64,000 nucleotides of DNA from Longimicrobiales bacterium (GTDB taxonomy: Bacteria; Gemmatimonadota; Gemmatimonadetes; Longimicrobiales; Gaopeijiaceae). Both the position numbers and the translations under genes were made by a program. Each line of letters starts with the position of its first letter. Positions within the stretch are counted from its first letter, which is position 1. The notes beneath the pieces were generated by a model, which saw nothing but the letters and a program-made list of their open reading frames with translations, was not told the origin of the DNA and did not search any database. Below, in pieces: positions 1 through 64,000 of the stretch. The DNA lies in NCBI GenBank assembly GCA_029245345.1, contig JAQWPM010000012.1, positions 744,001-808,000 of the forward strand, read 5' to 3'.

Positions 1-810
1 CTTCTCGTAGGCGAACGGCCCCACATACTCGTCGTAAAACTCGAGGACCTGTTTCGTGGGGACGGCGAAGTCGTAGAAGCCTGCGTCCCGGTCCTGAGCA
101 TAGACCCAGGTTTGGATCTGCTTGCCCTGGAAGTCGTCCACTTGTTGGACGGCGAATCGGGCGACGCCGAGCACGAAGAGCCACGGCGAGATGGGGACCG
201 ACTGCTTCCAGTGCGTCAGGCGGTTCCCGTTGCCGAGGTCCGTCTCTTCGAGAACGAGTCCGTTCGACACGACCTGATAATGGGCCGGAGCAGTGACCAA
301 GAATTCACTCGTGGCCTTCTCACCGACGTGGTCCACGGTCGGCAACCAATTGTGAACTCGGTTAGGCCAATTGTCGCTGAAGAAGGTCCGGTCACCGTAC
401 TTGTTCGGACCGATCTGGAGGCCGGCTACCGGAACCCCACGGTAGTCGATCGTGACGCTCACGCGTCCCCCAGCCCGACCCGTCTCGGCGAGGCGGATGT
501 TGAGGACGTCAGACCGGTGTGTGAAGTCCAAAGAGGCTCCGTCGGACATCACCGAAAGGACCTCCATTCCCCGGCCACCTGAGGCGATCGACGTCAGGTC
601 CAGCGGCAAGTCGACAACGCCACTTCCGGTGAACAGAACGGTCACGGTCGCACGCCCGGCGATCTCGTCCGAGTCGTCAGCAAGCGCGAGCTCAAACCGG
701 TAGTGCTCTATGTCGATTCCGATCCGGCGGGGGTAGTCGTCAGGCGTACTCGACGACGCAGCCGCCACCAATACGAGACCAATGACCAATGCAGAACGCC
801 AAGCGCGCAT
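1..810 (-). CDS. M1 family aminopeptidase, N-terminal part (cut by window edge)
   Basis: Reading leftward from an ATG at 810, the frame stays open to the window edge for 270 codons. It begins with a hydrophobic signal segment (about residues 4-18) and continues with the beta-rich N-terminal domain of M1 metallopeptidases, including the family-like string SDNWPNRVHNWLPTVDH near residues 145-163. The zinc-binding HExxH region would lie beyond the edge, so catalytic competence cannot be judged. The protein is probably secreted or periplasmic and trims N-terminal residues from peptides. It is divergent from the vapBC pair. The family call is fairly sure; substrate and full length are unknown. Confidence 0.8.
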   Translation of the reverse strand, partial: MRAWRSALVIGLVLVAAASSSTPDDYPRRIGIDIEHYRFELALADDSDEIAGRATVTVLFTGSGVVDLPLDLTSIASGGRGMEVLSVMSDGASLDFTHRSDVLNIRLAETGRAGGRVSVTIDYRGVPVAGLQIGPNKYGDRTFFSDNWPNRVHNWLPTVDHVGEKATSEFLVTAPAHYQVVSNGLVLEETDLGNGNRLTHWKQSVPISPWLFVLGVARFAVQQVDDFQGKQIQTWVYAQDRDAGFYDFAVPTKQVLEFYDEYVGPFAYEK

Positions 811-935
811 GGAGCCTCCAAATGGATGTGGGGCGAGGAACATGCCCCTCCAGCGGGCTGCCAGCAACGGCTTCGTTTGCCGGCAACCCCTAACGGGGTA
901 GTCATGTTGAATCGATCCTCGATTGTGTAACTTAT

Positions 936-953
936 TGTGTGACTTTTCACACA
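936..953. promoter_or_regulatory. Inverted repeat, candidate VapBC operator
   Basis: A perfect 7-bp inverted repeat, TGTGTGA and TCACACA with a 4-base spacer, lies 3 bases upstream of the first ATG of the antitoxin. A partial copy of the left arm (TTGTGTAAC) lies just upstream at about 924-931. VapBC complexes usually bind such palindromes to repress their own promoter. The operator role is inferred from position and symmetry. Confidence 0.5.
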
Positions 954-956
954 TCT

Positions 957-1166
957 ATGGAAACGACGATGGCCACGAACCTCGCGTTGGACCCCGATTT
1001 ACTCGAAGAAGCCTTTGTTGTCAGCGGTGAACGCACGAAGAAGGCGGCGGTCACGAAGGCTCTGAAAGAGTTCGTAGCGCGCCGTCGGCAAATGGATATC
1101 CTCGACTTATTCGACGCCTTGGACTGGGACCCCTACGACTTCAAGACCAAGCGTACACGGTCGTGA
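957..1166 (+). CDS. vapB: VapB-type antitoxin
   Basis: A 69-residue protein directly upstream of, and overlapping, a PIN toxin gene. The N-terminal half resembles the short ribbon-helix-helix type found in VapB antitoxins of the DUF2191 kind (ALDPDLLEEAF, then a KKAAVTKALKEFVARR helix), and the C-terminal tail (DALDWDPYDF) is the acidic/aromatic toxin-binding type. Starts at 957 or 969 are both possible; the reading frame from the GTG at 939 is rejected because it would cover the candidate operator. It should neutralise VapC and, with it, repress the operon through the palindrome at 936-953. Confidence 0.75.
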   Translation: METTMATNLALDPDLLEEAFVVSGERTKKAAVTKALKEFVARRRQMDILDLFDALDWDPYDFKTKRTRS

Positions 1167-1576
1167 GACTCCTCGTAGACACCTCCGTGTGGTCTCTCGC
1201 ATTTCGCAACAACGCCCCGTCCACGCTCCCCAAGATTCGCAGACTCGCTCAGGCGCTCCGGGAAGGTGAGCAGGTGTTCACGACGGGGCTCGTCCTTCAA
1301 GAACTGCTCCAAGGCTTCCCTGACGACGAGGCTCGCGACCTGATTCTGGAGCGCTTTAGTGTACTCCCGCACGTCGTCCCGGACGGACGAGACTACGTGG
1401 ACGCGGCTGAGCTCCGCCGCCGGCTAGCGTCGGAAGGACTCCGTATCGGAACGATCGATGCCCTTCTGGCTCAGCTCTGCCTGAGGCACGATCTGACGCT
1501 CCTCACGACAGACCTCGCGTTCAATCGTGTCGCGGAGATGACGTCGCTGTCGGTCGTGCGGGGAGGGGCAGCGTAA
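1163..1576 (+). CDS. vapC: VapC-type PIN-domain ribonuclease toxin
   Basis: A 137-residue PIN-domain protein starting at a GTG that overlaps the antitoxin stop by four bases (GTGA), the usual coupling in vapBC pairs. The four acidic metal-binding positions of the PIN fold are visible: D6 in LLVDTSVW, E47 in LVLQELLQG, D99 in GTIDALLA and D117 in LLTTDLAF. VapC toxins are Mg-dependent endoribonucleases that cut tRNA or rRNA when freed from VapB. All acidic residues are intact, so the toxin looks functional. The RNA target cannot be predicted. Confidence 0.88.
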   Translation: MRLLVDTSVWSLAFRNNAPSTLPKIRRLAQALREGEQVFTTGLVLQELLQGFPDDEARDLILERFSVLPHVVPDGRDYVDAAELRRRLASEGLRIGTIDALLAQLCLRHDLTLLTTDLAFNRVAEMTSLSVVRGGAA

Positions 1577-1641
1577 AGGGGGGAACCGGTCACCCTGTCC
1601 GCCCCCTTTCGCCACGCACATCGCTGCCCGTTGCGGACCGT

Positions 1642-2607
1642 CTAATCGTCCGAGAAGAGGTCCGTCGAGACGTAGCGCTCAGCGAAGGACGGCAGCACTA
1701 CGACGATCGTCTTGTCGTCCATCCCAGCGCGCTTGGCAATCTGAATCGCAGCCCAGATCGCAGCCCCTGCGGAAATCCCGCAAGGAAGCCCCTCGACCTT
1801 CGCGACGTCCCTCGCCATCGCGAAAGCATCCTCGTTCACGATCGTCATCACTTCGTCCACGAGGTCCATGTTGAGAACGTCGGGTGCGAAGCCAGCACCA
1901 ATGCCCTGGATCATGTTCCCAGGGCCCGGTTCACCTCCGGAGAGGACCGGGCTTGTCACCGGCTCGAGGGCAACAGAGTGGAGGTTCGGGTTCTTCTCTT
2001 TCAGAACCTCGGACACCCCGGTGATCGTTCCGCCGGTCCCGACGCCTGACACGAAGACGTCCACCTTCCCGTCCGTGTCATTCCAAATCTCGAGCGCAGT
2101 CGTCCGCCGGTGCACCTCAGGATTGGCCGGGTTCACGAACTGACCGGCTTGGACTGCACCGTCAATTTCCTCCGTGAGACGATCCGCAGCGGCAAATGCT
2201 CCGCCGATTCCTTCCGCGGCCGGCGTCAGCACGATTTCAGCGCCCAAATGCTTCATCATCTGCACCCGTTCGACAGACATCGTCTCCGGCATCGTCAAAA
2301 TGCACCGATATCCCTTGGATGCGGCCACGAACGCCAGTGCGATCCCAGTATTTCCGGATGTCGGCTCCACGATCGTGGAGTTTTTGTTCAGAATGCCTTG
2401 TTCTTCCATTGCTTCGATCATGGCCACCCCGATGCGGTCTTTCACGGAGCCCAACGGGTTGAAAAACTCACATTTGAGCAGGATGTCAGCGCCAACACCG
2501 TACTTCTCCTTGAGTCGCGGCACACGAACAAGGGGTGTGTCACCCATAGTCGCTGCAAAATCGTCATAAATCCGGCCGCGGCCGGGCTCTCGTTGATGTA
2601 CGGACAT
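1642..2607 (-). CDS. cysK: Cysteine synthase A (O-acetylserine sulfhydrylase)
   Basis: A 321-residue PLP enzyme of the cysteine synthase family. The lysine that forms the Schiff base is K56 in NPLGSVKDR; the substrate loop PTSGNTGI follows at about 82-89, and the PLP-phosphate loop GTGGTITG at about 190. It makes L-cysteine from O-acetylserine and sulfide in the cytoplasm. Length and motif order match CysK; cystathionine beta-synthase-like or CysM variants are less likely but cannot be excluded from motifs alone. It starts with a good AGAGG site a few bases upstream and is divergent from the lipoprotein gene at 2758. No CysE or sulfate-assimilation gene is nearby. Confidence 0.9.
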   Translation of the reverse strand: MSVHQREPGRGRIYDDFAATMGDTPLVRVPRLKEKYGVGADILLKCEFFNPLGSVKDRIGVAMIEAMEEQGILNKNSTIVEPTSGNTGIALAFVAASKGYRCILTMPETMSVERVQMMKHLGAEIVLTPAAEGIGGAFAAADRLTEEIDGAVQAGQFVNPANPEVHRRTTALEIWNDTDGKVDVFVSGVGTGGTITGVSEVLKEKNPNLHSVALEPVTSPVLSGGEPGPGNMIQGIGAGFAPDVLNMDLVDEVMTIVNEDAFAMARDVAKVEGLPCGISAGAAIWAAIQIAKRAGMDDKTIVVVLPSFAERYVSTDLFSDD

Positions 2608-2757
2608 CGGAAACCTCTTCTCGGGTGATTTTGATCTCTAAATGGTGTCTACATGGATTACAGGAAAGGGGTCGCAGGGGATCAGTTGCGTAAAAGAGGC
2701 CCTGGACCTAATCCTGCGCTCAGCGACATCACCCTCCCGTACAGACAATTTCAAGCC

Positions 2758-3630
2758 ATGAAAACCCACCGACGCCTACTATCAGCCGCCGTCCTCTCCC
2801 TTCTCGTGAGCGCGTGCGGTGGCACAGAATCCCCCGATCAGGCCGCAGAATCCGAAGCAGCCCCGGAGCCCCGCGTAGCCTTAGCTCCGACCGCTGAGGG
2901 ACAACTACCACCCTCGATCGTTGGCGAGGGCGGGGACCTCCAAGGCCAAGACGTCCACTATTTGGACGGTGACGCCGCTACCACCGGATACCTGGCCATC
3001 CCTGAAGGTGCCGGCCCCTTCCCCTCTCTTATCATCATCCACGAATGGAACGGGCTGACCGACCGTGTCCGCCAGGTCGCAGACGATTTCGCCGCGGAGG
3101 GGTATGTCACACTCGCCGCAGACTTGTATCAGGGGCGGGTGGGGTCGTCCAGTGACGAGAACATCGCGCTCATGCAGGAAGCCAACGCGAAAATGCCTAC
3201 CGTCGTCGCCAACCTGGACGCCGCCGTCGGGTTTCTGAAGACGCGCACGGACGTTTCGGGCCAAGTCGGCGCCATGGGTTGGTGCTTTGGCGGGGGAATC
3301 GCGCTGTCATTCGGACTCGATGGCGTCGACCATCAGGCCACGGGAATCTTCTACGGGCGCCTCGTGGACGACCCCGAAGTTCTCGCGAACATGGATCACG
3401 AGGTGTACGGGACCTTTGCAGCGGAGGATTCCGGTCCGTCCCCCGAACAGGTGTCAGGATTCGAGACCGCCCTTCGCGCAGCTGGAATCGAGAACGATCT
3501 CCACATCTACGACGCGGTCGACCACGGTTTCTGGCTGAGGGTGGACGGTGACCCCGACCTACGCGCAGCCCCCGCGCTGGATGCTTGGGAGCGCCTAAAG
3601 GCCTACTTGGACCGCACACTAGGCGGCTGA
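2758..3630 (+). CDS. Dienelactone hydrolase family lipoprotein
   Basis: A 290-residue protein. The ATG at 2758 is chosen over an upstream in-frame ATG at 2653 because it gives a clean lipoprotein signal (MKTHRRLL, hydrophobic core, lipobox LVSAC with Cys near 19). A negatively charged linker follows and then a dienelactone hydrolase-type alpha/beta-hydrolase domain: HEWNGL, the cysteine nucleophile elbow GWCFGGG, and the histidine in VDHGFW. Such enzymes cleave esters or lactones; here it would act on the outer face of a membrane. The substrate is not evident. A terminator follows at 3670. Confidence 0.82.
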   Translation: MKTHRRLLSAAVLSLLVSACGGTESPDQAAESEAAPEPRVALAPTAEGQLPPSIVGEGGDLQGQDVHYLDGDAATTGYLAIPEGAGPFPSLIIIHEWNGLTDRVRQVADDFAAEGYVTLAADLYQGRVGSSSDENIALMQEANAKMPTVVANLDAAVGFLKTRTDVSGQVGAMGWCFGGGIALSFGLDGVDHQATGIFYGRLVDDPEVLANMDHEVYGTFAAEDSGPSPEQVSGFETALRAAGIENDLHIYDAVDHGFWLRVDGDPDLRAAPALDAWERLKAYLDRTLGG

Positions 3631-3669
3631 GGGGGAGCGGTTCGCCTGAACGAACCGAGCGGTGACCAT

Positions 3670-3709
3670 GAAGGCCGGGGGGGTGTCAGCCCTCGGCCTT
3701 CGTTCTTTT
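3670..3709 (+). terminator. Rho-independent terminator after the hydrolase gene
   Basis: A 12-bp stem with one mismatch (GAAGGCCG... / ...CGGCCTTC) with an 8-base loop is followed by GTTCTTTTG. It ends the rightward hydrolase transcript. The stop codon of the convergent DoxX gene (3686-3688) lies inside the loop, so the two genes share this DNA. Confidence 0.7.
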
Positions 3710-4102
3710 GCGGGCCGCTAGAAGGCCGTCCAAGCTGAACGAACCCCCTCCGTTCGCCGCTAAGAAGAGAAACGTCCAGCAAAACAAGACGGGAAGCTCC
3801 CCGCCATTCATGTAGGGGACCCAACCGCGTGAATGATGAGCGATGAAATAGGCGAACATCATCTCACCCGCGAGAACAAAGGCAACCGGCCTGGTGAAGA
3901 GTCCAACCAGGATCAAACCACCGCCGTACAGTTCGAGAACTCCTGCGAACCACCGCCGCGTCATGAACTCCGCGACGCTCTCGGCACCAAACATCATGAG
4001 GAGTTTCTGGGCCCCGTGCTGCATGAACATCAACGCAACCACGATGCGAAGCGCGTTCAGAAAGAAGTGCGAAACGCCGGAGCGTGAGCCTTCACTGGTC
4101 AT
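3686..4102 (-). CDS. DoxX family membrane protein
   Basis: A 138-residue integral membrane protein with four hydrophobic segments and the DoxX family marks MQHGAQKLL and a later HHSRGW. Starting at the ATG at 4102 avoids overlap with the arginase gene just upstream (14 bp gap); a longer frame to 4186 would overlap it. DoxX proteins are small quinone- or thiol-linked membrane proteins of poorly known role, sometimes tied to oxidative stress. It is probably co-transcribed with the arginase gene. Confidence 0.8.
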   Translation of the reverse strand: MTSEGSRSGVSHFFLNALRIVVALMFMQHGAQKLLMMFGAESVAEFMTRRWFAGVLELYGGGLILVGLFTRPVAFVLAGEMMFAYFIAHHSRGWVPYMNGGELPVLFCWTFLFLAANGGGSFSLDGLLAARKRTKAEG

Positions 4103-4115
4103 TAGAAGTCCTGAG

Positions 4116-5039
4116 TTAGAGAATGCTCTTCCCAAGAGCAGAGGCCACGAGGCCAACACCGAGAACTGCGGTGTGGTTCCTGTCATCGAGTACCGGATTC
4201 AATTCTACCATCTCGAAACTAACCAACCCACCCGAGCGGGCAGCCTTCTCACACACCAGGTGGGCCTCCCGATAGGTGAGCCCTCCCTGAACTGGGGTCC
4301 CCACTCCAGGCGCCTCGCGCGGATCGAGTGAGTCCAGATCGAATGAGACGTGGAACCCGCCGGTTCCAGCGTTGGCGCGCTCCAGCGCCTCATCCATACA
4401 CACGCTGACGCCACGGTCGTCGATCTCCGACATCGTGAACACCCGGACTCCAAGCTCAGAGACGAGCGCCTTCTCGCCAGCGTCCAGCTGCCTCGCACCC
4501 AGGACGCTCACGTTCTCGGGCTTCACCGCCTGATCGCGCCCGCCCAATCCAACCAACCGTTCGTCTCCATGTCCCATCAACACCGCCAAACTCATCCCAT
4601 GGATGTTGCCACTGGGAGACGTATGAGGGCGGTTCATGTCCGTGTGGGCGTCGACCCAAATGAGACCGATCGATTCGTCTCGTTTTGCGTACTCAGCCGC
4701 CACCGCAGCCACTGATCCGATGGAAAGCGAATGATCTCCTCCAAGGATGAGAGGCATGCACCCGTCCTCCATTCCCTTTGCGACCCGGTTCCGGGTACGC
4801 TCGGCCACATCGACGATCTCCGTGAGGAAGCGGAGCGTGCTCTCGCCCGTGTCCGTCGTCTCGAACCCGCCGGCGGTCACAGTCCCCGATTCGAGGACTC
4901 GATGCCCAATGGACTCCACCTCAGCGGTGATCCCAGCAATGCGCAGTGCCGAAGGACCCATGTCCACGCCTCGCCTCCCCGCGCCAAGATCAATGGACAC
5001 AGAGATCAGAGCGATGTCGCGCGGAACAACTTCAGTCAT
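4116..5039 (-). CDS. Arginase/agmatinase family hydrolase, probably arginase
   Basis: A 307-residue ureohydrolase with the binuclear manganese motifs in order: GGDHSLSIGS, WVDAHTDMN and SFDLDSLDP. The spacing and the SGNIHGMSLAVL segment point to arginase (RocF type, L-arginine to L-ornithine and urea) rather than agmatinase. The ATG at 5039 (MTEVVPRD) begins the conserved domain; a longer frame to 5087 adds an unconserved arginine-rich stretch. No ornithine or urea pathway gene is adjacent, so the physiological role is uncertain. Confidence 0.88.
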   Translation of the reverse strand: MTEVVPRDIALISVSIDLGAGRRGVDMGPSALRIAGITAEVESIGHRVLESGTVTAGGFETTDTGESTLRFLTEIVDVAERTRNRVAKGMEDGCMPLILGGDHSLSIGSVAAVAAEYAKRDESIGLIWVDAHTDMNRPHTSPSGNIHGMSLAVLMGHGDERLVGLGGRDQAVKPENVSVLGARQLDAGEKALVSELGVRVFTMSEIDDRGVSVCMDEALERANAGTGGFHVSFDLDSLDPREAPGVGTPVQGGLTYREAHLVCEKAARSGGLVSFEMVELNPVLDDRNHTAVLGVGLVASALGKSIL

Positions 5040-5151
5040 CAGGGTCACCCAAGCGGAGGTTATTCCTCTACGCGCACACCGCCTCAAAAGGCCACATAGT
5101 CCTTGATGTGCGCGGCACGATCCTTCGGATCAGGATAATACCACGCGGCCC

Positions 5152-5835
5152 CTAGGGTCTGCCGCCCTTGGAGAGCCGCCGTTGCTCTTTTCGCTCGAGT
5201 TTCCTACGACGTCGTGCGTCCCGCGCAGTCTCACCCGAGTGCCGGGTCGTTACATGCACCCCACCCATACACGCGATGCCGGTAATGCGTAGCGTGGGCG
5301 CGTGAGGGTCAGTCGTATGGATGTTGTCTCCCGCATGCTCGAACGCACCCAGGATCGCGATTCCATGACTCTCGACATGGAGACCCGGAGGCACAATCAC
5401 CTCCACTCCCCCCCACATCGTGTGGACCTGCAGCTCCGTGATTCCCGGTCCCATCACGGCATCTCGGAAGTCGAGCTCAGCTCCACCCATGACAGCCACC
5501 GCGATGTTCTTTCGGGCTGGACTCCACCGCCCCTTCTTCGCACTACCACCAAGCACCGCGACCACAAACTTACGGTCCTTCACCGGGGCAGCCGCCAGGA
5601 CCATCGGAGCGGGGGCGGGAACAGCTACCTGCTGAGCGACTGACGGAAGGTTGCCACCCGGAAGGTCCTGTAGGAGCTCCTTGAGGTCCTCCACGGATTT
5701 CGCGGAATGAGCCGCATCCACGCGCTGCTCAAACTCCTCGACGCTCATGATGTCGTTCGCAAAATGCTCGCACAGAGCATCGATCGTGACCTGCCGCGTG
5801 TGCGCGACCGGTTTTGGGCCCCCGTCTTCCGTCAT
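5152..5835 (-). CDS. DUF1707 / LiaF-like domain protein
   Basis: A 227-residue soluble protein. The N-terminal 60 residues resemble the DUF1707 SHOCT-like domain (LCEHFANDIMSVEEFEQRVD). The middle (about 100-205) resembles the C-terminal domain of LiaF-type cell-wall stress proteins, with repeated AVLGGSAKKGRW, AVMGGAELDFRDA and CMGGVHV turns of a right-handed beta structure. The tail is very basic (RRRRKLERKEQRR). Start 5835 leaves 7 bases after the amidohydrolase stop, so the two are likely one transcript. Its biological role is not known; LiaF homologues damp envelope-stress signalling. Confidence 0.72.
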   Translation of the reverse strand: MTEDGGPKPVAHTRQVTIDALCEHFANDIMSVEEFEQRVDAAHSAKSVEDLKELLQDLPGGNLPSVAQQVAVPAPAPMVLAAAPVKDRKFVVAVLGGSAKKGRWSPARKNIAVAVMGGAELDFRDAVMGPGITELQVHTMWGGVEVIVPPGLHVESHGIAILGAFEHAGDNIHTTDPHAPTLRITGIACMGGVHVTTRHSGETARDARRRRKLERKEQRRLSKGGRP

Positions 5836-5842
5836 CCTCTCG

Positions 5843-7516
5843 CTACTCCCCGCCCGCCGGGTGTTCGTAAACCACCTCGCCTTCCACAATCGTCAGGTCT
5901 ACGTGCACCGACCCGAGCTCCTTCTCATCTATCAAGAAGATATCCCCAGATAGTACCGCAAGGTCGGCGAGCTTCCCTGGTTCGATGGTTCCGACTCGCG
6001 CCTCCATGTATCCAGCACGCGCAGCAGCCGATGTATAGGCTATCAGACTCTCCTCGAGTGAGATGCGTTCCTGAGGAATCCACCCGTTCGGATTCGCCCC
6101 ATCCAAGGTTCGCCGAGTCACCGCCGCATCGATTCCTTCCACGGGATCGAGAGGCGCCACGGTCCAATCAGAGCCGAAAGCGACAGTCGCTCCAGCATCG
6201 AGTAACGAACGGAAGGCATAAGTCGTCTTGATCCGTTCCGGCCCAATCCGTTTTTGCGCCCACCGTCCATCGTCGGCGGCATGATAGGGCTGCATGGATG
6301 CGATCACACCCAACTCAGCGAACCTACCGAGTGCGCCGGGACTAAGGTGCTGCGCGTGTTCAATGCGGAACCGTCGATCTCTGGGCCCGTGGTCCCCAAT
6401 GACATCCTCGTACACATCTAGAAGCCAGTCATTCGCTTTGTCACCGATCGCATGGACGATTACATGCATTTCGGACTCATCCGAGGAACGAATCCAACTC
6501 GCGAGTTCGGTCGTGTCTGTGGTCATCAGGCCCGCGGTTTCGGGCTCATCGTCATATACGTCGTAGAACCAGGCGGTCGTCGAGCCCAATGAGCCGTCCA
6601 CAAACGCCTTGAGGCCACCCCACCAGAGACGGTCGTCACCGCGGCCGTTTTCGGCCACGTAGTCCCGCATACGTTCCCACGTCGCCATAGGCACCACGGA
6701 GTAGACCCGCAGAGGCAGGTCGCCCGATGCGTGCGCCCGCTGATAGGCCTCGAGTCCAATCCAGTCGTAGGCCATGTCATGGATCTGTGTCACCCCCAAC
6801 GAGAGGGCGTGAACAGCCGCCGCCTGGAGCGCGCGATCCACTTCCTCATCGGTGGAAGCTGGTATCGCAGCATACACGCAGCTCATGGCTTCGTCCTTGA
6901 GAACCCCTGTCGGTGCGCCTGAAGCGTCTCGCTCGATCGCTCCACCTGCCGGGTCCTCCGTCTCCGTGGTTACACCGCCCGCCTGTAGCGCCCGAGAATT
7001 GGCTAGGGCCATGTGCCCGTCGAGTCGCTGAACGAAGACGGGATGATCTGGCGTCAAGGCATCGATCCAGTCGGTCCGAGGCAGCTCGCCACCCCACGTC
7101 TCATGGTCCCAGTCTCCGCCGGTGATCCACGTCCCAGCCGGGACCGAGCTGGCAAACTCAGAGATGCGTCGGGCGAATTCTTCCGGAGAATCGGCATCGC
7201 GCAGGTCGACGGATGCCAGTTGGAATCCCCCGGCAATGAAGTGCGTGTGCGCGTCGATGAACCCGGGTGTGAGGGTCCGCCCCTGCAGAGAGATGACTGT
7301 GGTCTCGTCCGAGACGAATACGTCAATTGCGGCGTTAGACCCCACAGCGAGAATCTCACCGTCCTTAACGGCAACAGCCTCGGCCCGCCCCGCACCCGCG
7401 ACTCCCGTCCAAACCACACCGTCTCGCAGCACCAAGTCCGCCATCTCGTCCTCGGGGTCCACGCACGCAGAAACAGCCGCGCACTCAAGAATTGTCAAAA
7501 CTGTTTGGATCCGCAT
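5843..7516 (-). CDS. Amidohydrolase family protein (YtcJ-like), probable lipoprotein
   Basis: A 557-residue metal-dependent amidohydrolase. From the ATG at 7516 it begins with a short hydrophobic stretch ending in AVSAC, a possible lipobox; a later start at MADLVLRDG would make it cytoplasmic. The TIM-barrel marks are present: TPGFIDAHTHF (HxH metal ligands), VHAIGDKAND, the EHAQHL histidine and FGSDWTVAP (aspartate). YtcJ-type proteins hydrolyse N-substituted amides or formamides; the exact substrate cannot be read from the sequence. It is followed closely by the LiaF-like gene. Confidence 0.85.
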   Translation of the reverse strand: MRIQTVLTILECAAVSACVDPEDEMADLVLRDGVVWTGVAGAGRAEAVAVKDGEILAVGSNAAIDVFVSDETTVISLQGRTLTPGFIDAHTHFIAGGFQLASVDLRDADSPEEFARRISEFASSVPAGTWITGGDWDHETWGGELPRTDWIDALTPDHPVFVQRLDGHMALANSRALQAGGVTTETEDPAGGAIERDASGAPTGVLKDEAMSCVYAAIPASTDEEVDRALQAAAVHALSLGVTQIHDMAYDWIGLEAYQRAHASGDLPLRVYSVVPMATWERMRDYVAENGRGDDRLWWGGLKAFVDGSLGSTTAWFYDVYDDEPETAGLMTTDTTELASWIRSSDESEMHVIVHAIGDKANDWLLDVYEDVIGDHGPRDRRFRIEHAQHLSPGALGRFAELGVIASMQPYHAADDGRWAQKRIGPERIKTTYAFRSLLDAGATVAFGSDWTVAPLDPVEGIDAAVTRRTLDGANPNGWIPQERISLEESLIAYTSAAARAGYMEARVGTIEPGKLADLAVLSGDIFLIDEKELGSVHVDLTIVEGEVVYEHPAGGE

Positions 7517-7707
7517 GCTGCATTCTGGTCGATGAGCAAAGAGCGCACGGTGGACGTACTTCGCCGGGGTCCCGCCTGACGGGGAGGTTATCCGAGTACC
7601 TAGCGGCGAGCAAGAAATCCGCTGAGCCTTCCACAGTGGCGAAAGCAAGTAACCGCAAGCATAATGTTCACGTTGGGATGTTCACTCAAAAGAGAAGGAG
7701 TCAGAGT

Positions 7708-8094
7708 ATGCGAGCAATAACGTCCAGGCGGCTATTGATAGCTTCATTCGCCCTGGCCATCGGCCTGGCCGGCTGTGCGAGTGGTGGCGGCAGCGGTGGC
7801 GGTAGTGGTGGTGGCAACCCAAACCAACTGACGAACGAAGCCCTCCAGCAGGTCGTAACTGGCGACGCGTACCAAGCGATCCAGCGGATGCGCCCTCGAT
7901 GGCTGCAGTCACGTGGCGGGAACTCCGCAAACGTCTTCGTGGACGGATCGGAGCGTCAAGGCGGACTCCAAGTTCTACGCGGGTTACCTGTCGCAGATAT
8001 CGAAGAGATGCTCTACATGAGCGCAAGTGAGGCGACGACCCGCTACGGCACCGGGCACCCTAATGGACTCATCTTGATCATGACCAAGAGGTGA
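7708..8094 (+). CDS. Small lipoprotein with TonB-plug-like C-terminus
   Basis: A 128-residue protein. The ATG at 7708 has an AGAAGGAG ribosome site 8 bases upstream and opens a lipoprotein signal with lipobox GLAGC; a glycine/serine-rich linker follows. The remainder (AYQAIQRMRPRWLQSRG, VFVDG, then EATTRYGTGHPNGLILIMTK) resembles the last strands of a TonB-dependent receptor plug, but no barrel follows. Similar short proteins recur at 10136, 10648 and 20017. The longer frame back to 7492 is rejected because it overlaps the divergent amidohydrolase start. Function unknown. Confidence 0.75.
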   Translation: MRAITSRRLLIASFALAIGLAGCASGGGSGGGSGGGNPNQLTNEALQQVVTGDAYQAIQRMRPRWLQSRGGNSANVFVDGSERQGGLQVLRGLPVADIEEMLYMSASEATTRYGTGHPNGLILIMTKR

Positions 8095-8119
8095 CGCCGC
8101 GCCTACCCTGAACGAATCT

Positions 8120-8151
8120 GCGCCGGATCACTCAGTGGTCCGGCGCTTTTT
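8120..8151 (+). terminator. Rho-independent terminator
   Basis: A 12-bp stem with one G-T pair (GCGCCGGATCAC / GTGGTCCGGCGC) and a 3-base loop is followed by TTTTT. It ends the small lipoprotein transcript and lies just beyond the stop of the convergent M20 gene. Confidence 0.88.
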
Positions 8152-8152
8152 C

Positions 8153-9331
8153 TTATTCGGCCGCCAGACCTCGAGCGAAGCTCTCCAACACGTCCGCGCA
8201 CGAGGAGATCTGTTGCGCTTGGATCCACTCGTCCTCGGTATGGGCTTGTGCGATATCTCCCGGCCCGAAGCAAACCGCCGGCACTCCGGATTCGTTTAGG
8301 AACGCCGCGTCGACCCAGGCGGTCATCCCTTCGACTTGAGCTTCGATAGCGTGATGATCGATCGCCGCTAGCAACCCTTGAACCAATTCGGAGGAAGTCG
8401 CCACCTCTGTGCCAGGTCGCTCGAGCGTCATCTTCAGGGTACCGTCGAGCGACTCTTCTTCGGTCCGCAGTTCGGACAAAACCGCCTCGAATTCCTCCAT
8501 GACTGTCCCGGGCGCTTCGCCAGGCATCGTTCGCCGTTCCAACATGAGCGTGCACCCCTCCGGATAAACGGATTCCGCCGAGCCTCCGTGAATGGTCCCT
8601 GCATGGAAAGACCCGTACTGAAGAAGAGGGTGAGCGGGTCGCGCCTTCAGGTCGTCTGCATAACGATCGAGTGCGGCCAAGTAGAGGCCCGCATGTCGAA
8701 TCGCATCCACGCCGATCTCCGGCCGCGAGCCGTGTGCGGCCCGGCCGCGGAAGTCAGCCTCGATCCACACGAATCCTTTGTGGGCTGGCATCACCGTGAG
8801 GCTGGTGGGCTCACACACCACGGCCATGTCCGCCCTCACTCCCGACTTTACTAAGTGAGCCATCCCCACGCTGGCGTATTCTTCATCCGCAGTGAACGCC
8901 ACAATCAGATTGGGGCGGGGTCCGCCGTTCGCGAGTCGACGGGTGGCGGCGAGGATCGACGCAACGCCGCCTTTCATGTCACACGAGCCTCGGCCGAGCA
9001 CCTTACCGTCGACCAACTCCGCTCCGAAGGGTGCCGTCGTCATCCCCTCGACACCCACCGTGTCTAGGTGCCCATTCAGCAGAAGTGAGGGGCCGCTCCC
9101 TTCGAGCCGTCCGATCACGTTGTACCGACCCGGCTCGACCTCGACGATCTCGGTTTCCAAACCCCAATCCCGAAGCCACGAGCAGGTGAGGTCAGCCATC
9201 GCCCGTTCACCCACTCCTCCAGCGGCCAAAATCGGGTTCACCGAGGGGGTCGCCACCATCACTCGGCACAGCGCAACAGGGTCTCCGGCCGCAGCGGCCT
9301 CCTTCATCTCAACACTTATGGAATCGGACAT
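8153..9331 (-). CDS. M20 family metallopeptidase (ArgE/DapE/CPG2-like)
   Basis: A 392-residue zinc hydrolase of the M20 family. Metal ligands are visible in order: H in LLNGHLDTVG, bridging D in GRGSCDMKGG, the EE pair in FTADEEYAS, a glutamate in VVCEPTS and the late H in QAHTEDEWI. A dimerisation domain occupies the middle (about 180-290). Members deacetylate or desuccinylate amino-acid intermediates (acetylornithine, succinyl-diaminopimelate) or cleave dipeptides; this one is closest in wording to the ArgE/DapE group, but no biosynthetic neighbours support a specific pathway. Cytoplasmic. Confidence 0.85.
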   Translation of the reverse strand: MSDSISVEMKEAAAAGDPVALCRVMVATPSVNPILAAGGVGERAMADLTCSWLRDWGLETEIVEVEPGRYNVIGRLEGSGPSLLLNGHLDTVGVEGMTTAPFGAELVDGKVLGRGSCDMKGGVASILAATRRLANGGPRPNLIVAFTADEEYASVGMAHLVKSGVRADMAVVCEPTSLTVMPAHKGFVWIEADFRGRAAHGSRPEIGVDAIRHAGLYLAALDRYADDLKARPAHPLLQYGSFHAGTIHGGSAESVYPEGCTLMLERRTMPGEAPGTVMEEFEAVLSELRTEEESLDGTLKMTLERPGTEVATSSELVQGLLAAIDHHAIEAQVEGMTAWVDAAFLNESGVPAVCFGPGDIAQAHTEDEWIQAQQISSCADVLESFARGLAAE

Positions 9332-9522
9332 GTCTCCCTAACCGGAACGGATTTCTGAGCCACCCTCTCGAATCTGTGGATCAAAGGGTGGTAATGCATC
9401 GAGCGGTAAAGTCGTAAATCATTGAGAACACACGACCTACAGAACTAGTTGACTCGTCGTTTATTCGGCACGGTTCCTGCTAGTGTCGGGCAACGAAGGA
9501 AGCCACGCCAGAGAGGAGAGTC

Positions 9523-9693
9523 ATGAAGAAAATCACGTTCGGATTGATCGGCGCGCTGGCGGTTGCGACAACCGTCATGCTGTTGCGTCAACAGAAGCAG
9601 GTGGAGCAGCAGGATCGTCCCGGCCTCGTGCCCGCAGGCGAATCGCAGCCCGCCACTCTCTCGCTGGATCGCATGCGAGAGCTCGGCCTCTAG
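9523..9693 (+). CDS. Small single-span membrane protein (56 aa), unknown
   Basis: A 56-codon frame with an AGAGAGGAGAG ribosome site before the ATG. Residues 4-20 (ITFGLIGALAVATTVML) form one membrane span or uncleaved signal; the rest is polar (QQKQVEQQDRPG) and ends MRELGL. A strong terminator starts about 33 bases after the stop, which supports a real transcription unit. No family is recognised. It may be a small membrane or secreted protein. Confidence 0.6.
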   Translation: MKKITFGLIGALAVATTVMLLRQQKQVEQQDRPGLVPAGESQPATLSLDRMRELGL

Positions 9694-9725
9694 TTCGGCC
9701 GGCCACCTACGGTCATCGGTGGCAC

Positions 9726-9770
9726 AAAAAAACGGCGGAGGAGCTTCAGGGCTCCTCCGCCGTTTTGTCT
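9726..9770. terminator. Bidirectional terminator
   Basis: A perfect 14-bp stem (AACGGCGGAGGAGC / GCTCCTCCGCCGTT) with a 6-base loop is flanked by an A run on the left and TTTTG on the right. It can end both the small rightward gene and the leftward ferredoxin gene. Confidence 0.88.
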
Positions 9771-9788
9771 TTCTAGTCTTACGTCGAG

Positions 9789-10022
9789 TTACTCGAAGTG
9801 AGTCTTGTTCTTCTCGACGTAGTTCGTCCACTCGGGCGGCACATCCGTGTCGGGGAAAATCGCCTGGACCGGACATTCGGGCTCACAGGCACCACAGTCG
9901 ATGCACTCGTCTGGGTGGATGTAGAACTGGTCGGCGGCGTCGTAAATGCAGTCCACCGGGCACACCTCGACGCAACTCGCGTCCTTAGTCTCGATGCACG
10001 GTTCAGCGATGATGTAGGTCAT
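9789..10022 (-). CDS. fdxA: 7Fe (3Fe-4S/4Fe-4S) ferredoxin
   Basis: A 77-residue ferredoxin of the Azotobacter FdI / FdxA type. By alignment with FdI, C9, C17 and C50 would bind the 3Fe-4S cluster and C21, C40, C43 and C46 the 4Fe-4S cluster; C25 is the extra cysteine also present in FdI, while the FdI free cysteine near position 11 is replaced. The strings [11 protein letters not shown] and [16 protein letters not shown] are typical. It is a cytoplasmic electron carrier; no partner oxidoreductase is adjacent, so its redox partner is unknown. Confidence 0.92.
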
Positions 10023-10135
10023 GACTCCGATTATCCGTTTGTGTCACTATGTGAACGACAGCGCCGAACTTGTAATCAAAGCCCGAAAGCGAGGCAAGAC
10101 AGGCTCCAGCGGTGTACTAATTCGAGCATGGCAAC

Positions 10136-10648
10136 GTGGGGACACCGTCGACGTTCACCATGGTGGCGTCCGAGTGCCTCACCGAACGATCCGCTCCGGG
10201 GTCGGGCGCCATCGCCGGCTGGGTCAGCGATAGCTCGTCGGGTATGGGCATGCCCGGAGCCCAAGTGACACTTTCTTGGGACGTCCGAGGCACGGATGCT
10301 CCAGGTCGGCAACAGCTTCAGGCCCACTCCGACGGATGGTATTTGGCCTGTGATGTGCCGGCTGACATACCCATTTCTGTGGACGCTCGACTCTTTGATC
10401 GCCAAGCGAGACTTCGGGAAGTCTCAGTACCGGACGGTGGAAGCACCGAGGCGGGCATTGTCTTCGACGAACTAGAGTCGATGCTCGTCTTCCTAAACGG
10501 GGCGCGAGTAAGTAATACTGACATGTTATATGAGCTTCCGCCTGACGCGATTGACCGTATTGTCATCTACAAGCCGGTGGAGGCTGGAAACTTGTTCGGA
10601 CTCGGCGCAGGAAATGGTGTGATCGTGATTTATACGAAAGGCAACTGA
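10136..10648 (+). CDS. Carboxypeptidase-regulatory-like / plug-like protein, start uncertain
   Basis: A frame of up to 170 residues with a peptidase-regulatory-like beta-sandwich (AIAGWVSD... PGAQVTL) and a C-terminal plug-like segment (PDAIDRIVIYKPVEAGNLFG, then NGVIVIYTK). GTG 10136 or ATG 10160 are possible starts, but neither gives a signal peptide, unlike its relatives here. The 5' end may therefore be degraded, frameshifted or begin at an unrecognised codon. Its stop overlaps the next start (TGATG), so the pair is translationally coupled. Function unknown; likely envelope-located if a signal exists. Confidence 0.6.
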   Translation: MGTPSTFTMVASECLTERSAPGSGAIAGWVSDSSSGMGMPGAQVTLSWDVRGTDAPGRQQLQAHSDGWYLACDVPADIPISVDARLFDRQARLREVSVPDGGSTEAGIVFDELESMLVFLNGARVSNTDMLYELPPDAIDRIVIYKPVEAGNLFGLGAGNGVIVIYTKGN

Positions 10649-11421
10649 TGCGGACTCTATCTCGCTACGCGTTGCTATTCGGCCTGCTCGGGTTGGCGAC
10701 GAGCGGACCACTCGCGGCCCAGGATGAGGAGCCCGTCGGGGAGACTTTCACAGTCCAGGGCGAAGTACTCGACGCGGTGAATGGACGGCCCCTCGTGGGT
10801 ATCCTCGTCACGATGCACGATCTGTGGAAAATCACCCGGACGGACGAACTCGGTTACTTCGAGATCCCCGACGTCCCCGTGGGAGCACACGAGCTTGGCG
10901 TCTACGGTCTCGGGTACCTCACGTTCGAGTCTTACATGGAGTTTGTACCGGACGAAATTCTGGCAGTGAAAATGGACCTGGCTCCAATCGAGCTCGAAGG
11001 CATCGAGGTCTCGATTCTGTCGAACTCGGCTGAGGAATACCGCTCGTTCGGAACCCGATACGACTTCATTGGCGGCGAGCTGATGGAGGACTTCCGCCTC
11101 AAGTACGGGCACATCACGGACATGGTCCGCGCGCGTTTCCCCGGAGTCCGCGTGCACGACATGGGCGGACCCATGTCGAGCCTTTGCGTGATCAGTACTC
11201 GCGGTTCGTCCTCTCCGTCAGATGGAAACTCGGTTTGTGCGATGGTCCTGATCGACGGGCTCGAGCAGCCCGGCGAGGTGGCCGCATCTCTTGGCCCCGA
11301 AGAGATCGCTTCGATCCGTTTCCTGTCGCGGCTTGAAGCGCGACTCATATACGGCGAACTCGGGAAGTACGGCATTCTGCTCGTTGAAACGGTCGCGGGC
11401 GAACGTAAAAGGAACCGCTAA
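10648..11421 (+). CDS. Secreted carboxypeptidase-regulatory-like / plug-like protein
   Basis: A 257-residue protein with a cleavable signal (core LLFGLLGLATSG, cleavage near LAAQ). Residues about 35-110 form a CarboxypepD_reg-like domain (VQGEVLDAVNGRPLVGI, TDELGYFEIPDVPVGAH). The rest resembles a TonB plug: FPGVRVHD, VLIDGLEQPG and a final EIASIRFLSRLEARLIYG segment. No beta-barrel follows. It is coupled to the preceding gene through a TGATG overlap. These proteins may sit in the periplasm and contact TonB-type systems, but that is conjecture. Confidence 0.75.
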   Translation: MRTLSRYALLFGLLGLATSGPLAAQDEEPVGETFTVQGEVLDAVNGRPLVGILVTMHDLWKITRTDELGYFEIPDVPVGAHELGVYGLGYLTFESYMEFVPDEILAVKMDLAPIELEGIEVSILSNSAEEYRSFGTRYDFIGGELMEDFRLKYGHITDMVRARFPGVRVHDMGGPMSSLCVISTRGSSSPSDGNSVCAMVLIDGLEQPGEVAASLGPEEIASIRFLSRLEARLIYGELGKYGILLVETVAGERKRNR

Positions 11422-11431
11422 GCTGAACCCC

Positions 11432-11977
11432 TCAGAGACGTTTAGCGAACGTCCGATGCCAATGAGCGTATCGCGTCGCCAGCTTGGCGTGCGTCCTCTT
11501 GGCCACAGGCCACCACACCGAGCCCACTTCGTCGTGGAGCTCTCTCCAATGGTCCCGCTCCTCACGTAGATGCTCGTGCCGGAGGTGGTCGAGCCGCTCA
11601 GCCAGAGCGGCGAGCCTCACTTCATTCGATGCAGTGACGAGGCGCTCCGTCAACGAGTCGCCCCCTGGGCGCGGCACAGCGGCCACGAGCTCTGACAATT
11701 CCGGACCAAGACGATCTACGAGGTCCGTCGACATCCTCAGAGCATCGTCCCGCGTCTCGAGAACTACCGCGCCGGCGAGCGTGAGTGCATCCGACACCTC
11801 AGCGTCTCGGATCAGGACAAGAGCAGACCGGCCGGGGTGCAGGTACGCAGGATGGTGATCATCCCCCAACTGCTCCAGACGAGGAGCCATTGCGAGGGCG
11901 TGTGCCCGGGACAGCCAGTCGATCCCTTCAGGTGGGGTACCCACACGATGAGCAGCCTTCGTTAGAGAGGCCGCCAT
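11432..11977 (-). CDS. Hypothetical protein
   Basis: A 181-residue protein from the ATG at 11977; this start leaves 20 bases after the adenosyltransferase stop. It is rich in histidine, arginine and leucine and largely helical, with DDHHPAYLHPGRSALVLIRD near residues 38-57 and many charged heptad-like stretches later (LRHEHLREERDHWRELHDEV). The HH and HPGR strings recall an HD-like metal site, but I could not match a family. It is last in the operon 13464 to 11432 that includes the cobalamin adenosyltransferase. Confidence 0.65.
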   Translation of the reverse strand: MAASLTKAAHRVGTPPEGIDWLSRAHALAMAPRLEQLGDDHHPAYLHPGRSALVLIRDAEVSDALTLAGAVVLETRDDALRMSTDLVDRLGPELSELVAAVPRPGGDSLTERLVTASNEVRLAALAERLDHLRHEHLREERDHWRELHDEVGSVWWPVAKRTHAKLATRYAHWHRTFAKRL

Positions 11978-11997
11978 AGCTGTAGCGCGGTCGACGT

Positions 11998-12549
11998 CTA
12001 TTTGCGCCACTCTATGTCGTCCACACCTGCCCGATGATTTTCGAGCCGCGCGAAGGTGAAAAGCGTGTCGGAGAGTCGGTTCAGGTATGCCAGCACCGGG
12101 GCACTCACTTCTTCTTGTGAAGCAAGCCCGACCACGGCTCGCTCGGCCCGCCGACACACCGTCCGGCACAGATGAAGTGCGGCAGCTCCCGTCGTCCCGC
12201 CCGGAAGCACAAAGACACGAAGCTCAGGGAGTTCTGCGTCAGCTTCGTCCATCCAAGTCTCCATTTGTCCGAGTCTTTCGTCGGGCACACCTGGCGTGTC
12301 TGGACGGCGACGGCCTTCAGCGGCAGGCGGCGTGGCCAATTCTGAGCCGAGGGCAAACAGGTCGTGCTGGAGGGTCTCGAGCCTCTGTTTGATTTGGCCG
12401 TCCGATACCTGAGTTATCGCCCAGCCCACCGTGGCGTTGAGCTCATCAACCTCACCGTACGAGGCCACCCTCACGGACGCCTTGGACACACGTCCAGCGC
12501 CGAACAACGCCGTGTCGCCGCCATCTCCAGTCTTTGTGTAGATCTTCAT
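11998..12549 (-). CDS. pduO: Cob(I)yrinic acid a,c-diamide adenosyltransferase, PduO type
   Basis: A 183-residue PduO-type ATP:cob(I)alamin adenosyltransferase. The N-terminal ATP-binding motif KIYTKTGDGGDTALFG starts at residue 2, and the second family block LPGGTTGAAALHLCRTVCRRAER with LAYLNRLSDTLFTFAR lies toward the C-terminus. It makes adenosylcobalamin in the cytoplasm. The ATG at 12549 is chosen since the motif normally starts at the N-terminus; the frame to 12621 would overlap the upstream small gene. No cobalamin biosynthesis gene or B12 riboswitch is nearby, suggesting salvage. Confidence 0.92.
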   Translation of the reverse strand: MKIYTKTGDGGDTALFGAGRVSKASVRVASYGEVDELNATVGWAITQVSDGQIKQRLETLQHDLFALGSELATPPAAEGRRRPDTPGVPDERLGQMETWMDEADAELPELRVFVLPGGTTGAAALHLCRTVCRRAERAVVGLASQEEVSAPVLAYLNRLSDTLFTFARLENHRAGVDDIEWRK

Positions 12550-12553
12550 GTCG

Positions 12554-12805
12554 CTACCGGAGCCTGGTGAGTTTTCGAATCTTCTGAGCCTTCTCGAGCA
12601 ACGAAGTGGTCTTGTCGACACGATCCGGCTCGGCAGGCGTCAGCATCTCGCGGATATCGAGTAGCACCTCGAGCTGCAGTTGGTCTCGCTGATATTCGAG
12701 GTCCAGCCGGGCCATCGCAGGTGTGTCGGTCGCTTCGTCGGCTGCTGTGAAAGCCGAGCGATACACGTTCTCCAAGCTCTGGAGGACTCGATCGCGACTT
12801 CGCAT
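12554..12805 (-). CDS. Small helical protein, unknown
   Basis: An 83-residue protein, highly charged and predicted helical (EYQRDQLQLEVLLDIREML, LLEKAQKIRKLTRLR). It sits 4 bases before the adenosyltransferase start and 14 bases after the alpha/beta-hydrolase stop, so it is clearly part of that operon. No cysteines, signal or domain recognised. It could be a regulatory or structural partner of a neighbour. Confidence 0.7.
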   Translation of the reverse strand: MRSRDRVLQSLENVYRSAFTAADEATDTPAMARLDLEYQRDQLQLEVLLDIREMLTPAEPDRVDKTTSLLEKAQKIRKLTRLR

Positions 12806-12819
12806 GGCGCTCTCCTAGG

Positions 12820-13464
12820 TCAGACTGCGGCCAGGTACCGAGATCCCGGACCTGACTCGTAATAGCCTCGGACGATGTCTCTCAACTCGTCCAGTCGATC
12901 GGTGAAGTAATGGTCCGAACCCGGAATGCGCACCAGCGTGATGTGCGTGCCCAGCTCGGCGACCAGCGCCGACACTCTCTCCCCAGACCCGAACTCGTCC
13001 TCTTCACCCTGCACTACCAAAATCGGTTTGTCGATTTCGGAGAGGAATGAGTAGTCGTAGCGATCCATGTCTACCGGGAGCCCCAGGCCTAGCAGAGCCA
13101 CTACACGGGGATCCTCCGCTCCCACACTCAGTCCGACCATCGAACCAAAGGAAAACCCACCTACAAGAAGCGGGAGCGACGGGTAGCGAGCCTCGATCCA
13201 GTCCAGAGCGTCACGCAGATCATCCATCTCGCCGATTCCATCGTCGTGGCTGCCCGTACTCACGCCCACACCGCGGAAGTTGAACCGGAGGGTCACCAAG
13301 CCCGCGTCGTTGTATGCCTGGGCTGCGCGGTACACGGCCTTGGTGTGCATCGTGCCCCCGTGAACCGGATGGGGGTGACACACAACGGCAACGCCGCGCG
13401 GAGCGTCCTTCGGTTCTTTCACGATGGCCTCAAGATGGCCGTGTTCGACGGGAATGCACACCAC
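12820..13464 (-). CDS. Alpha/beta hydrolase
   Basis: A 214-residue cytoplasmic alpha/beta hydrolase. The N-terminal CHPHPVHGGTMHTKAVYR block is typical of the subgroup often annotated as alpha/beta superfamily hydrolase next to dienelactone hydrolases. The nucleophile elbow is GFSFGS, the acid is probably in QGEEDEFG and the histidine in GSDHYF. It heads the leftward operon to 11432. Substrate unknown; likely a small ester or thioester. Confidence 0.82.
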   Translation of the reverse strand: MVCIPVEHGHLEAIVKEPKDAPRGVAVVCHPHPVHGGTMHTKAVYRAAQAYNDAGLVTLRFNFRGVGVSTGSHDDGIGEMDDLRDALDWIEARYPSLPLLVGGFSFGSMVGLSVGAEDPRVVALLGLGLPVDMDRYDYSFLSEIDKPILVVQGEEDEFGSGERVSALVAELGTHITLVRIPGSDHYFTDRLDELRDIVRGYYESGPGSRYLAAV

Positions 13465-13590
13465 AGGAAACCCTCTCTACACCAAAGAAAAAGGCCCGCC
13501 AGCCAGTCGACTTCGCTGTGCAGGACGGACGGGGCGTAGCTATGTTCATGAGACTACCCGAAACGGTCAAGGCAACGCCTGGAAACCACA

Positions 13591-14010
13591 ATGGAAACCT
13601 CCAAAAAGACGCTCGAAGCAGCCAATGAGCTGTATTGGGACTCTGAGAAAAGCGTCAATCAGATCGCTGACGAGCTCGACCTGTCCAAGGGCGCTCTCTA
13701 TGGGCTGATCCGCCCACTTCCAGCGGGTGTTGGATGTCCCCTGTGTGGCGACGAGGTCGTTTCCCCGAATCGCACCGCTCACGACAAGGGTGTCCTGAGT
13801 TGTCCCTCATGTTCTTGGGACGGCGGAGAGGACGAAACGATGGCCTACGGCGGCGAAGGGTCCGTCACCCTTCCGGACTTCGATGAGCCTGAGTCGGTGC
13901 CCCCAGTGCCGCCCGTCGTGAAATCCGTCCGCTCGCGTACCCTCGCAGGAGGAGCCTTTCTCGGCGCCGCGGCCGGTCTCGCTTTGGTGATCTGGGCGAG
14001 GCGGCGGTAG
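13591..14010 (+). CDS. HTH / zinc-ribbon protein with C-terminal membrane span
   Basis: A 139-residue protein with three parts. Residues 17-45 form a helix-turn-helix (SVNQIADELDLSKGALYGLI). Residues about 49-76 hold two CxxC pairs, CPLCGDEV and CPSCSWDGG, a zinc ribbon. The C-terminus (about 113-135) is one hydrophobic span (TLAGGAFLGAAAGLALVIW) ending in RRR. It may be a membrane-tethered DNA-binding protein. It leads the six-gene operon with the RDD protein. The combination was not recognised as a named family. Confidence 0.75.
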   Translation: METSKKTLEAANELYWDSEKSVNQIADELDLSKGALYGLIRPLPAGVGCPLCGDEVVSPNRTAHDKGVLSCPSCSWDGGEDETMAYGGEGSVTLPDFDEPESVPPVPPVVKSVRSRTLAGGAFLGAAAGLALVIWARRR

Positions 14011-14021
14011 CCGCACCCTCT

Positions 14022-15281
14022 ATGAGTCCCGTCACGCATCACGACCCCCGGAGTATCATCACGCCGGACGCCTTCGACGTCTCCGCAGAGTTACTGGGGA
14101 TGCCCCTGGCCAAGCCCGGACGACGATTCTGGGCGCTCATCATCGACCTCGCGATCGTCGGTTTCATCACCATAGTGACCAAGAGCAACGCGCTCATTCT
14201 TGGTGTCGCCGCCGCGACGTTCTTCATGCGAGCGGGCTTCAAGCGCACGCCCGTGAAGGGCAGCGCTTTCAACCGGACGATGCGTGCATCCGTGGGGTGC
14301 TTCGGCTTAGTCATCGCACTCATAACAGCTGGAATGGTGTGGGCATTCGGAGTCAACTTAGGAGGAAACGAAGCACAGGATCTCACAGCAATGCCGGCCC
14401 TTGTCGAAGGCAACTCGGACAACCCGTTCGCCGCGGTTCTCGGCACGATCGCGGTGAACGCGCTAGAGGCCTCGTTCGCGAATGCGAACGACTTGGAAGA
14501 CGCTGAGGAAGAGTTCCTGGACTTCGTGGAGGCTGCGGAAGACATGGGGTGGAAGCGGAGCCAAATGCTGGACTTGGTGCTCGCCGCCATTCCAGATGAT
14601 GCCTCCTGGGCTGGCTCCGCCCAAGCACGATTCACCGCTCTCTTGAATGGCGAGGGCGTCGACGAGGCACCGGGAGACCCAACGGTTAGGGCGTCGCTGG
14701 CCAACGAGATCGACGGCCTGTCCGCTGAGGCTGCTCTGACATCCTACGCCGCGTTGTTAGCCGCAGACGGCGACGAGGCAATACTCACCCGCGAACTGCT
14801 GCGCAGCCGGCTCCTCACCGAAGTCGCTTCGGACACGCTCGCCGTCCTCGAAGAGCACATCGGTGATCTCGAATCCCTACAAACCAGTCAAAGAACACAG
14901 CTCGCCGCTGCACAATTTGAACTCGATCAATCAAACAACGCCGGGCTTTTCAACACGTTGCGCGGCTTTCTCGACGAACTCGGGTTTGGGTTCGGGTGGG
15001 CCTCGTTATACATGACAGTCGTTCTCTCCTGGTGGAACGGTCAGACGGTGGGCAAGAAGCTCATGAGGATTCGCGTGGTGCGCCTGGACGGGGAACCGAT
15101 CACGTGGTGGATCGCTTTCGAGCGAGCAGGCGGATACGCGGCTGGATTCGCAACGGGACTCTTGGGGTTCGCCCAAGTGTATTGGGACGCTAATCGCCAA
15201 GGGATCCACGACCGCATTGTCGGCACGGTCGTCGTGATCGAGGGTGCGAAGAAAATCAAGAACTGGGAGTCAGCACTTTGA
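14022..15281 (+). CDS. RDD family membrane protein with a large insertion
   Basis: A 419-residue protein. The RDD transmembrane domain is split: N-terminal spans (KPGRRFWALIIDLAIVGFI, then two more up to about residue 110) and the C-terminal RDD part (WWNGQTVGKKLMRIRVVR, GIHDRIVGTVVV). Between them lie about 200 mostly hydrophilic acidic residues (110-310), including a coiled coil near 275-300. Typical RDD proteins are about 150 residues. The role of RDD proteins is uncertain; some act in ion transport. It overlaps the next gene by four bases. Confidence 0.8.
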   Translation: MSPVTHHDPRSIITPDAFDVSAELLGMPLAKPGRRFWALIIDLAIVGFITIVTKSNALILGVAAATFFMRAGFKRTPVKGSAFNRTMRASVGCFGLVIALITAGMVWAFGVNLGGNEAQDLTAMPALVEGNSDNPFAAVLGTIAVNALEASFANANDLEDAEEEFLDFVEAAEDMGWKRSQMLDLVLAAIPDDASWAGSAQARFTALLNGEGVDEAPGDPTVRASLANEIDGLSAEAALTSYAALLAADGDEAILTRELLRSRLLTEVASDTLAVLEEHIGDLESLQTSQRTQLAAAQFELDQSNNAGLFNTLRGFLDELGFGFGWASLYMTVVLSWWNGQTVGKKLMRIRVVRLDGEPITWWIAFERAGGYAAGFATGLLGFAQVYWDANRQGIHDRIVGTVVVIEGAKKIKNWESAL

Positions 15282-16132
15282 CCGACGAACATTTTGATAC
15301 TGAGGCGACGCCAAACCCCGAGGACGTCGCTGGGTCGGTCGATGACCGTTTCGAGAACCGCATCGTCATGTCGGTGCCGGACGAGCACAATCCGAAGCTC
15401 CAAAAAGTGATTGAGCTGGTGAACGCTGACGACGACCTCTACGGCCTCTGGCTGGCTGCCAACGTTAACGCAGTCGAACGACTGGGCATGACCGACCACG
15501 GTCCCGTCCATGTGAAGATCGTGATGAACCTGGCCGTGAGGATGCTGAGGCTACTCGCAAATGCAGGGGTTACCTCTGGGGTTGCACTCAACTACGAAAT
15601 GAGTGCGAAAGATGCCGAAGTCGTCGTCGCGCTCGCGGCGCTGTTGCACGACGTGGGTATGTCCATCCACCGGCAGGACCACGAAGCGTTCAGCCTCTTC
15701 ATTGCACAGGAGAAGCTCAAACAGATCCTGCAGCATGTGTATGACTCTCGGCACGAAACGATCATCCGCTCCGAGATTCTCCACGCAATCATCTCTCATC
15801 GGTCGGGCGGCACTCCGCTCACGCTAGAAGCCGGCGTGGTGCGCATCGCGGATGCACTGGACATGGCCAAAGGGCGATCGCGCATCCCGTTCGAGGCAGG
15901 CTCGCTTTCTATCCACGCGGTGTCAGCCGCCGCCGTAGACAGCGTCTCCTTGGCAAAGGGCGACAAGAAGCCGATCCGGGTAACCATCGAACTTTCGAAC
16001 TCAGCCGGACTCTTCCAGCTCGACCAACTCCTCCGAGTGAAGCTCAACGGGAGTGGCCTCGAATCGTACCTGGAAATCCAGGCGACGGTTGGAGAAGAGG
16101 AGCGTCGACTCCTCACGGACTTCGAGCTCTAG
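15278..16132 (+). CDS. HD domain phosphohydrolase
   Basis: A 284-residue protein with an HD metal site: H in DHGPVHVKIV, HD in ALLHDVGMSIH, then H in SHRSGG and D in VRIADALDMAKG. Translation probably starts at the TTG at 15278 that overlaps the RDD stop; ATG 15368 is an alternative but truncates the N-terminal tail only. HD enzymes hydrolyse phosphate esters, often nucleotides. The C-terminal 100 residues form a separate beta-rich domain. Substrate unknown. The link to the RDD and DsbA genes is by operon only. Confidence 0.8.
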   Translation: MTDEHFDTEATPNPEDVAGSVDDRFENRIVMSVPDEHNPKLQKVIELVNADDDLYGLWLAANVNAVERLGMTDHGPVHVKIVMNLAVRMLRLLANAGVTSGVALNYEMSAKDAEVVVALAALLHDVGMSIHRQDHEAFSLFIAQEKLKQILQHVYDSRHETIIRSEILHAIISHRSGGTPLTLEAGVVRIADALDMAKGRSRIPFEAGSLSIHAVSAAAVDSVSLAKGDKKPIRVTIELSNSAGLFQLDQLLRVKLNGSGLESYLEIQATVGEEERRLLTDFEL

Positions 16133-16149
16133 AGGAAAGGACGAACCTC

Positions 16150-16887
16150 GTGGAAATCCAAGTCTCGTTGCCCCTAGCCTTCTTCGCCGGCCTCGTGTCA
16201 TTCCTGTCGCCGTGCATCCTCCCAGTTGTACCGAGCTACCTCGTTTTCATCTCGGGTCTGACGCTCGACGAACTCCGCGATGGATCGAAACGGGACGCTC
16301 GTCGGGCAGCTTTCATCAACTCGGTTCTGTTCGTGGTGGGCTTCAGCGCCGTCTTCATGACAATGGGGTTTGTCGCGACAAGCGCAGGAAGAGCGGTGGG
16401 TCAGGCTCTTCCTTGGATGAACCGGATCGGCGGAGTAGTGCTCGTAGTCTTCGGCCTTTACCTGGCCGGGGTACTGCGGATTCCAGCACTCACTCGTGAG
16501 GTGCGTATACATTTTTCCGACAAACCGACGGGTCCACTGGGCTCGCTGGTGATTGGACTCGCGTTCGGCGCTGGGTGGACTCCCTGCATCGGACCTATTC
16601 TGGGCTCCATCCTGCTTTATGCGAGCTTAGAGACGACAATGGCGCAGGGAACACTGCTCCTCGCCACATACGCCTTGGGACTCGGTATCCCTTTCGTAGT
16701 GGCGGCCGTGGCGTTCAACTGGTTTTTTGCCGGCGTCGATAAGGTGAAGGAATGGATGGTCCCGCTTGAGCGGATCGCCGGGACGGTTCTGGTCGTCATC
16801 GGAGTTCTGATGGCGAGCGGGCACTTCGCGACAATGACGGCGTTCCTGGCCGGAATGGGCCAGCTAATAAATCTGGAGATGCCATGA
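16150..16887 (+). CDS. ccdA: CcdA-type thiol electron transporter
   Basis: A 245-residue membrane protein of the CcdA/DsbD-beta family with six hydrophobic segments. The two redox cysteines lie in the family contexts FLSPCILPVVPSYL (near the N-terminus) and GWTPCIGPILG (near 140). CcdA carries electrons from cytoplasmic thioredoxin to periplasmic thiol proteins. It starts at a GTG with AGGAAAGG upstream. The DsbA-like lipoprotein gene overlaps its end by four bases, making that protein the likely redox partner. Confidence 0.9.
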   Translation: MEIQVSLPLAFFAGLVSFLSPCILPVVPSYLVFISGLTLDELRDGSKRDARRAAFINSVLFVVGFSAVFMTMGFVATSAGRAVGQALPWMNRIGGVVLVVFGLYLAGVLRIPALTREVRIHFSDKPTGPLGSLVIGLAFGAGWTPCIGPILGSILLYASLETTMAQGTLLLATYALGLGIPFVVAAVAFNWFFAGVDKVKEWMVPLERIAGTVLVVIGVLMASGHFATMTAFLAGMGQLINLEMP

Positions 16888-17597
16888 GGCAGCTGATTTC
16901 GGGCGGTGTCGCCCTCGTAACTATCCTCACGTTTTCGGCGTGTGACGCCGATGGGTCAGCGGGGGGAGATACCACCGGAACGACCCAGGGACTGCTGACT
17001 CAGACCCAGCAAGAAGGTATGGCCGAACGATCCGCAATCGACGTCGCGACGCTCGGGTTCAACATGGGTGTGGCCGCCTCGCCGGTTCGCGTGGTAGAGA
17101 TGTCCGACTACGGATGCAGCTACTGTCGTCAGTTCCACATGGAGACCTTCCCCACGCTGCTCGCTGACTACATCGAATCTGGAAAGGTAGAGTGGAAGTT
17201 CATGCCCTTCGTGAACGGCATGTTCGAGAACTCCCCTTTGGCCACTGAGGCTGCGGAATGCGCGCTCGAGCAGAGTACCGAGGTGTTCCGGGTGCTCAAC
17301 GAGCGCCTGTGGGACGACCAGAGTGTATGGAAACAGAGTGACGACCCCGAGCCGGTTCTTCGCGGCATGGCGGACGATGCCGGGGTCGACATAAGGGAGT
17401 GGGTGAGCTGCATGGAGTCCGACCGACGTTTGGAACGGGTGAGAGCTGCCAGCAACCTGGCCGGACAGTTGGGCGTTCGTGGGACACCGACATTCTTTGT
17501 CGTGGGGTACCCGCCTTTGCAGGGGGCCCTACCTCTCGAGTCGTTCAAGGAGATCCTCGACGCGGTGTACGCTGACGCTTCCACCGGCGGTGGCTGA
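16884..17597 (+). CDS. DsbA-like thioredoxin-fold lipoprotein
   Basis: A 237-residue protein with a lipoprotein signal (lipobox-like TFSAC, Cys at about 20). The thioredoxin fold has its redox motif as CSYC in DYGCSYCRQFHMETFP, the cis-proline loop GVRGTPTFFV, and the inserted helical domain typical of DsbA. Two further cysteines (AAECALE, WVSCMES) may form a second disulfide. It would act on the periplasmic side. Overlap with ccdA suggests it is kept reduced as an isomerase or reductase rather than acting as a net oxidase. Confidence 0.86.
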   Translation: MRQLISGGVALVTILTFSACDADGSAGGDTTGTTQGLLTQTQQEGMAERSAIDVATLGFNMGVAASPVRVVEMSDYGCSYCRQFHMETFPTLLADYIESGKVEWKFMPFVNGMFENSPLATEAAECALEQSTEVFRVLNERLWDDQSVWKQSDDPEPVLRGMADDAGVDIREWVSCMESDRRLERVRAASNLAGQLGVRGTPTFFVVGYPPLQGALPLESFKEILDAVYADASTGGG

Positions 17598-17606
17598 AGC
17601 ACGACC

Positions 17607-18542
17607 GTGAGGACTAAGCCGCAGGCCTCGCGCCTTCTCCGGGCGACGGCGCTCGCCCGAGGCACGATCCCCGTGTTACTCGTGTCTGGCGCAATAGCGT
17701 GCGGACCCATCGCTACAGCCGGTCCAGGCTGTAGCCCCGTTCGGACAGGTCTGGCCTTACCTCCCGAACTCAACGAATCCAGCGGCGTCGCGGTAAGCCT
17801 TCGGCACCCCGGCATCTTCTGGACGCACAACAACGTTGGGTCGGTCCTCTTCGCGGTCGACTCGGAGGGCGCAATTCTCCGCCGTTATCTGCTCGACCGT
17901 CGCCTTCGCGATTGGGAAGATATCGCGGTATCCATGTGCGCGGACGGGGGATCGTGCCTTTACATGGCGGACCTGGGCGACAACTACGAAGAGCGCCAAA
18001 CGCAGAACCTCCCAATGAATCTCCTTAGGGCTGCGGAACCCGATCCCTCCGACAGAGCATCGGGTGACACGCTTCAGACCGAGGCGTTTCCAGTGTGGCT
18101 CCCGGATGGGGAACGGGACATCGAGGCCATGATGGTCCTCCCGGGTGAACGGATCTACTTCGTCACGAAGGGTCGTAATCACGCAGTGACGGTGTACCGA
18201 TATCCACCACCTCTACGTCCAGACACCGTGGTACTGGAGGAGGTCCAACGCCTGACGGAGCGGGCGCGCATCCTGCCTCGACAAGTCACGGGTGGAGCCG
18301 TCTCGCCGCGAGGCGGCGTTCTCGCGCTGCGAACCTATGAGGTCCTACAGTTCTATCTCATGGCAGGCGATACGCTGGCTGTTATGGAGGACGGGCTCGT
18401 GAACCTGCGTACGCTGCAGGAGGCTCAAGGTGAGGGAGTCGGAATCGGCCTGGACGGCCAGGTCGTCCTCACGTCTGAGGGCGGACCTGCAGGTGGACCC
18501 GGCGGCATGACCTTCCTGCGCTGCGACTTTCCCGGACTCTAA
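17607..18542 (+). CDS. Secreted beta-propeller-like lipoprotein, unknown
   Basis: A 311-residue protein starting at GTG 17607. The N-terminal signal ends at SGAIAC, a likely lipobox. The body repeats short beta motifs: ESSGVAVSLRHPGIFWTHNN, DWEDIAVSMC, YMADLGDN, ITGGAVSP-like TGGAVSPRGG and GEGVGIG, a pattern seen in beta-propeller proteins of phytase-like or esterase-like type. No catalytic set is obvious. It is last in the operon with ccdA and the DsbA-like gene and contains several cysteines, so it may be a disulfide-bonded client. Confidence 0.68.
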   Translation: MRTKPQASRLLRATALARGTIPVLLVSGAIACGPIATAGPGCSPVRTGLALPPELNESSGVAVSLRHPGIFWTHNNVGSVLFAVDSEGAILRRYLLDRRLRDWEDIAVSMCADGGSCLYMADLGDNYEERQTQNLPMNLLRAAEPDPSDRASGDTLQTEAFPVWLPDGERDIEAMMVLPGERIYFVTKGRNHAVTVYRYPPPLRPDTVVLEEVQRLTERARILPRQVTGGAVSPRGGVLALRTYEVLQFYLMAGDTLAVMEDGLVNLRTLQEAQGEGVGIGLDGQVVLTSEGGPAGGPGGMTFLRCDFPGL

Positions 18543-18596
18543 AACGGGCAGAGGCGCCAGGGCTCAGTAGCCCGACAGCGCCTTACACCTAGCGTT

Positions 18597-18761
18597 CTAT
18601 TTCGCGTTCAGCACAGCCGTAAAGCTCTGCATGACAACCTTGCCATCCTGCACGAGCAACGTGTCCGTGCCCAACGGCGCCACGTGTGCGGGACCTGAGC
18701 CCTCCCAGAGAAAGTAGGCGTAGTCGCCGTCACACGTGAGCTGCTTCATTGCCAACCCCAT
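18597..18761 (-). pseudogene. NTF2/SnoaL-like protein, 3' remnant
   Basis: The last about 55 codons of a leftward gene resemble the C-terminal half of an NTF2-like (SnoaL) protein: LTCDGDYAYFLWEG, LGTDTLLVQDGKVVMQSF. Upstream of about 18765 the frame turns into unrelated arginine/proline-rich translation that is the antisense of the MarR-like remnant. The 5' half is therefore missing, and the gene is probably dead. Confidence 0.6.
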
Positions 18762-18778
18762 GGTCCCGGCAGAGAATA

Positions 18779-19039
18779 GTGGATTCTGACTTGGACAAGG
18801 GCCTGCTCGTCCGAGAGAGAGACGCTGAGGACGGTCGCGTTGTGCATCGGGTCCCAACGGAGATGGGAGTCGAGATCTTTGAGAAGATCGAGCAGGACCA
18901 AACGATCGAGTACGCTGACATGCTCTCTGATTTCGACCCGGAGATTCGTTCTGCAATCACTCGGCTTGTCGCCAGGCTCGGCCGTTCGTTTTCGGCGCGG
19001 GCCGAGGTGTCGGGTGGTAGTTGCTGCGTGGTGAACTGA
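18779..19039 (+). pseudogene. MarR-family regulator, 5'-truncated, with CC tail
   Basis: The frame begins inside what matches the end of the MarR recognition helix and wing (VDSDLDKGLLVRERDAEDGR) and continues through the C-terminal dimerisation helices to a tail ending SGGSCCVVN. The first about 60 residues of a MarR protein are absent. The vicinal cysteines and the position before arsM suggest an arsenite-sensing repressor. Initiation at GTG 18779 could still give an 86-residue product lacking a complete DNA-binding domain. Confidence 0.6.
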
Positions 19040-19109
19040 TCGGAGTGCGGGCCGTCAGCTCTTACTTTGACACAACCAGTTGCAGCATAAAACTAATTGG
19101 AGGGAATTC

Positions 19110-19943
19110 ATGAGTGCCACACATACCGAGACGGAACAGAAACAGGCCGTCCGCGACCGCTACGCGCGCGCTGCCACCGAAGGCTCTGGCTCCTGCGAAC
19201 CCTCCTGCTGCGGAGACGATACGGCCAGCCCGGCGGAGGACATCAGCCAGATCATCGGCTACTCGAAAGACGAGCTTGCTGACCTCCCGGAAGACGCCAA
19301 TCTCGGCTTGGGCTGCGGTAACCCCACTGCCCTGGCATCCCTCAAAGAAGGTCAGACCGTTCTCGACCTCGGGTCCGGCGCGGGCATTGACTGCTTCCTG
19401 GCCGCGAACCAAGTCGGAGCCTCCGGCTCGGTCATCGGCGTCGACATGACACCTCAGATGATCGATCGCGCTCGGACGAACGCGAGCAAGGCCGGCTACG
19501 ACAACGTCGAATTTCGGCTCGGTGAGATTGAGGCAATTCCCGTCGCAGACGGGACGGTCGACGTCATCATCTCGAATTGCGTCCTGAACCTGAGCACCGC
19601 AAAAGACAAAGTGCTCGCGGAGGCGTACCGCGTCCTCAAGCCGGGCGGACGAGTCGTGGTCTCGGACATGGTCTCGGACCTACCCGTGCCTCTGGTCCTC
19701 CAGGGCAACTTGAATGCGGTGGCCGCCTGCCTGCCCACCTACCGCGATACGTACATGCAACAGTTTCGCGACGCGGGCTTCGCTGACGTGCGGATTACGG
19801 AGGAGAAGCTCTACCCCGCGAGCTACATCCTCACGGACCCCGGCGTCCAAGACTTCATCAGACAGAACCCAGATGAGGAATCGACGCTCACAGATTTCGC
19901 AGGATCAATCGCTGGCGCGCACTTCGAGGCGACGAAGTCCTGA
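19110..19943 (+). CDS. arsM: Arsenite methyltransferase
   Basis: A 277-residue SAM-dependent methyltransferase. The ATG at 19110 has GGAGGG upstream. SAM-binding motif I is VLDLGSGAGIDCFLAA. Cysteines conserved in ArsM appear in SCEPSCCG (29, 33, 34), LGLGCGNP (69), ISNCVLNL and VAACLP, the set that binds As(III). It methylates arsenite with SAM, giving mono-, di- and trimethyl arsenicals, a detoxification step in the cytoplasm. The upstream regulator is truncated, so expression may be constitutive. Confidence 0.92.
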   Translation: MSATHTETEQKQAVRDRYARAATEGSGSCEPSCCGDDTASPAEDISQIIGYSKDELADLPEDANLGLGCGNPTALASLKEGQTVLDLGSGAGIDCFLAANQVGASGSVIGVDMTPQMIDRARTNASKAGYDNVEFRLGEIEAIPVADGTVDVIISNCVLNLSTAKDKVLAEAYRVLKPGGRVVVSDMVSDLPVPLVLQGNLNAVAACLPTYRDTYMQQFRDAGFADVRITEEKLYPASYILTDPGVQDFIRQNPDEESTLTDFAGSIAGAHFEATKS

Positions 19944-20016
19944 GGGTGGGCGCGGCAGGGCGGGCCCGTCCTACCGCGTGGACCTAGCTCGGCGCTCAGG
20001 CCCCGGCATTCAGCTT

Positions 20017-21378
20017 CTACCGAGTGTAGATGGCGATCGCGCCGTTACCCGCGAGGGAGCCGAACTGGAACGAAGCATCAACAGGACTCAACACTTCGAT
20101 CCTATCGATGATATTCGGATCCAGATCCCGAATCACCTGATCAGGGTATGGAACGAGGACCCCGTTGAGGGACACTGCTGCAGGCTTGCACCCCTGACCG
20201 CCTGAACGCCGACTGACCTCGATGCAGACACTTGGCGTGCTCGCGCCGGTAAACTCGTCGGCTATGTAGACATCACGAATCCTCAGACCCGGAGCATTCA
20301 CGTTCCGCAACAGGTCGGCGGTAGTGGTGACACGCGGCAGAAGTGCGTCGATCTCCTCACGAGAGATGAAGTCCGCACGTTTCGCGTCGCCCGCGAGACT
20401 CGTCTGACCGAAACGGGTGCGGGCAGTTACGACGAGCCCCTCCACTGCAAGCGCCTCCGTAGCCATAAACACCTCGATGTCGACAATTTCCGCACTGAAG
20501 ATCGTTACCGAGTCAGTGCGTTCCGCGAACGCGAGATGGTCCGTCGTGACCAAGTGACGACCAGGCGGCAGATCATCCATCAGGAATCGACCCTCGGCAT
20601 CTGACAACGTGCTGCTCGTTGTCCCTTGAACGCGCACCGTCGCGCCCGTGACCGGATCTCCCGAGTTGTATTCCTTTACGTATCCGGAGAGCGTGCCTTC
20701 CTGGGACATCAGGAGCACGAGGTCCTGCATCCGAGCGCCTCCCGCAGTAACGCTCGTAACCACGCTGCGCCCCGAATTCATCCCAAAGCGCGCCTGAACC
20801 CGGAGCTCAACGGACGCTGGCACGACGCACATCCTGAAGTAGCCTGATTCATCCGTCCGAACTTCCACCGGCCGGCTTGCTAGCCCGCGGCTCGTCCGCT
20901 CAGCGGTAACAATGGCACGGGGCATGGCGATGCCCGTCAGTGAATCCGTGACGATTCCCGCGATGACTCCATACCCGGGTCCGGGTTGCTCCGCGAGGCA
21001 CCAGCCTAGGAGCAACGTTTCCTCAGATGGGACGGCCAGCTCGAGTCGGACAGCTTCTCCGTCGCTAAACGTGACCTGACGAGACGGTGGACTCACACCC
21101 AGGGATTGGAGACGGTGGTGGTAGAACGACACCCAATGCGTACCTGCAGGGATCCCGTCAAGCCGGAACTCTCCACGCTCGTCCGCATCCGTGCTCGCGC
21201 GGGTCCCGATCACTGCTACCCTGGCACCACCCAGTGCCGTCATCTCAGTGCTGTCGAAGACGATCCCCGTCAGACTCGCCGTGCCCTCGGACTGAGCAAA
21301 AGCGCTCTGTGGCGCGAACGCCAAGAGCATGCCGAACGCGAGCGCTGAAACTGCCTGAATCCCTTTCACCATTGCCAT
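20017..21378 (-). CDS. Multi-domain carboxypeptidase-regulatory-like / plug-like secreted protein
   Basis: A 453-residue protein with a signal peptide (cleavage near SAFAQ). Three CarboxypepD_reg-like repeats follow (about 36-110, 135-215, 230-300), each with the DxxGxFxxxxxPxG pattern (DERGEFRLDGIPAG, DESGYFRMCVVPAS, DAEGRFLMDDLPPG). The C-terminal 110 residues resemble a TonB plug (FISREEIDALLP, SVCIEV, VSLNGVLVPY, NIIDRIEVLSPVDASFQFG, NGAIAIYT). It ends there; no barrel follows. It lies 13 bases after the DUF5916 gene in the same direction. Confidence 0.75.
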   Translation of the reverse strand: MAMVKGIQAVSALAFGMLLAFAPQSAFAQSEGTASLTGIVFDSTEMTALGGARVAVIGTRASTDADERGEFRLDGIPAGTHWVSFYHHRLQSLGVSPPSRQVTFSDGEAVRLELAVPSEETLLLGWCLAEQPGPGYGVIAGIVTDSLTGIAMPRAIVTAERTSRGLASRPVEVRTDESGYFRMCVVPASVELRVQARFGMNSGRSVVTSVTAGGARMQDLVLLMSQEGTLSGYVKEYNSGDPVTGATVRVQGTTSSTLSDAEGRFLMDDLPPGRHLVTTDHLAFAERTDSVTIFSAEIVDIEVFMATEALAVEGLVVTARTRFGQTSLAGDAKRADFISREEIDALLPRVTTTADLLRNVNAPGLRIRDVYIADEFTGASTPSVCIEVSRRSGGQGCKPAAVSLNGVLVPYPDQVIRDLDPNIIDRIEVLSPVDASFQFGSLAGNGAIAIYTR

Positions 21379-21391
21379 TCCGTTCCGTTCG

Positions 21392-23614
21392 TCACATCCG
21401 AGAGAGGTAGGTGATCTTCATCACCAGCCCCCGGTCGGAGAGGTTCCACACCCGGTCATCGTCACCCCGATTCTCGGTGAAGACGATGAAAAAGTCACTG
21501 CCCGGTCTGTGGATATAGTTGAGTCTCACATTAGTCGAGAACGCCTGATCGAGACTGTTGTACTGCACCAGGACATTCGTCGACAACTTCGTCGATACTG
21601 AATACGTCGCACGCAGCGAAGTTATGTCCGCCGTGAAGCTCCCATCCGGGACATCCACCACATTCCGCGTATACCCCAGTGCCATAGACACCTGCGATGA
21701 TGGGGCTGCTGTGACCGTCCCACCGACACTCACCAAGTTACCCCCGTGGAACTTCGTGAGCATGCCGTTCGAGTCCAGATACACCGGCCGGTTCTTCGAC
21801 GTACCCCCGAACCAACCAATGTGGTCGGCACGATAGCGGCCCACGGGCACATCCACCGAGTCCGTCAGCTGGAATTCCTCGTCCACCACAGTCTCACCCG
21901 AGTTCAGCATTAAGGTGAACCGGTCCCCGGACTCCCACGTTGGACTGATCGCGATGCCGCCGACCCAGTCCTGGAGCTGGCCGTCCGAGACGGTGCTTCC
22001 GTACCCTCCCCCGGCCCATATGTCGACTTGACGAAGGCCTAAGGCCGAGGGTCGCGAGATCCGACTCCCGTACAGGTCCGTCCGGCGAATATCCTCGCGA
22101 GCAATGAACCCGGCTTCTGCCGCTGCATTCGGGCTGACCACATAGTGGTTGAAGAAAGAGCCGTACTTCTCGCCGTCGTAGTTGTACCCGACGCGGTACG
22201 AATAGCCGTCTCCGCCTTCACCCCGCGTAAACGACTGCGCCCCGTACCACTCCCATACCCAAGCGTCCCCAACCACGAACTGGCCATCGACGCCGGCCGA
22301 CGTATTCCACATATCGGCACTCCTTCGGTCCACGATCATCGCGCCCACGTAGTTACTGTCACCCACATCACGCTTCACGCGAGCAACAGAAAAGTTCTCA
22401 CGCTGCACACCGTGCGCCTCCCCCGTCACCACGTTCATGAGCCCGATCGTCTGTCCACCTACGCGTCCCGTGAGACGAGCGCCTGCGAGGATCGGGATCT
22501 CACCGTCCTCCGAAATACCGATCTGGCGGCTGAAGAACAGTTGATAGGCCGGGGGCTCGAACGGACTGCCCGGTGTTCCAAAGTCGAAGATGCCAGAATT
22601 CTCGAGAAAGAAGTCGCGCTTCTCTGGGAAGAACAGATTGAACCGTGTGAGGTTCACCTGGGCGTCGTCCACCTCCACCTGCGCGAAGTCCGTGTTCACG
22701 GTGAGGTCCAGCAGGAGCCCCGGCCGGAGTTCAGTTTTGATGTCGATGCCCGTCTCGCGTTGGGTCTCGGTGCTGATAACTCCGAAGTCGTCTGCTTCCT
22801 GACGCCGGCCGGCCAGGATGAACGGCTTCGCCTCCAGGTTCATTCCCAGAGCCGGCAATGCGGCCAATCCCGCCAAGTGCCCTGCGCGGCTTACGCGCAC
22901 CAAGCCGCCACCTTCCCGCTGCCACGACTGCCACATCGTGTCCTCGTTCTTCCGGCGAATGGTCCGCTGGACGTTGATGCCCCACTCGTGGTCCGGCGCG
23001 CCGTCGGGATAACGGATGCTGCGCCAAGGAATGGCGAACTCCGCGCTCCACCCATCAGCGGTTGTCGCGGATGCGACCTCCCATACACCACGCCAGTCGA
23101 TATTGAGTTCGCTGCCTTCGTCCGTGAGCAGTGCTTCGAATTCCGCACCGTTGGGGTTGGTCGCGAAGATCACACCGTTCCGATGGTCGTGGAACGGATC
23201 GAACATGATCGCTACTCCATCGTCTCCGGCGAACTGAAGTCCCGTCCCGAAGAACACCGGCTCGATGATCTTGTCGCGCTGCAGGATACGCGCAACAATC
23301 GCGTCGGGATCCGAATCGTAGGCCATCACGCCCACGTACAACATGTCGTCGTTGAAGACGACTCGGACTTCGGTGCGTTCGGAAGCAGGGGCGCCCTCAA
23401 CAGGCTCCCGCTGAATGAAGTCCGTCATCACATCTGCGGAGGACCACAGATCCTCCGAGAGGAGACCATCCAGCCGGACCGACTCAACGGCAGTAGCCGG
23501 AATCCTCGAGGCCTCGACCCGACCTTCCTGGGCACTTGCTGGCAGGGCCGTGCCAATAAGGGCCACGGCCGAGAGAAGAGCAGCGGTAGGCAGACGAGGC
23601 GGCATGTAGCACAT
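21392..23614 (-). CDS. DUF5916 domain protein with CBM9-like N-terminus
   Basis: A protein of about 740 residues. Start 23614 (or 23605) gives a signal peptide ending ASAQ. The first domain (about 35-240) is carbohydrate-binding-module-9-like (VRLDGLLSEDLWSSADV, VRVVFNDDMLYVGVMAYD). The remainder is rich in alternating strands with FFLENSGIFDFG and QLFFSRQIG and ends in an aromatic residue-containing strand, consistent with the DUF5916 outer-membrane barrel. Such proteins are common in Gemmatimonadota and Bacteroidota; function is unproven, possibly polysaccharide binding or export. It follows the tetR gene by 109 bases. Confidence 0.8.
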   Translation of the reverse strand: MCYMPPRLPTAALLSAVALIGTALPASAQEGRVEASRIPATAVESVRLDGLLSEDLWSSADVMTDFIQREPVEGAPASERTEVRVVFNDDMLYVGVMAYDSDPDAIVARILQRDKIIEPVFFGTGLQFAGDDGVAIMFDPFHDHRNGVIFATNPNGAEFEALLTDEGSELNIDWRGVWEVASATTADGWSAEFAIPWRSIRYPDGAPDHEWGINVQRTIRRKNEDTMWQSWQREGGGLVRVSRAGHLAGLAALPALGMNLEAKPFILAGRRQEADDFGVISTETQRETGIDIKTELRPGLLLDLTVNTDFAQVEVDDAQVNLTRFNLFFPEKRDFFLENSGIFDFGTPGSPFEPPAYQLFFSRQIGISEDGEIPILAGARLTGRVGGQTIGLMNVVTGEAHGVQRENFSVARVKRDVGDSNYVGAMIVDRRSADMWNTSAGVDGQFVVGDAWVWEWYGAQSFTRGEGGDGYSYRVGYNYDGEKYGSFFNHYVVSPNAAAEAGFIAREDIRRTDLYGSRISRPSALGLRQVDIWAGGGYGSTVSDGQLQDWVGGIAISPTWESGDRFTLMLNSGETVVDEEFQLTDSVDVPVGRYRADHIGWFGGTSKNRPVYLDSNGMLTKFHGGNLVSVGGTVTAAPSSQVSMALGYTRNVVDVPDGSFTADITSLRATYSVSTKLSTNVLVQYNSLDQAFSTNVRLNYIHRPGSDFFIVFTENRGDDDRVWNLSDRGLVMKITYLSRM

Positions 23615-23723
23615 CCGGGACGGCACGAAGGGAGGGCAACTTTCGTAGAAGAGCCCGACTACAAAATGGAGGAACGACCCAGCTGAGGGAACGATGGGTT
23701 CCCCGATGTCGCGGACGTGAGGC

Positions 23724-24395
23724 TCAACCCCAGATCTCAAAAAAGTCGACGGCTCCAGCTGCTCCACCGGGTCCAGCCGGTGTCAGGTATCCGTTCAGGA
23801 GGTTCGTCGCTTCACGAATCACATCAGTACGGGGCAGGGGGCCTTCCCCCGAGCTGTCCTCGGCATCGATTACCCCGAGAACCGCGAGGAGGCCAAGGCG
23901 GACCGCGAGATCTGGCTGGAGGTGCTCAATTTCCTCTCTACGCGTGAGCAAGAGGTCACCAATGCCTGAAATCAGCGTCCGCCTGAATCGAACGTAGGCG
24001 TCGTCATTACCTCCAGCCGCGCGATCCAGGGATTTGAGATAGGAGGATCGGGAACGTTGGGCGTCCACCAGGAGCCCAATCGAGCCTTCAGCAAGCTGCG
24101 GAAGCTCCAATTCCGACCAATCACGGGAATCCAGCGCATCATGCCACCGTTCAAGCGCCTCCTGCCATACTCGCTCGCCCAAATACTCGAGAAGGTCGTC
24201 CTTTCCCTTGAATCGGGCGTAAAACGAGCCCACAGATGATCCGGCTCGCTGTACGACGGCGTGGACTGTGAGTCCGTTGGGGCCCTCGTCGTCCAGGATT
24301 TCCAGCGAAGCACGCACGATTTTCTCGAGTGTGCGACGCGAGCGGGACTGTTTGGGCGGGTTTACCGTCTTTCGGGTAGGATCCTCAAGCGTCAT
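23724..24395 (-). CDS. TetR/AcrR family transcriptional regulator
   Basis: A 223-residue regulator. The TetR DNA-binding domain spans about 15-65: RSRRTLEKIVRASLEILDDEGPNG-like first helix, then TVHAVVQRAGSSVGSFYARFKGKDDLLEYLG. The C-terminal ligand domain is helical. It precedes the DUF5916 gene on the same strand, which it may regulate together with itself through the palindrome at 24404. Ligand unknown. Confidence 0.9.
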   Translation of the reverse strand: MTLEDPTRKTVNPPKQSRSRRTLEKIVRASLEILDDEGPNGLTVHAVVQRAGSSVGSFYARFKGKDDLLEYLGERVWQEALERWHDALDSRDWSELELPQLAEGSIGLLVDAQRSRSSYLKSLDRAAGGNDDAYVRFRRTLISGIGDLLLTRREEIEHLQPDLAVRLGLLAVLGVIDAEDSSGEGPLPRTDVIREATNLLNGYLTPAGPGGAAGAVDFFEIWG

Positions 24396-24403
24396 GAATA
24401 GAA

Positions 24404-24413
24404 TAGAATTCTA
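24404..24413. promoter_or_regulatory. Palindrome, candidate TetR operator
   Basis: A perfect 10-bp palindrome TAGAATTCTA lies 9 bases upstream of the tetR start, in a locally AT-rich stretch. Position fits autoregulation. Inferred only. Confidence 0.4.
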
Positions 24414-24601
24414 GTTCGTGTTTCTGTCAAATATGGCGTATTGATAGGATCACTGTGGGGAGACCACCGCTTCGGACCCGACCAGCGTCATCACCCCACC
24501 AGCCACGGCCCTACGATGTTGGGGGCAACGATGACGGAACGCTGACGGCACAGGTCCAGACTGAGTGTTCGTAAGCCAATCACTCAGTCGGGAAGGTCCG
24601 C

Positions 24602-25459
24602 ATGTCCGATTCCGTTGCCTCCAGCGTCCAACTCCTTCGTCATCCCTATGTTCGTTTGGAATCGATCACCCATGCGACCCAATTGCGTGCGTTCGTCACG
24701 AGACCGGGAACCGCATTCCTTTGGCAGCTTGAGCACGGAGTACGCGCCAAGGATGTTCAGTTCATTGAGGATCGTCCCGGTGGTGTCGCATTGTTGCTCG
24801 TGCTGCCGCGGACATCAGAGGTCCTAAATGATCCGTCCATATGGGAGTTGGTCTCCAGGGCTCGGCCGCACGCGATTCTCCCTTACCATGACCACCCGGC
24901 GGTGGAGGACCTCGCCCAGGTGCTCCGGAAGCCGCCCGAGGACGTACCGGTGGCGGTCACCGACTATTTGAAGTGGCGCGGTATTCGAGTGGACTCGAAC
25001 ACGATGCGACTCGTGCGCCGCACGCTAGAATTGTCTTCAGAGCTGAATTCAGTCTCGGCGCTAGCCCGTGGGTTGTACCTATCACGACGGGCATTAGGGC
25101 GGCGATTCGCCAGCCGGGGCCTGCCCGTCCCATCTCATTGGCTTCAGTTCGGCCGAGTGCTTCGGTTATCGCTGCGACTCCAGAACTCATCGCAGAGCAT
25201 CTACACTGTAGCTTGCGAGTTAGGATACCCAGATGGGTTCGCGGCCAGCAATCAAATGCATCGTCTGGTCGGGTATCGGCCCAGTGAGGCCCGGGAACGT
25301 CTAGGGTGGGAATGGATCCTCGAGGCATGGCTGCGCCGCGAAGCGGAGAACGGGGGCCTCGTTCCGCAGTGGGGCCATGACGGTCGGGATGAGACCATCA
25401 AGTCTCCATTGGATCGGGCGGATCATGCCGTTCTCCTCCGTCGGCGCGCAGCCGGGTGA
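24602..25459 (+). CDS. AraC-like helix-turn-helix regulator
   Basis: A 285-residue protein. Residues 1-130 form an uncharacterised N-terminal domain without a clear cupin motif. Residues about 145-240 carry a double HTH of AraC type: SVSALARGLYLSRRALGRRF for the first, and SIYTVACELGYPDGFAASNQ with VGYRPSEARERLG for the second. The basic tail may bind DNA too. Its stop overlaps the start of the 1130-residue regulator gene (GTGA), so the two regulators are made together. Confidence 0.82.
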   Translation: MSDSVASSVQLLRHPYVRLESITHATQLRAFVTRPGTAFLWQLEHGVRAKDVQFIEDRPGGVALLLVLPRTSEVLNDPSIWELVSRARPHAILPYHDHPAVEDLAQVLRKPPEDVPVAVTDYLKWRGIRVDSNTMRLVRRTLELSSELNSVSALARGLYLSRRALGRRFASRGLPVPSHWLQFGRVLRLSLRLQNSSQSIYTVACELGYPDGFAASNQMHRLVGYRPSEARERLGWEWILEAWLRREAENGGLVPQWGHDGRDETIKSPLDRADHAVLLRRRAAG

Positions 25460-28400
25460 ACAGTTGCGATTGCAATGAGCGTGACAAAGATTGCCAGCCC
25501 CCCAGGCCCACTACCCAACGTGAACCTTTTGGTCGAAAGCAACCACGACGGAGGCATCGGCCAATAGACGAGAGCGCCACAGGTAACGGGATACACCTGC
25601 AGTTATTCGGAGGGCCCGTTGCGACCGTTGAAGGGCGTGTCGTCGCCCTTTCACCGAACGAACAGTCCGTGCTCACGTTGATCTTCGCCCGGGCCAGTCG
25701 ACGTATTTCTCGAGGCGAAGCGATCTGGCTCATGTGGGAAGCCGATGACAAGCCCGGGACGCGGCATCGTCTAAGGCAGCTTCTACATGGTATCCGGAAG
25801 AAGGCGGGCCAACCCGCGGTGTCTTCCGAAGGGGACCTGCTCCGCCCACATCCAACGGCCACATCGGACGTACAATCGTTCGAGGCATGCCTAGCACGCG
25901 GCGCACTGAGCGAAGCCGCCCGACTCGCGAGTCGGCGTCTTGGTGGAACCCTAGCCAGGTGTCCCAGCCGCGAGTTCGAAGACTGGTTGAGTGCACGGCA
26001 CGCGGGGCTCACCCGCAAACTCGGCGGCGTAGCTGCTGCCGCGTGGGACACGAGTTTGGAAAAAATCGATTGGAACGCAGCCAACGACGCAGCGGATGCG
26101 CTAGTACGTGTGCATACAAACGATCCGTCCGCGATCGCTAAGCAGATCGAGGCGAGAGCACGTGTCGGACGTACGGCTGCAGCCGAGTCAAGCTACGCGG
26201 ACTACTTAGGGACTCTCTCCGTCGATGAGGAGTCAGCCCCTGAGCTGGTGGCTTTGATTGATCGGGTGCGCAGCTTGGACCTCGATCCGTCTGGCTCAGG
26301 CATCAGAGTGGTTCGGGATGTCCCCCTGGTCGGAAGAGACGAGCCACTTGAGATCGCGCGAGAGGTGTTGTCAGGGGCCACCTCAGACCGCTTCGAACGC
26401 ATAGTTGTTCACGGCGAGCCCGGTATCGGGAAGAGTCGCTTTCTTGAAGAAGTGCGCCGAGATGCTGCCCTAGGTGGCTTCCGCTGCCTAACGGCCCAAC
26501 CGGTCGAACTTGAACAAGCCATCGGACTTAATCCCATCATTGATGCTCTGCGCGAGATAGATGTACAGCCTCATCTCGACGCCCTGGGTGAGCCGTGGAA
26601 GGCCGTCATCGCATCAGTGCTCCCCGAGCACGCCACCGACGGCCCTCCGGCTGACATCCCTCCGATTCAGGAAAGCAGTCTGTCTCGGCGACTCATGGAG
26701 GCTTTCTGGATGCTGCTTGATCGCATCGCAGCGAACGAGCCTCTGCTGCTCATCATCGACGACATTCAGTGGGCAGACCCAACGACGTTGGCGCTCCTTC
26801 GATTCATCGAACGTAGGTGGGCATCCGGGACGATGGTGTTGCTTTGTGCCTTGCGCCCGGAACTCGTGCGAGAGAACAAACCGCTTCAGTCTTTTCTCGA
26901 CGGCGTGAACCCAGGCCACGGGACTGACATCCACTTGAATGAGCTTTCCGATGAGGACGCCAAGAGGCTCATCCGCCAGGTCACCGGGGAGAGCCTGGAC
27001 GAACACGGTGAGACCTATCTCCGGCAGCTCGCTGGCAACCACCCTTTCTACCTCACAGAACTCGGGAAAGATCATCTGTCCGGCCGCCTGCATCTGCCCG
27101 CGCACAGGCTAGACGCCATTCCTGTGCCCATGTCCGTTCAGCAGATATTCGAAGCACGGATCGTTCATCTGTCGGCGGACGCGATCAGACTCGCATCAAT
27201 GCTCGCCGTGAGAGCCCGATCGATGCGCCTCCGGGAACTCAGCGAAGTGACCGACCGTGGACTCGACGAGTGTACCGACCTCGTGGAAGCCCTACAGAAA
27301 TGGCATCTGGTTGAGGTCGAACGCGATTCGGTACGCATCTCCCATGAATTGTTTCGGAGCACACTGTACCGGCGTCTGAGCGAGACACGACGTGCGTTGA
27401 TCCACGGTCGCATCGCACTTCATCTTGAGGCAACCGGCTCCGGAGATGTAGTCGGGGAACTGGCCATTCACTATGCACGGGCCGGCGAGAGCGAAAAGGC
27501 GGTTCAGTTCGCTCAGATCGCAGCACAGGAAGCGCTCAGCACCGGGGCCATCACCGCGGCAGCCCAGTACTTCGAAGTAGTCGTAACGAATACAGACGAC
27601 GCAGCGGAAAGGGCCAACGCAACCGGCGAGCTAGGACGCACTCTCCACATGGATCGGCAAATAGAACGAGCAAACGCGATGCTCGAGGTTGCTGCCATGC
27701 GGCTCCGCGACGTGGGGAACAGCCACCAGGCCAGACGAATGGACATCCGGCGTGTCGAGGGGCTATCAGAGCTCGGAGCCTTGCCCGTGGAAGACCTGGT
27801 GGAAAGACTCGGGGTGGTGAAGATGGAGGCGGAGGCCGAAGAAGACTGGGAGGCGGTCGCGCTGGGGTTGGATGCTGAGCTGCACCTGTTGAATCGCCAA
27901 GGCGACATCACCGGGATCCGGGGCCTTTTTGAGGAAATGTCTAGGACCGGGGAAGCCGGTTCCCCGGCCGCAGCATGTCTGTGCAGTGCGGGACTGGCAC
28001 TAAGTACGCTGTTTGGTGGACGTTCAGACGCCCTTGAGAGGGCCTACGAAGCCGTCGCAATAGCCGAAGAAAACGCCTTGAGCGATCACCTTCTCTGGGC
28101 ACAGTGCCGCCTCATTCTCATTCTCCACTACCAGGGACGCCTCGCTTCTATCGAGTCGAGTTCGTTGGTTCAGCGAGCCAGGCTCCTGGCACAGCGCAGC
28201 GGAGATCGATTCCTGAGAACCGTGATTGAAGCCAACTCGGCCGTCTTCGCACTCGACGTAGGTGACCTCGACCGTGCAGAGGCATTCCTCAATCGTTCTA
28301 ATGAACTGCTCGCCGGAGCTGACCTTCGTCACCTCAACCTCAATCAGGTCATCAACGAGGCAGAACTGGCGTATTGTCGCGGAGAGTTTGAATCCGCCCG

Positions 28401-28848
28401 CGATAGATTTCTCGCTGCAGAAGCTCTTTGGGAACCGCCACTACCAAGACACGTGCTTAACGTGGTACACGCAGGGTTGGGCCTGTGTGATCTCGAAACT
28501 GGTTCATTGAGCCAAGCCTCAAAACGACTCAATCAGATCTCAGCTGACCCGCCCATCTGGCATTACGATCCGTGTATGGTGCTCTACTTTCGGGCTCGCA
28601 TGGAGGCTAAGCGGGGCAGAGTCGACTCGGCCCTAGATATCCTTCAGCGTCACCAGCCGGGCTTGTTCCCAAGAATGACAACGGCTTGGCTCAAGCTTCG
28701 GTGGCGCGAGTGTCAGCTTCGTAAACGAGCCGGTCTTCCTCCTGCACGAGACCGCGTCGCCGAAGCGCTCCAAGTCGCACGTGCACTCAGCCTTGGCAAC
28801 CGCGCCCAGCAGTTTGAAGCTTTCATTGGGAACTACTCAGCCACCTGA
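25456..28848 (+). CDS. SARP/BTAD-AAA-TPR large transcriptional regulator
   Basis: A 1130-residue protein of the SARP/AfsR or MalT-like STAND type. An arginine-rich N-terminus is followed by an OmpR-like winged-helix region (about 48-120, LQLFGGPVATVEGRVVALSP... RHRLRQLLHGIRKKAG), a BTAD-like helical region (about 130-265), an AAA_16 NTPase with Walker A GEPGIGKS at 320 and Walker B LLLIIDDIQWAD at 430, and a long TPR-rich C-terminus. It should be a multi-input ATP-dependent regulator. Overlap with the AraC-like gene implies joint function. Inducer and targets are unknown. Confidence 0.82.
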   Translation: MNSCDCNERDKDCQPPRPTTQREPFGRKQPRRRHRPIDESATGNGIHLQLFGGPVATVEGRVVALSPNEQSVLTLIFARASRRISRGEAIWLMWEADDKPGTRHRLRQLLHGIRKKAGQPAVSSEGDLLRPHPTATSDVQSFEACLARGALSEAARLASRRLGGTLARCPSREFEDWLSARHAGLTRKLGGVAAAAWDTSLEKIDWNAANDAADALVRVHTNDPSAIAKQIEARARVGRTAAAESSYADYLGTLSVDEESAPELVALIDRVRSLDLDPSGSGIRVVRDVPLVGRDEPLEIAREVLSGATSDRFERIVVHGEPGIGKSRFLEEVRRDAALGGFRCLTAQPVELEQAIGLNPIIDALREIDVQPHLDALGEPWKAVIASVLPEHATDGPPADIPPIQESSLSRRLMEAFWMLLDRIAANEPLLLIIDDIQWADPTTLALLRFIERRWASGTMVLLCALRPELVRENKPLQSFLDGVNPGHGTDIHLNELSDEDAKRLIRQVTGESLDEHGETYLRQLAGNHPFYLTELGKDHLSGRLHLPAHRLDAIPVPMSVQQIFEARIVHLSADAIRLASMLAVRARSMRLRELSEVTDRGLDECTDLVEALQKWHLVEVERDSVRISHELFRSTLYRRLSETRRALIHGRIALHLEATGSGDVVGELAIHYARAGESEKAVQFAQIAAQEALSTGAITAAAQYFEVVVTNTDDAAERANATGELGRTLHMDRQIERANAMLEVAAMRLRDVGNSHQARRMDIRRVEGLSELGALPVEDLVERLGVVKMEAEAEEDWEAVALGLDAELHLLNRQGDITGIRGLFEEMSRTGEAGSPAAACLCSAGLALSTLFGGRSDALERAYEAVAIAEENALSDHLLWAQCRLILILHYQGRLASIESSSLVQRARLLAQRSGDRFLRTVIEANSAVFALDVGDLDRAEAFLNRSNELLAGADLRHLNLNQVINEAELAYCRGEFESARDRFLAAEALWEPPLPRHVLNVVHAGLGLCDLETGSLSQASKRLNQISADPPIWHYDPCMVLYFRARMEAKRGRVDSALDILQRHQPGLFPRMTTAWLKLRWRECQLRKRAGLPPARDRVAEALQVARALSLGNRAQQFEAFIGNYSAT

Positions 28849-28909
28849 ATCAACCTTCGTCTGTCGATCGCACGTATTCCCTCAACAACCACCCTGGGGA
28901 TTGAGCCCC

Positions 28910-30322
28910 CTATGACACGGCGCGGTTACCGCGACCGTGGGAATATCCTCCGGTGGTTGCTCTCAAGGGACGCACCGCAGCCCTTGCCTCCAGCTCAGGC
29001 ACAAGACCATCCATACTCATGGCCATGACTTCGGCGTAGTCACCCAGCAGGTCAGAGTCCATAACAGCACGGACCACTCGGTGATCAAATTGCTGGCCTG
29101 CGTGTTTGTGAAGCTGCTCGCGGACCACCGACACCGGCAGAGCGTCTCGATAGGGTCGATCCGAGAGCATCGCGTCGATGGAGTCACAGGCCACGATAAT
29201 CTTGGCGCCAAGCGGAATCTCATCACCCAAGAGCCCGTCCGGATACCCAGCCCCGTCCTCTCGTTCGTGGTGATGGCGTACAGCCTTTACGACCTCAGTT
29301 GGAACCGAAGACAGGTTCCTGAGAAGCTCCTCGCCACGCGTGACGTGTGACTCGATGATCGCCCTCTCTTCGTGGGTAAGGGAGGCTGGTTTCGCAAGAA
29401 TCTCGGAGTACACCGCCTCGATCTTCCCAATGTCATGGAGCAGGGCTGCGGTTTCGATCCTCTCGACACGCGCGGCAGGAAGTCCGAGTTCTTCGGCGAT
29501 CCGCTTCGCCAGGTAGGAGACGCGGACCGAGTGACCGGAGGTATACGGGTCTCGTGTATCAATCGCCTTCACCAACGCCTTGAGCAGGTCGGCATTGGCC
29601 AGGGATAGCTTTTGCTGAGTCTGGTATGAAAACCGGATAAAAAACAGCGGTAGAATCGCCAACAACAACCCGACCGCTCCGATCTGCATGTAAAGAGCTG
29701 CAACGGCGATCGCGATCGGGGCGATCAGCATGTCGAGCAGGACATTGGCACCCGATATCCCAACCAGATCACGCCAGGTACGCTGGAATGACACCCCCTG
29801 ACTAAGGGCGATGACTCCGGCGACCGAGGTGTTGTTGACCACCAAGAAGATCACTCCGAAGAGCACGAACGGGCCCAGCTGTTTGAGAATCAGACCCGAT
29901 GTCACGGCAGGATTCAACGCGAGAGCGTCACCGCTGAGAAAGTCGAATGCCAACCCAGCGACCGCAGTCGAAAGCACGTATTGCCCGATGTTAAAATTCG
30001 CGCGTAGCGCTTGCTTCCGGCGAATGACGTACTCAGCAACCGGACCGCCAATGATCCAGAACAACACGCCCGGGGCTGAACCAAACAAGAACACGATCGT
30101 GAGCAGTGGGAGAAACGCGATCGAGTGACCGCTGGAATTTCCGCCCACTTTGATATCAAGGGCTTGCTGTTCCGCCGCTAAGCCCAAGAGAACAAGGGTC
30201 CCAAACCCCCAATAATCCTGTGCAGAAAACGTCGCAAACACCGACCAGTCCTGTACAGCCACGCAAACCACGGCCGCAGCACAGATCGCTGTGACGTACC
30301 ACGTGACGGGAGATAGACGCAT
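28910..30322 (-). CDS. Membrane HD-GYP domain protein (c-di-GMP phosphodiesterase)
   Basis: A 470-residue protein. Residues 1-230 contain about seven membrane spans, similar in layout to an integral sensory domain. Residues about 245-430 are an HD-GYP domain: HSVRVS at 264, HDIGK at 296-300, and HHEREDGAGYPDGL at 351-364 with the GYP motif intact. All metal-binding residues seen are present, so hydrolysis of cyclic di-GMP is likely. It is preceded by a 23-codon ORF with a strong ribosome site. Confidence 0.9.
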   Translation of the reverse strand: MRLSPVTWYVTAICAAAVVCVAVQDWSVFATFSAQDYWGFGTLVLLGLAAEQQALDIKVGGNSSGHSIAFLPLLTIVFLFGSAPGVLFWIIGGPVAEYVIRRKQALRANFNIGQYVLSTAVAGLAFDFLSGDALALNPAVTSGLILKQLGPFVLFGVIFLVVNNTSVAGVIALSQGVSFQRTWRDLVGISGANVLLDMLIAPIAIAVAALYMQIGAVGLLLAILPLFFIRFSYQTQQKLSLANADLLKALVKAIDTRDPYTSGHSVRVSYLAKRIAEELGLPAARVERIETAALLHDIGKIEAVYSEILAKPASLTHEERAIIESHVTRGEELLRNLSSVPTEVVKAVRHHHEREDGAGYPDGLLGDEIPLGAKIIVACDSIDAMLSDRPYRDALPVSVVREQLHKHAGQQFDHRVVRAVMDSDLLGDYAEVMAMSMDGLVPELEARAAVRPLRATTGGYSHGRGNRAVS

Positions 30323-30357
30323 GAAAAGAGGCGAACCCCTCGGACCACCCTAGTTGC

Positions 30358-30429
30358 TTACCAGTGTACTACGCCGTTCCCGAGTAGGGACAGCACGCTG
30401 CCAAAAAAGTCGAACAGAGAGCTAAACAT
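30358..30429 (-). CDS. 23-residue micro-ORF upstream of the HD-GYP gene
   Basis: A 24-codon frame (with stop) starts at ATG 30429. It is preceded by AAAGGAGGTGAGCGT, a near-perfect anti-Shine-Dalgarno match with good spacing. The product is hydrophobic and amphipathic: MFSSLFDFFGSVLSLL, then GNGVVHW. It ends 36 bases upstream of the HD-GYP start. It may be a leader peptide controlling the downstream gene or a small membrane-active protein. Translation is inferred from the ribosome site. Confidence 0.5.
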   Translation of the reverse strand: MFSSLFDFFGSVLSLLGNGVVHW

Positions 30430-30455
30430 ACGCTCACCTCCTTTAAAGAAAGTGT

Positions 30456-30484
30456 CGACTTCCGGGTTTCCGCTGTGGAAGTCG
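30456..30484 (-). promoter_or_regulatory. Hairpin in leader of the micro-ORF
   Basis: An 8-bp perfect inverted repeat (CGACTTCC / GGAAGTCG) with a 13-base loop lies 26 bases upstream of the micro-ORF start and just ahead of its strong ribosome site. It could modulate ribosome access or transcription. No U tract follows, so it is not a normal terminator. Confidence 0.4.
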
Positions 30485-30585
30485 CATGCGCTTCGCTCGC
30501 CACTCTTCTCCGCTAAGCGGGCAGACCGAGGGGGTTCTCCTTCTCCTTGTTCTTGGGACTCATTTCCGGGCCCGCAGGCCCGATT

Positions 30586-31317
30586 CTAGACTCTGCCGCG
30601 GACCCAACGGTCCGTGGCCTGAAGTGCTGCTAAGATGGCCGCCCTGTCCGTGGATTCTTCCACGAGGGTCGCGCCGGCAAGTGCCGTGATGTCGCGCCCC
30701 GAAATCGCGTGGACGGCTACTAACGCATATTTTCTATCGAATGCATCGACGATTTTCACGCCGTCGAGTGCCAGCGTAACGAGTGTACCAGGCTTGGCCT
30801 CGCTTTCGTCGTCCTTTGCGAGAGCTGCCTCCACAGCTTTGAGCGTTGCAACTCCTACCGCTTCGAGCTTGGCTCGCGGGAGGTCCGCAGCGCTCGACTC
30901 GCCGGTGAAGCGCTCACCATGCCATTCGATTTCGACCCGATGTCGGACCTGGTGCGAACGCTCGGTGTCTACGGCGTGCCCACAAAAGAGCAGACGGCTT
31001 TGAGCCGGAGTCGGATCTGGCACAATGTGGACGGTGGGCTCCGGAGCGGACGCCTCAGCCACCTGACGATCCTTGGCCTGAGCCACGGAAATGACCCGAT
31101 GGTCCACATCGAGGTCGAGATGCGCCAACAGGGCGGATTCGACGTTCCGGACGGCTTGCTTGGGCTTCACTTCCTCCGTGGTGAGGAGATGAATCTCCTC
31201 AACCTCACCACCAGGACGTGCGATCACCCTCGCTGACACGACACCCTTCAAGGAGAGGATTAGCTTTTCAGCCTCCTGAATGCTCCAAACAGGTCGTTCT
31301 TCTTGCGGCGCAGTCAT
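30586..31317 (-). CDS. Conserved-looking hypothetical protein
   Basis: A 243-residue soluble protein. The N-terminal 85 residues have an ACT-like alternation of strands and helices (LILSLKGVVSARVIARPGG, EIHLLTTEEVKPKQAVRNVE). A linker rich in Pro/Ala follows, then a second alpha/beta domain (RVEIEWHGERFTGESSA, LVTLALDGVKIV, YALVAVHAISGRDITALAG) resembling a dimeric DUF2294- or BolA-like fold only vaguely. No catalytic motif recognised. It could be a regulator or a structural subunit. Confidence 0.65.
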   Translation of the reverse strand: MTAPQEERPVWSIQEAEKLILSLKGVVSARVIARPGGEVEEIHLLTTEEVKPKQAVRNVESALLAHLDLDVDHRVISVAQAKDRQVAEASAPEPTVHIVPDPTPAQSRLLFCGHAVDTERSHQVRHRVEIEWHGERFTGESSAADLPRAKLEAVGVATLKAVEAALAKDDESEAKPGTLVTLALDGVKIVDAFDRKYALVAVHAISGRDITALAGATLVEESTDRAAILAALQATDRWVRGRV

Positions 31318-31493
31318 CGTGCTCCGGGTCGAGGCCCAAGTCCGTATCGATCTCGAGTCCTACTTGGTGGCTTTCGTGACGCAACCATCACGCTGACTCA
31401 CCCACCTACATCCTGTGCGAACTACATATGTTTACAAACTGAAGAATACGTACACTGCATCACACCCATGCCTGTCAAGATTCAAGTATTGCA

Positions 31494-31530
31494 ACAAAAA
31501 GCGCCCCCCCGCTATTTGACGGGGAGGCGC
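31494..31530 (-). terminator. Rho-independent terminator of the phosphatase gene
   Basis: Read leftward, a GC-rich hairpin (GCGCCTCCCC... / ...GGGGGGGGCGC, with a bulge) is followed by TTTTTTG. It lies about 30 bases after the phosphatase stop at 31559. Confidence 0.8.
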
Positions 31531-31558
31531 ATAGATTTGAAAGGAATGAGGAAAAACG

Positions 31559-33154
31559 CTACCTGGGATAGATCGCTCTTCCATCCAAATCGTCTGGCGC
31601 TCGGATACCTGCCAGAGCAGCGAGTGTTGGCGCCATATCTACGGTGTACGCCGCGGAATCAGAGGATCCACGCGCCACACCGGCGCCCATGAGCATGAAG
31701 GGCACCCATCGGTCGTACCAATACGGTGTTCCGTGGGTGGTACCGGTGCGATAGGACACGAGATCACCATCGCCAAAACGGTATTCTAGGCCGTAGGGTG
31801 ACAACGGACGATGCGCCCGCCCCGGGTAGTGCGAATTCCGAAACATGACCGCAAACGAGTCGGCCAGTTCACCCCGCGTCAGGTCGTGATGCGTATACGC
31901 CTTCTCCACCACACCGCGCTCCTCCAGGAGCTGTGCCGCCCGATCTGCGGTCTCTTCCGGGCTGCCCCCCTCCCGCGACACCTCTTGGAAGACCTGAGAC
32001 ACCGCAGCCTGTTTCATTCCGGGGTCGAAACGCTCCGCCTCCATGTTCCCCATCGCCTGCGCGGCCTCGGGAGGCGTAGCGACACCATGGTCAGCTGAGA
32101 TACCGGCGACCCAGTTGCCCTCCCCCACTTGCTGGTCCAGATAGTCGAAGAAGTCCCCAAGGAGCCGGTCCACATTAATCAGGTTCGATAGCTGTTCCTG
32201 ACTGAACGGCCCGTACTCGTGCCCCACGTAGTCCGTGGCGGACAATGCGATGGCCAGGTAGTCGACGTTGCCCCGCTGGCCCAGATCGAACTCATCGAGT
32301 CCGGCTTTGGCCAATGCGATGACCGCGTCGTCCGCCGGAGAATGAAGGAGTGCCCAGGCGTTGTGCCCTTGGGGTCCGGCGGCACCGCCTTCTTGCGAAG
32401 AGAGGTGGGGGAAGGACGTGTGCTCTTTGTCTCCCTCGTACGTGGCTGCGTCCGCACGGGCCAAGCGCTGGAGCTCAGGTGAAGCCAAGGACTCCCACAC
32501 CGTTTCGGCGACGATGCCTGGCATCACTTCTTCGTTGAAGCGGTTGAGCCAGCCAGGATAGCTGTTCGCGTAGTGTGTGGAGGTGACGAAGCGGGCCAGC
32601 TGCGGCACCAACCAGAAGACGTTGGAGTCCGTCTGACCTGCCATCGTGATCGCGGAGCGATCCTTCGACGACACTGAGAAAGTTCGCGCGTCCGAATCTT
32701 GCGCCCGCATCCAGTCCGCCAAACCGGTGCGCATCAAATTCTTCGGCGATCGTCCCGGCAACCCCTGAACCTGTTCGAAGCCGAGGATAGGACTGTCGAG
32801 GTCCTCCACCGCATACATCGGGTTCCAAACACTCCCGGTTCGATGGGACCAGGAATTGGCCACGATGCCGGATCGGGAAGGGAACACACCGGTCGAAAGC
32901 GTGGCATGGCCGGCCGCCGTGTGCGTCACAGCATGAGCGTGCGAAGCACTCGTGAAGCGGTATCCCTCGTCTAGAAAACGTCGGAGTCCGCCCGAAAACG
33001 CCGACTTGTAACGATCGATCAAGTCGCCCCGGAACTGATCCACCGACACCATAACAACGAGTGTCGGGCTGTTCCCATCCTGCGCACGAGCGGCTGTCGC
33101 GCCAATAGTGACGGCGGTAAGAAGGAGTCCCAGCGGAAGGAATCTGCTCTTCAT
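31559..33154 (-). CDS. Secreted alkaline phosphatase, PafA-like
   Basis: A 531-residue protein with a signal peptide (ATAARAQ). It belongs to the type I phosphodiesterase/alkaline phosphatase superfamily: metal aspartate in VVMVSVDQFRGD near 39, the nucleophile threonine probably T79 in VTHTAAGHATLSTG, an asparagine in GIVANSW, and late metal ligands in SATDYVGHEYG and ISADHGV. This pattern is of the PafA group, monoesterases active outside the cytoplasm that release phosphate. No phosphate-regulon gene is adjacent. Confidence 0.85.
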   Translation of the reverse strand: MKSRFLPLGLLLTAVTIGATAARAQDGNSPTLVVMVSVDQFRGDLIDRYKSAFSGGLRRFLDEGYRFTSASHAHAVTHTAAGHATLSTGVFPSRSGIVANSWSHRTGSVWNPMYAVEDLDSPILGFEQVQGLPGRSPKNLMRTGLADWMRAQDSDARTFSVSSKDRSAITMAGQTDSNVFWLVPQLARFVTSTHYANSYPGWLNRFNEEVMPGIVAETVWESLASPELQRLARADAATYEGDKEHTSFPHLSSQEGGAAGPQGHNAWALLHSPADDAVIALAKAGLDEFDLGQRGNVDYLAIALSATDYVGHEYGPFSQEQLSNLINVDRLLGDFFDYLDQQVGEGNWVAGISADHGVATPPEAAQAMGNMEAERFDPGMKQAAVSQVFQEVSREGGSPEETADRAAQLLEERGVVEKAYTHHDLTRGELADSFAVMFRNSHYPGRAHRPLSPYGLEYRFGDGDLVSYRTGTTHGTPYWYDRWVPFMLMGAGVARGSSDSAAYTVDMAPTLAALAGIRAPDDLDGRAIYPR

Positions 33155-33270
33155 AAACCGGCTCTCTTGCTTCGTGTGTTCTCGATGGTCGCGTCAGGGC
33201 CGCCGCACTCGGGTAGACAAGCTCGGCGGCGGTCGGCGAAAATAGCCCCTAGAACTTTCCCCGCTACGGT

Positions 33271-33975
33271 GTGACGCAATCCGTGACTAAATTCATCGCT
33301 TCATTGTTTGGAAGGGCCTTTGGGGCCGTGTGTTTGGTGGCTGCGATGGTGCAGCCGGTAGTGGGTCAGCAAGTGACGTCAAATTACCAGCTCCGTTCAG
33401 GAGACAAGGTGACGCTCACCCTCTACGCAGGCTCCGGCGAAGAAATCCAGCAGTTGAGGGGAGAGAGGATCATCAACCGGACGGGGAACATTTTTCTGCC
33501 ACTTATTGGCCCCACGCAGGTTGCGGGAACCGACCAAGAGGGAATTCGTACGCTCGTTCAGAGCCTATACTCAGATTACTACAGCGATCACGTTGTGCAG
33601 GCAAAGGTCGAGCTGAACGTCTCCGTCAGTGGTTCGGTGCGGGACGCTGGTCAGTACTTCGTGTCACCCACTGCGACCATCATTGATGCGATCAACGCAG
33701 CGGGAGGAATGACGTCTGAAGTGACGACGGGTGGCTACAGCATTCCATCGGACCAAAGCCGCGTTCGTCTTGTCCGAGACGGAGTGACGTCGATCCTCAA
33801 CCTTCGACCCGACGACATCTCCCTTGAGAACCTCAGGATGCCGATCCAATCCGGTGACTGGATTCATGTGCCCAATCGGACCCGGTCCCGCGTTCGTGAC
33901 GAGATCCAATTCTGGAGTATCTTCCTCGGCCTCATAACCAACGTAGCCGCGATCATAGTCCTTATCGGACGCTAA
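33271..33975 (+). CDS. Polysaccharide biosynthesis/export protein (Wza-like, SLBB)
   Basis: A 234-residue protein starting at GTG 33271, with a signal peptide (MVQPVVGQ). It has the polysaccharide-export domain (YQLRSGDKVTLTLYAG, GNIFLPLIGPTQVAG, VELNVSVSGSVRDAGQYFV) and one SLBB-like repeat (ATIIDAINAAGGMT). The C-terminus ends in a hydrophobic helix (FLGLITNVAAIIVLIG), recalling the outer-membrane helix of Wza, though it lacks a lipobox. No glycosyltransferase or Wzc gene is next to it. Confidence 0.82.
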   Translation: MTQSVTKFIASLFGRAFGAVCLVAAMVQPVVGQQVTSNYQLRSGDKVTLTLYAGSGEEIQQLRGERIINRTGNIFLPLIGPTQVAGTDQEGIRTLVQSLYSDYYSDHVVQAKVELNVSVSGSVRDAGQYFVSPTATIIDAINAAGGMTSEVTTGGYSIPSDQSRVRLVRDGVTSILNLRPDDISLENLRMPIQSGDWIHVPNRTRSRVRDEIQFWSIFLGLITNVAAIIVLIGR

Positions 33976-34276
33976 GACACGCATCGACAAGCTTCACGCA
34001 ATCTGCGTGAAGTGCGGTGACCTCGCTATGCGGATTCAGCACCTGGTCGACGGCGAGACCCCACCAGCACGAGGGCCGACGATCCAGATCGCGGATGCAA
34101 GGGCTACGAGGCTCGGTGCTGCAAATGCCATGAGGTACCACTCAGGACTCGCCATCAGACCGAACTCGCCATTGCCGATGAGGTCGACACTCAGTCCGCT
34201 GGTAGGACTTACATTTGTACATGGTGTGGGCCCAGGCGCCCATCGGTGACCACTCAGGGCGTGGCGAGAGTTCTGT
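33976..34276. other. Intergenic stretch with an uncertain leftward ORF
   Basis: No recognised gene. A perfect 9-bp hairpin (CTTCACGCA/TGCGTGAAG, 33992-34012) follows the export gene but lacks a U tract. A leftward frame ending at 34036 holds a membrane-span-like piece (WYLMAFAAPSLVALASAIWI) of about 39 codons from ATG 34155, possibly a gene remnant or a small membrane protein. Evidence is weak. Confidence 0.3.
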
Positions 34277-34897
34277 GTGAACTCATCGCCCCCTACCGAC
34301 CTCGCGTCACGACTCCCCATCGGGCTGGTTGCTCAGCCCGCGGTGCTCCTCCATGAGCGGAGTCGCCCGGACTTCCGGGACCTCTACGGTCACCTCGCTC
34401 GGCGGTCTACGGATATCGCGACCGCGGTGACTCGGGTGCGACTCGGCACCCTGAACCTCACACCCGAGGACCTAGAGACCGTTACGAGCTTCCGCGTCCT
34501 CGTTGCCGAAATGAACGCCCTGCAACTGAGCGCCGAGGCTCGCGGGCTTATGAACGACCCTGATCGCGCCTCACGCCTGAGCATGATCAAGAACATGCTC
34601 GAGGCTGGCCGCCTGGAGGTCCGCTCCGCTCCACTCGGCGGATGGTCCCCCGACTTCACCGTATTCTCAGAAGCGGATGGACCGGTTGCGGTGCTCATGG
34701 GCTTCCATTGGTTCGAACGACCCTACCCTCACCGCGGACCTGCACTCGCAGCGCTCCACGGCACCACCAGCGCACGCGCAGCAGCCCTTCGCCACTTGGA
34801 AGTGTGGGAAGAAGCACACGACGTGGGTCCAGCGGTTTGGAACATCCTCTCACGCGCCTCAAGAAGCGCCCGCATCCAGGTTGCCGGGTCCGGTTGA
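34277..34897 (+). CDS. Hypothetical protein
   Basis: A 206-residue soluble protein starting at GTG 34277. The middle is helical (PDFRDLYGHLARRSTDIATA, RGLMNDPDRASRLSMIKNML) and the C-terminal half has strands with PLGGWSPDFTVFSE, VAVLMGFHWFERPYPHRGPALAALHG. The latter has the flavour of a phospholipase D-like or FAM83-like end, but no HKD motif is visible. Its stop overlaps the promoter of tRNA-Asn. Function unknown. Confidence 0.6.
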   Translation: MNSSPPTDLASRLPIGLVAQPAVLLHERSRPDFRDLYGHLARRSTDIATAVTRVRLGTLNLTPEDLETVTSFRVLVAEMNALQLSAEARGLMNDPDRASRLSMIKNMLEAGRLEVRSAPLGGWSPDFTVFSEADGPVAVLMGFHWFERPYPHRGPALAALHGTTSARAAALRHLEVWEEAHDVGPAVWNILSRASRSARIQVAGSG

Positions 34898-34922
34898 CAC
34901 TATTCAATGGTCCGTCTTTATT
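34894..34922 (+). promoter_or_regulatory. Sigma-70-type promoter of tRNA-Asn
   Basis: A consensus -35 TTGACA (34894-34899) and a -10 TTTATT (34917-34922) are separated by 17 bases, ending 10 bases before the tRNA. The -35 box overlaps the stop codon of the preceding gene. Confidence 0.7.
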
Positions 34923-34932
34923 TCCACCCCGA

Positions 34933-35005
34933 TCCGGCGTAGCTCAGTTGGTAGAGCAGCTGACTGTTAATCAGCGGGTCACAGGTTCGAGTCCTGTCGC
35001 CGGAG
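34933..35005 (+). tRNA. tRNA-Asn (GTT)
   Basis: The 73-base cloverleaf has acceptor arms TCCGGCG/CGCCGGA, D-loop GCTCAGTTGGTAGAGC, anticodon arm CTGACTGTTAATCAG with anticodon GTT, T-arm CAGGTTCGAGTCCTG and discriminator G. No CCA is encoded. Confidence 0.97.
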
Positions 35006-35030
35006 TAAGATCAGCACAACGAGTTACGAG

Positions 35031-35066
35031 AACGGCCACCCCATCGCGGAGTGGCCGTTTCTTGTT
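35031..35066 (+). terminator. Rho-independent terminator after tRNA-Asn
   Basis: A perfect 9-bp stem (AACGGCCAC / GTGGCCGTT) with an 11-base loop is followed by TCTTGTT, 25 bases after the tRNA. Confidence 0.85.
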
Positions 35067-35404
35067 GGCACGGTCCGTATAGGGTCCGATGAGACTGATT
35101 GCGCGGTTTTCGGCGACCCGCAACTGATGAGGAGGCTGCCGACCTCGAGGCTCGCCGTCGGTCGCACGGCAAGAGCCCTCGCGCGAACTGTCCTTTAGTT
35201 GCCACCATACCGGATTTCCACGCGTGTTACGGCGTGGATTGACTTGGATCCGCTTTGGTCTGGTGTGCCCACAGGATGCACCGCGGCCGATGGGATGGCC
35301 CCATGACTTCTTACGTAGCTCGGTGGGGAGATTACATATGACGGAGCAACAATCTACGGGCGAAGGGCCGCACAGATCTCGCTAAGCCCTAGTCGGACCA
35401 TCGG
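35067..35404. other. Intergenic stretch, nothing recognised
   Basis: The 338 bases between the tRNA terminator and the end of the phosphatidyltransferase gene hold no convincing gene. A rightward 31-codon frame from 35290 and a 15-codon frame from 35338 with GGGGAG upstream exist but show no similarity. No integrase or duplicated tRNA end was seen. Confidence 0.5.
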
Positions 35405-36139
35405 TTACGGAAGTCGCGTTGCGATCCATGCCGTACGGTAGACCGCGGTGCCCACCGTGCCGATCGCTACAAGCGTGATCAAGCCGAACAAGACCGTACC
35501 GTCTTCCCAGCCCATGCGTGCAGACACGGCCGGGTCCAAAATGCCGCCGAAGCCCACAGAGAGAAGCCGCTCTGCGCGCTGCATAACGCCCTTTTTGCAC
35601 ACAACTCCCACACTCTCGCCACGGGCCCGCGCATAGCTCACCAAGAGCGAGCCCCCCAGGGCAGTGGCCACCAGGGCGACGGCGATGGCGGAATCCCGGA
35701 AGAGAACTGCGAGTCCGACGAACGCCCCAACCTCAGCAAACCGATCCAGGGTCGAATCAAGGAAGGCGCCGCGGTCTGAAGCGAGCCCCCGGGCTCGAGC
35801 GATCCGTCCATCGAAGACGTCAGCAGTGCCACCTAACAAAACAGCCCACCCTGCCAACACGACGTGTCCAGTCGCAAAGCCATATCCCCCCGCGATGCCA
35901 AACGCGACACCCAACACGTTGAAGGCGGTCGGGTGCAGACCCATCGCTAGAAAGAGCCTCTCAAGCGGGCCGATGAACCAATAGAACCAGGTTCGGATCA
36001 AACCCCCGAGAACAAAGCCGCCGCGGTCTCCGAGCTCCAGGGGATCTTCACGGTGCCGAGCTCCAGTAGCCGCGAACACGCCCATGGTCAGAAAGGCGAA
36101 TGCAAGAATGCTCACTAGCGCCATCATGTCGGTTCTCAT
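35405..36139 (-). CDS. CDP-alcohol phosphatidyltransferase
   Basis: A 244-residue membrane enzyme. The full family signature DxxDGxxAR(8)GxxxDxxxD is present: D107, D110, G111, A114-R115, G124, D128 and D132 in DVFDGRIARARG...RGAFLDSTLD. About six membrane spans surround it. It transfers a phosphatidyl group from a CDP-activated lipid to an alcohol; the acceptor (glycerol phosphate, inositol phosphate, serine) cannot be told. It overlaps the Tam41-like gene by four bases and is the last of a three-gene operon beginning with plsC. Confidence 0.9.
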   Translation of the reverse strand: MRTDMMALVSILAFAFLTMGVFAATGARHREDPLELGDRGGFVLGGLIRTWFYWFIGPLERLFLAMGLHPTAFNVLGVAFGIAGGYGFATGHVVLAGWAVLLGGTADVFDGRIARARGLASDRGAFLDSTLDRFAEVGAFVGLAVLFRDSAIAVALVATALGGSLLVSYARARGESVGVVCKKGVMQRAERLLSVGFGGILDPAVSARMGWEDGTVLFGLITLVAIGTVGTAVYRTAWIATRLP

Positions 36140-37104
36140 CGGGTGATCTCGCGAGAGGGGCGATTACGTAAGAAGCGGACAACACGGGGCCACAAAAAGA
36201 TGAGCGGCCACCGCCGTTCCAGCGCGGTGAGTTCGATCTTCGTTCCTGAATGCCGTTCTGCTTTTCGTACCAAATAGGGCAACCAGTTGTCGAAAGTTAC
36301 GATGTGCTTTAACCAACGTGAGGTCGCCCGGACCTTCGAACGCCAAAAATGTCTACGCCAACGTCGGGCAACCAATTCGCTCGCCGGAGCGACCAACGAG
36401 AAGCCCTCTGCGGACCGGACCATCAGCCCCGAGCGTTCCGCCCCGACGAGTACCGGACCGAAGACGGTTTGAAAGTGGTCCACCTGTGCATTGAAGATGG
36501 ATTCAGACCGGTTCTTGGCCTCAGGCCGGATCTCACCCTGGTAACAAATCTCCAACAGCCGTTGGCCCAGGCCCGCCCCGTCCACCGGCTCGGTCAAATA
36601 GGGCAACATCCAGTCCAACACCCGCCCATGCGCAGCTGAGACGAGGTCGTTCAGCCACGCCCGTTCTTCAGGCGTCGCCGCCCACACCTGCCCCACTCTC
36701 TGAACGAGTCGGCCCAACAGGAAGTGATCCTTAGGGTTCGGCCCGAGCGCCTGTTCAAGATGTTGCTTGCTCACAATCAGACACTTGGCGAGTCCGAGTT
36801 CCCGGTCGTCGGGCGCGTAAGCGATCGTATTCGGCGGCAGTACGTTCGCCATAGAGGACATCAGCCAAACCCACCGCCGCATCCCACCGGATCTCCGCAA
36901 AGCGGAGTAAAAGGCCCGATACGAGTCCACAACGACCATGAAATCGAATGCGCTATTTCGGTTGGGGTTCGACCCATGCAAGTGTGAACCATACAGAAGT
37001 ACCGCCCTGACGGAGTCCGACGTGTCCAGAACGAGACGATCTGCGAGGTCCCGAACCACAGGGTACCAAGGAGCATCCGCAGCTGGGTGGACGCCCGAGG
37101 TCAT
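36136..37104 (-). CDS. Tam41-like nucleotidyltransferase, candidate CDP-diacylglycerol synthase
   Basis: A 322-residue protein. Residues 35-60 read AVLLYGSHLHGSNPNRNSAF followed by DFMVVVD, similar to the YGSG...DFIxAVD catalytic core of eukaryotic mitochondrial Tam41, with acidic residues D54 and D60. Further on, LLEICYQGEIRPEAKNRSES then IFNAQVDHFQTVFGPVL matches the Tam41 pattern of Y.GDIR, a glutamate-rich turn and a final helix. Tam41 makes CDP-diacylglycerol from phosphatidate and CTP. Four-base overlaps with plsC upstream and a CDP-alcohol transferase downstream place it between enzymes that would make its substrate and use its product. The assignment is by motif and context. Confidence 0.65.
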   Translation of the reverse strand: MTSGVHPAADAPWYPVVRDLADRLVLDTSDSVRAVLLYGSHLHGSNPNRNSAFDFMVVVDSYRAFYSALRRSGGMRRWVWLMSSMANVLPPNTIAYAPDDRELGLAKCLIVSKQHLEQALGPNPKDHFLLGRLVQRVGQVWAATPEERAWLNDLVSAAHGRVLDWMLPYLTEPVDGAGLGQRLLEICYQGEIRPEAKNRSESIFNAQVDHFQTVFGPVLVGAERSGLMVRSAEGFSLVAPASELVARRWRRHFWRSKVRATSRWLKHIVTFDNWLPYLVRKAERHSGTKIELTALERRWPLIFLWPRVVRFLRNRPSREITR

Positions 37105-37874
37105 GCGACCGGCCCCCCCCGCATCTCTTGGAGCTTCTCCACCATGCTCTGCCGCAGTCCTTCGACAAACAGGCCAGCATCAGCTTTCGGGTTCGTCCAT
37201 TCGAATTCGCCGACGTATTCCATTCGCGCGTCCAGCGTGTCCATGCTTCCCAGGAGGTGCTTGAATTTGGCGTACTGCCAAAGGCCATCCACGACGAAGG
37301 CGTGGACCTTCCAAGTACGCGCACGCAGGATCAACCCCAGACCCGCCGGGCGGAACGGTCCGATCTCCCCATCCTTGGACCGCGTCCCCTCAGGATAGAT
37401 GAGGATAGGGACATCCGTTTCCCGGGAGATTTTTCGAAGCTGCTTGAGCATTCGTCGGGCATCCCCCGTGTTTGCTGAAGGGTCCACCCACGGGTATTGA
37501 TACAGCCTGCTCAAGTGCGATATTAGCGGGATAAAACGAGTGTAGCGGCGGCGGGTGACAACACGAAGGTAGCCGCTAGTGAGTGTCTTGACCCCGAGCG
37601 GAAGATCGAGCATCGACTGGTGGTTCATGACGACCAACACTCCAGGCTCGCACGGGATGATGCGATCCGGATGAGGAAGGGACGCACCTCCGATAACTTC
37701 GAAAGGCCTCGTCACAAGCCAGGCCAAGTACTGAAGCCAGGAACCCAACACGCTGATCCGGCTCTGGGGTCGAAGCCACAGCCATGGGCCGACCAAGAAA
37801 CGTTGGACGAGATCGGACAGCAGCATGCCCAGACAGGTAACGATCAGGGCCAAATAACCTCGGAGTAGCTTCAA
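37101..37874 (-). CDS. plsC: 1-acyl-sn-glycerol-3-phosphate acyltransferase
   Basis: A 257-residue acyltransferase with an N-terminal membrane helix. Catalytic block I is NHQSMLD (N84, H85, D90) and block III EGTRSKDGE at 162-170. A phosphate-binding YPWVDPSAN segment lies between. It adds a second acyl chain to lysophosphatidate, giving phosphatidate at the inner membrane. Overlap of four bases with the next gene makes it first of the lipid operon. It is divergent from the acetoacetate decarboxylase-like gene. Confidence 0.9.
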   Translation of the reverse strand: MKLLRGYLALIVTCLGMLLSDLVQRFLVGPWLWLRPQSRISVLGSWLQYLAWLVTRPFEVIGGASLPHPDRIIPCEPGVLVVMNHQSMLDLPLGVKTLTSGYLRVVTRRRYTRFIPLISHLSRLYQYPWVDPSANTGDARRMLKQLRKISRETDVPILIYPEGTRSKDGEIGPFRPAGLGLILRARTWKVHAFVVDGLWQYAKFKHLLGSMDTLDARMEYVGEFEWTNPKADAGLFVEGLRQSMVEKLQEMRGGPVA

Positions 37875-37984
37875 GCGCTATCGCCTCCGGGGATCGACGA
37901 AGAGCAGGGTATAGAGCACACGAACGTGCGGCGGACGGCAAACGCTAACCGGACCCGCCGACCAGCATCAAGGCGAATAGATCA

Positions 37985-38662
37985 ATGGATGATCAAGGCT
38001 ACACCTACTACGGCTTCAAGAACTGTGTCGGAGGGTTCTTCGAGATGCCCACGTCGGACGCTCGCAAACTCCTTCCGAAGCACCTTGAGCCGCTCGAGAT
38101 GCAGCACGAGCGGAGCATCTTGGCGCTGACTTGCTTCGAGTTCACCGAAAGTGAAGTCGGGCACTACTTCGAGGTCGTCCTGGCCGTAATTGTCCCGCCC
38201 ATGGTTGAGCCGGGGAAGCCGCTCCCAAAGGCCGCGTTCTACCCGTTTTGCGTCGGGGTGACCAGCGCAGCCGCACGCGAACATGCAACAGAACGTTGGC
38301 ATCTTCCGCACTTTTTGGGAGAGCTCGACATCGCCATGAACGAGTTCGACGACCGCATGGAAGTCGAGGTTCGCGACGACGACAAGCCAGTGCTCGACCT
38401 CTTGGTCACAAAGCACAAGTACGCCCCCTCAAAAAACCTATACAACGCCTTTATGGTTGACGCTGACTCAGATCGAAAGTTCAAGGCCAACATTTACATG
38501 GGGGCCCCCCACTCCGAGCACGAAGAGGAGACGGGGTCGCTCACGCTTTACGAGCACGAGATGACGGCGGGTCTGACGATCGACGACGTCAACACGTACC
38601 CGTTCCGCGAACAGTGGTATCAGGCCGGCTTGCAGACCTTCGAGCCCTTGCTGGAGATCTGA
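37985..38662 (+). CDS. Acetoacetate decarboxylase-like protein
   Basis: A 225-residue protein of the acetoacetate decarboxylase-like fold: GFFEMPTSDARKLLPKHLEP near the N-terminus, ALTCFEFTESEVGHYFEVVL, and PPMVEPGKPLPKAAFYPF. A catalytic lysine in the classical position could not be confirmed, so it may be a non-decarboxylating member. It sits 5 bases before the lipid kinase start and is divergent from plsC, so a role in lipid or keto-acid metabolism is plausible but not shown. Confidence 0.65.
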   Translation: MDDQGYTYYGFKNCVGGFFEMPTSDARKLLPKHLEPLEMQHERSILALTCFEFTESEVGHYFEVVLAVIVPPMVEPGKPLPKAAFYPFCVGVTSAAAREHATERWHLPHFLGELDIAMNEFDDRMEVEVRDDDKPVLDLLVTKHKYAPSKNLYNAFMVDADSDRKFKANIYMGAPHSEHEEETGSLTLYEHEMTAGLTIDDVNTYPFREQWYQAGLQTFEPLLEI

Positions 38663-38667
38663 TCTCG

Positions 38668-39609
38668 GTGCCAGGCCACTTCGTCATTTTTAATCCCGCC
38701 TCGGGGCGGGGACGCGGCCGAAAACGCATCGCCGTCTATCGGCGTCTACTGGAAGCGCAACTCGACGACGTGACATTCGCAACCACAACGCGGCCCGGTG
38801 AGGAGCGGGAACTCACCGACCGTGCGGCAGGCGAGGGTTTCGACGTTGTTGTGGCGGTGGGCGGAGACGGCACGTGGAGCAACGTGGCAGATCGCTTGCT
38901 CAACCATGACCGAACTGATGTGGTGCTGGGGATGCTACCCAACGGCACGGGAAACGACTTCGGTCGCAGCCTCGGCTTCGACCCAATGAACGCGGCTGAA
39001 GCAGTGAACTCCCTGGCCAGTGGGAACCGGCGCCGTGTCGATGTAGGTCGCATCGACACGCCTACGGCCTCAGAACACTCGCCGGAGCAGAGCGAAGCCC
39101 GCCACTTCTTGAACCTGGTCGGCTTTGGTTTCGATGTCGCTGTGATCGACGCAGCGTCTCAGGCTCGGTTCCTCAAGGGCGAGCTGTTGTACAAAATCAC
39201 AGCGCTTCAGCAGCTCTTCAAATTCCCGGGAATCGACCTGGAGCTCGCGGCCGCCGATGGGACCGAGCGGTCCGGGCGCCACCTGATGTTGACGGTGTCA
39301 AACGGACGTTTCTTCGGCGGAGGCTTCCCGATCGCGCCCAAGGCGACTGTCGAAGACGGACTGCTGCACGCGTGCCAGATCCAAGACGCAGCGCCAATGA
39401 CCCGCCTGAAGCTCTTCAACATGGCGGAACGCGGCCGGCACGTAGAATCGGAACAGGTGGAGGTGCTCGACGACGCATCCTTCACCGTCACATTCCCGGC
39501 AGCTCCCCGCTTCGAGGTGGATGGGGACATTCGACGGGCTTCCGATCCATCGATCGTGATCCGTGCGTTACCTGCCGCTCTCGAAGTGATCGCGCCGCCC
39601 GTTCAGTAG
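38668..39609 (+). CDS. Diacylglycerol/lipid kinase family protein
   Basis: A 313-residue kinase of the DagK/YegS/NAD-kinase-like fold, starting at GTG 38668. Marks: IFNPASGRGRGRK at 7-19, ATP-binding VAVGGDGTWS with GGDGT at 65-69, GMLPNGTGNDFGRSL, and the C-terminal beta-sandwich with ENGRFFGGG-like SNGRFFGGGFPIAP. It phosphorylates a lipid such as diacylglycerol to phosphatidate, which would feed the divergent plsC-Tam41-like operon. The longer frame to 38614 is rejected because it overlaps the upstream gene. Confidence 0.88.
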   Translation: MPGHFVIFNPASGRGRGRKRIAVYRRLLEAQLDDVTFATTTRPGEERELTDRAAGEGFDVVVAVGGDGTWSNVADRLLNHDRTDVVLGMLPNGTGNDFGRSLGFDPMNAAEAVNSLASGNRRRVDVGRIDTPTASEHSPEQSEARHFLNLVGFGFDVAVIDAASQARFLKGELLYKITALQQLFKFPGIDLELAAADGTERSGRHLMLTVSNGRFFGGGFPIAPKATVEDGLLHACQIQDAAPMTRLKLFNMAERGRHVESEQVEVLDDASFTVTFPAAPRFEVDGDIRRASDPSIVIRALPAALEVIAPPVQ

Positions 39610-39647
39610 CACAGTGGCGCAATCGTAAGCGTCAGTCCGACTATTAC

Positions 39648-40046
39648 TTAGACGCCCTCAACGGCGAGCAGCTTCTGCTTCCGCCAGACGCCGCCGTAGC
39701 CCACGAGCTTCCCATCTGCGCCAACCACCCGGCGGCAGGGGACAACAATGGCCAGAGCATTCAGTCCATTAACCCGCCCCACAGCTCGTACCGCAGAAGG
39801 TCGCCCGACCGTGGCGGCCAATTCACCGTAGCTACGGGCCTCCCCGTACGAAATCTCACAAAGCGCACCCCAAACGTTCTGCTGAAGGTCAGTTCCCGGG
39901 GCCACGGTTGGAAGAGTTAAGTCCCGCAGAGATCCGTCGAAATAGGACGCGAGAAGGGCCTTCTCGACGAATAACCGGTGGCCGAGCCTCTGCGGCTCAA
40001 TCTTCCTGACTGAGCGTCCCAGCGGAAAGGCGATAACGCTCTTCAC
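39648..40046 (-). CDS. MGMT-like protein with altered active site (PCRR)
   Basis: A 132-residue DNA alkyltransferase domain of the Ogt/MGMT family. The HTH-like block FQ..VW is seen as LQQNVWGALCEISYGEARSY, with GELAATVGRPSAVRAVG. The active-site motif reads VVPCRRVVG, with Cys present but the usual His replaced by Arg (codon CGC). N-L-A-I before it and the late glutamate in LLAVEG are retained. It may be a weak or inactive transferase, or a damaged-base sensor. It overlaps the modC end by 50 bases. Confidence 0.72.
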   Translation of the reverse strand: MKSVIAFPLGRSVRKIEPQRLGHRLFVEKALLASYFDGSLRDLTLPTVAPGTDLQQNVWGALCEISYGEARSYGELAATVGRPSAVRAVGRVNGLNALAIVVPCRRVVGADGKLVGYGGVWRKQKLLAVEGV

Positions 40047-40641
40047 CCAGTTGTCGCGCGTCTTCTTCGTCGTGACTTACCAAGACAAGCGGCACCCCTC
40101 GCTGCAGTGTCCAAGATCGAACGACCTGACACAACTCTGCGCGGAGCGGCCGGTCGAGCGCAGAGAACGGTTCGTCGAGTAGGAGCATCCGCGGCTCGGC
40201 GATCAGGGCGCGCCCCAGAGCGACGCGCTGCTGCTCTCCCCCTGAGAGCCTTTTTGGTCTCCTGTCCAAGAGCGGCGTGATTTGGAGAAGATCTGCGATC
40301 TCCGTTACGGACGCCTCCGGTTCCGCCCCGTAGGTCAGATTCTCTCGTACGGAGAGATGCGGGAAGAGAAGAACGTCTTGCGGAACCCATCCCACGCTTC
40401 GCTCCCATGGGGATACCCAGGCACCCGACGAGGAGTCTTGCCATACCTCCGATCTGAAGGTCACGCGCCCGCGGGCTCTGCGTTCGACGCCCGCCAGAAT
40501 CCTGAGAAGGGTGCTCTTTCCAGCGCCTGACGGCCCGACGATCGCGACGGCCTTCGTTCTCGTATCCAGTGAGACGCAGAGGTCGGTGCCCGGGAGCTGG
40601 AGCTCGAGCTCCAGCTTCAATCTGAAGGCGTCAGCGACCAT
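39997..40641 (-). CDS. modC: Molybdate-type ABC transporter ATPase
   Basis: A 214-residue ABC ATPase. From ATG 40641 the Walker A is GPSGAGKS at 36-43, signature LSGGEQQRVALGRAL, Walker B MLLLDEPFSALD, H-loop VLVSHDEEDA. It lacks the C-terminal MOP domain that many ModC proteins carry. It overlaps the stop of the fused modAB gene by 11 bases, so the two form one importer. Substrate is probably molybdate or tungstate judging from the partner; sulfate is an alternative. Confidence 0.82.
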   Translation of the reverse strand: MVADAFRLKLELELQLPGTDLCVSLDTRTKAVAIVGPSGAGKSTLLRILAGVERRARGRVTFRSEVWQDSSSGAWVSPWERSVGWVPQDVLLFPHLSVRENLTYGAEPEASVTEIADLLQITPLLDRRPKRLSGGEQQRVALGRALIAEPRMLLLDEPFSALDRPLRAELCQVVRSWTLQRGVPLVLVSHDEEDARQLGEERYRLSAGTLSQED

Positions 40642-42172
40642 GACGGTCCTCCAGTCGCTGCTTCTGCCGACGAGACAAGACCTCGAAGCCAAAGAGCGCC
40701 AGCAGCGAAACGGCGACGCTCGCACCCACGAGAAGCCACACTTGTTCCTGTCCCTGCGGGGACTCCAATAGCGTGTATACTGCTAGCGCGATGGTGCGGG
40801 TCGACCCCTCGACATTTCCTGCCAAGACCACAGTCGCCCCAAACTCTCCGAGGGCCCGAGCGAAAGCGAGCACGGCACCAGCTGCGATGCCTGGGAGAGC
40901 AAGCGGAAGAGAGATCCTGAGGAAGGTGCGGCGAGGCGTCACGCCGAGTGTGGAAGACAATTCTTCGTACTTCGAATCGATTGCCTCGAACGCCCCGCGG
41001 ATCGAGATCACGTACAGTGGCATCCCTACGACGAACGCGGCTAAAGCAGCCCCGAGCAGGGTGAATGGGACCGGCAGGCCCAGGCTGGCCAACGCACCAC
41101 CGAACGGGGTGTTCGTTCCCAGCACGCTCAGCAACAAGAAGCCAGTTACCACAGGCGGCAGAACGAGCGGAGCAAGGACGAGCGCCGAGACGATCGACTT
41201 TCCGCGGAAGTCCCACCGGGCCAACACCCATCCGAGCCCTATCGCCGGCACGAGCCCGACCAACGTGGCCAACAACGCCACGATCACCGACAGACGAATG
41301 GCGGATGCTACCCCGGGCACCCCGAGTGACGAACCGGAGCGCGCTTGCTCAGCGTCAAAAGACTCACTGGGCAATCGGAAGCCCTCCGCCCCGAAGACAT
41401 CCGCAGCCTCAGTGGAGGCTAGAAAGGCAACAAAGGCGCGCGCGACATCCGGGACATCGCTGCCTACCAGGGGCGCCGCCCAGTAGCCGATGTGGGGGTG
41501 ATCGTCCGAGTCGAAAACGAACGCCAGCGCTACATCCGAGTCTTGGAGGGCATCCGTGCGATATACGACCCCGGCCGAGACCTCACCGCGTGCCACCCAC
41601 TCAAGCGTCCCCCTCACGGAGCCACTCCGTACAACCTTGGGTTCCACCTCCGCCCAGACCCCATGCGCCTCCAACGCGGACCTGGCATACCGGCCCGCGG
41701 GGACATTCTCCCCAGCCAGAGCGATGCGTGTAACGCCCCCCAGCTGTTCCGCCGACGTGATACCGCTCGCCCCAGCAGGGACAATCGCTACCAAGTCGTT
41801 CGATGCGATCTCAAGCGCCGTGCCCGCGAGCACGGCACCGCGCTCGCGCAGCCATTCTACCCACTGGAGATCTGCGGAGACGATCACGTCAGCGGTGGGG
41901 TCCCGTACGGCCTGCGTAGCCGCCCGGGAGGTGGCGCTGAATGAGAAGGCGACGGGCGCTCCACCTGTTCGTTCCCACGCGAGTGCCACCTGAGGAAGGA
42001 CGTCGGCCAAACTCGCTGCCGCAAGCACAAGAAGGGCAGAATCCTGCGCTTCTGCAGTGGGGGTGGCACGCACAGGGACGGCTAGGGCGAACGCCAGCAC
42101 CCAACCAACACCAAAGGTGGTCAGAAGGCGGCGTGGGGGCCGCGAGCGGGATGTTGGGTCGTTGGTGTGCAC
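40631..42172 (-). CDS. Fused ModA-ModB molybdate transporter (binding protein plus permease)
   Basis: A 513-residue protein. After a signal or anchor (about 20-43), residues 45-285 form a ModA-like binding protein (LVLAAASLADVLPQVA, FSFSATSRAATQ, VIVSADLQWVEWLRERG). Residues 290-505 are a ModB-like permease of about five spans with the ABC-coupling loop EELSSTLGVTPRRTFLRISL and EFGATVVLAGN. ModA and ModB are normally separate genes. The fusion would tether one binding domain per permease. It is read through without any stop and pairs with modC. Confidence 0.88.
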   Translation of the reverse strand: MHTNDPTSRSRPPRRLLTTFGVGWVLAFALAVPVRATPTAEAQDSALLVLAAASLADVLPQVALAWERTGGAPVAFSFSATSRAATQAVRDPTADVIVSADLQWVEWLRERGAVLAGTALEIASNDLVAIVPAGASGITSAEQLGGVTRIALAGENVPAGRYARSALEAHGVWAEVEPKVVRSGSVRGTLEWVARGEVSAGVVYRTDALQDSDVALAFVFDSDDHPHIGYWAAPLVGSDVPDVARAFVAFLASTEAADVFGAEGFRLPSESFDAEQARSGSSLGVPGVASAIRLSVIVALLATLVGLVPAIGLGWVLARWDFRGKSIVSALVLAPLVLPPVVTGFLLLSVLGTNTPFGGALASLGLPVPFTLLGAALAAFVVGMPLYVISIRGAFEAIDSKYEELSSTLGVTPRRTFLRISLPLALPGIAAGAVLAFARALGEFGATVVLAGNVEGSTRTIALAVYTLLESPQGQEQVWLLVGASVAVSLLALFGFEVLSRRQKQRLEDRHGR

Positions 42173-42255
42173 GGGGCCGCCACGGTACCGATTCGGCCTA
42201 CCTCAGGTCAACGGCGGACCTTGCTCCGATCTCCGCTCCGTCCTTCCTTTCCCCC

Positions 42256-42687
42256 ATGAGTCCTCAACCCCCAGGCGTCCCCTGCGCCGAAACGATGATC
42301 GACGTGCGTAGCTCGGAGCTGGACGCCTTCGGTCATGTGAATCATGCCGTCTTCTTGAACTATCTGGAGCATGGCCGCTTCGAAGCTCTTGAGCAGGCCG
42401 GGTTCCCTTGGTCCGTACTCAACGACCGCAATTGGGGGATCTTCGTGGTACGTATCGAGGTCGACTATGTCGCAGAAGCCAAGCGCGGAGACGCACTCAT
42501 CGTGAGGACTTGGGCTGACTCCTTCCGCCGCACCAGTATGATTCTCGAGCAGGAGATTGTGCACGGAGACGACCCTTCCGTGGTTACCACCCGAGCACGT
42601 GTGACCGCTGTCTGGGTGGGTCCCGACCGAAAGCCGATGCGAGTCCCCAGTGAGGTCCGTGTTGGGCTGACCGGCGCAGAGAGCTGA
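42256..42687 (+). CDS. Acyl-CoA thioesterase (4HBT/YbgC-like)
   Basis: A 143-residue hotdog-fold thioesterase. Catalytic block: SELDAFGHVNHAVFLNYLEHGRF with the aspartate typical of 4-hydroxybenzoyl-CoA thioesterase-type enzymes. The rest of the hotdog helix-strand pattern follows (RIEVDYVAEAKRGDALIVRTW). ATG 42256 is chosen; the longer frame to 41941 overlaps modAB on the other strand. It is 15 bases ahead of the phosphopantetheinyl transferase gene, suggesting a role in fatty-acid or polyketide chemistry. Confidence 0.85.
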   Translation: MSPQPPGVPCAETMIDVRSSELDAFGHVNHAVFLNYLEHGRFEALEQAGFPWSVLNDRNWGIFVVRIEVDYVAEAKRGDALIVRTWADSFRRTSMILEQEIVHGDDPSVVTTRARVTAVWVGPDRKPMRVPSEVRVGLTGAES

Positions 42688-42702
42688 CAAGGCGGGACAC
42701 CC

Positions 42703-43425
42703 ATGCCGAGCGCTAACCTCCTGAGGGTCGGAAACGACGTCGTCGACCTCACGCACGTTCGAACTCGCGATAAGAGCTCCGACGAGCGATTCCTTGCACG
42801 GGTCTTCACGGACTCCGAACGGGCGGGCATCGGACGGGCTCCGGACCCGGATCTCGACGTCTGGTGCCGATGGGCCGCCAAAGAAGCGGCGTTCAAGGTG
42901 GTCTCAAAGCTGCTCGGCTCGCCGCCCACATTCGCGCACACTTTGTTTGAAACGGAGTGGGTCAGTGAGTCAGAATCGGCCGAGCACACTGGTGTCGTCT
43001 CCTATGGAGACCGGCTCATTTCAATTCAGTTGGAAGCTCGGCCCGGCTCCCTCGTGCACTCCATCGCCTGGAGCACGCATGACGAGGGCGGCCGGCCGAA
43101 GTTGTTCACGCATGTGGGGTCTGTCGACGACCGGGGGATGCCTTGGGGTGCAGACACCGCAGAGCTTGAGCGCAGGCTGACTGACCGCGAGTTAACCTCG
43201 GTCCACTCGCGTGCATCGGCAGCGGTTCGCGTGGGAGCCAAGTCCATGTTGGCGGATGTGTTGACAGTGGACGAAAACGATATCGAGATCGTGTGCGCTC
43301 CGGGTGCGATCGGCCGAAGGCCTCCCTTCGTGTTCTTGAACGGGAAGCCCGCTGGTGCGGACGTGTCGCTGACCCACGACGGGTCTTGGATCGCTTGGGC
43401 GCTGTGGGCCCGAACAGGTGAGTAG
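42703..43425 (+). CDS. 4'-phosphopantetheinyl transferase family protein
   Basis: A 240-residue protein with both AcpS-type motifs: LRVGNDVVDLTHVR at the N-terminus (Mg-binding aspartate) and WCRWAAKEAAFKVVSK. It is longer than AcpS (about 120 residues) and has an added C-terminal half with a second weak PPTase-like strand (SLTHDGSWIAWALW). It would load acyl or peptidyl carrier proteins with phosphopantetheine. The carrier is unknown. Confidence 0.8.
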   Translation: MPSANLLRVGNDVVDLTHVRTRDKSSDERFLARVFTDSERAGIGRAPDPDLDVWCRWAAKEAAFKVVSKLLGSPPTFAHTLFETEWVSESESAEHTGVVSYGDRLISIQLEARPGSLVHSIAWSTHDEGGRPKLFTHVGSVDDRGMPWGADTAELERRLTDRELTSVHSRASAAVRVGAKSMLADVLTVDENDIEIVCAPGAIGRRPPFVFLNGKPAGADVSLTHDGSWIAWALWARTGE

Positions 43426-43453
43426 AACCTCCCGCCAGGGCTAACGCCTCGCG

Positions 43454-44584
43454 CTACTTACTGTTCGGCCTGTAGTTCATCCGGACCGACAGTCCGAAGC
43501 GTTGATAGTACGCATTCCCGATGTCGGTTTCTGCCCGCGTCCAGCCCACGCGGATGGCTCCATCCAGGTTCACAGCCATCGGTCGCCCCACCTGCACATA
43601 GGCAATCGATGCATTGTCGGCTTCTTCACCTGGGACCAGGCGCGCAAAAGCGGTCTCGTGCACATAAGTCTTGCCGGTAAGCAGAGCGTAGACGTTCAGG
43701 GTCGCACGGGCAGGAAGTGGTGTGCTGACCAACACCGAGGCACTGAGTGCATCGTATTCAGATCGATTCGAGTTCGATCGATTCACCGTGCCTTCAAGCC
43801 CTACCTGGACGAAGGTCGACCCTATGTGCGTCCAATTCAGTCCCGTCCGGACACTCCTGTCTCGGCGGAAGGGATCTGCCGCATCGAAGCTCCCCTGGTG
43901 TTGATACTCATTCCAACGGAGTCCGGCGAAGAAACGAATCGATGAAGGGTCGGCGCCCCAGCGCGCCCCAGCTTCCACGCCCACTCCGCGCCGATCGAGT
44001 AGATCCAATTGGGGGACGAACTCGAGCGCTCGGTAGTCTGCGGATTCACCCCCGAACTCAAGGTCCAGTTGGACGCCGTCCAGGGATCGCGTAACGAAGC
44101 CTAGCGCAGCCGTGCCGGTCGCGTATCCAGGTTGCAGAAAGAGCGGCATCGGTGGACGATCTTGCACCGACCGATTGCTCATTCCGGTGCGGGCATACAA
44201 GCGCCCGAACGTCCCGACCAAGCGGGTGAGCTGCAGCGTCGCCGTCCCAACCCACTCACGAGGCGCATAGTCACGGACCTTGAAGCCCGTCGCCGCGGCT
44301 TGACGGACGCCCCCATCGACCGAGAGCACGATGTCGTGTGTCTCGCGTTCCAACAGCGCAAGCGTTCCGCGTAGGCCCAATTCACCTACCGCAGCAGCAG
44401 CGTGGTTGGTGCTGTCGACGACCGGGTCGTTGACCGATGAAAAATTCCCAGAATAACGCTCCGCTGACCCGCCAAGAGTGAGCACGAGGTCCCGCCAACG
44501 AACCTGGCTCGACGCCGCGGAAGGCAGCATGAGCCCCATCAGGAAGGCGACCGTCAGAAGCCTCATCACACCGAGACGCATCAT
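43454..44584 (-). CDS. Outer-membrane beta-barrel-like protein, unknown
   Basis: A 376-residue protein with a signal peptide (core LLTVAFLMGLMLPSAAS). The remainder has regular amphipathic strands with alternating Gly/aromatic residues (LGLRGTLALL, FGRLYARTG, GTAALGFVTRS, DLEFGGESADY, AGLRWNEYQHQG) and ends in YYQRFGLSVRMNYRPNSK. It lacks a classical C-terminal Phe but looks like an outer-membrane barrel. It overlaps the coiled-coil gene by four bases at the end of the HK-RR operon. Function unknown. Confidence 0.65.
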   Translation of the reverse strand: MMRLGVMRLLTVAFLMGLMLPSAASSQVRWRDLVLTLGGSAERYSGNFSSVNDPVVDSTNHAAAAVGELGLRGTLALLERETHDIVLSVDGGVRQAAATGFKVRDYAPREWVGTATLQLTRLVGTFGRLYARTGMSNRSVQDRPPMPLFLQPGYATGTAALGFVTRSLDGVQLDLEFGGESADYRALEFVPQLDLLDRRGVGVEAGARWGADPSSIRFFAGLRWNEYQHQGSFDAADPFRRDRSVRTGLNWTHIGSTFVQVGLEGTVNRSNSNRSEYDALSASVLVSTPLPARATLNVYALLTGKTYVHETAFARLVPGEEADNASIAYVQVGRPMAVNLDGAIRVGWTRAETDIGNAYYQRFGLSVRMNYRPNSK

Positions 44585-45495
44585 GAGCGCACCCGGATTG
44601 CTTGTCGAAAAACTCGGGCCCGAATCAGGAGTTGATCTCGGTATTCGGTCAATTCCTCTCGATAGGCCTGAGCTTCGGCGAGTCGCTCCTCGAGCGTGAT
44701 CGGCCTACCCTCCGCGTCCGTGCTGTCCGAGACCTCCACGGTGGGATCCACCCTCGGTGGCCCCGTCGGGACCTGACGATCACCGAAGCGATCGGCGTTG
44801 ACCAGGAAGTCCTGACGCTGCCGTTCAATGCGGAGCCGATCTTCCAGATCGGCGATCTGTTCGGCGTTCTCTAGGAGCACCGTGTCGACAACGGCTGCTG
44901 TGCGCTCGAAGATTTGTGCCTTGGATTCGATCTCTGCCGGTAGGTCTCTTGGGCTGATCTCGATGTTCGGCATCACAACAGGGAGAAGACCCGTTGGGTC
45001 CTCTGCCTCGTCCTCAAGCTCAGATAATTCGTTGGAGGTGTCGTCCAGCAGATCGTTCTGCTGCTGCCGAGCCACCGCCGACGCCGCGGCGTCGAGTCGC
45101 CCTACCAACTCGGCCTGACGGACGACAAGTACATCGATCAGAGCCTGCCGCTTCTCAGCCAAGTCTTCGGCCGCCTCACTCACACGGCGGGCCCGGTCCG
45201 CCTTCGGCACGCTCATGTTTTGAGCCCGCGGAAGGGCAACAGATAACGCTACGTCATCCCCCTCTCGACGGGCCCGCTCGACTTCGGTCAGCGCCGCGGA
45301 AAACCTCTGCTCGACCACGCGAAAAGCACTAAGTGCCGCTTGGTGAGTGTCAGAGGCAGACGTGTACTCGAGCCTTCTTTGGGCCACAACAGACTCGGTT
45401 GACTGACCCGAAAGCGCCGTGGCATCGCTCAGGAAGACAGCCGCCGCCGCGGCCACCACCAGGACGAACCCCAGTGGTCGACGCACGTCGATCAC
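44581..45495 (-). CDS. Periplasmic coiled-coil protein, unknown
   Basis: A 304-residue protein with a signal peptide or N-terminal anchor (LGFVLVVAAAAAVFLSD). Most of the rest is charged and helical, with long coiled-coil stretches (ALTEVERARREGDDVALS, RRVSEAAEDLAEKRQALIDV, EDRLRIERQRQDFLVNA, EERLAEAQAYREELTEYRD). It overlaps the response regulator start and the barrel gene by four bases at each end. It may link the outer-membrane protein to the periplasm or form a periplasmic spacer. Not assigned to a family. Confidence 0.65.
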   Translation of the reverse strand: MIDVRRPLGFVLVVAAAAAVFLSDATALSGQSTESVVAQRRLEYTSASDTHQAALSAFRVVEQRFSAALTEVERARREGDDVALSVALPRAQNMSVPKADRARRVSEAAEDLAEKRQALIDVLVVRQAELVGRLDAAASAVARQQQNDLLDDTSNELSELEDEAEDPTGLLPVVMPNIEISPRDLPAEIESKAQIFERTAAVVDTVLLENAEQIADLEDRLRIERQRQDFLVNADRFGDRQVPTGPPRVDPTVEVSDSTDAEGRPITLEERLAEAQAYREELTEYRDQLLIRARVFRQAIRVRS

Positions 45496-46904
45496 GCCTC
45501 GATCCCGTACTTCTCGAGCTTGTAGTAGAGGGCGCTGGGCTTGAGCCCGAGAAGGCGCGCAGCTTCCGCTTTGACACCAGCGGCCTGATCGAGGGCTTGG
45601 CGGAGCAAACGTTCCTCGATGCCCTCGACCGCACGGGTCAGGTCGAGGCCACCGATCGGCAACTCCGTCTCCGCCCCCGTCTCAAAGCCCGCGAGACCAC
45701 CCGCAACCCCATCGGTGCCAAGAGGAGGCAAATCTTCGATGCTGAGTTCTGTCGCGTCTGCAAGAACCAACGAACGTTCGATGACGTTTTCGAGTTCACG
45801 CACGTTCCCCGGCCACCTATACGCGGCCAAACGTTTCAGTGCCTCGGCACTCACAGTTTGAACCGGAGACGCAGTGCGTTCCTGCAGCTTGTCGATGAAG
45901 TGGTTCACGAGAATCGGAATGTCCGAAGTCCGCTCACGGAGCGGCGGGAGGAGCATCGGCACTACGTGCAATCGATAAAACAAGTCCTCTCGGAACGCTC
46001 CGTCTTCGAGGAGCTTTTCCGGCGGCACATTCGTCGCGGCAATGATGCGCACGTCGACGGGAAGGGTCTCCTCGCCACCCACACGTTCGAGCTCGCGTTC
46101 CTGAAGCACACGTAACAGGCGGACCTGTGTGGTATGCGGAACGGTCGCGATTTCATCCAGGAAGAGCGTACCGCCATCGGCGAGTTCGAACCGCCCTCTC
46201 CGCTTCTTTGCCGCACCCGTGAACGCGCCTTTCTCGTGACCAAACAGCTCGGAATCGAGAAGACTCTCGGAGAGCGCCCCGCAGTTTACGCGGACAAAAG
46301 GGCCGTCCTTCCGTTTGGACCCGGCGTGGACCGCCCGGGCGACGAGTTCCTTCCCCGTGCCCGACTCCCCGTAGATCATCGCTGTCGATTCGCTTGGAGC
46401 TACGCGATCGATCCACTTAAAGACGTCCTGCATGGGGCCCGACTCGCCAACCATCTCCCCGTAACGAGCCGTCGTTTCCTCGCGCAATGAGGCGTTCTCC
46501 ACACGCAATGCGACGTTCTCTCGCTTCAGCTTGACCCGCCGCGTCCGCTCGTCCACCAACCGGTCCACTTTGACCGCGAATTCTTCGGATGAGAACGGTT
46601 TCGTGATGAAGTCGGCCGCCCCGAGCTTCATCGCCTCGACCACCCGCTCGATTGTGCCGTGGGCAGAAATGACCATGACGTCGGTGTCTGGAGTGACACT
46701 CTTCACGTGCTCCAGAACCTCGATCCCGTTCATGCGGGCCATCTTGAGGTCCGTGATGACCAGATCCGCGGGCTCTTCCTCCAGCAGCTCCAAGCCACGG
46801 GCCCCGCTTTCCGCAGACCTCGTCCGATGGCCACGGCGCCGCAGAAGGAGCTCAAGCCCCTCCCGGATGGAGTCGTGGTCGTCGATGATGAGGATCTCAG
46901 CCAT
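45492..46904 (-). CDS. NtrC-family sigma-54-dependent response regulator
   Basis: A 470-residue regulator. Receiver domain: DD at 8-9, phosphoacceptor D52 (LVITDLKM), K102. AAA+ domain: Walker A GESGTGKE 179-186, GAFTGA 226-231 (sigma-54 contact), Walker B GGTLFLDE 244-251. C-terminal Fis-type HTH (LRQALDQAAGVKAEAARLLG, LKPSALYYKLEKYGI). It should activate sigma-54 promoters on phosphorylation. The kinase gene ends 24 bases upstream in the same operon. Confidence 0.94.
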   Translation of the reverse strand: MAEILIIDDHDSIREGLELLLRRRGHRTRSAESGARGLELLEEEPADLVITDLKMARMNGIEVLEHVKSVTPDTDVMVISAHGTIERVVEAMKLGAADFITKPFSSEEFAVKVDRLVDERTRRVKLKRENVALRVENASLREETTARYGEMVGESGPMQDVFKWIDRVAPSESTAMIYGESGTGKELVARAVHAGSKRKDGPFVRVNCGALSESLLDSELFGHEKGAFTGAAKKRRGRFELADGGTLFLDEIATVPHTTQVRLLRVLQERELERVGGEETLPVDVRIIAATNVPPEKLLEDGAFREDLFYRLHVVPMLLPPLRERTSDIPILVNHFIDKLQERTASPVQTVSAEALKRLAAYRWPGNVRELENVIERSLVLADATELSIEDLPPLGTDGVAGGLAGFETGAETELPIGGLDLTRAVEGIEERLLRQALDQAAGVKAEAARLLGLKPSALYYKLEKYGIEA

Positions 46905-46928
46905 TGGAAATGCTTTAGCTAGTTGGAG

Positions 46929-48344
46929 TTACGGCGTCGGGGGGTCTTCCAGGCTGCCGAAATATACGCGGAATTCGGCACCCTTCCCACCATTGGGTTC
47001 CCGGTTATCGACCAGCTCGGCCCGCCCCCCGTGTGCCTCCGCGATCTTTTTGACGATTGCGAGGCCCAGGCCGGCTCCCTGCTCCTTGTCCGTCACAAAG
47101 GGGTCGAAGACTCGGCCACGAAGCTCCTGGGCCACGCCAGGGCCGTCATCGGACACACTGAGCACGAACTCACCATTGGTAACCCCGGCCTCGAGCACAA
47201 CGTGATCACCGGCCTGGCTCGCGTTTCGAAGCAGATTGAGTGCTGCTCGCTTCACGTGGTCGCCGGAGACCCTAGCCATGAGCGCGGTATCCGACATGTG
47301 AACGTCCAAGGTGCCTCCTCGCTCAAGGAGCTCCGCCTCTACGAGTTCGATCGCTCCGAGTATGGGAAGTCGGACATCGGTGGCCTCACGGGAAGGCGCG
47401 AGCGGACGAGCGAACGCCAAGAAGTCCGAGATGATCCCGTTCAACGCAGAGACCTCTTGGCGGACCCGCGAAAGTAACCGACCCCTCTCCTCCGCGTCCT
47501 CCGTCTCCGCCGCTGCGGAGGCGAACAACTCCAGGCCACCGAGCGGGTTTCGGATCTCGTGCGCGACTTGAGCCAGCATAAGACGAAGCTGCTCGTCTCG
47601 TTCGAGAATCGCGAGGCGCATACGCTCCATGGCTCGCGACAGGCGTCCTACCTCGTGTCCGCCTTCGTCGGCAACGGGCTCGACCATCCGACCTCGCTGG
47701 ATGCGGATGGCCACTCGGCTAAGGCGTTCGAGGGGGCGCACAACGCTCGTGGCTAGGACGCCAGCGAGAAGAGCCGCCAGCAGCGTCGCAGCCAAGGCGC
47801 CAAATATGAGATTGCGACCGAGCCTCTCGAGGGGAACCTCGTAGTCGGCAGGCATGAGTACCGCCAAAACGGTCTGGTTGTCCTCTAGCGAAGCAAACCC
47901 CCACTTATAGAATCTTTCGTCCAGGCCCGTGAAGGATTCGCTCGCGGAATAGCCAACGACGCGTGCTTCGTCGAGCAGTGCCTCGAATAAGTCGAAATCA
48001 GGCAGGGGCATCCCAATCGGGATCGAGTCCGCTGGGAAGCTCGTCACAACAGCGGTGTTGTCGTTGCGTAGGATATACGCTTCACGGACAACAAACTGTA
48101 ACTCCTTTAAGCGGGCGTGATAACTCGTCCACTGAGACGTGTCCTCGAACCCCGGCCGTAGCCCGACGACGGCCGAAGCCTGGAGCCCTGTGGCCACAGC
48201 CGCCCGAGCCACCCAAGCGGCCTTCTCATCCAATTCAGCCTCGAGCGCCCGGGTCGCCTCTCGCCAGGCCATATAGGACCCGGCCGTAATCAGCAACACC
48301 ACGAACGCGACGAAGGTGAGAACGAATCGGCGGCGGAGGGACAT
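46929..48344 (-). CDS. Membrane sensor histidine kinase
   Basis: A 471-residue kinase. First membrane span about 8-25, a periplasmic sensor of about 150 residues (30-175), second span about 178-202, HAMP (about 200-250), HisKA with phosphoacceptor H262 (QVAHEIRNPLGG), and a HATPase domain: N box NLLRNASQA, G1 DDGPGV, F box FDPFVT, G2 GAGLGLAIV. It is the cognate partner of the NtrC-type regulator 24 bases downstream. The signal is unknown. Confidence 0.92.
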   Translation of the reverse strand: MSLRRRFVLTFVAFVVLLITAGSYMAWREATRALEAELDEKAAWVARAAVATGLQASAVVGLRPGFEDTSQWTSYHARLKELQFVVREAYILRNDNTAVVTSFPADSIPIGMPLPDFDLFEALLDEARVVGYSASESFTGLDERFYKWGFASLEDNQTVLAVLMPADYEVPLERLGRNLIFGALAATLLAALLAGVLATSVVRPLERLSRVAIRIQRGRMVEPVADEGGHEVGRLSRAMERMRLAILERDEQLRLMLAQVAHEIRNPLGGLELFASAAAETEDAEERGRLLSRVRQEVSALNGIISDFLAFARPLAPSREATDVRLPILGAIELVEAELLERGGTLDVHMSDTALMARVSGDHVKRAALNLLRNASQAGDHVVLEAGVTNGEFVLSVSDDGPGVAQELRGRVFDPFVTDKEQGAGLGLAIVKKIAEAHGGRAELVDNREPNGGKGAEFRVYFGSLEDPPTP

Positions 48345-48349
48345 TCAGA

Positions 48350-49405
48350 TCACACGCCGCAAGAGACGTATTCGACCAGAATGTCCGCAAACCGAATCGG
48401 TGCAGGGGTTCGGGGGGAGACCACGATGTGGAAGGGGTAATGGGTTTTCGCTATCGGCGAGCAGAAATCCCCTGGTACGCGTTCAAAGAGGTGGGTCAAT
48501 GTCCCATCGGCGACCTCCAAGATTCGTCGTACTTCCACACTGTCTCCTGCTTCTCCGCGCTCCCCGACCGCTCCTACAATCACGATCTCGGTTTCGAAAT
48601 CGACTTCTGGAGGAGGGGTGCGGCCCGAATGCTCTGACCAGAAGGCCGACCAAGCGACATCGTCTGTCACCACGAAGGAGGACGTGGGTCTCGCCCTCGT
48701 GTCCTCGCCTCGATCCAGAGAGCCGAACGGTACGCTACCGTGGTATGCCGAAACGAAACCGGGTCCGACAGTAGCATCCCTCGCCTGCTGTGTGGCCACC
48801 ACCAGACGGGAAGCGCCTACCTTGGGGCCCGCGCCCACGGTGGTGAGGTCCGTCAGCGACCCATCCACACATTGGGTCCAATAAAACGTCTCCCCTCGGT
48901 GGGTGTCCTCGATCGTGAAGCGGATCTTGGAAAGAACGGGCCCGCAATCAGCGGACGTTCCCTGCTTCAACGTTGTGGTGTCGGTAAAGAGCTTGAGCCC
49001 TGTGACTTGGTTGATACGCACGATCAACGATGCATACTCGGAGGCGAAGGCCCCTGGATCGCCAAGGCTTCGGGAGACGGTCTCATCGCCTACCAAACCG
49101 CGATAGGAAATCCCTTCATGGAGGGTCCAGGCACCAGACGACTCCCACTGGAGGGTTTGGCTCAGGGTTCCGGCGGGGATCAGCGTTCCAAAACCGAGGC
49201 GGCGGGGGGTCTCCAAGCTGACCGTGATCTGACCCAGCTGTCCAACTCGAAGCGTTCCAGGCCCGACCGCACCCTCGTTGTCGCACGCTGTGCCGACACC
49301 CGCCAGGACCAGTGCACAGACCACTACAGCCCACCCCCTGCGGAATCGCGACGCAGGGGCTTGCCTCGAGTCAGGCAGTTGGGCAGTGTCTTGGCGATGA
49401 ATCAT
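48350..49405 (-). CDS. Lipoprotein with PrcB-like domain
   Basis: A 351-residue lipoprotein (lipobox-like GVGTAC after a hydrophobic core). The C-terminal half resembles the PrcB C-terminal domain (WSAFWSEHSGRTPPPEVDF then ETEIVIVGAVGERG). Several cysteines are present. It is the first gene of the five-gene operon, with its stop 5 bases before the kinase gene. Its ATG overlaps the divergent pyrE start. A role as sensor accessory protein is possible. Confidence 0.68.
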   Translation of the reverse strand: MIHRQDTAQLPDSRQAPASRFRRGWAVVVCALVLAGVGTACDNEGAVGPGTLRVGQLGQITVSLETPRRLGFGTLIPAGTLSQTLQWESSGAWTLHEGISYRGLVGDETVSRSLGDPGAFASEYASLIVRINQVTGLKLFTDTTTLKQGTSADCGPVLSKIRFTIEDTHRGETFYWTQCVDGSLTDLTTVGAGPKVGASRLVVATQQARDATVGPGFVSAYHGSVPFGSLDRGEDTRARPTSSFVVTDDVAWSAFWSEHSGRTPPPEVDFETEIVIVGAVGERGEAGDSVEVRRILEVADGTLTHLFERVPGDFCSPIAKTHYPFHIVVSPRTPAPIRFADILVEYVSCGV

Positions 49406-49975
49406 CGTGATCAGTTGAAACGGCTTCTCGTCGAACGGTCTTTAAGGCTTGGCGATTTTACACTCGCGAGCGGAGCATGTTCGAACTACTACATCGACGC
49501 TCGTCCCACGACCATGAGCGCAGAGGGTCAGATGCTCGTTGGCCACATTGCTCTCGCACTACTCAAAGAGAGCGGTCTAGAGCCGACGCACGTGGGAGGT
49601 CTGACCATGGGTGCAGACCCGATCGCGTACGCCATCGCCCACCGAAGCTACTTGGATGGGCACCCGATTGACGGCTTCTCCGTCCGTAAGAAAGCGAAGG
49701 AGCACGGTACGGGCCAGCGCGTAGAAGGAGGCGTAACGCCCGAATCACGGTGCGTCATGGTCGAAGACTCGATGAGCACAGGGAAAAGCACGCTCGCAGC
49801 TGTACAAGCGGTCCTCGATGTGGGCGCGTCCGTCCTCGGCGTACTAACAGTGGTCGACAGATCAGAAAATGCGACTGCCCTCTTCGAATCGGAAGGACTT
49901 CCGCTTCTGTCGATCTTCACCGGAAACGAAATCCTCGAGGCTGCTCAATCAGCAAGCCCCGAGGACCAGGGCTAG
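49397..49975 (+). CDS. pyrE: Orotate phosphoribosyltransferase
   Basis: A 192-residue PRTase. Its start MNHRDQLKRLL and the orotate PRTase pattern FTLASGACSNYYIDARPTTM are seen near the N-terminus; the PRPP loop is RCVMVEDSMSTGKST; FSVRKKAKEHGTG is the flexible active-site loop. It joins orotate and PRPP to OMP in pyrimidine synthesis. The frame extends upstream to 48740 but that part is antisense of the lipoprotein. Its 3' end overlaps dnaN through a shared CTAG. Confidence 0.93.
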   Translation: MNHRDQLKRLLVERSLRLGDFTLASGACSNYYIDARPTTMSAEGQMLVGHIALALLKESGLEPTHVGGLTMGADPIAYAIAHRSYLDGHPIDGFSVRKKAKEHGTGQRVEGGVTPESRCVMVEDSMSTGKSTLAAVQAVLDVGASVLGVLTVVDRSENATALFESEGLPLLSIFTGNEILEAAQSASPEDQG

Positions 49976-51075
49976 TCCAGAAGCCGCAGCGGCATCACCA
50001 GGCTCAGATAATCGTGATCATCGCCTACAGGCTCGATCGTAGCAGCACGCTCGGGCGCCTTGAACATGACGTTGACCTCGTCTGTCGGCATATACCGAAG
50101 TACTTCAAGTAGGTAATTCGCGTTGAACCCGATCTCGAGTTCCTCACCGTCGTAGCCCACTTCCAGCTCGTCGTGTCCCTCACCCAGATCGGGGGTGAGC
50201 ACATTCAGGTGAACCCGGCCCGGTTCAAATTTCAGGCGAATACGGTGCGTCTGATCGGACGCGACAACCGCCATCCGGCGCACAGCTGACTCGAGAGCCT
50301 TCTTGTCCACCGTCGCTACTTTGTCGTTGTCACGCGGGATGACTTGGTCGTAGTTGGGGTAGGTACCCTCAATCAGGCGCGTGTAAACCTCCCTGTCACC
50401 TGCCCGGAACCCGAGGTGATTTCCACTGCGCGCGACTTGAAGCTTGTCGTCGTTTTTGAACAAGCGCTGCACCTGCTGAAGCGCACCCGGTGGTACGATG
50501 AAATCAGCAGATGGTGCCCCACTCGATTCTGCCGGAACTCCCATTCGTGCGAGACGGTGTCCATTGGTGGCGACCATCCGCATGGAGCCGTCACGCAACT
50601 CCCAAAGCACACCATTCAAGATCGGCCGACTCTCTTCCGTCGACACAGCGAATGATGTGTGATGGATCAGTCCATTCACGTCTTTCCCAGTGACCGTCCA
50701 ACCTTCAGTGAAGTCTACCTCGGCCAACGTCGGAAACTCATCCGCCGGAAGGCCATTGAGCTTGAAATGACTACGCCCACATTTGAGCTCGATCTGCTCT
50801 CCACGCGTAGCAACCTCAACGGGTTGATCAGGAAGCTCTTTCGTGATTTCGGAAAGCTTCTTACCGGGAGCGGTGAGCCTTCCTGCTTCGGTCACATCTG
50901 CGGGGACCTTGATCCGAACAGCAACATCCAAGTCGGTGCCGCTCATCCATACACCGTCCTCCTTCGCTTCAAAGAGGATGTTCGAAAGGACTGGCAAGGT
51001 CGTCTTCGAAGGGATGCTCGCAGACACTGCAGCGAGTCCGGTATGAAGGTTCTGACGCGTGATCGTAAAATTCAT
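49972..51075 (-). CDS. dnaN: DNA polymerase III beta sliding clamp
   Basis: A 367-residue beta clamp. Three repeated clamp domains are visible; it begins MNFTITRQNLHTGLAAVSAS and ends with DDHDYLSLVMPLRLLD, the usual clamp terminus. It forms a ring dimer on DNA and tethers polymerase III. It lies on the same strand as dnaA, downstream of the candidate origin. Its stop overlaps that of pyrE in convergent orientation. Confidence 0.96.
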   Translation of the reverse strand: MNFTITRQNLHTGLAAVSASIPSKTTLPVLSNILFEAKEDGVWMSGTDLDVAVRIKVPADVTEAGRLTAPGKKLSEITKELPDQPVEVATRGEQIELKCGRSHFKLNGLPADEFPTLAEVDFTEGWTVTGKDVNGLIHHTSFAVSTEESRPILNGVLWELRDGSMRMVATNGHRLARMGVPAESSGAPSADFIVPPGALQQVQRLFKNDDKLQVARSGNHLGFRAGDREVYTRLIEGTYPNYDQVIPRDNDKVATVDKKALESAVRRMAVVASDQTHRIRLKFEPGRVHLNVLTPDLGEGHDELEVGYDGEELEIGFNANYLLEVLRYMPTDEVNVMFKAPERAATIEPVGDDHDYLSLVMPLRLLD

Positions 51076-51177
51076 TGAGCTGTAGCTCCTGAGACCGCGG
51101 ACTCACTGCCTTCGACGGCGCGAGTCCGTTCGTTTTCAACGCAACTAGATACTATGTCTCTTCTTATTTAAAAAACA

Positions 51178-51189
51178 TAGTAGTAGTAG
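51178..51189. repeat. DnaA-trio-like TAG repeats
   Basis: Four consecutive TAG trinucleotides lie next to a GGCA spacer and two DnaA-box-like sites. In other bacteria such 5'-TAG repeats are the DnaA-trio, bound by DnaA on single-stranded DNA during melting. Confidence 0.65.
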
Positions 51190-51334
51190 GGCATGTGGAT
51201 GTGTGGATTGTACGGTGGCGGACTACCCGCTCGTACTGTGGTTGCAGCGTCTTATGCCGAGTTGTAACGCCGTGGAGTCTTGGTAGATAACCTCGCGGGT
51301 TCCCACTACAGCCAAGCTCTGACGCAGGGTGACT

Positions 51335-51358
51335 GTGGGAAAAGTACGGTTTTCCCAC
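51335..51358. repeat. Inverted repeat GTGGGAAAA/TTTTCCCAC
   Basis: A perfect 9-bp inverted repeat with a 6-base spacer lies 11 bases after the dnaA stop. The left arm with the preceding T gives TGTGGGAAA, similar to a DnaA box. It may be a pair of weak DnaA sites or a hairpin; no U tract follows. Confidence 0.5.
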
Positions 51359-51368
51359 GTTTCCAACA

Positions 51369-52751
51369 TCAGTCGTGGAAAGCCTCACGCATCTCCTCAC
51401 GGGCCTCGTCGACCTGTTTTCTGAAGGACGGATCCTTCTCCATTTCGTTCTCGACCTTCCGAATCGAATGAATCACGGTCGAGTGATCTCGCCCTCCGAA
51501 CAACTCGCCGATTCGAACCAACGAAGTGCCGAGGGCTTCCTTGATGAGGTACATGGCGACCTGACGTGGAACTGTGAGGTCTTTAGTCCGCCGTTTGGAC
51601 GCCAAGGCTTCGGGCCTCACGCGCCAGCGCCGGGCTACCGTTTCTCTGATGCGCTCCGGCGAGAGAATCGGGCCCTCGTCTCTGTCTCTGCCGAGCACAC
51701 CTTTCAGGGCTGTCCTAGCGAGCTGCGGGGTGATCTCCTGGTGCGTCAGGGACGAGTAAGCCAAAAGCTTGATTAACGCCCCTTCGAGTTCACGGACCGA
51801 GGCCGTGCATGAGTGGGCGATGTATTCAATCACCTCGTCGTCCATCGAGAGCCCGTCGTCGGCCGCCTTTTTCCGAAGAATGGCCATACGGGTCTCGAAG
51901 TCCGGCGGTTTTACGTCAACCACCAACCCCCACTCGAATCGGGACACGAGGCGATCCTCAAGACCATCGATCTCTTTTGGAGGTCGATCACTCGTGAGGA
52001 TGATCTGCTTTTGGGCGTCGTAGAGGGCGTTGAATGTGTGGAAGAACTCTTCCTGCGTGCGTTCTTTGCTCCGCAGGAAGTGAATGTCGTCCACCAGGAG
52101 AAGGTCCATTCGGCGATATCGCTGGCGAAATTCAGCCATCTCACCCTTTCGAATCGACGAAATCAACTCGTTGGTGAATTGCTCGGACGAAACGTAGGCG
52201 ACTCGGGTGTGCGGGTTGGTCTCGACGATCTGGTGACCGATCGCGTGCATCAGGTGTGTTTTTCCGAGCCCGACTCCTCCATAGAAGAAGAGGGGGTTGT
52301 ACATCTTGGCGGGCTTGTCCGTGACAGCTCGGGCCGCTGCCGCAGCGAGTTGGTTGTCCGAGCCCACGACGAAGCGGTCGAAGGTGTAGCGCCCGTTCAG
52401 CGACGGCTTTGGTGGTAGCGGCTCGGGCCTCGGCGAATTGGACAGCGAGTAGGCCGGCTGGTCCGAGAACTCGATCGAAGGGACCGGCATGGGCGTAGGG
52501 CTGTCCGAACAGGACACCGTGATCGTGATTGGGCGGCCCAAGAGCCGTTCCGCCGCGCCGGCGAGAAGTGGAGCGAACTTGTCTTCCAGCCATTCTACGT
52601 GGAATCGGGACGGTACCTCGACGTGCAGTTCGTCGTCGGTGAGCGCGATCGCAGAAGCAGGGGCAACCCAGGTGAGGTAGCTGTGTTCCGGAATGGATGC
52701 CCGAGCGTTTTCTTGAATCCGGGCCCAAAGCTCGGCCGCTGTCAGCTCCAT
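51369..52751 (-). CDS. dnaA: Chromosomal replication initiator DnaA
   Basis: A 460-residue initiator. Domain I about 1-90 and a short linker; domain III with Walker A GGVGLGKTH, Walker B LLLVDDIHFL, and arginine finger region; domain IV with the HTH and the signature GGRDHSTVIHS. ATP-DnaA opens the origin. Leftward transcription leads into the candidate oriC and dnaN. A promoter with a DnaA box in its spacer is at 52888-52916. Confidence 0.97.
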   Translation of the reverse strand: MELTAAELWARIQENARASIPEHSYLTWVAPASAIALTDDELHVEVPSRFHVEWLEDKFAPLLAGAAERLLGRPITITVSCSDSPTPMPVPSIEFSDQPAYSLSNSPRPEPLPPKPSLNGRYTFDRFVVGSDNQLAAAAARAVTDKPAKMYNPLFFYGGVGLGKTHLMHAIGHQIVETNPHTRVAYVSSEQFTNELISSIRKGEMAEFRQRYRRMDLLLVDDIHFLRSKERTQEEFFHTFNALYDAQKQIILTSDRPPKEIDGLEDRLVSRFEWGLVVDVKPPDFETRMAILRKKAADDGLSMDDEVIEYIAHSCTASVRELEGALIKLLAYSSLTHQEITPQLARTALKGVLGRDRDEGPILSPERIRETVARRWRVRPEALASKRRTKDLTVPRQVAMYLIKEALGTSLVRIGELFGGRDHSTVIHSIRKVENEMEKDPSFRKQVDEAREEMREAFHD

Positions 52752-52887
52752 CGCGCCCCCGAAATCGGCGCCCCGCAGAGCATTCCGGCGGGAAGCGTCG
52801 TGATCATGAATGGCGAAAGGACGATGAGCGGCGGGCTCGCAGTGAATTGTGACTGGTTCTCATGGGTCCCGAGATTAGGGCGCGCCG

Positions 52888-52916
52888 AACCTATTCAGGG
52901 TGTGTGGAAAAGTCAA
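52888..52916 (-). promoter_or_regulatory. dnaA promoter with DnaA box in the spacer
   Basis: On the minus strand, -35 TTGACT (52911-52916) and -10 TAGGTT (52888-52893) are 17 bases apart. Between and overlapping lies TTTTCCACA (52903-52911), fitting the DnaA-box consensus TTWTNCACA. DnaA bound there should block its own promoter. Confidence 0.7.
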
Positions 52917-52973
52917 ACTATGTCAGTGATAGTGCGGCCTTTCGATGGTTTTGCACACCAGGCATATTGGGCG

Positions 52974-53003
52974 TTGACGTGTTCTGACACCCTAGACTAT
53001 CTT
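52974..53003 (+). promoter_or_regulatory. Promoter of the rpmH-rnpA operon
   Basis: A -35 TTGACG (52974-52979) and -10 TATCTT (52998-53003) are 18 bases apart. Transcription would start near 53010, upstream of ATG 53035 and of rpmH. Confidence 0.65.
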
Positions 53004-53034
53004 TTCAAGCTCGTTTATAGACGTAAGAACACCG

Positions 53035-53583
53035 ATGGATTGGGCTACTCGCCATGATGCCAACATACAGGCCGCGGAACCGCAAACGGATCAACAAGCA
53101 CGGATTTCGTGCGCGAATGAAGACGACAGGCGGCCGCAAGGCACTCAACCGCCGTCGCAACAGGGGACGCTCGCGTCTCGTGGTGACGATCGGCCGCAAG
53201 TAGACGGTCGGTCGCCGGAGCGCGGAGAGGGCCTGCCCCAGGGCGCGCGCATACGGCACAGCAATGAAATCCGGGGGTTGTTGGAGCGGGGGAAGCGAAA
53301 GAGGACTCGGCTGATCGATGTCTTCTTCACGTCTTCCCCCGCTTCGCGTTCCCGGATGGGAGTTATCGTCCCGAAGCACGGGCGGAACATCGTGGACCGA
53401 AACCGCCTCAAGCGGCGTCTTAGAGAAATCTGCCGTAGGGATGTCTTGACGCGGTTGGATGAAGGTGGAAAGCCGGGCGACGTATTGATTCGGGCACGCC
53501 GGGAAGCTTATGGAGCAGGGTTCGACGACCTGCGTAATGAGGTACACAAGGCGATGGAGGGGTTTTGGTCGAACGAATCCTGA
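53035..53583 (+). CDS. rnpA: Ribonuclease P protein component, extended frame enclosing rpmH
   Basis: The RnpA core is clear: [25 protein letters not shown], and the RNA-binding [13 protein letters not shown]. It binds the RNase P RNA for tRNA 5' processing. The open frame begins at ATG 53035 and contains the whole rpmH gene in another frame, giving 182 residues instead of about 120. No ATG, GTG or TTG lies between the rpmH stop and the core; only CTG at 53233 (residue 67) would give a normal-sized protein. Nested overlap of this kind is known in Thermus. Start is therefore open. Confidence 0.85.
53054..53203 (+). CDS. rpmH: Ribosomal protein L34
   Basis: A 49-residue basic protein: [19 protein letters not shown] then [17 protein letters not shown], the standard L34 sequence. 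Starts at ATG 53054 or 53057. It is a large-subunit protein. It lies fully within the long rnpA frame (frame shifted), after the promoter at 52974. Confidence 0.97.
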
Positions 53584-53837
53584 TTGGGGTGATCCGCTTG
53601 TATCAGGCGGCGGTCTCGTCGTGGACTCCGGCTACGTGCCGCTTTACTCCAACGTGTTCGACATACGCAATTGAAGCGGTCCAGTCGCACGGCTCTGTCG
53701 GAGGCGGCTGGATGGCGATTCGACGCATTACGCGGTGCCACCCGTGGGGTGGGCACGGATACGACCCAGTACCGATCGATCATTCCTCTGAAACGCTCGA
53801 ACCAGCGACGAAGTCGGCCGTTGGTTCGCATCGATAG
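53565..53837 (+). CDS. yidD: Membrane protein insertion efficiency factor YidD
   Basis: A 90-residue protein with an amphipathic N-terminal helix ([13 protein letters not shown]) and the YidD cysteine motif TCRFTPTCSTYAIEAV, followed by WGGHGYDPVP. It starts at TTG 53565, overlapping rnpA by 19 bases. It assists Sec/YidC insertion at the inner membrane. Confidence 0.92.
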   Translation: MVERILIGVIRLYQAAVSSWTPATCRFTPTCSTYAIEAVQSHGSVGGGWMAIRRITRCHPWGGHGYDPVPIDHSSETLEPATKSAVGSHR

Positions 53838-53846
53838 ACAAACGCC

Positions 53847-55604
53847 ATGAACACCGAAGTAAGGTTCTTATTGGCCATCGGGCTCATGCTCGCGGTCCTC
53901 GTCGGCACAAATCTGATGTTCCCCCCTGTCATACCGGAGGAGGGATTGGCGGCCGATAGCGGGGCTCCGCCGCTTGAGTCGGCGAGCGGTGTTTCTGGAG
54001 GGGCGGTACCCAGCGGGGCCGAAGCATCTTCTGCGATTCCGTCGATACCGACTCAGCAGGACCCGCTCACGGTTGCTGGACAGGCCCCTGTCGAGCAGGC
54101 AGTCGACGGGCAAGCAACTGGCAGCAGCGTCGTGCCGGAACAGAGACCGATTGTTGCGACTCCGTTGTTCCATTTTGAATTCTCCAACCATGGCGCGCGA
54201 CTACATTCGGCGGTGCTGACCCAGTTCGACGCGTTGAACCGAGAAGGGTTGGTCGACCTGATGCCGGATGGGGCGGACGGGTATCTGGGGCAGAAGCTTG
54301 TCGTAGGCAGCGACACCGTAGATCTGAGCCGGGTGGTGTTCGATGTAGAGCCGGCTGCCGGCTTCACGTTGGCGGAAGGTGACTCGGCGCGGACACTGCG
54401 ATTCTCGTATCAGCACCCGACGAGCCCTTTCACGTTCCAGATCGAGTACGAGTTCCTTCCTGAGTCTTATCAGGTTGTGGTCCGCGGATCTTCGGCAGGA
54501 TTAGAGCGTCCTTTGCTTGTAACGGACCTCGGAGATGGTATCGCGTTCGCCGAGGCTGACTCGGCGACGGAAGCCCGTTCGATGGCTCACGTGCACAACC
54601 ATCTACAGGAAGGCATTCAGTCGACCATTCATGAGAAGGCCGAGACGATGCTCGTGGAAGGGCCGCTCGTATGGGCTGCTTTTCGGAGCAAGTTCTTCGT
54701 ATTTGCTCTACTGGCCGGGGAGACGGAGGTCGTCGAAAGTGAAGCGAGCTACCTGGGTGGGATGTTGATCCAGGAGAGCCAATTCGATGGCCGTGTGCGG
54801 CTTGCAACCGCGCAGTCGCTGACTGCCGATGGCGAGTTCGGGTATAGGCTGTTCATGGGTCCCCAAGATTATGCGCTCCTAAACTCGCTTGGGCAGGGCA
54901 TGGAGGAAGTGAACCCGTACGGCTGGAAGTTCTTCCGACCGATCGTACGTCCATTCGTGTCCGTGATCATGAAGATCCTCACATACCTGCACGGCACTTT
55001 GTCGCTAGGGTATGGATGGGTCCTCATCATCTTCGGGGTGATGATGCGGGTCGTGTTGTTCCCGTTGAACCACAAAGCCATGAAGGCGCAGCTACGGAAC
55101 ATGGCCGTCCAGCCGCTCCTGAAAGAGATCCAAACGAAGTACAAGGACCAGCCGGAGAAGCTTCAGAAGGAAATGATGAAGCTGTATAAGGAGCATGGAT
55201 TCAATCCGTTGGCGGGTTGTCTCCCGATGCTCATTCCGTGGCCGGTGCTGATCGCGCTCTTCTTCGTGTTCCAGAACACGATTGAGCTGCGCGGTGTGCC
55301 ATTCCTTTGGATGCCAGATCTGTCGGCTCCGGACCCGCTCTACCTGCTTCCGGTGTTCTTGGGACTGTCGATGTTCTTGATGCAGTACGTGAGCTACAAG
55401 TCACTCGATGCTCCGAATCCGCAGATGAAGATGATGATGTGGCTCATGCCTGGAATGATGGTCTTCATCTTCTTCAACTTGGCGAGCGGATTGAACCTCT
55501 ATTACGCGACGGCTAATATCGCGACGCTCCCGCAGCAGATATGGATTGCGAATGAGCGCAAAAAGATGAAGGGTCAACCCATTCCGAAGGCCAAGAAGGA
55601 CTGA
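53847..55604 (+). CDS. yidC: Membrane protein insertase YidC
   Basis: A 585-residue insertase. N-terminal span (FLLAIGLMLAVLVGTNLMF), a Pro/Ala/Gln-rich linker, a large periplasmic beta domain to about 350, then the conserved C-terminal spans including YGWVLIIFGVMMRVVLFPLN, AGCLPMLIPWPVLIALFFVFQ and MWLMPGMMVFIFFNLASGLN. It inserts inner-membrane proteins with or without SecYEG. It starts 9 bases after yidD. Confidence 0.96.
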   Translation: MNTEVRFLLAIGLMLAVLVGTNLMFPPVIPEEGLAADSGAPPLESASGVSGGAVPSGAEASSAIPSIPTQQDPLTVAGQAPVEQAVDGQATGSSVVPEQRPIVATPLFHFEFSNHGARLHSAVLTQFDALNREGLVDLMPDGADGYLGQKLVVGSDTVDLSRVVFDVEPAAGFTLAEGDSARTLRFSYQHPTSPFTFQIEYEFLPESYQVVVRGSSAGLERPLLVTDLGDGIAFAEADSATEARSMAHVHNHLQEGIQSTIHEKAETMLVEGPLVWAAFRSKFFVFALLAGETEVVESEASYLGGMLIQESQFDGRVRLATAQSLTADGEFGYRLFMGPQDYALLNSLGQGMEEVNPYGWKFFRPIVRPFVSVIMKILTYLHGTLSLGYGWVLIIFGVMMRVVLFPLNHKAMKAQLRNMAVQPLLKEIQTKYKDQPEKLQKEMMKLYKEHGFNPLAGCLPMLIPWPVLIALFFVFQNTIELRGVPFLWMPDLSAPDPLYLLPVFLGLSMFLMQYVSYKSLDAPNPQMKMMMWLMPGMMVFIFFNLASGLNLYYATANIATLPQQIWIANERKKMKGQPIPKAKKD

Positions 55605-55644
55605 CGCACGCGCCGGGGAGGCTGCCCGGCGTGGGCGTCCCGTG

Positions 55645-57018
55645 ATGACTCACGACGTAGATACGATTGCCGCGATTTCGACCCCATCAGGTATGGGTGC
55701 GATGGCAGTGATTCGCATCTCAGGGCCGGACGCGGTTGATGTTTTTCGCCGGATCGTGCCGGAGTCCCAACCGGATCTTGTCCCGCGGTATGCGACAATG
55801 GTGGAGCTTCGGGATCCGGAAAGTGAGGCCCTACTGGATCGGGCCGTCGGGACCTTGTTCGCGGCGCCCGCAAGCTACACGGGTGAGGATGTTATCGAGC
55901 TGTCGTGTCATGGCGGCCGCCTGATCCCGCAGATGGTGTTGGATGCGTGCCTCGCGGCCGGCGCGAGACGTGCGGAGCCCGGGGAGTTCACCCGCCGCGC
56001 TTACTTGCGCGGTAAGCTGGATTTGGTGCAGGCCGAGGCTGTGGCGGACCTGATCGAAGCGCAGAGCCGAGCACTTCACCGTGCGGCATTGGGACAACTG
56101 GACCGTGGGCTGTCAGAACAGGTCTCTCGGTTGCGGGAGGAGATCGTGCGGCTCGAAGCACTGCTGGTCCACCATATCGATTTCCCCGAAGAAGATGATG
56201 CGCCTGTGCCGGTGCACGATATCGCACGGGTCGCGGACGATCTCACCGATCGTATGTCGCACCTTCTTGCGACCGCCCCGGAAGGTGAACTCCTCCGAGA
56301 GGGGGCTCTGACGGTCCTGGCTGGTCGGCCGAACGCAGGGAAGTCGTCGCTCTATAACGCACTCCTCGGACACGAACGAGCTATTGTCACGGAAGAGGCG
56401 GGCACGACCCGCGATGCCATCGAGTCGGTGGTGCAGATCGGCAGCTTTCCGTTTCGGTTGGTGGACACGGCTGGGCTCCGGGAATCCGAGGGGCAGGTAG
56501 AGCAGTTGGGCATCGAGGTTGCTCACCGCTATATAGGAGATGCGGATATCGTGCTGTTCTGTGTCCCGGCGGACGAGCCGCTCCTTGATGAGGATCGAGC
56601 CTTCATCAATGGTGTTACTGCGCCAGTGGTCTTGATGCGCACGAAGAGTGATCGGCGCGAGGGAGTCCTTCCCGAGAGCCCGGACGTCGATGGTGTTGTC
56701 CACGAGGTCTCCGTATCGGCACTCACTGGCGCGGGACTGGACACGGTAAAGAAGGTGCTGCCGTCGCTTGTGTACGGCGGTCTCGTGAAAGCGGAACCGG
56801 AAGCTCCGGTCCTGACGCGTAGGCGGCATGCGCGGGCCATGGAACTAGCGAGGGACGAGGTCGTTAGTTTCGGGGTCGCGCTCCGGGATGGTTTGCCGCC
56901 GGAAGTGGCTGCGACACATCTCCGACCAGCGGAGACCGCTCTCGAGGAAATCCTCGGGGTCATTTCTGTCGAGGACATACTCGACGTCGTCTTTAGAGAG
57001 TTCTGTATCGGAAAATGA
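55645..57018 (+). CDS. mnmE: tRNA uridine-5-carboxymethylaminomethyl modification GTPase MnmE
   Basis: A 457-residue GTPase. N-terminal tetrahydrofolate-binding domain (MMTHDVDTIAAIST start in the longer version), G domain with G1 GRPNAGKSS at about 227-235, G3 DTAGLRES, and C-terminal CIGK motif (FCIGK). With MnmG it modifies the wobble uridine of tRNAs. GTG 55642 or ATG 55645 may start. It overlaps acyP by four bases. Confidence 0.96.
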   Translation: MTHDVDTIAAISTPSGMGAMAVIRISGPDAVDVFRRIVPESQPDLVPRYATMVELRDPESEALLDRAVGTLFAAPASYTGEDVIELSCHGGRLIPQMVLDACLAAGARRAEPGEFTRRAYLRGKLDLVQAEAVADLIEAQSRALHRAALGQLDRGLSEQVSRLREEIVRLEALLVHHIDFPEEDDAPVPVHDIARVADDLTDRMSHLLATAPEGELLREGALTVLAGRPNAGKSSLYNALLGHERAIVTEEAGTTRDAIESVVQIGSFPFRLVDTAGLRESEGQVEQLGIEVAHRYIGDADIVLFCVPADEPLLDEDRAFINGVTAPVVLMRTKSDRREGVLPESPDVDGVVHEVSVSALTGAGLDTVKKVLPSLVYGGLVKAEPEAPVLTRRRHARAMELARDEVVSFGVALRDGLPPEVAATHLRPAETALEEILGVISVEDILDVVFREFCIGK

Positions 57019-57314
57019 CTGAAGTCATCGAAGAGAGTTTTGAGATGCACGGGTTCCACGTTCACGGTAAGGTTCAAGGCGTGGGGTTCCGCTGGTGGAC
57101 TCGCCGTGTGGCCCTTCGCCTGGGACTGTGTGGTCTTGTGAGAAATCTCCCGTCCGGGGTAGTAGAGGTGCATGCGGGTGGTGCGCCCGCTGACCTGAAG
57201 CAGTTTGAGTTTGCTCTTGCGGCGGGGCCTCCGATGGCGCAGGTGAGCAAAGTGGAGGTAGTCCAGCCGGACGAATCGATTTCATGGGACCGCTTCCTCA
57301 TCGAGAAGAAGTGA
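57015..57314 (+). CDS. acyP: Acylphosphatase
   Basis: A 99-residue acylphosphatase. Family signature [14 protein letters not shown], catalytic R26 and N44 in LVRNLPSG. It hydrolyses acyl phosphates. It is inserted between mnmE and mnmG, with four-base overlaps at both ends (ATGA and GTGA). Confidence 0.94.
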
Positions 57315-59203
57315 GGTCCTCCTACGACGTAATCGTCGTTGGGGGCGGTCACGCAGGTACGGAAGCCGCTGCCGCTTCGGCGCGGGCGGGCGCCGCCACA
57401 CTGCTTGTGACTCCCGATCTGTCGCGAATCGGACAAATGAGTTGTAACCCTGCGATTGGTGGTGTTGCCAAGGGTGTTGTGGCTCGTGAGGTAGATGCCC
57501 TTGGGGGCGTGATGGGTCAGGCCACCGACGCGTCTCGGATTCAATTCCGGATGCTGAACAGGTCCAAAGGCGCAGCGGTGTGGGGGCCGCGGGCACAGTG
57601 TGATCGGGCTCTGTACCCATTAGCTGTCCGAGGTGTGTTGGACGGACTTCCGGATTTGGATCTCTTCCAGGCGTTGGTTGCCGACCTGCTGATGGAGGAC
57701 GGCCGGGCCCGCGGGATCCGAACACGTGGCGGATTATCGTTTGAGGCGCGGGCGGTTGTTGTCACCACTGGGACGTTCCTGCGAGGCAAGATTCACGTCG
57801 GGGGTGAGGCGGGTGTCGGAGCGGGACGCGCGGGCGAGGCTCCCTCTGTGGAACTGGCGGAGTCGCTCGAGGGCATCGGCCTTGAGGTCGCGCGATTCAA
57901 GACCGGAACGCCCCCACGCATTGACGGGCGAAGTGTGGACTACGCGAAGCTCGAACGTCAGGACGGTGATGATGTGGACTACCGTTTTTCGACGTATGCC
58001 AACGAAGACATTCCTCGACAGTTGCCGTGTTGGATCGCGTGGGCTGAAGACGGTCTGAAAAAAGTCGTCGCGGATAACCTACAGAGCTCCGCGCTGTATG
58101 GTGGCGAAATTGCTGGAAGGGGACCCAGGTATTGTCCCTCGATTGAAGATAAAGTTGTGCGATTCCCGAACGCTCCGCGGCATCAAGTCTTCTTGGAACC
58201 AGAGGGCCTTTATACGACTGAGCTCTACGTGAATGGGCTATCGACTTCGCTTCCAGCGGAAATTCAGTTGGAATTTCTACGCACGATCCAGGGTCTCGAG
58301 GAGGTCCGGATGACGAAGGCCGGATATGCGATTGAGTACGACTACTTCCCTCCTCACCAGCTGCGCCACACGCTGGAGCTGAAGGATGTGCCGGGTCTGT
58401 TCTTCGCAGGCCAGATTAACGGCACGACCGGATATGAGGAGGCGGCGGGGCAGGGCGTCATCGCCGGCGCAAACGCTGCGCTTAAGGTGCGCGGCGAGGG
58501 GTCATTCGTTCTCGAAAGAGATCAGGCATACATCGGAGTGCTGATCGACGACCTCGTGACACGCGGGGTGGACGAGCCGTATCGGCTCTTCACGTCACGT
58601 GCAGAATTTCGTCTCCTCCTGCGCCAGGACAACGCCCCAGGAAGGCTCGGGCCATTGGCTCGCGAACGCGGTCTTCTGACGAGCGCACAGGAGGCTTCGC
58701 TGCAGGAACGCCTAGAAGAGGAGCGGGTCATGCTCAGTTGGTTTCAAAAGACCACACTGAAGCCGGACCGAGTGAACAACGTCCTGCAGGCCGCGGGTTC
58801 AGCCCCGATCGACGAACCGACTCGAGCGGTCGAGTTATTGAAACGCCCCCGCGTGGAGGCAAGCCTGCTGTTGGATGCGTCGGAGGACCTGGAGAGGCCG
58901 AAAGCTTCGGGCGCCGCCTTGGCTGCGGTACAGGTGGAGCTGAAATACCAGGGTTATGTGGCTCGCGAACGACAGCGGGCCGAGAAACTGAGAAAGCAAG
59001 CTAACGTGTTGCTGGACAATGAGTTGCCCTATCTAGAAATGGAGACATTGTCTTTTGAGGCGCGCGAGAAGTTGGCGCGGGTGCGTCCAGAGACGCTCGC
59101 TCAGGCAGCGCGGATCTCCGGTGTTTCTCCGGCTGATCTGCAGAACCTCCTGCTCGAAGCCCGAAAAGCTGGGGCTACCAGGAGCGACTCACGGCCCGAC
59201 TAG
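57311..59203 (+). CDS. mnmG: tRNA uridine 5-carboxymethylaminomethyl modification enzyme MnmG
   Basis: A 630-residue FAD enzyme. FAD-binding [14 protein letters not shown] at the N-terminus, family motif [14 protein letters not shown]-like [15 protein letters not shown], and [12 protein letters not shown]. The GTG at 57311 overlaps the acyP stop (GTGA); an earlier start at 57284 would overlap more. It partners MnmE. The rsmG gene normally next to mnmG is absent here. Confidence 0.95.
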
Positions 59204-59224
59204 TCCATGGGTGTCGCCGCGGGT

Positions 59225-59240
59225 TGTTTCACGTGAAACA
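59225..59240. promoter_or_regulatory. parS site 1
   Basis: TGTTTCACGTGAAACA, a perfect 16-bp palindrome of the bacterial parS type, 22 bases after the mnmG stop. ParB would bind it. Confidence 0.93.
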
Positions 59241-59261
59241 TGAACGTTGTTTTGTGTTGTT

Positions 59262-59277
59262 TGTTTCACGTGAAACA
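59262..59277. promoter_or_regulatory. parS site 2
   Basis: A second TGTTTCACGTGAAACA, 21 bases after the first; with flanking T and A the palindrome extends to 18 bp. Confidence 0.93.
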
Positions 59278-59288
59278 AGACTGCGGGG

Positions 59289-59750
59289 TCAGTCCTGGCG
59301 GCGTACTAACTCCAAGTGAGATAATGCTTCGTCCGGGGTCCCGTCGAGGTTGAAGTCGAACTCCGTGTCCCCGCCGAGGATCAATCGATCATTCCCTTCG
59401 AAGCTGTACGTACAAATGTCTTTCGATGCCGTGGGGAAGGTCCGCTCGAGCACGACTGTGTTTCCACCTGAACGACTCAGTGTGCCGATCTCCGTTGAGG
59501 CTAAGCCTTGAACGACGAGCACGGCGGTGTAGGCGCCGCTGGGTTGGACGTTGAGGTTGAATGTGGAGCCTAAGGCGATGAGGTCGACCGAGGCGCTTGC
59601 CGTGACCGGGCTGGTGAGGACCAGGGCCGTTGCTTCCCAATCCCCGATGAATTCGCTCAGCGAAGTGTTGGGACCGAATGAGTCACTGCCGCCGCATGCC
59701 GTCAACAGAAGGAGGGCCGTTACCACTAATCCCGTACGCCGCAGCCCCAT
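59289..59750 (-). CDS. Small lipoprotein, unknown
   Basis: A 153-residue lipoprotein (MGLRRTGLVVTALLLL, lipobox LLTAC). The mature part is beta-rich and short (FIGDWEATALVLTSP, SGAYTAVLVVQG), reminiscent of a lipocalin-like fold. It is transcribed away from parA, between the parS sites and parA, where rsmG is usually found. Function unknown. Confidence 0.7.
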   Translation of the reverse strand: MGLRRTGLVVTALLLLTACGGSDSFGPNTSLSEFIGDWEATALVLTSPVTASASVDLIALGSTFNLNVQPSGAYTAVLVVQGLASTEIGTLSRSGGNTVVLERTFPTASKDICTYSFEGNDRLILGGDTEFDFNLDGTPDEALSHLELVRRQD

Positions 59751-59958
59751 GTTTTCTCCTCCCGGAAGAGCCCGGGCCTACATGTTTCGGGCCGAATGAG
59801 CCCGATTCATGCTTAGGTGTCTTCACTCGTCGTCCAAGGTTCAGGGACCTCAGTGTTCTGGTCAACCGTGCGCGGCTTTCCGTGCGCGGGCCGGAGGGAG
59901 TATATTGCTCGCCCGAACTCGGATGAGCCGGATCTCTAAGCTCTTAAATAAGGACCGA

Positions 59959-60744
59959 ATGTCGCACGTAATCGCGATTGCGAATCAAAAGGGTGGTGTG
60001 GGGAAGACCACGACTGCCATAAACCTTGGTGCCTCGTTGGCTGTTGCTGAGAAGAGGACCCTGGTGGTGGACATCGATCCACAGGGAAATGCCACGAGCG
60101 GCCTCGGTGTAGAGGACCGAAAGAGTCTTCACACCGTTTATGATGTCTTGATCGGGGACAAACCGATCGAAGAGTGCATTGTTCGGAATGTGCACTTTTC
60201 CTGCCTGGATATCGTGACTTCGTCTCGGGACCTCGTCGGGGCGGAAATCGAACTTGTTCATGCGATTGAGCGAGAGAAGATCCTGCGCAAGGCTATTAAC
60301 ACCGTGCGGGACCAATACGAGTACATACTTGTCGATTGTCCTCCGTCTCTTGGGCTCCTCACGTTGAACACGCTGACCGCCGCGGACTCGGTGTTGATTC
60401 CAATCCAGTGCGAATTTTACGCCCTTGAGGGATTGAGCCAGCTGTTGGGCACGGTTCGAGTGGTCCAAAAAGGCCTCAACCCGGACCTGGATATTGAGGG
60501 AGTCTTGCTCACGATGTATGACCGTCGCCTGAACCTGTCGACACAGGTGGCGGCAGAGGCTCGAGAATATTTTGGGGCTAAGGTCTACCGTACGGCGATT
60601 CCACGAAACGTCAGCCTGGCTGAAGCTCCGAGTTTTGGGAAGCCGATCGTTCTCTACGACGTCCTCTCAACTGGCGCGCAGTCATATCTCGCGTTGGCAC
60701 AAGAGCTGATTGAAAAACACGAAGGTGTGGGAGCTGTATCATGA
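59959..60744 (+). CDS. parA: Chromosome partition ATPase ParA
   Basis: A 261-residue ParA/Soj ATPase. Deviant Walker A KGGVGKTT at 11-18, VVDIDPQGNATSG, Walker B-like YEYILVDCPPSLG. ATG 59959 has AAGGA upstream; upstream ATG at 59923 is less likely. It moves ParB-parS complexes. It overlaps parB by four bases. Confidence 0.95.
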   Translation: MSHVIAIANQKGGVGKTTTAINLGASLAVAEKRTLVVDIDPQGNATSGLGVEDRKSLHTVYDVLIGDKPIEECIVRNVHFSCLDIVTSSRDLVGAEIELVHAIEREKILRKAINTVRDQYEYILVDCPPSLGLLTLNTLTAADSVLIPIQCEFYALEGLSQLLGTVRVVQKGLNPDLDIEGVLLTMYDRRLNLSTQVAAEAREYFGAKVYRTAIPRNVSLAEAPSFGKPIVLYDVLSTGAQSYLALAQELIEKHEGVGAVS

Positions 60745-61622
60745 CGCGACGCGACCGGCTCGGAAAAGGACTTGGTGCCCTCCTTGGTGAATACATGGAT
60801 CCCGAGGTCGAGGCCAGCGAAATCAGCAAGCTGCCCGTGAAGATGATTGTCCCGAACCCCGTGCAGCCAAGGCGTGTGTTTACGGAGGAAGAGCTCTCAG
60901 ATCTCGCGGGCTCTATTCGTGAAAACGGACTCTTGCAGCCCCTAGTGGTGCGTCCGGCCCCAGGGTCATCGGATCGCTTTGAACTTATTGCTGGAGAACG
61001 ACGTCTTCGTGCGGTCACCGGCCTAGGGTGGGAAAAAGTTCCAGTCGTCGTCCGCGACGCCTCCGACGACACTTTGCTTGTTTTGGCCTTGGTGGAGAAT
61101 CTCCAACGTTCCGCTCTGAACCCCATGGAGGAGGCAGAGGCGTATGTCGCGTTGGGCGATCAGTACGGGATGTCCCAAGCGGAAATTGCGACGGCGGTCG
61201 GGAAAGATCGTTCCACTGTCGCCAACTTAGTCCGGCTTCTGAAACTCCCGCCTTCGATACGGAAGCTCGTGGAGAGTGGTTCGTTGAGCATGGGGCACGC
61301 TCGGGCGCTCTTGTCCGTTGCTGAGCCCATGCGCGCGGCCGAACTCGCCCGCACTGCAGCGAAAGAAGGATGGTCAGTGCGTGAAGTCGAGCGGAGGGCC
61401 AAGAGTCTCGGAGCACCGGTGAGACCCTCGAAAACGAAGGCAGTCGACCCGACCCTTCAGGCGCTACAGGATTCGATCCGTGATCGCTTCTCAACTCGGG
61501 TAGCAATCAAACAAGGCCGCGGCGGAAAGGGTAGCATCGAAGTCAAATACCACGGACCTGACGATTTCGAGCGGATCTTCGAGATGATGATGGGGAAGTC
61601 GGTCTCAGAAATCGTCGAATGA
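60741..61622 (+). CDS. parB: Chromosome partition protein ParB
   Basis: A 293-residue ParB/Spo0J. CTPase box PVQPRRVF and GERRLRAV, the HTH MSQAEIATAVGKDRSTVANL, and the C-terminal dimerisation domain. It binds the two parS sites at 59225 and 59262. It overlaps the M23 peptidase gene by four bases. Confidence 0.95.
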   Translation: MTRRDRLGKGLGALLGEYMDPEVEASEISKLPVKMIVPNPVQPRRVFTEEELSDLAGSIRENGLLQPLVVRPAPGSSDRFELIAGERRLRAVTGLGWEKVPVVVRDASDDTLLVLALVENLQRSALNPMEEAEAYVALGDQYGMSQAEIATAVGKDRSTVANLVRLLKLPPSIRKLVESGSLSMGHARALLSVAEPMRAAELARTAAKEGWSVREVERRAKSLGAPVRPSKTKAVDPTLQALQDSIRDRFSTRVAIKQGRGGKGSIEVKYHGPDDFERIFEMMMGKSVSEIVE

Positions 61623-62401
61623 GTGCAAAGGGCCCGCGGAAGCTCACCATCATGGTGGTCCCCGACGGGGGCCGCGACAGCCGCACCCTCCACATTCCGT
61701 ACAGGTGGCTTCGGGTCGTGGCAGCCGGAGGCTCGGTAGTCGCTCTCGCGCTTATGGTCATGGCCGGAAGTTGGTGGTACCTCGCTGCGCGCGCCTCACG
61801 CGTCGCGGATCTCGAACTGGAGCTCGAAGCGACCCGCGGTGACCGCGTACGCGTTCAAATGCTGGGCCGGCAGCTGGAAGAAATCGAAGCCAAATATGGC
61901 GAAATTCGGGCTTTGTTCGGGCGCTCTGTGGATGGAACTTCATTCGACGTCTGGCTGCCCCCCGCTACCGGCTCCCGCCGCGGGCAAGGCGCGGAAACCC
62001 TTCCCGGTACTGGAGCCTCGCGTCCGGACATGTGGCCTCTCGCAGAACGAGGGTTCATTACCCAAGCGCTCATGGAGGGCGCGGATGGTGAGCACCCGGG
62101 CCTGGATATTGCAGTCCCGAGTGACTCGTATATAAGAGCCGCCGGCGGAGGAACTGTCGTTGACGTTGGGGAGGACGACGTATACGGGCGATTTGTAGTC
62201 ATTGACCACGGAGAGGGCTTCACCTCTCTCTATGCACACGCGTCCGCGCATCTAGTCGTCCGGGGCCAAAAGGTCCGAGCCCGTGAGGTCATTGCCTTAA
62301 CCGGGTCCACGGGCAGGTCAACGGCACCCCACCTACACTTCGAAATCCTGCTCGACGGCGACGCGGTCGATCCTCTGACGATGGTGCAGCAACCTGCGTA
62401 G
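61619..62401 (+). CDS. M23 family (LytM-like) peptidase
   Basis: A 260-residue protein. Membrane span about 33-52, coiled coil about 55-100, then an M23 domain with HPGLD and HLHFE zinc motifs intact. It probably cuts peptidoglycan cross-links on the periplasmic side. It follows parB with four-base overlap, ahead of a bactofilin gene. Together they recall ParABS-bactofilin-peptidase clusters that shape cells in other bacteria. Confidence 0.9.
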   Translation: MSAKGPRKLTIMVVPDGGRDSRTLHIPYRWLRVVAAGGSVVALALMVMAGSWWYLAARASRVADLELELEATRGDRVRVQMLGRQLEEIEAKYGEIRALFGRSVDGTSFDVWLPPATGSRRGQGAETLPGTGASRPDMWPLAERGFITQALMEGADGEHPGLDIAVPSDSYIRAAGGGTVVDVGEDDVYGRFVVIDHGEGFTSLYAHASAHLVVRGQKVRAREVIALTGSTGRSTAPHLHFEILLDGDAVDPLTMVQQPA

Positions 62402-62457
62402 TGTGGATTGTCAGGCACAGCTAACTTCTCATTCCAATCAGATCTTTGAGGTACTAG

Positions 62458-62862
62458 ATGGCACGCGACCGAGGCGGAAACGGAGCACCACCCGAATCAG
62501 TGATTTCGCTCATCGGCCCAGGCATGAGGGTCGTCGGGGACTGTGAAACCGACGGCACCATCCGGATCGAGGGCATGGTCGAGGGGAGTGTTCGGGCTGG
62601 AAAAGCCGTTGTAGTAGGTAAGGACGGTGTAGTCTCTGGAGATATTGCCACACAGGACGCCGTTATATCGGGGACAGTGAACGGGACGTTAGTCGCCGAT
62701 TCGCGGCTTGAACTCCAGGCAACCAGCCGAATTGAAGGGGACGTGAGAGCGCGCCGACTGCAGCTCGAGGAAGGCGCGATTTTCAACGGGATGGTCCATA
62801 TGGGCGATTCCACTGGGCGCTCAGGGGCTCCGACTCCAGTTGAAGGGCTATCCAACGAGTGA
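62458..62862 (+). CDS. Bactofilin
   Basis: A 134-residue bactofilin. Polar ends flank a core of repeated beta turns (GTIRIEGMVEGSVRAGKAVV, GDIATQDAVISGTVNG, IEGDVRARRLQLEEGAIFNG). It polymerises into filaments at the membrane. Position after parAB and M23 suggests a link to cell shape or chromosome anchoring. Confidence 0.92.
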   Translation: MARDRGGNGAPPESVISLIGPGMRVVGDCETDGTIRIEGMVEGSVRAGKAVVVGKDGVVSGDIATQDAVISGTVNGTLVADSRLELQATSRIEGDVRARRLQLEEGAIFNGMVHMGDSTGRSGAPTPVEGLSNE

Positions 62863-63067
62863 CGCGTCAACCGATAAACATATTTTTCCCCAGAGTATCT
62901 TCGGGCGTTGGAAGTCGGTCGCCCTTGCTAGGGTCGGGGCAAAAATCGTTGGTGCTGCAACGCTTCTGTGGTAGGTCGTTCGGTAATCCATGTAGCGACA
63001 TACTGACTGAGAACGAGTTTTCCACATCTTGTCCACGAGCTGAATCCGGCTTGTTTGGGGGTCGACG

Positions 63068-63826
63068 GTGAAATTAGAATCCATCCTCCAGTATTTGGAT
63101 GCCTACCTTGGGATCGCCGATCATCCCGACTACGGGAACGCGCTGAACGGCCTTCAGGTCGCCGGACCGGAGGAGGTCACCCGAATTGTTGCGGCGGTCG
63201 ACACTTCAGAGGCTTCTATCTCCGCGGCTGTGGAACTCGGCGCCGACCTCATGATTGTGCATCACGGCCTATTCTGGGGCGGACTCGAACCCCTTACCGG
63301 ACGTCATTTCCGCAAGGTAAGGGCGCTGATGGACGCCGGGATTGCGTTGTTCAGCTGCCACCTGCCCTTGGATACGCACGCAGAGGTGGGAAATAGCGCA
63401 CTTCTAGGACGGGCCCTCGGGCTCGGTCTACAAGGACAATTCGGCGTGTACCAAGGGCAAGAAGTGGGTTGGTGGGGCACCTTGGATGCCCCGGCTACTC
63501 GGGACGCGTTGGCGACAACGCTCGAGGGAGTCCTAGCCGGGCCCGTGCACGTCATTTCTGGCGGGCCTGAGGCCATCGAGCGAGTGGGTGTGGTGACAGG
63601 GGGCGGGGCCTCATTCATCCCTGATGCGGTTACGGCTGGGCTCGACGCTCTTATTACCGGTGAGGGCTCACACCACAGCCACTTCGATGCGGTGGAACTC
63701 GGGCTCAACGTATTCTTTGGAGGCCACTATGCGACCGAGACCTTCGGCGTCCGAGCTTTGGCTACGCACCTAGAAGAGCGATTCGACCTTCCCTGGCATT
63801 TCGTGGACCAGCCGACCGGGCTTTAG
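63068..63826 (+). CDS. Nif3-like dinuclear metal centre protein
   Basis: A 252-residue Nif3/YbgI family protein. N-terminal DHPDYGNALNGLQVAG, metal residues in DLMIVHHGLFWGG, CHLPLDTHAEVGN, and TGEGSHHSHFDA. It forms a hexamer with two metals; the reaction is not settled (GTP cyclohydrolase-like in some). GTG 63068 starts it. Confidence 0.88.
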   Translation: MKLESILQYLDAYLGIADHPDYGNALNGLQVAGPEEVTRIVAAVDTSEASISAAVELGADLMIVHHGLFWGGLEPLTGRHFRKVRALMDAGIALFSCHLPLDTHAEVGNSALLGRALGLGLQGQFGVYQGQEVGWWGTLDAPATRDALATTLEGVLAGPVHVISGGPEAIERVGVVTGGGASFIPDAVTAGLDALITGEGSHHSHFDAVELGLNVFFGGHYATETFGVRALATHLEERFDLPWHFVDQPTGL

Positions 63827-64000
63827 TTACCGGCCCCCCATCATGGCATCGCGGGCAGCCTTGAATTCCTGGCCCGGATGCCAATTCGGCCATAAGTCGC
63901 TGCCAGCGATATCCAAGAGCACTGAGGTGACGAGGGCGCCCTGCTGCACCGCGCCATCGAACACGAAATCCTCGCTGTACTCATCCGAGGGGGCGTGGTA
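63827..64000 (-). CDS. M28 family peptidase, C-terminal part (cut by window edge)
   Basis: A leftward frame entering at 64000 ends with TAA at 63827; 57 residues are seen. YHAPSDEYSEDF carries the late metal-binding histidine of M28 aminopeptidases (H..SDE), followed by the usual DGAVQQGALVTSVLLD and W(P)NWHPGQEF ending. The rest of the gene is outside. Confidence 0.8.
   Translation of the reverse strand, partial: YHAPSDEYSEDFVFDGAVQQGALVTSVLLDIAGSDLWPNWHPGQEFKAARDAMMGGR

Follow-up and report, generated by a model that had tools for sequence, protein, structure and literature searches.

Tam41 homologues occur in Firmicutes and Proteobacteria, and the bacterial version makes CDP-diacylglycerol (CDP-DAG), as reported in PMC11646218 with reference to Kimura 2022; the crystal structure and the activity of a Firmicutes Tam41 (PDB 7ecd) come from the same work as cited there. 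The earlier note on this DNA had regarded Tam41 as a protein known from mitochondria, a view that the published Firmicutes enzyme overturns. In Caulobacter, CC_1159-1162 encode CpgA, the ceramide kinase CpgB, CpgC and Spt, and loss of CC_1161 (CpgC) abolishes ceramide phosphoglycerate; annotation suggested that CC_1161 is a CDP-DAG synthase, and the authors suggested a nucleotide-activated ceramide (PMC11324152). CpgC is required for converting ceramide-1-phosphate, by a mechanism described in a 2025 paper as "yet unidentified" (PMC12275187). Among actinobacterial phosphatidylinositol phosphate synthases (PIPS), MtPIPS binds inositol phosphate through S132, K135, R155 and R195 (PMC4634129). 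The Bacteroides cluster BT_1522-1526 for inositol lipids comprises MIPS, PIPS, a PIP phosphatase and IPC synthase.

The window, a stretch of 64,000 nucleotides from a Longimicrobiales bacterium (Gemmatimonadota), contains three leftward genes faced by two divergent ones:

35405..36139, minus strand: CDP-alcohol phosphotransferase, assigned to the PI-phosphate-synthase group from sequence (244 aa; Pfam PF01066, residue test)
36136..37104, minus strand: Tam41-like nucleotidyltransferase (322 aa; AlphaFold model, Foldseek, VIA-align, homologues)
37101..37874, minus strand: PlsC-like lysophospholipid-type acyltransferase (257 aa, TTG start; Pfam Acyltransferase)
37985..38662, plus strand: ADC-like protein (weak match to the acetoacetate decarboxylase family, PF06314)
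38614..39609, plus strand: YegS/DAGK-family lipid kinase (331 aa; DAGK_cat, YegS_C, TIGR00147)

We propose that the three leftward genes form a head-group module that puts inositol phosphate on a probably sphingolipid-like lipid by way of a CDP-lipid, a reading to which we assign a probability of about 0.68. The earlier note had described these genes as overlapping by four bases each, and the open reading frames lie exactly so, with overlaps at 37101-37104 and 36136-36139 that both read ATGA. The order acyltransferase, nucleotidyltransferase (NTase), CDP-alcohol transferase is conserved in most homologous loci, and the pair formed by the last two in nearly all of them. The arrangement is therefore not due to chance, and the operon is a conserved three-gene unit in Gemmatimonadota. 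The suggestion that the genes are ordered as a pathway runs survives to the extent that stepwise action of the three proteins is plausible. Homologues of the middle protein are found in 17 of 59 relatives, and full-length homologues in 49 of 298 Gemmatimonadota genomes. A search of named genome contigs that reached close relatives only returned one relative, from a Gemmatimonadota MAG (L001), and a search of viral contigs returned none.

Searched alone against Pfam and NCBIfam, the middle protein gives sub-threshold matches only, namely Tam41_Mmp37 (PF09139) at 12.3 bits and E 0.11, under the curated cut-off of 24, and Polbeta at E 0.097. An orthologue (L015) exceeds the Tam41 cut-off with 33.2 bits, and a second aligned member, among 18 from Gemmatimonadota, lies just below it at 23.2 bits. 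Over the 298 genomes of the phylum PF09139 yields three matches, all under the cut-off and all operon members from one genus; the profile is also silent in every control genome, that of Caulobacter included, so that a missing match is poor evidence of absence. Alignment of the family with two Tam41 fragments by hhalign gives E 6e-4 at a probability of 28%, a match that is weak on its own. Because phmmer and profile searches of PDB sequences reached Tam41 at an E-value of about 1 only, a fold comparison was required.

The AlphaFold model of the middle protein, built from 18 homologue sequences, has a pLDDT of 86 and a pTM of 0.85. It consists of an NTase domain, a winged-helix-like domain and strongly basic, conserved C-terminal helices. 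The best solved match in Foldseek is the Firmicutes Tam41 7ecd (E 3e-9). VIA-align superimposes 244 residues on this structure (Z 21.7, 3.0 Å), with yeast Tam41 (SpTam41, 6ig4/6ig2) next at Z 16.8. The predicted structure thus supports a Tam41 fold across both domains. The next fold family is that of the aminoglycoside adenylyltransferases (ANT/AadA), which reach Z 9.1 over about 119 residues of the NTase domain only. Together with sub-threshold Adenyl_transf matches in 4 of the 18 members, this second place in the fold ranking is what speaks for an antibiotic (aminoglycoside-type) adenylyltransferase, or some unrelated NTase, that came to lie in a lipid operon by accident; given the far higher Tam41 score over two domains and a coupling to lipid genes conserved in dozens of genomes, we consider that origin extremely improbable.

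The YGS...DFMVVVD core and the YQGEIR block that had been read from the sequence in the earlier note are both present. Specifically, G39, S40, D54, K107, R132, E191 and R193 are invariant in 18 Gemmatimonadota and 4 proteobacterial homologues, as part of 18 residues that are invariant across all 22 rows. K107, R132, E191 and R193 align with the K, GR and Y-G-(D/E)-x-R elements in the active-site region of the Sp and Firmicutes Tam41 proteins, in an alignment whose hhalign probability is only 28%. The middle protein thus resembles Tam41 (7ecd; 6ig2/6ig4) in its NTase and winged-helix fold over 244 residues, in YGS, in a single conserved catalytic-type Asp, in the Lys, GR and Y-G-(D/E)-x-R elements, and in a basic C-terminus. 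The last 80 residues contain 21 K/R and 6 D/E, are predicted to be mostly helical and are better conserved than any other part, a makeup that is compatible with membrane binding. Other than that, the two differ: the middle protein is only about 12-15% identical to Tam41, its C-terminal region is strongly conserved within its own clade, and its gene lies in one operon with that of a PIPS-type transferase and is linked to an oxoamine synthase. Since the window protein lies below the PF09139 cut-off, we class it as Tam41-like and not as a strict member of the family. The earlier identification as Tam41-like is borne out by the fold match over both domains, yeast Tam41 included, and by the orthologue above the Pfam cut-off; the refuting outcome that the earlier note had named, a lack of any significant match to the Tam41 profile, formally applies to the window protein itself.

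Known Tam41 activity, bacterial included so far as the citing source relates it, is the reaction of CTP with phosphatidate. The middle enzyme could therefore be a second CDP-DAG synthase acting on phosphatidate made by the PlsC-like protein, with the transferase as a replacement PIPS that makes ordinary phosphatidylinositol phosphate. Additional CDP-DAG synthases have a precedent in E. coli YnbB, and the PlsC-like gene within the operon speaks for such a scheme. The source genome, however, has one ordinary cdsA (E 8.7e-53), as do 58 of the 59 relatives. The operon consequently comes on top of CdsA and does not replace it.

The transferase matches Pfam CDP-OH_P_transf (PF01066) with 47.6 bits (cut-off 22). 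Its best NCBIfam matches are archaetidylinositol-phosphate synthase (AIPS) at 114.7 bits and PIPS at 87.2 bits, below the respective cut-offs of 180 and 170, and for this reason we label it PIPS-type and not PIPS. Among PDB entries, actinobacterial PIP synthases match it best. The signature Dx2DGx2ARx8Gx3Dx3D is complete in the window protein (D107xxDG..AR..G124...D128...D132) and in 23 operon homologues. S168, R171, R191 and R235 correspond to MtPIPS S132, K135, R155 and R195 and are kept in all 24 operon copies; the change of K135 to R (R171) is shared with the ino1-linked PIPS of Gemmatimonadota. The three other CDP-OH enzymes of the source genome lack this residue set. To judge from these residues, the transferase is a member of the PI-phosphate-synthase group, whose inositol-phosphate-binding residues it retains. 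The operon transferase thus shares with the actinobacterial PIPS (MtPgsA1, RsPIPS) the full CDP-OH signature and the inositol-phosphate residues, but it has an N-terminal extension of about 45 residues and misses the NCBIfam cut-off. A tree separates the operon transferases, with moderate support, from the PIPS linked to ino1 in Gemmatimonadota.

The source genome contains ino1 (PF01658, E 6.3e-33, on contig C15), and ino1 is present in 58 of 59 relatives, 46 of which carry a PIPS gene 1.0-1.6 kb from it. We take the order of this locus to be prfA-prmC-YlbF-like-[PIPS]-ino1-tmk, with names assigned from translations. In the source genome and two relatives (G001 and G020) PIPS is gone from between its neighbours, and the locus is otherwise syntenic. 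The ino1-adjacent PIPS is absent in 11 of 17 operon genomes versus 2 of 42 others (Fisher p 2.7e-6, from counts that ignore phylogeny); of the two exceptions, G042 is devoid of any ino1, and G034, at 89% completeness, has a sister genome that carries the operon. Six operon genomes retain the ino1-linked PIPS as well, a point against the proposed module. We regard the loss of the ino1-linked PIPS as an independent sign that the operon makes an inositol lipid. The PIPS residues of the transferase and the frequent loss of the ino1-linked PIPS are equally what a replacement PIPS acting on CDP-DAG would show.

An inositol lipid might also arise with the activation reversed, the middle enzyme being a CTP:inositol-1-phosphate cytidylyltransferase whose CDP-inositol the transferase would join to diacylglycerol or ceramide. 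Such a route has been proposed for an alternative cluster of Bacteroides vulgatus, in which a nucleotidyltransferase occurs together with a CDP-alcohol transferase (PMC9246714). In the present operon, however, the middle protein has the fold of Tam41, an enzyme that acts on a lipid phosphate, and a basic C-terminus of membrane type; the kinase partner would make lipid phosphate; and the transferase retains inositol-phosphate acceptor residues that a user of CDP-inositol would not need. CDP-inositol therefore seems a quite unlikely intermediate.

The PlsC-like protein matches Pfam Acyltransferase with 56.7 bits (cut-off 23) and has the NHX4D motif, as NHQSMLD, and an EGTR motif. Its presence in the operon points to a glycerolipid and counts against a ceramide backbone. 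The gene is absent or degenerate in several operon copies, and we thus treat its product as an accessory acyltransferase; dispensability of this kind also argues against a pathway that starts from PlsC-made phosphatidate.

The lipid kinase matches DAGK_cat with 103 bits, YegS_C with 93 bits and TIGR00147 with 141.8 bits, above the cut-off of 118.65. The divergent lipid kinase noted at the outset is therefore real, though it is not the immediate divergent neighbour; that is the ADC-like gene (PF06314, 28.3 bits, cut-off 29.8), which overlaps the kinase gene and in relatives is conserved beside the kinase and an alpha-oxoamine synthase. Specifically, in more distant relatives the operon lies opposite a divergent set in which a PLP-dependent alpha-oxoamine synthase (SPT/BioF group) accompanies the ADC-like gene and the lipid kinase. 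The window has kept the ADC-like gene and the kinase, and the synthase of the source genome is located elsewhere (contig C17), beside a second ADC-like gene. Over the 298 Gemmatimonadota genomes the synthase is present in 46 of 49 with the operon versus 11 of 249 without it, and by genus in 20 of 21 versus 5 of 98 (p 4e-17); in 20 genomes from 8 genera the two are 1.7-2.3 kb apart. The three operon genomes that lack the synthase are G123, G168 and G287. G287 is 85% complete, and in G168 the operon adjoins a gene of the FAD alkyl-lipid-synthase type and a fatty acyl reductase/acyltransferase fusion. Because the cassette of synthase, ADC-like gene and kinase is found also without the operon, the operon seems to be an addition to it that modifies its product. 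The locus is thus tied to this cassette and to inositol phosphate, and is not the self-contained phospholipid module that the earlier note had envisaged. A second CDP-DAG synthase would leave the near-obligate tie to the cassette unexplained.

The Gemmatimonadota synthase falls under every NCBIfam cut-off. That of the source genome scores 339.4 bits as SPT (cut-off 640) and slightly higher as BioF, at 354.5 bits (cut-off 426), so that on sequence scores it is not decisively an SPT. Together with the PlsC-like gene and the three operon genomes that lack the synthase, this gives the chief reasons for doubt about the proposed mechanism.

On plasmids, the middle protein has homologues in Roseomonas, Diaphorobacter, Qipengyuania and Pseudomonas, mostly annotated as "hypothetical protein". 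The Gemmatimonadota profile finds the four proteobacterial homologues tested at E 1e-31 to 5e-36. On two Roseomonas plasmids a CDP-alcohol transferase, a lipid kinase and the homologue are followed by a divergent PLP synthase and an acyl carrier protein. LptF/LptG permeases are encoded close by, and the neighbouring synthase of R. marmotae exceeds the SPT cut-off (639 bits versus 500). In Pseudomonas and Qipengyuania the homologue comes directly after the lipid kinase gene. These SPT neighbours, too, would be unexplained if the family made CDP-DAG from phosphatidate, and with cdsA already present we consider that alternative, with ordinary phosphatidylinositol phosphate as its product, possible but rather unlikely. 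The inositol-phosphate residues are absent from the CDP-OH enzymes next to the proteobacterial homologues, which indicates a different head group there.

With a lipid kinase, a CDP-alcohol enzyme and SPT as neighbours, the Roseomonas homologue occupies the position of cpgC, and its link to CpgC is one of gene order. The Gemmatimonadota locus differs from the Caulobacter cpg genes in that its transferase is PIPS-like with inositol-phosphate residues, its synthase is divergent and SPT/BioF-like, and its cassette includes an ADC-like gene. With Bacteroides BT_1522-1526 it shares the context of inositol lipid and sphingolipid; in contrast to that system, operon genomes lack a consistent IPC-synthase-like gene, and a CDP-lipid route is proposed instead. 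One Gemmatimonadota family of the same order, f2, has a sphingolipid-type cluster whose synthase is more clearly an SPT (540 bits, under its own cut-off; BioF 407); the cluster also encodes a GNAT acyltransferase, an epimerase and an AUR1-like PAP2_3 protein. This SPT/GNAT/epimerase/PAP2_3 cluster is similar to the Bacteroides one and corresponds to the Bacteroides/yeast-type route to inositol sphingolipids. As a general partner of the operon the IPC-synthase route was rejected, as PAP2_3 (PF14378) has no match in several operon genomes (G001, G007, G008, G012 and G014). That PAP2_3 is missing there is in keeping with the operon as an alternative route.

The Tam41 fold, the PIPS-type residues, the conservation of the operon, the loss of the ino1-linked PIPS and the co-occurrence with the oxoamine synthase are computational results; we infer the following catalytic steps and lipid substrate for the inositol-phosphate head-group module. 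The lipid kinase (38614-39609) would make a lipid phosphate, which the Tam41-type enzyme (36136-37104) would convert with CTP into a CDP-lipid and pyrophosphate. The PIPS-type transferase (35405-36139) would then form an inositol-phosphate lipid by moving the lipid-phosphate group onto inositol-1-phosphate, which Ino1 would supply. The PlsC-like protein would serve as an accessory acyltransferase. The backbone is probably what the associated cassette with the alpha-oxoamine synthase makes, a ceramide-1-phosphate-like lipid; ordinary phosphatidate is a less likely backbone. More tentatively, at slightly under even odds, the Tam41-like enzyme may be a CTP:ceramide-1-phosphate cytidylyltransferase, or one acting on a similar sphingoid lipid phosphate, whose CDP-ceramide the PIPS-type transferase would use to make inositol-phosphate sphingolipids, with no need for an IPC synthase; the CpgC step would be the same chemistry. 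The phrase "CDP-ceramide" is absent from the 5.39 million papers searched, in which a nucleotide-activated ceramide is suggested for CC_1161.

If this reading is true, a non-glycerol lipid is activated to its CDP derivative by an enzyme of the Tam41 type, and bacteria would have a further way of making inositol lipids. It would also provide a concrete mechanism for CpgC. The bacterial Tam41 family would then have diversified towards the synthesis of sphingolipid head groups, which would bear on the origin of the mitochondrial enzyme.

The divergent gene beside the operon (window 37985-38662, + strand) encodes a protein with a weak match to the acetoacetate decarboxylase family, and the window's genome carries a second copy (L131, 6631-7293) that is approximately 41% alike. 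This ADC-like protein is a conserved companion of the SPT/BioF-type oxoamine synthase and the lipid kinase. The other side of the operon is occupied by a tRNA gene:

34933-35005, tRNA-Asn (GTT) gene, a short way downstream of the operon

The ino1 loci of three operon-bearing genomes (L079, L080 and L082, from G000, G001 and G020, respectively, G000 being the window's own genome) lack the PIPS gene, with synteny otherwise kept. In G028 (L012, contig C23), the PlsC-similar sequence before the Tam41-like gene is reduced to a fragment (~2460-2908), perhaps a decaying gene copy.

Lipid clusters with a Tam41-like gene are also borne by plasmids of Roseomonas, Diaphorobacter, Pseudomonas and Qipengyuania (L154, L155, L156, L157 and L158). 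The Diaphorobacter cluster lies on a conjugative IncP plasmid and adjoins arsenate and mercury resistance genes.

In a different family of the same order, SPT is clustered with a GNAT acyltransferase, an epimerase and an AUR1-like PAP2_3 protein (L149, G043:C119; L150, G039:C10), apparently the inositol-sphingolipid route of the Bacteroides/yeast type. In G168, the Tam41-like/CDP-OH pair is adjoined by two divergent genes (L121, contig C3, 10300-14783), one for an FAD enzyme of the alkyl-lipid-synthase type and one for a fatty acyl reductase/PlsC-domain fusion. These neighbours suggest an ether-lipid variant of the module.
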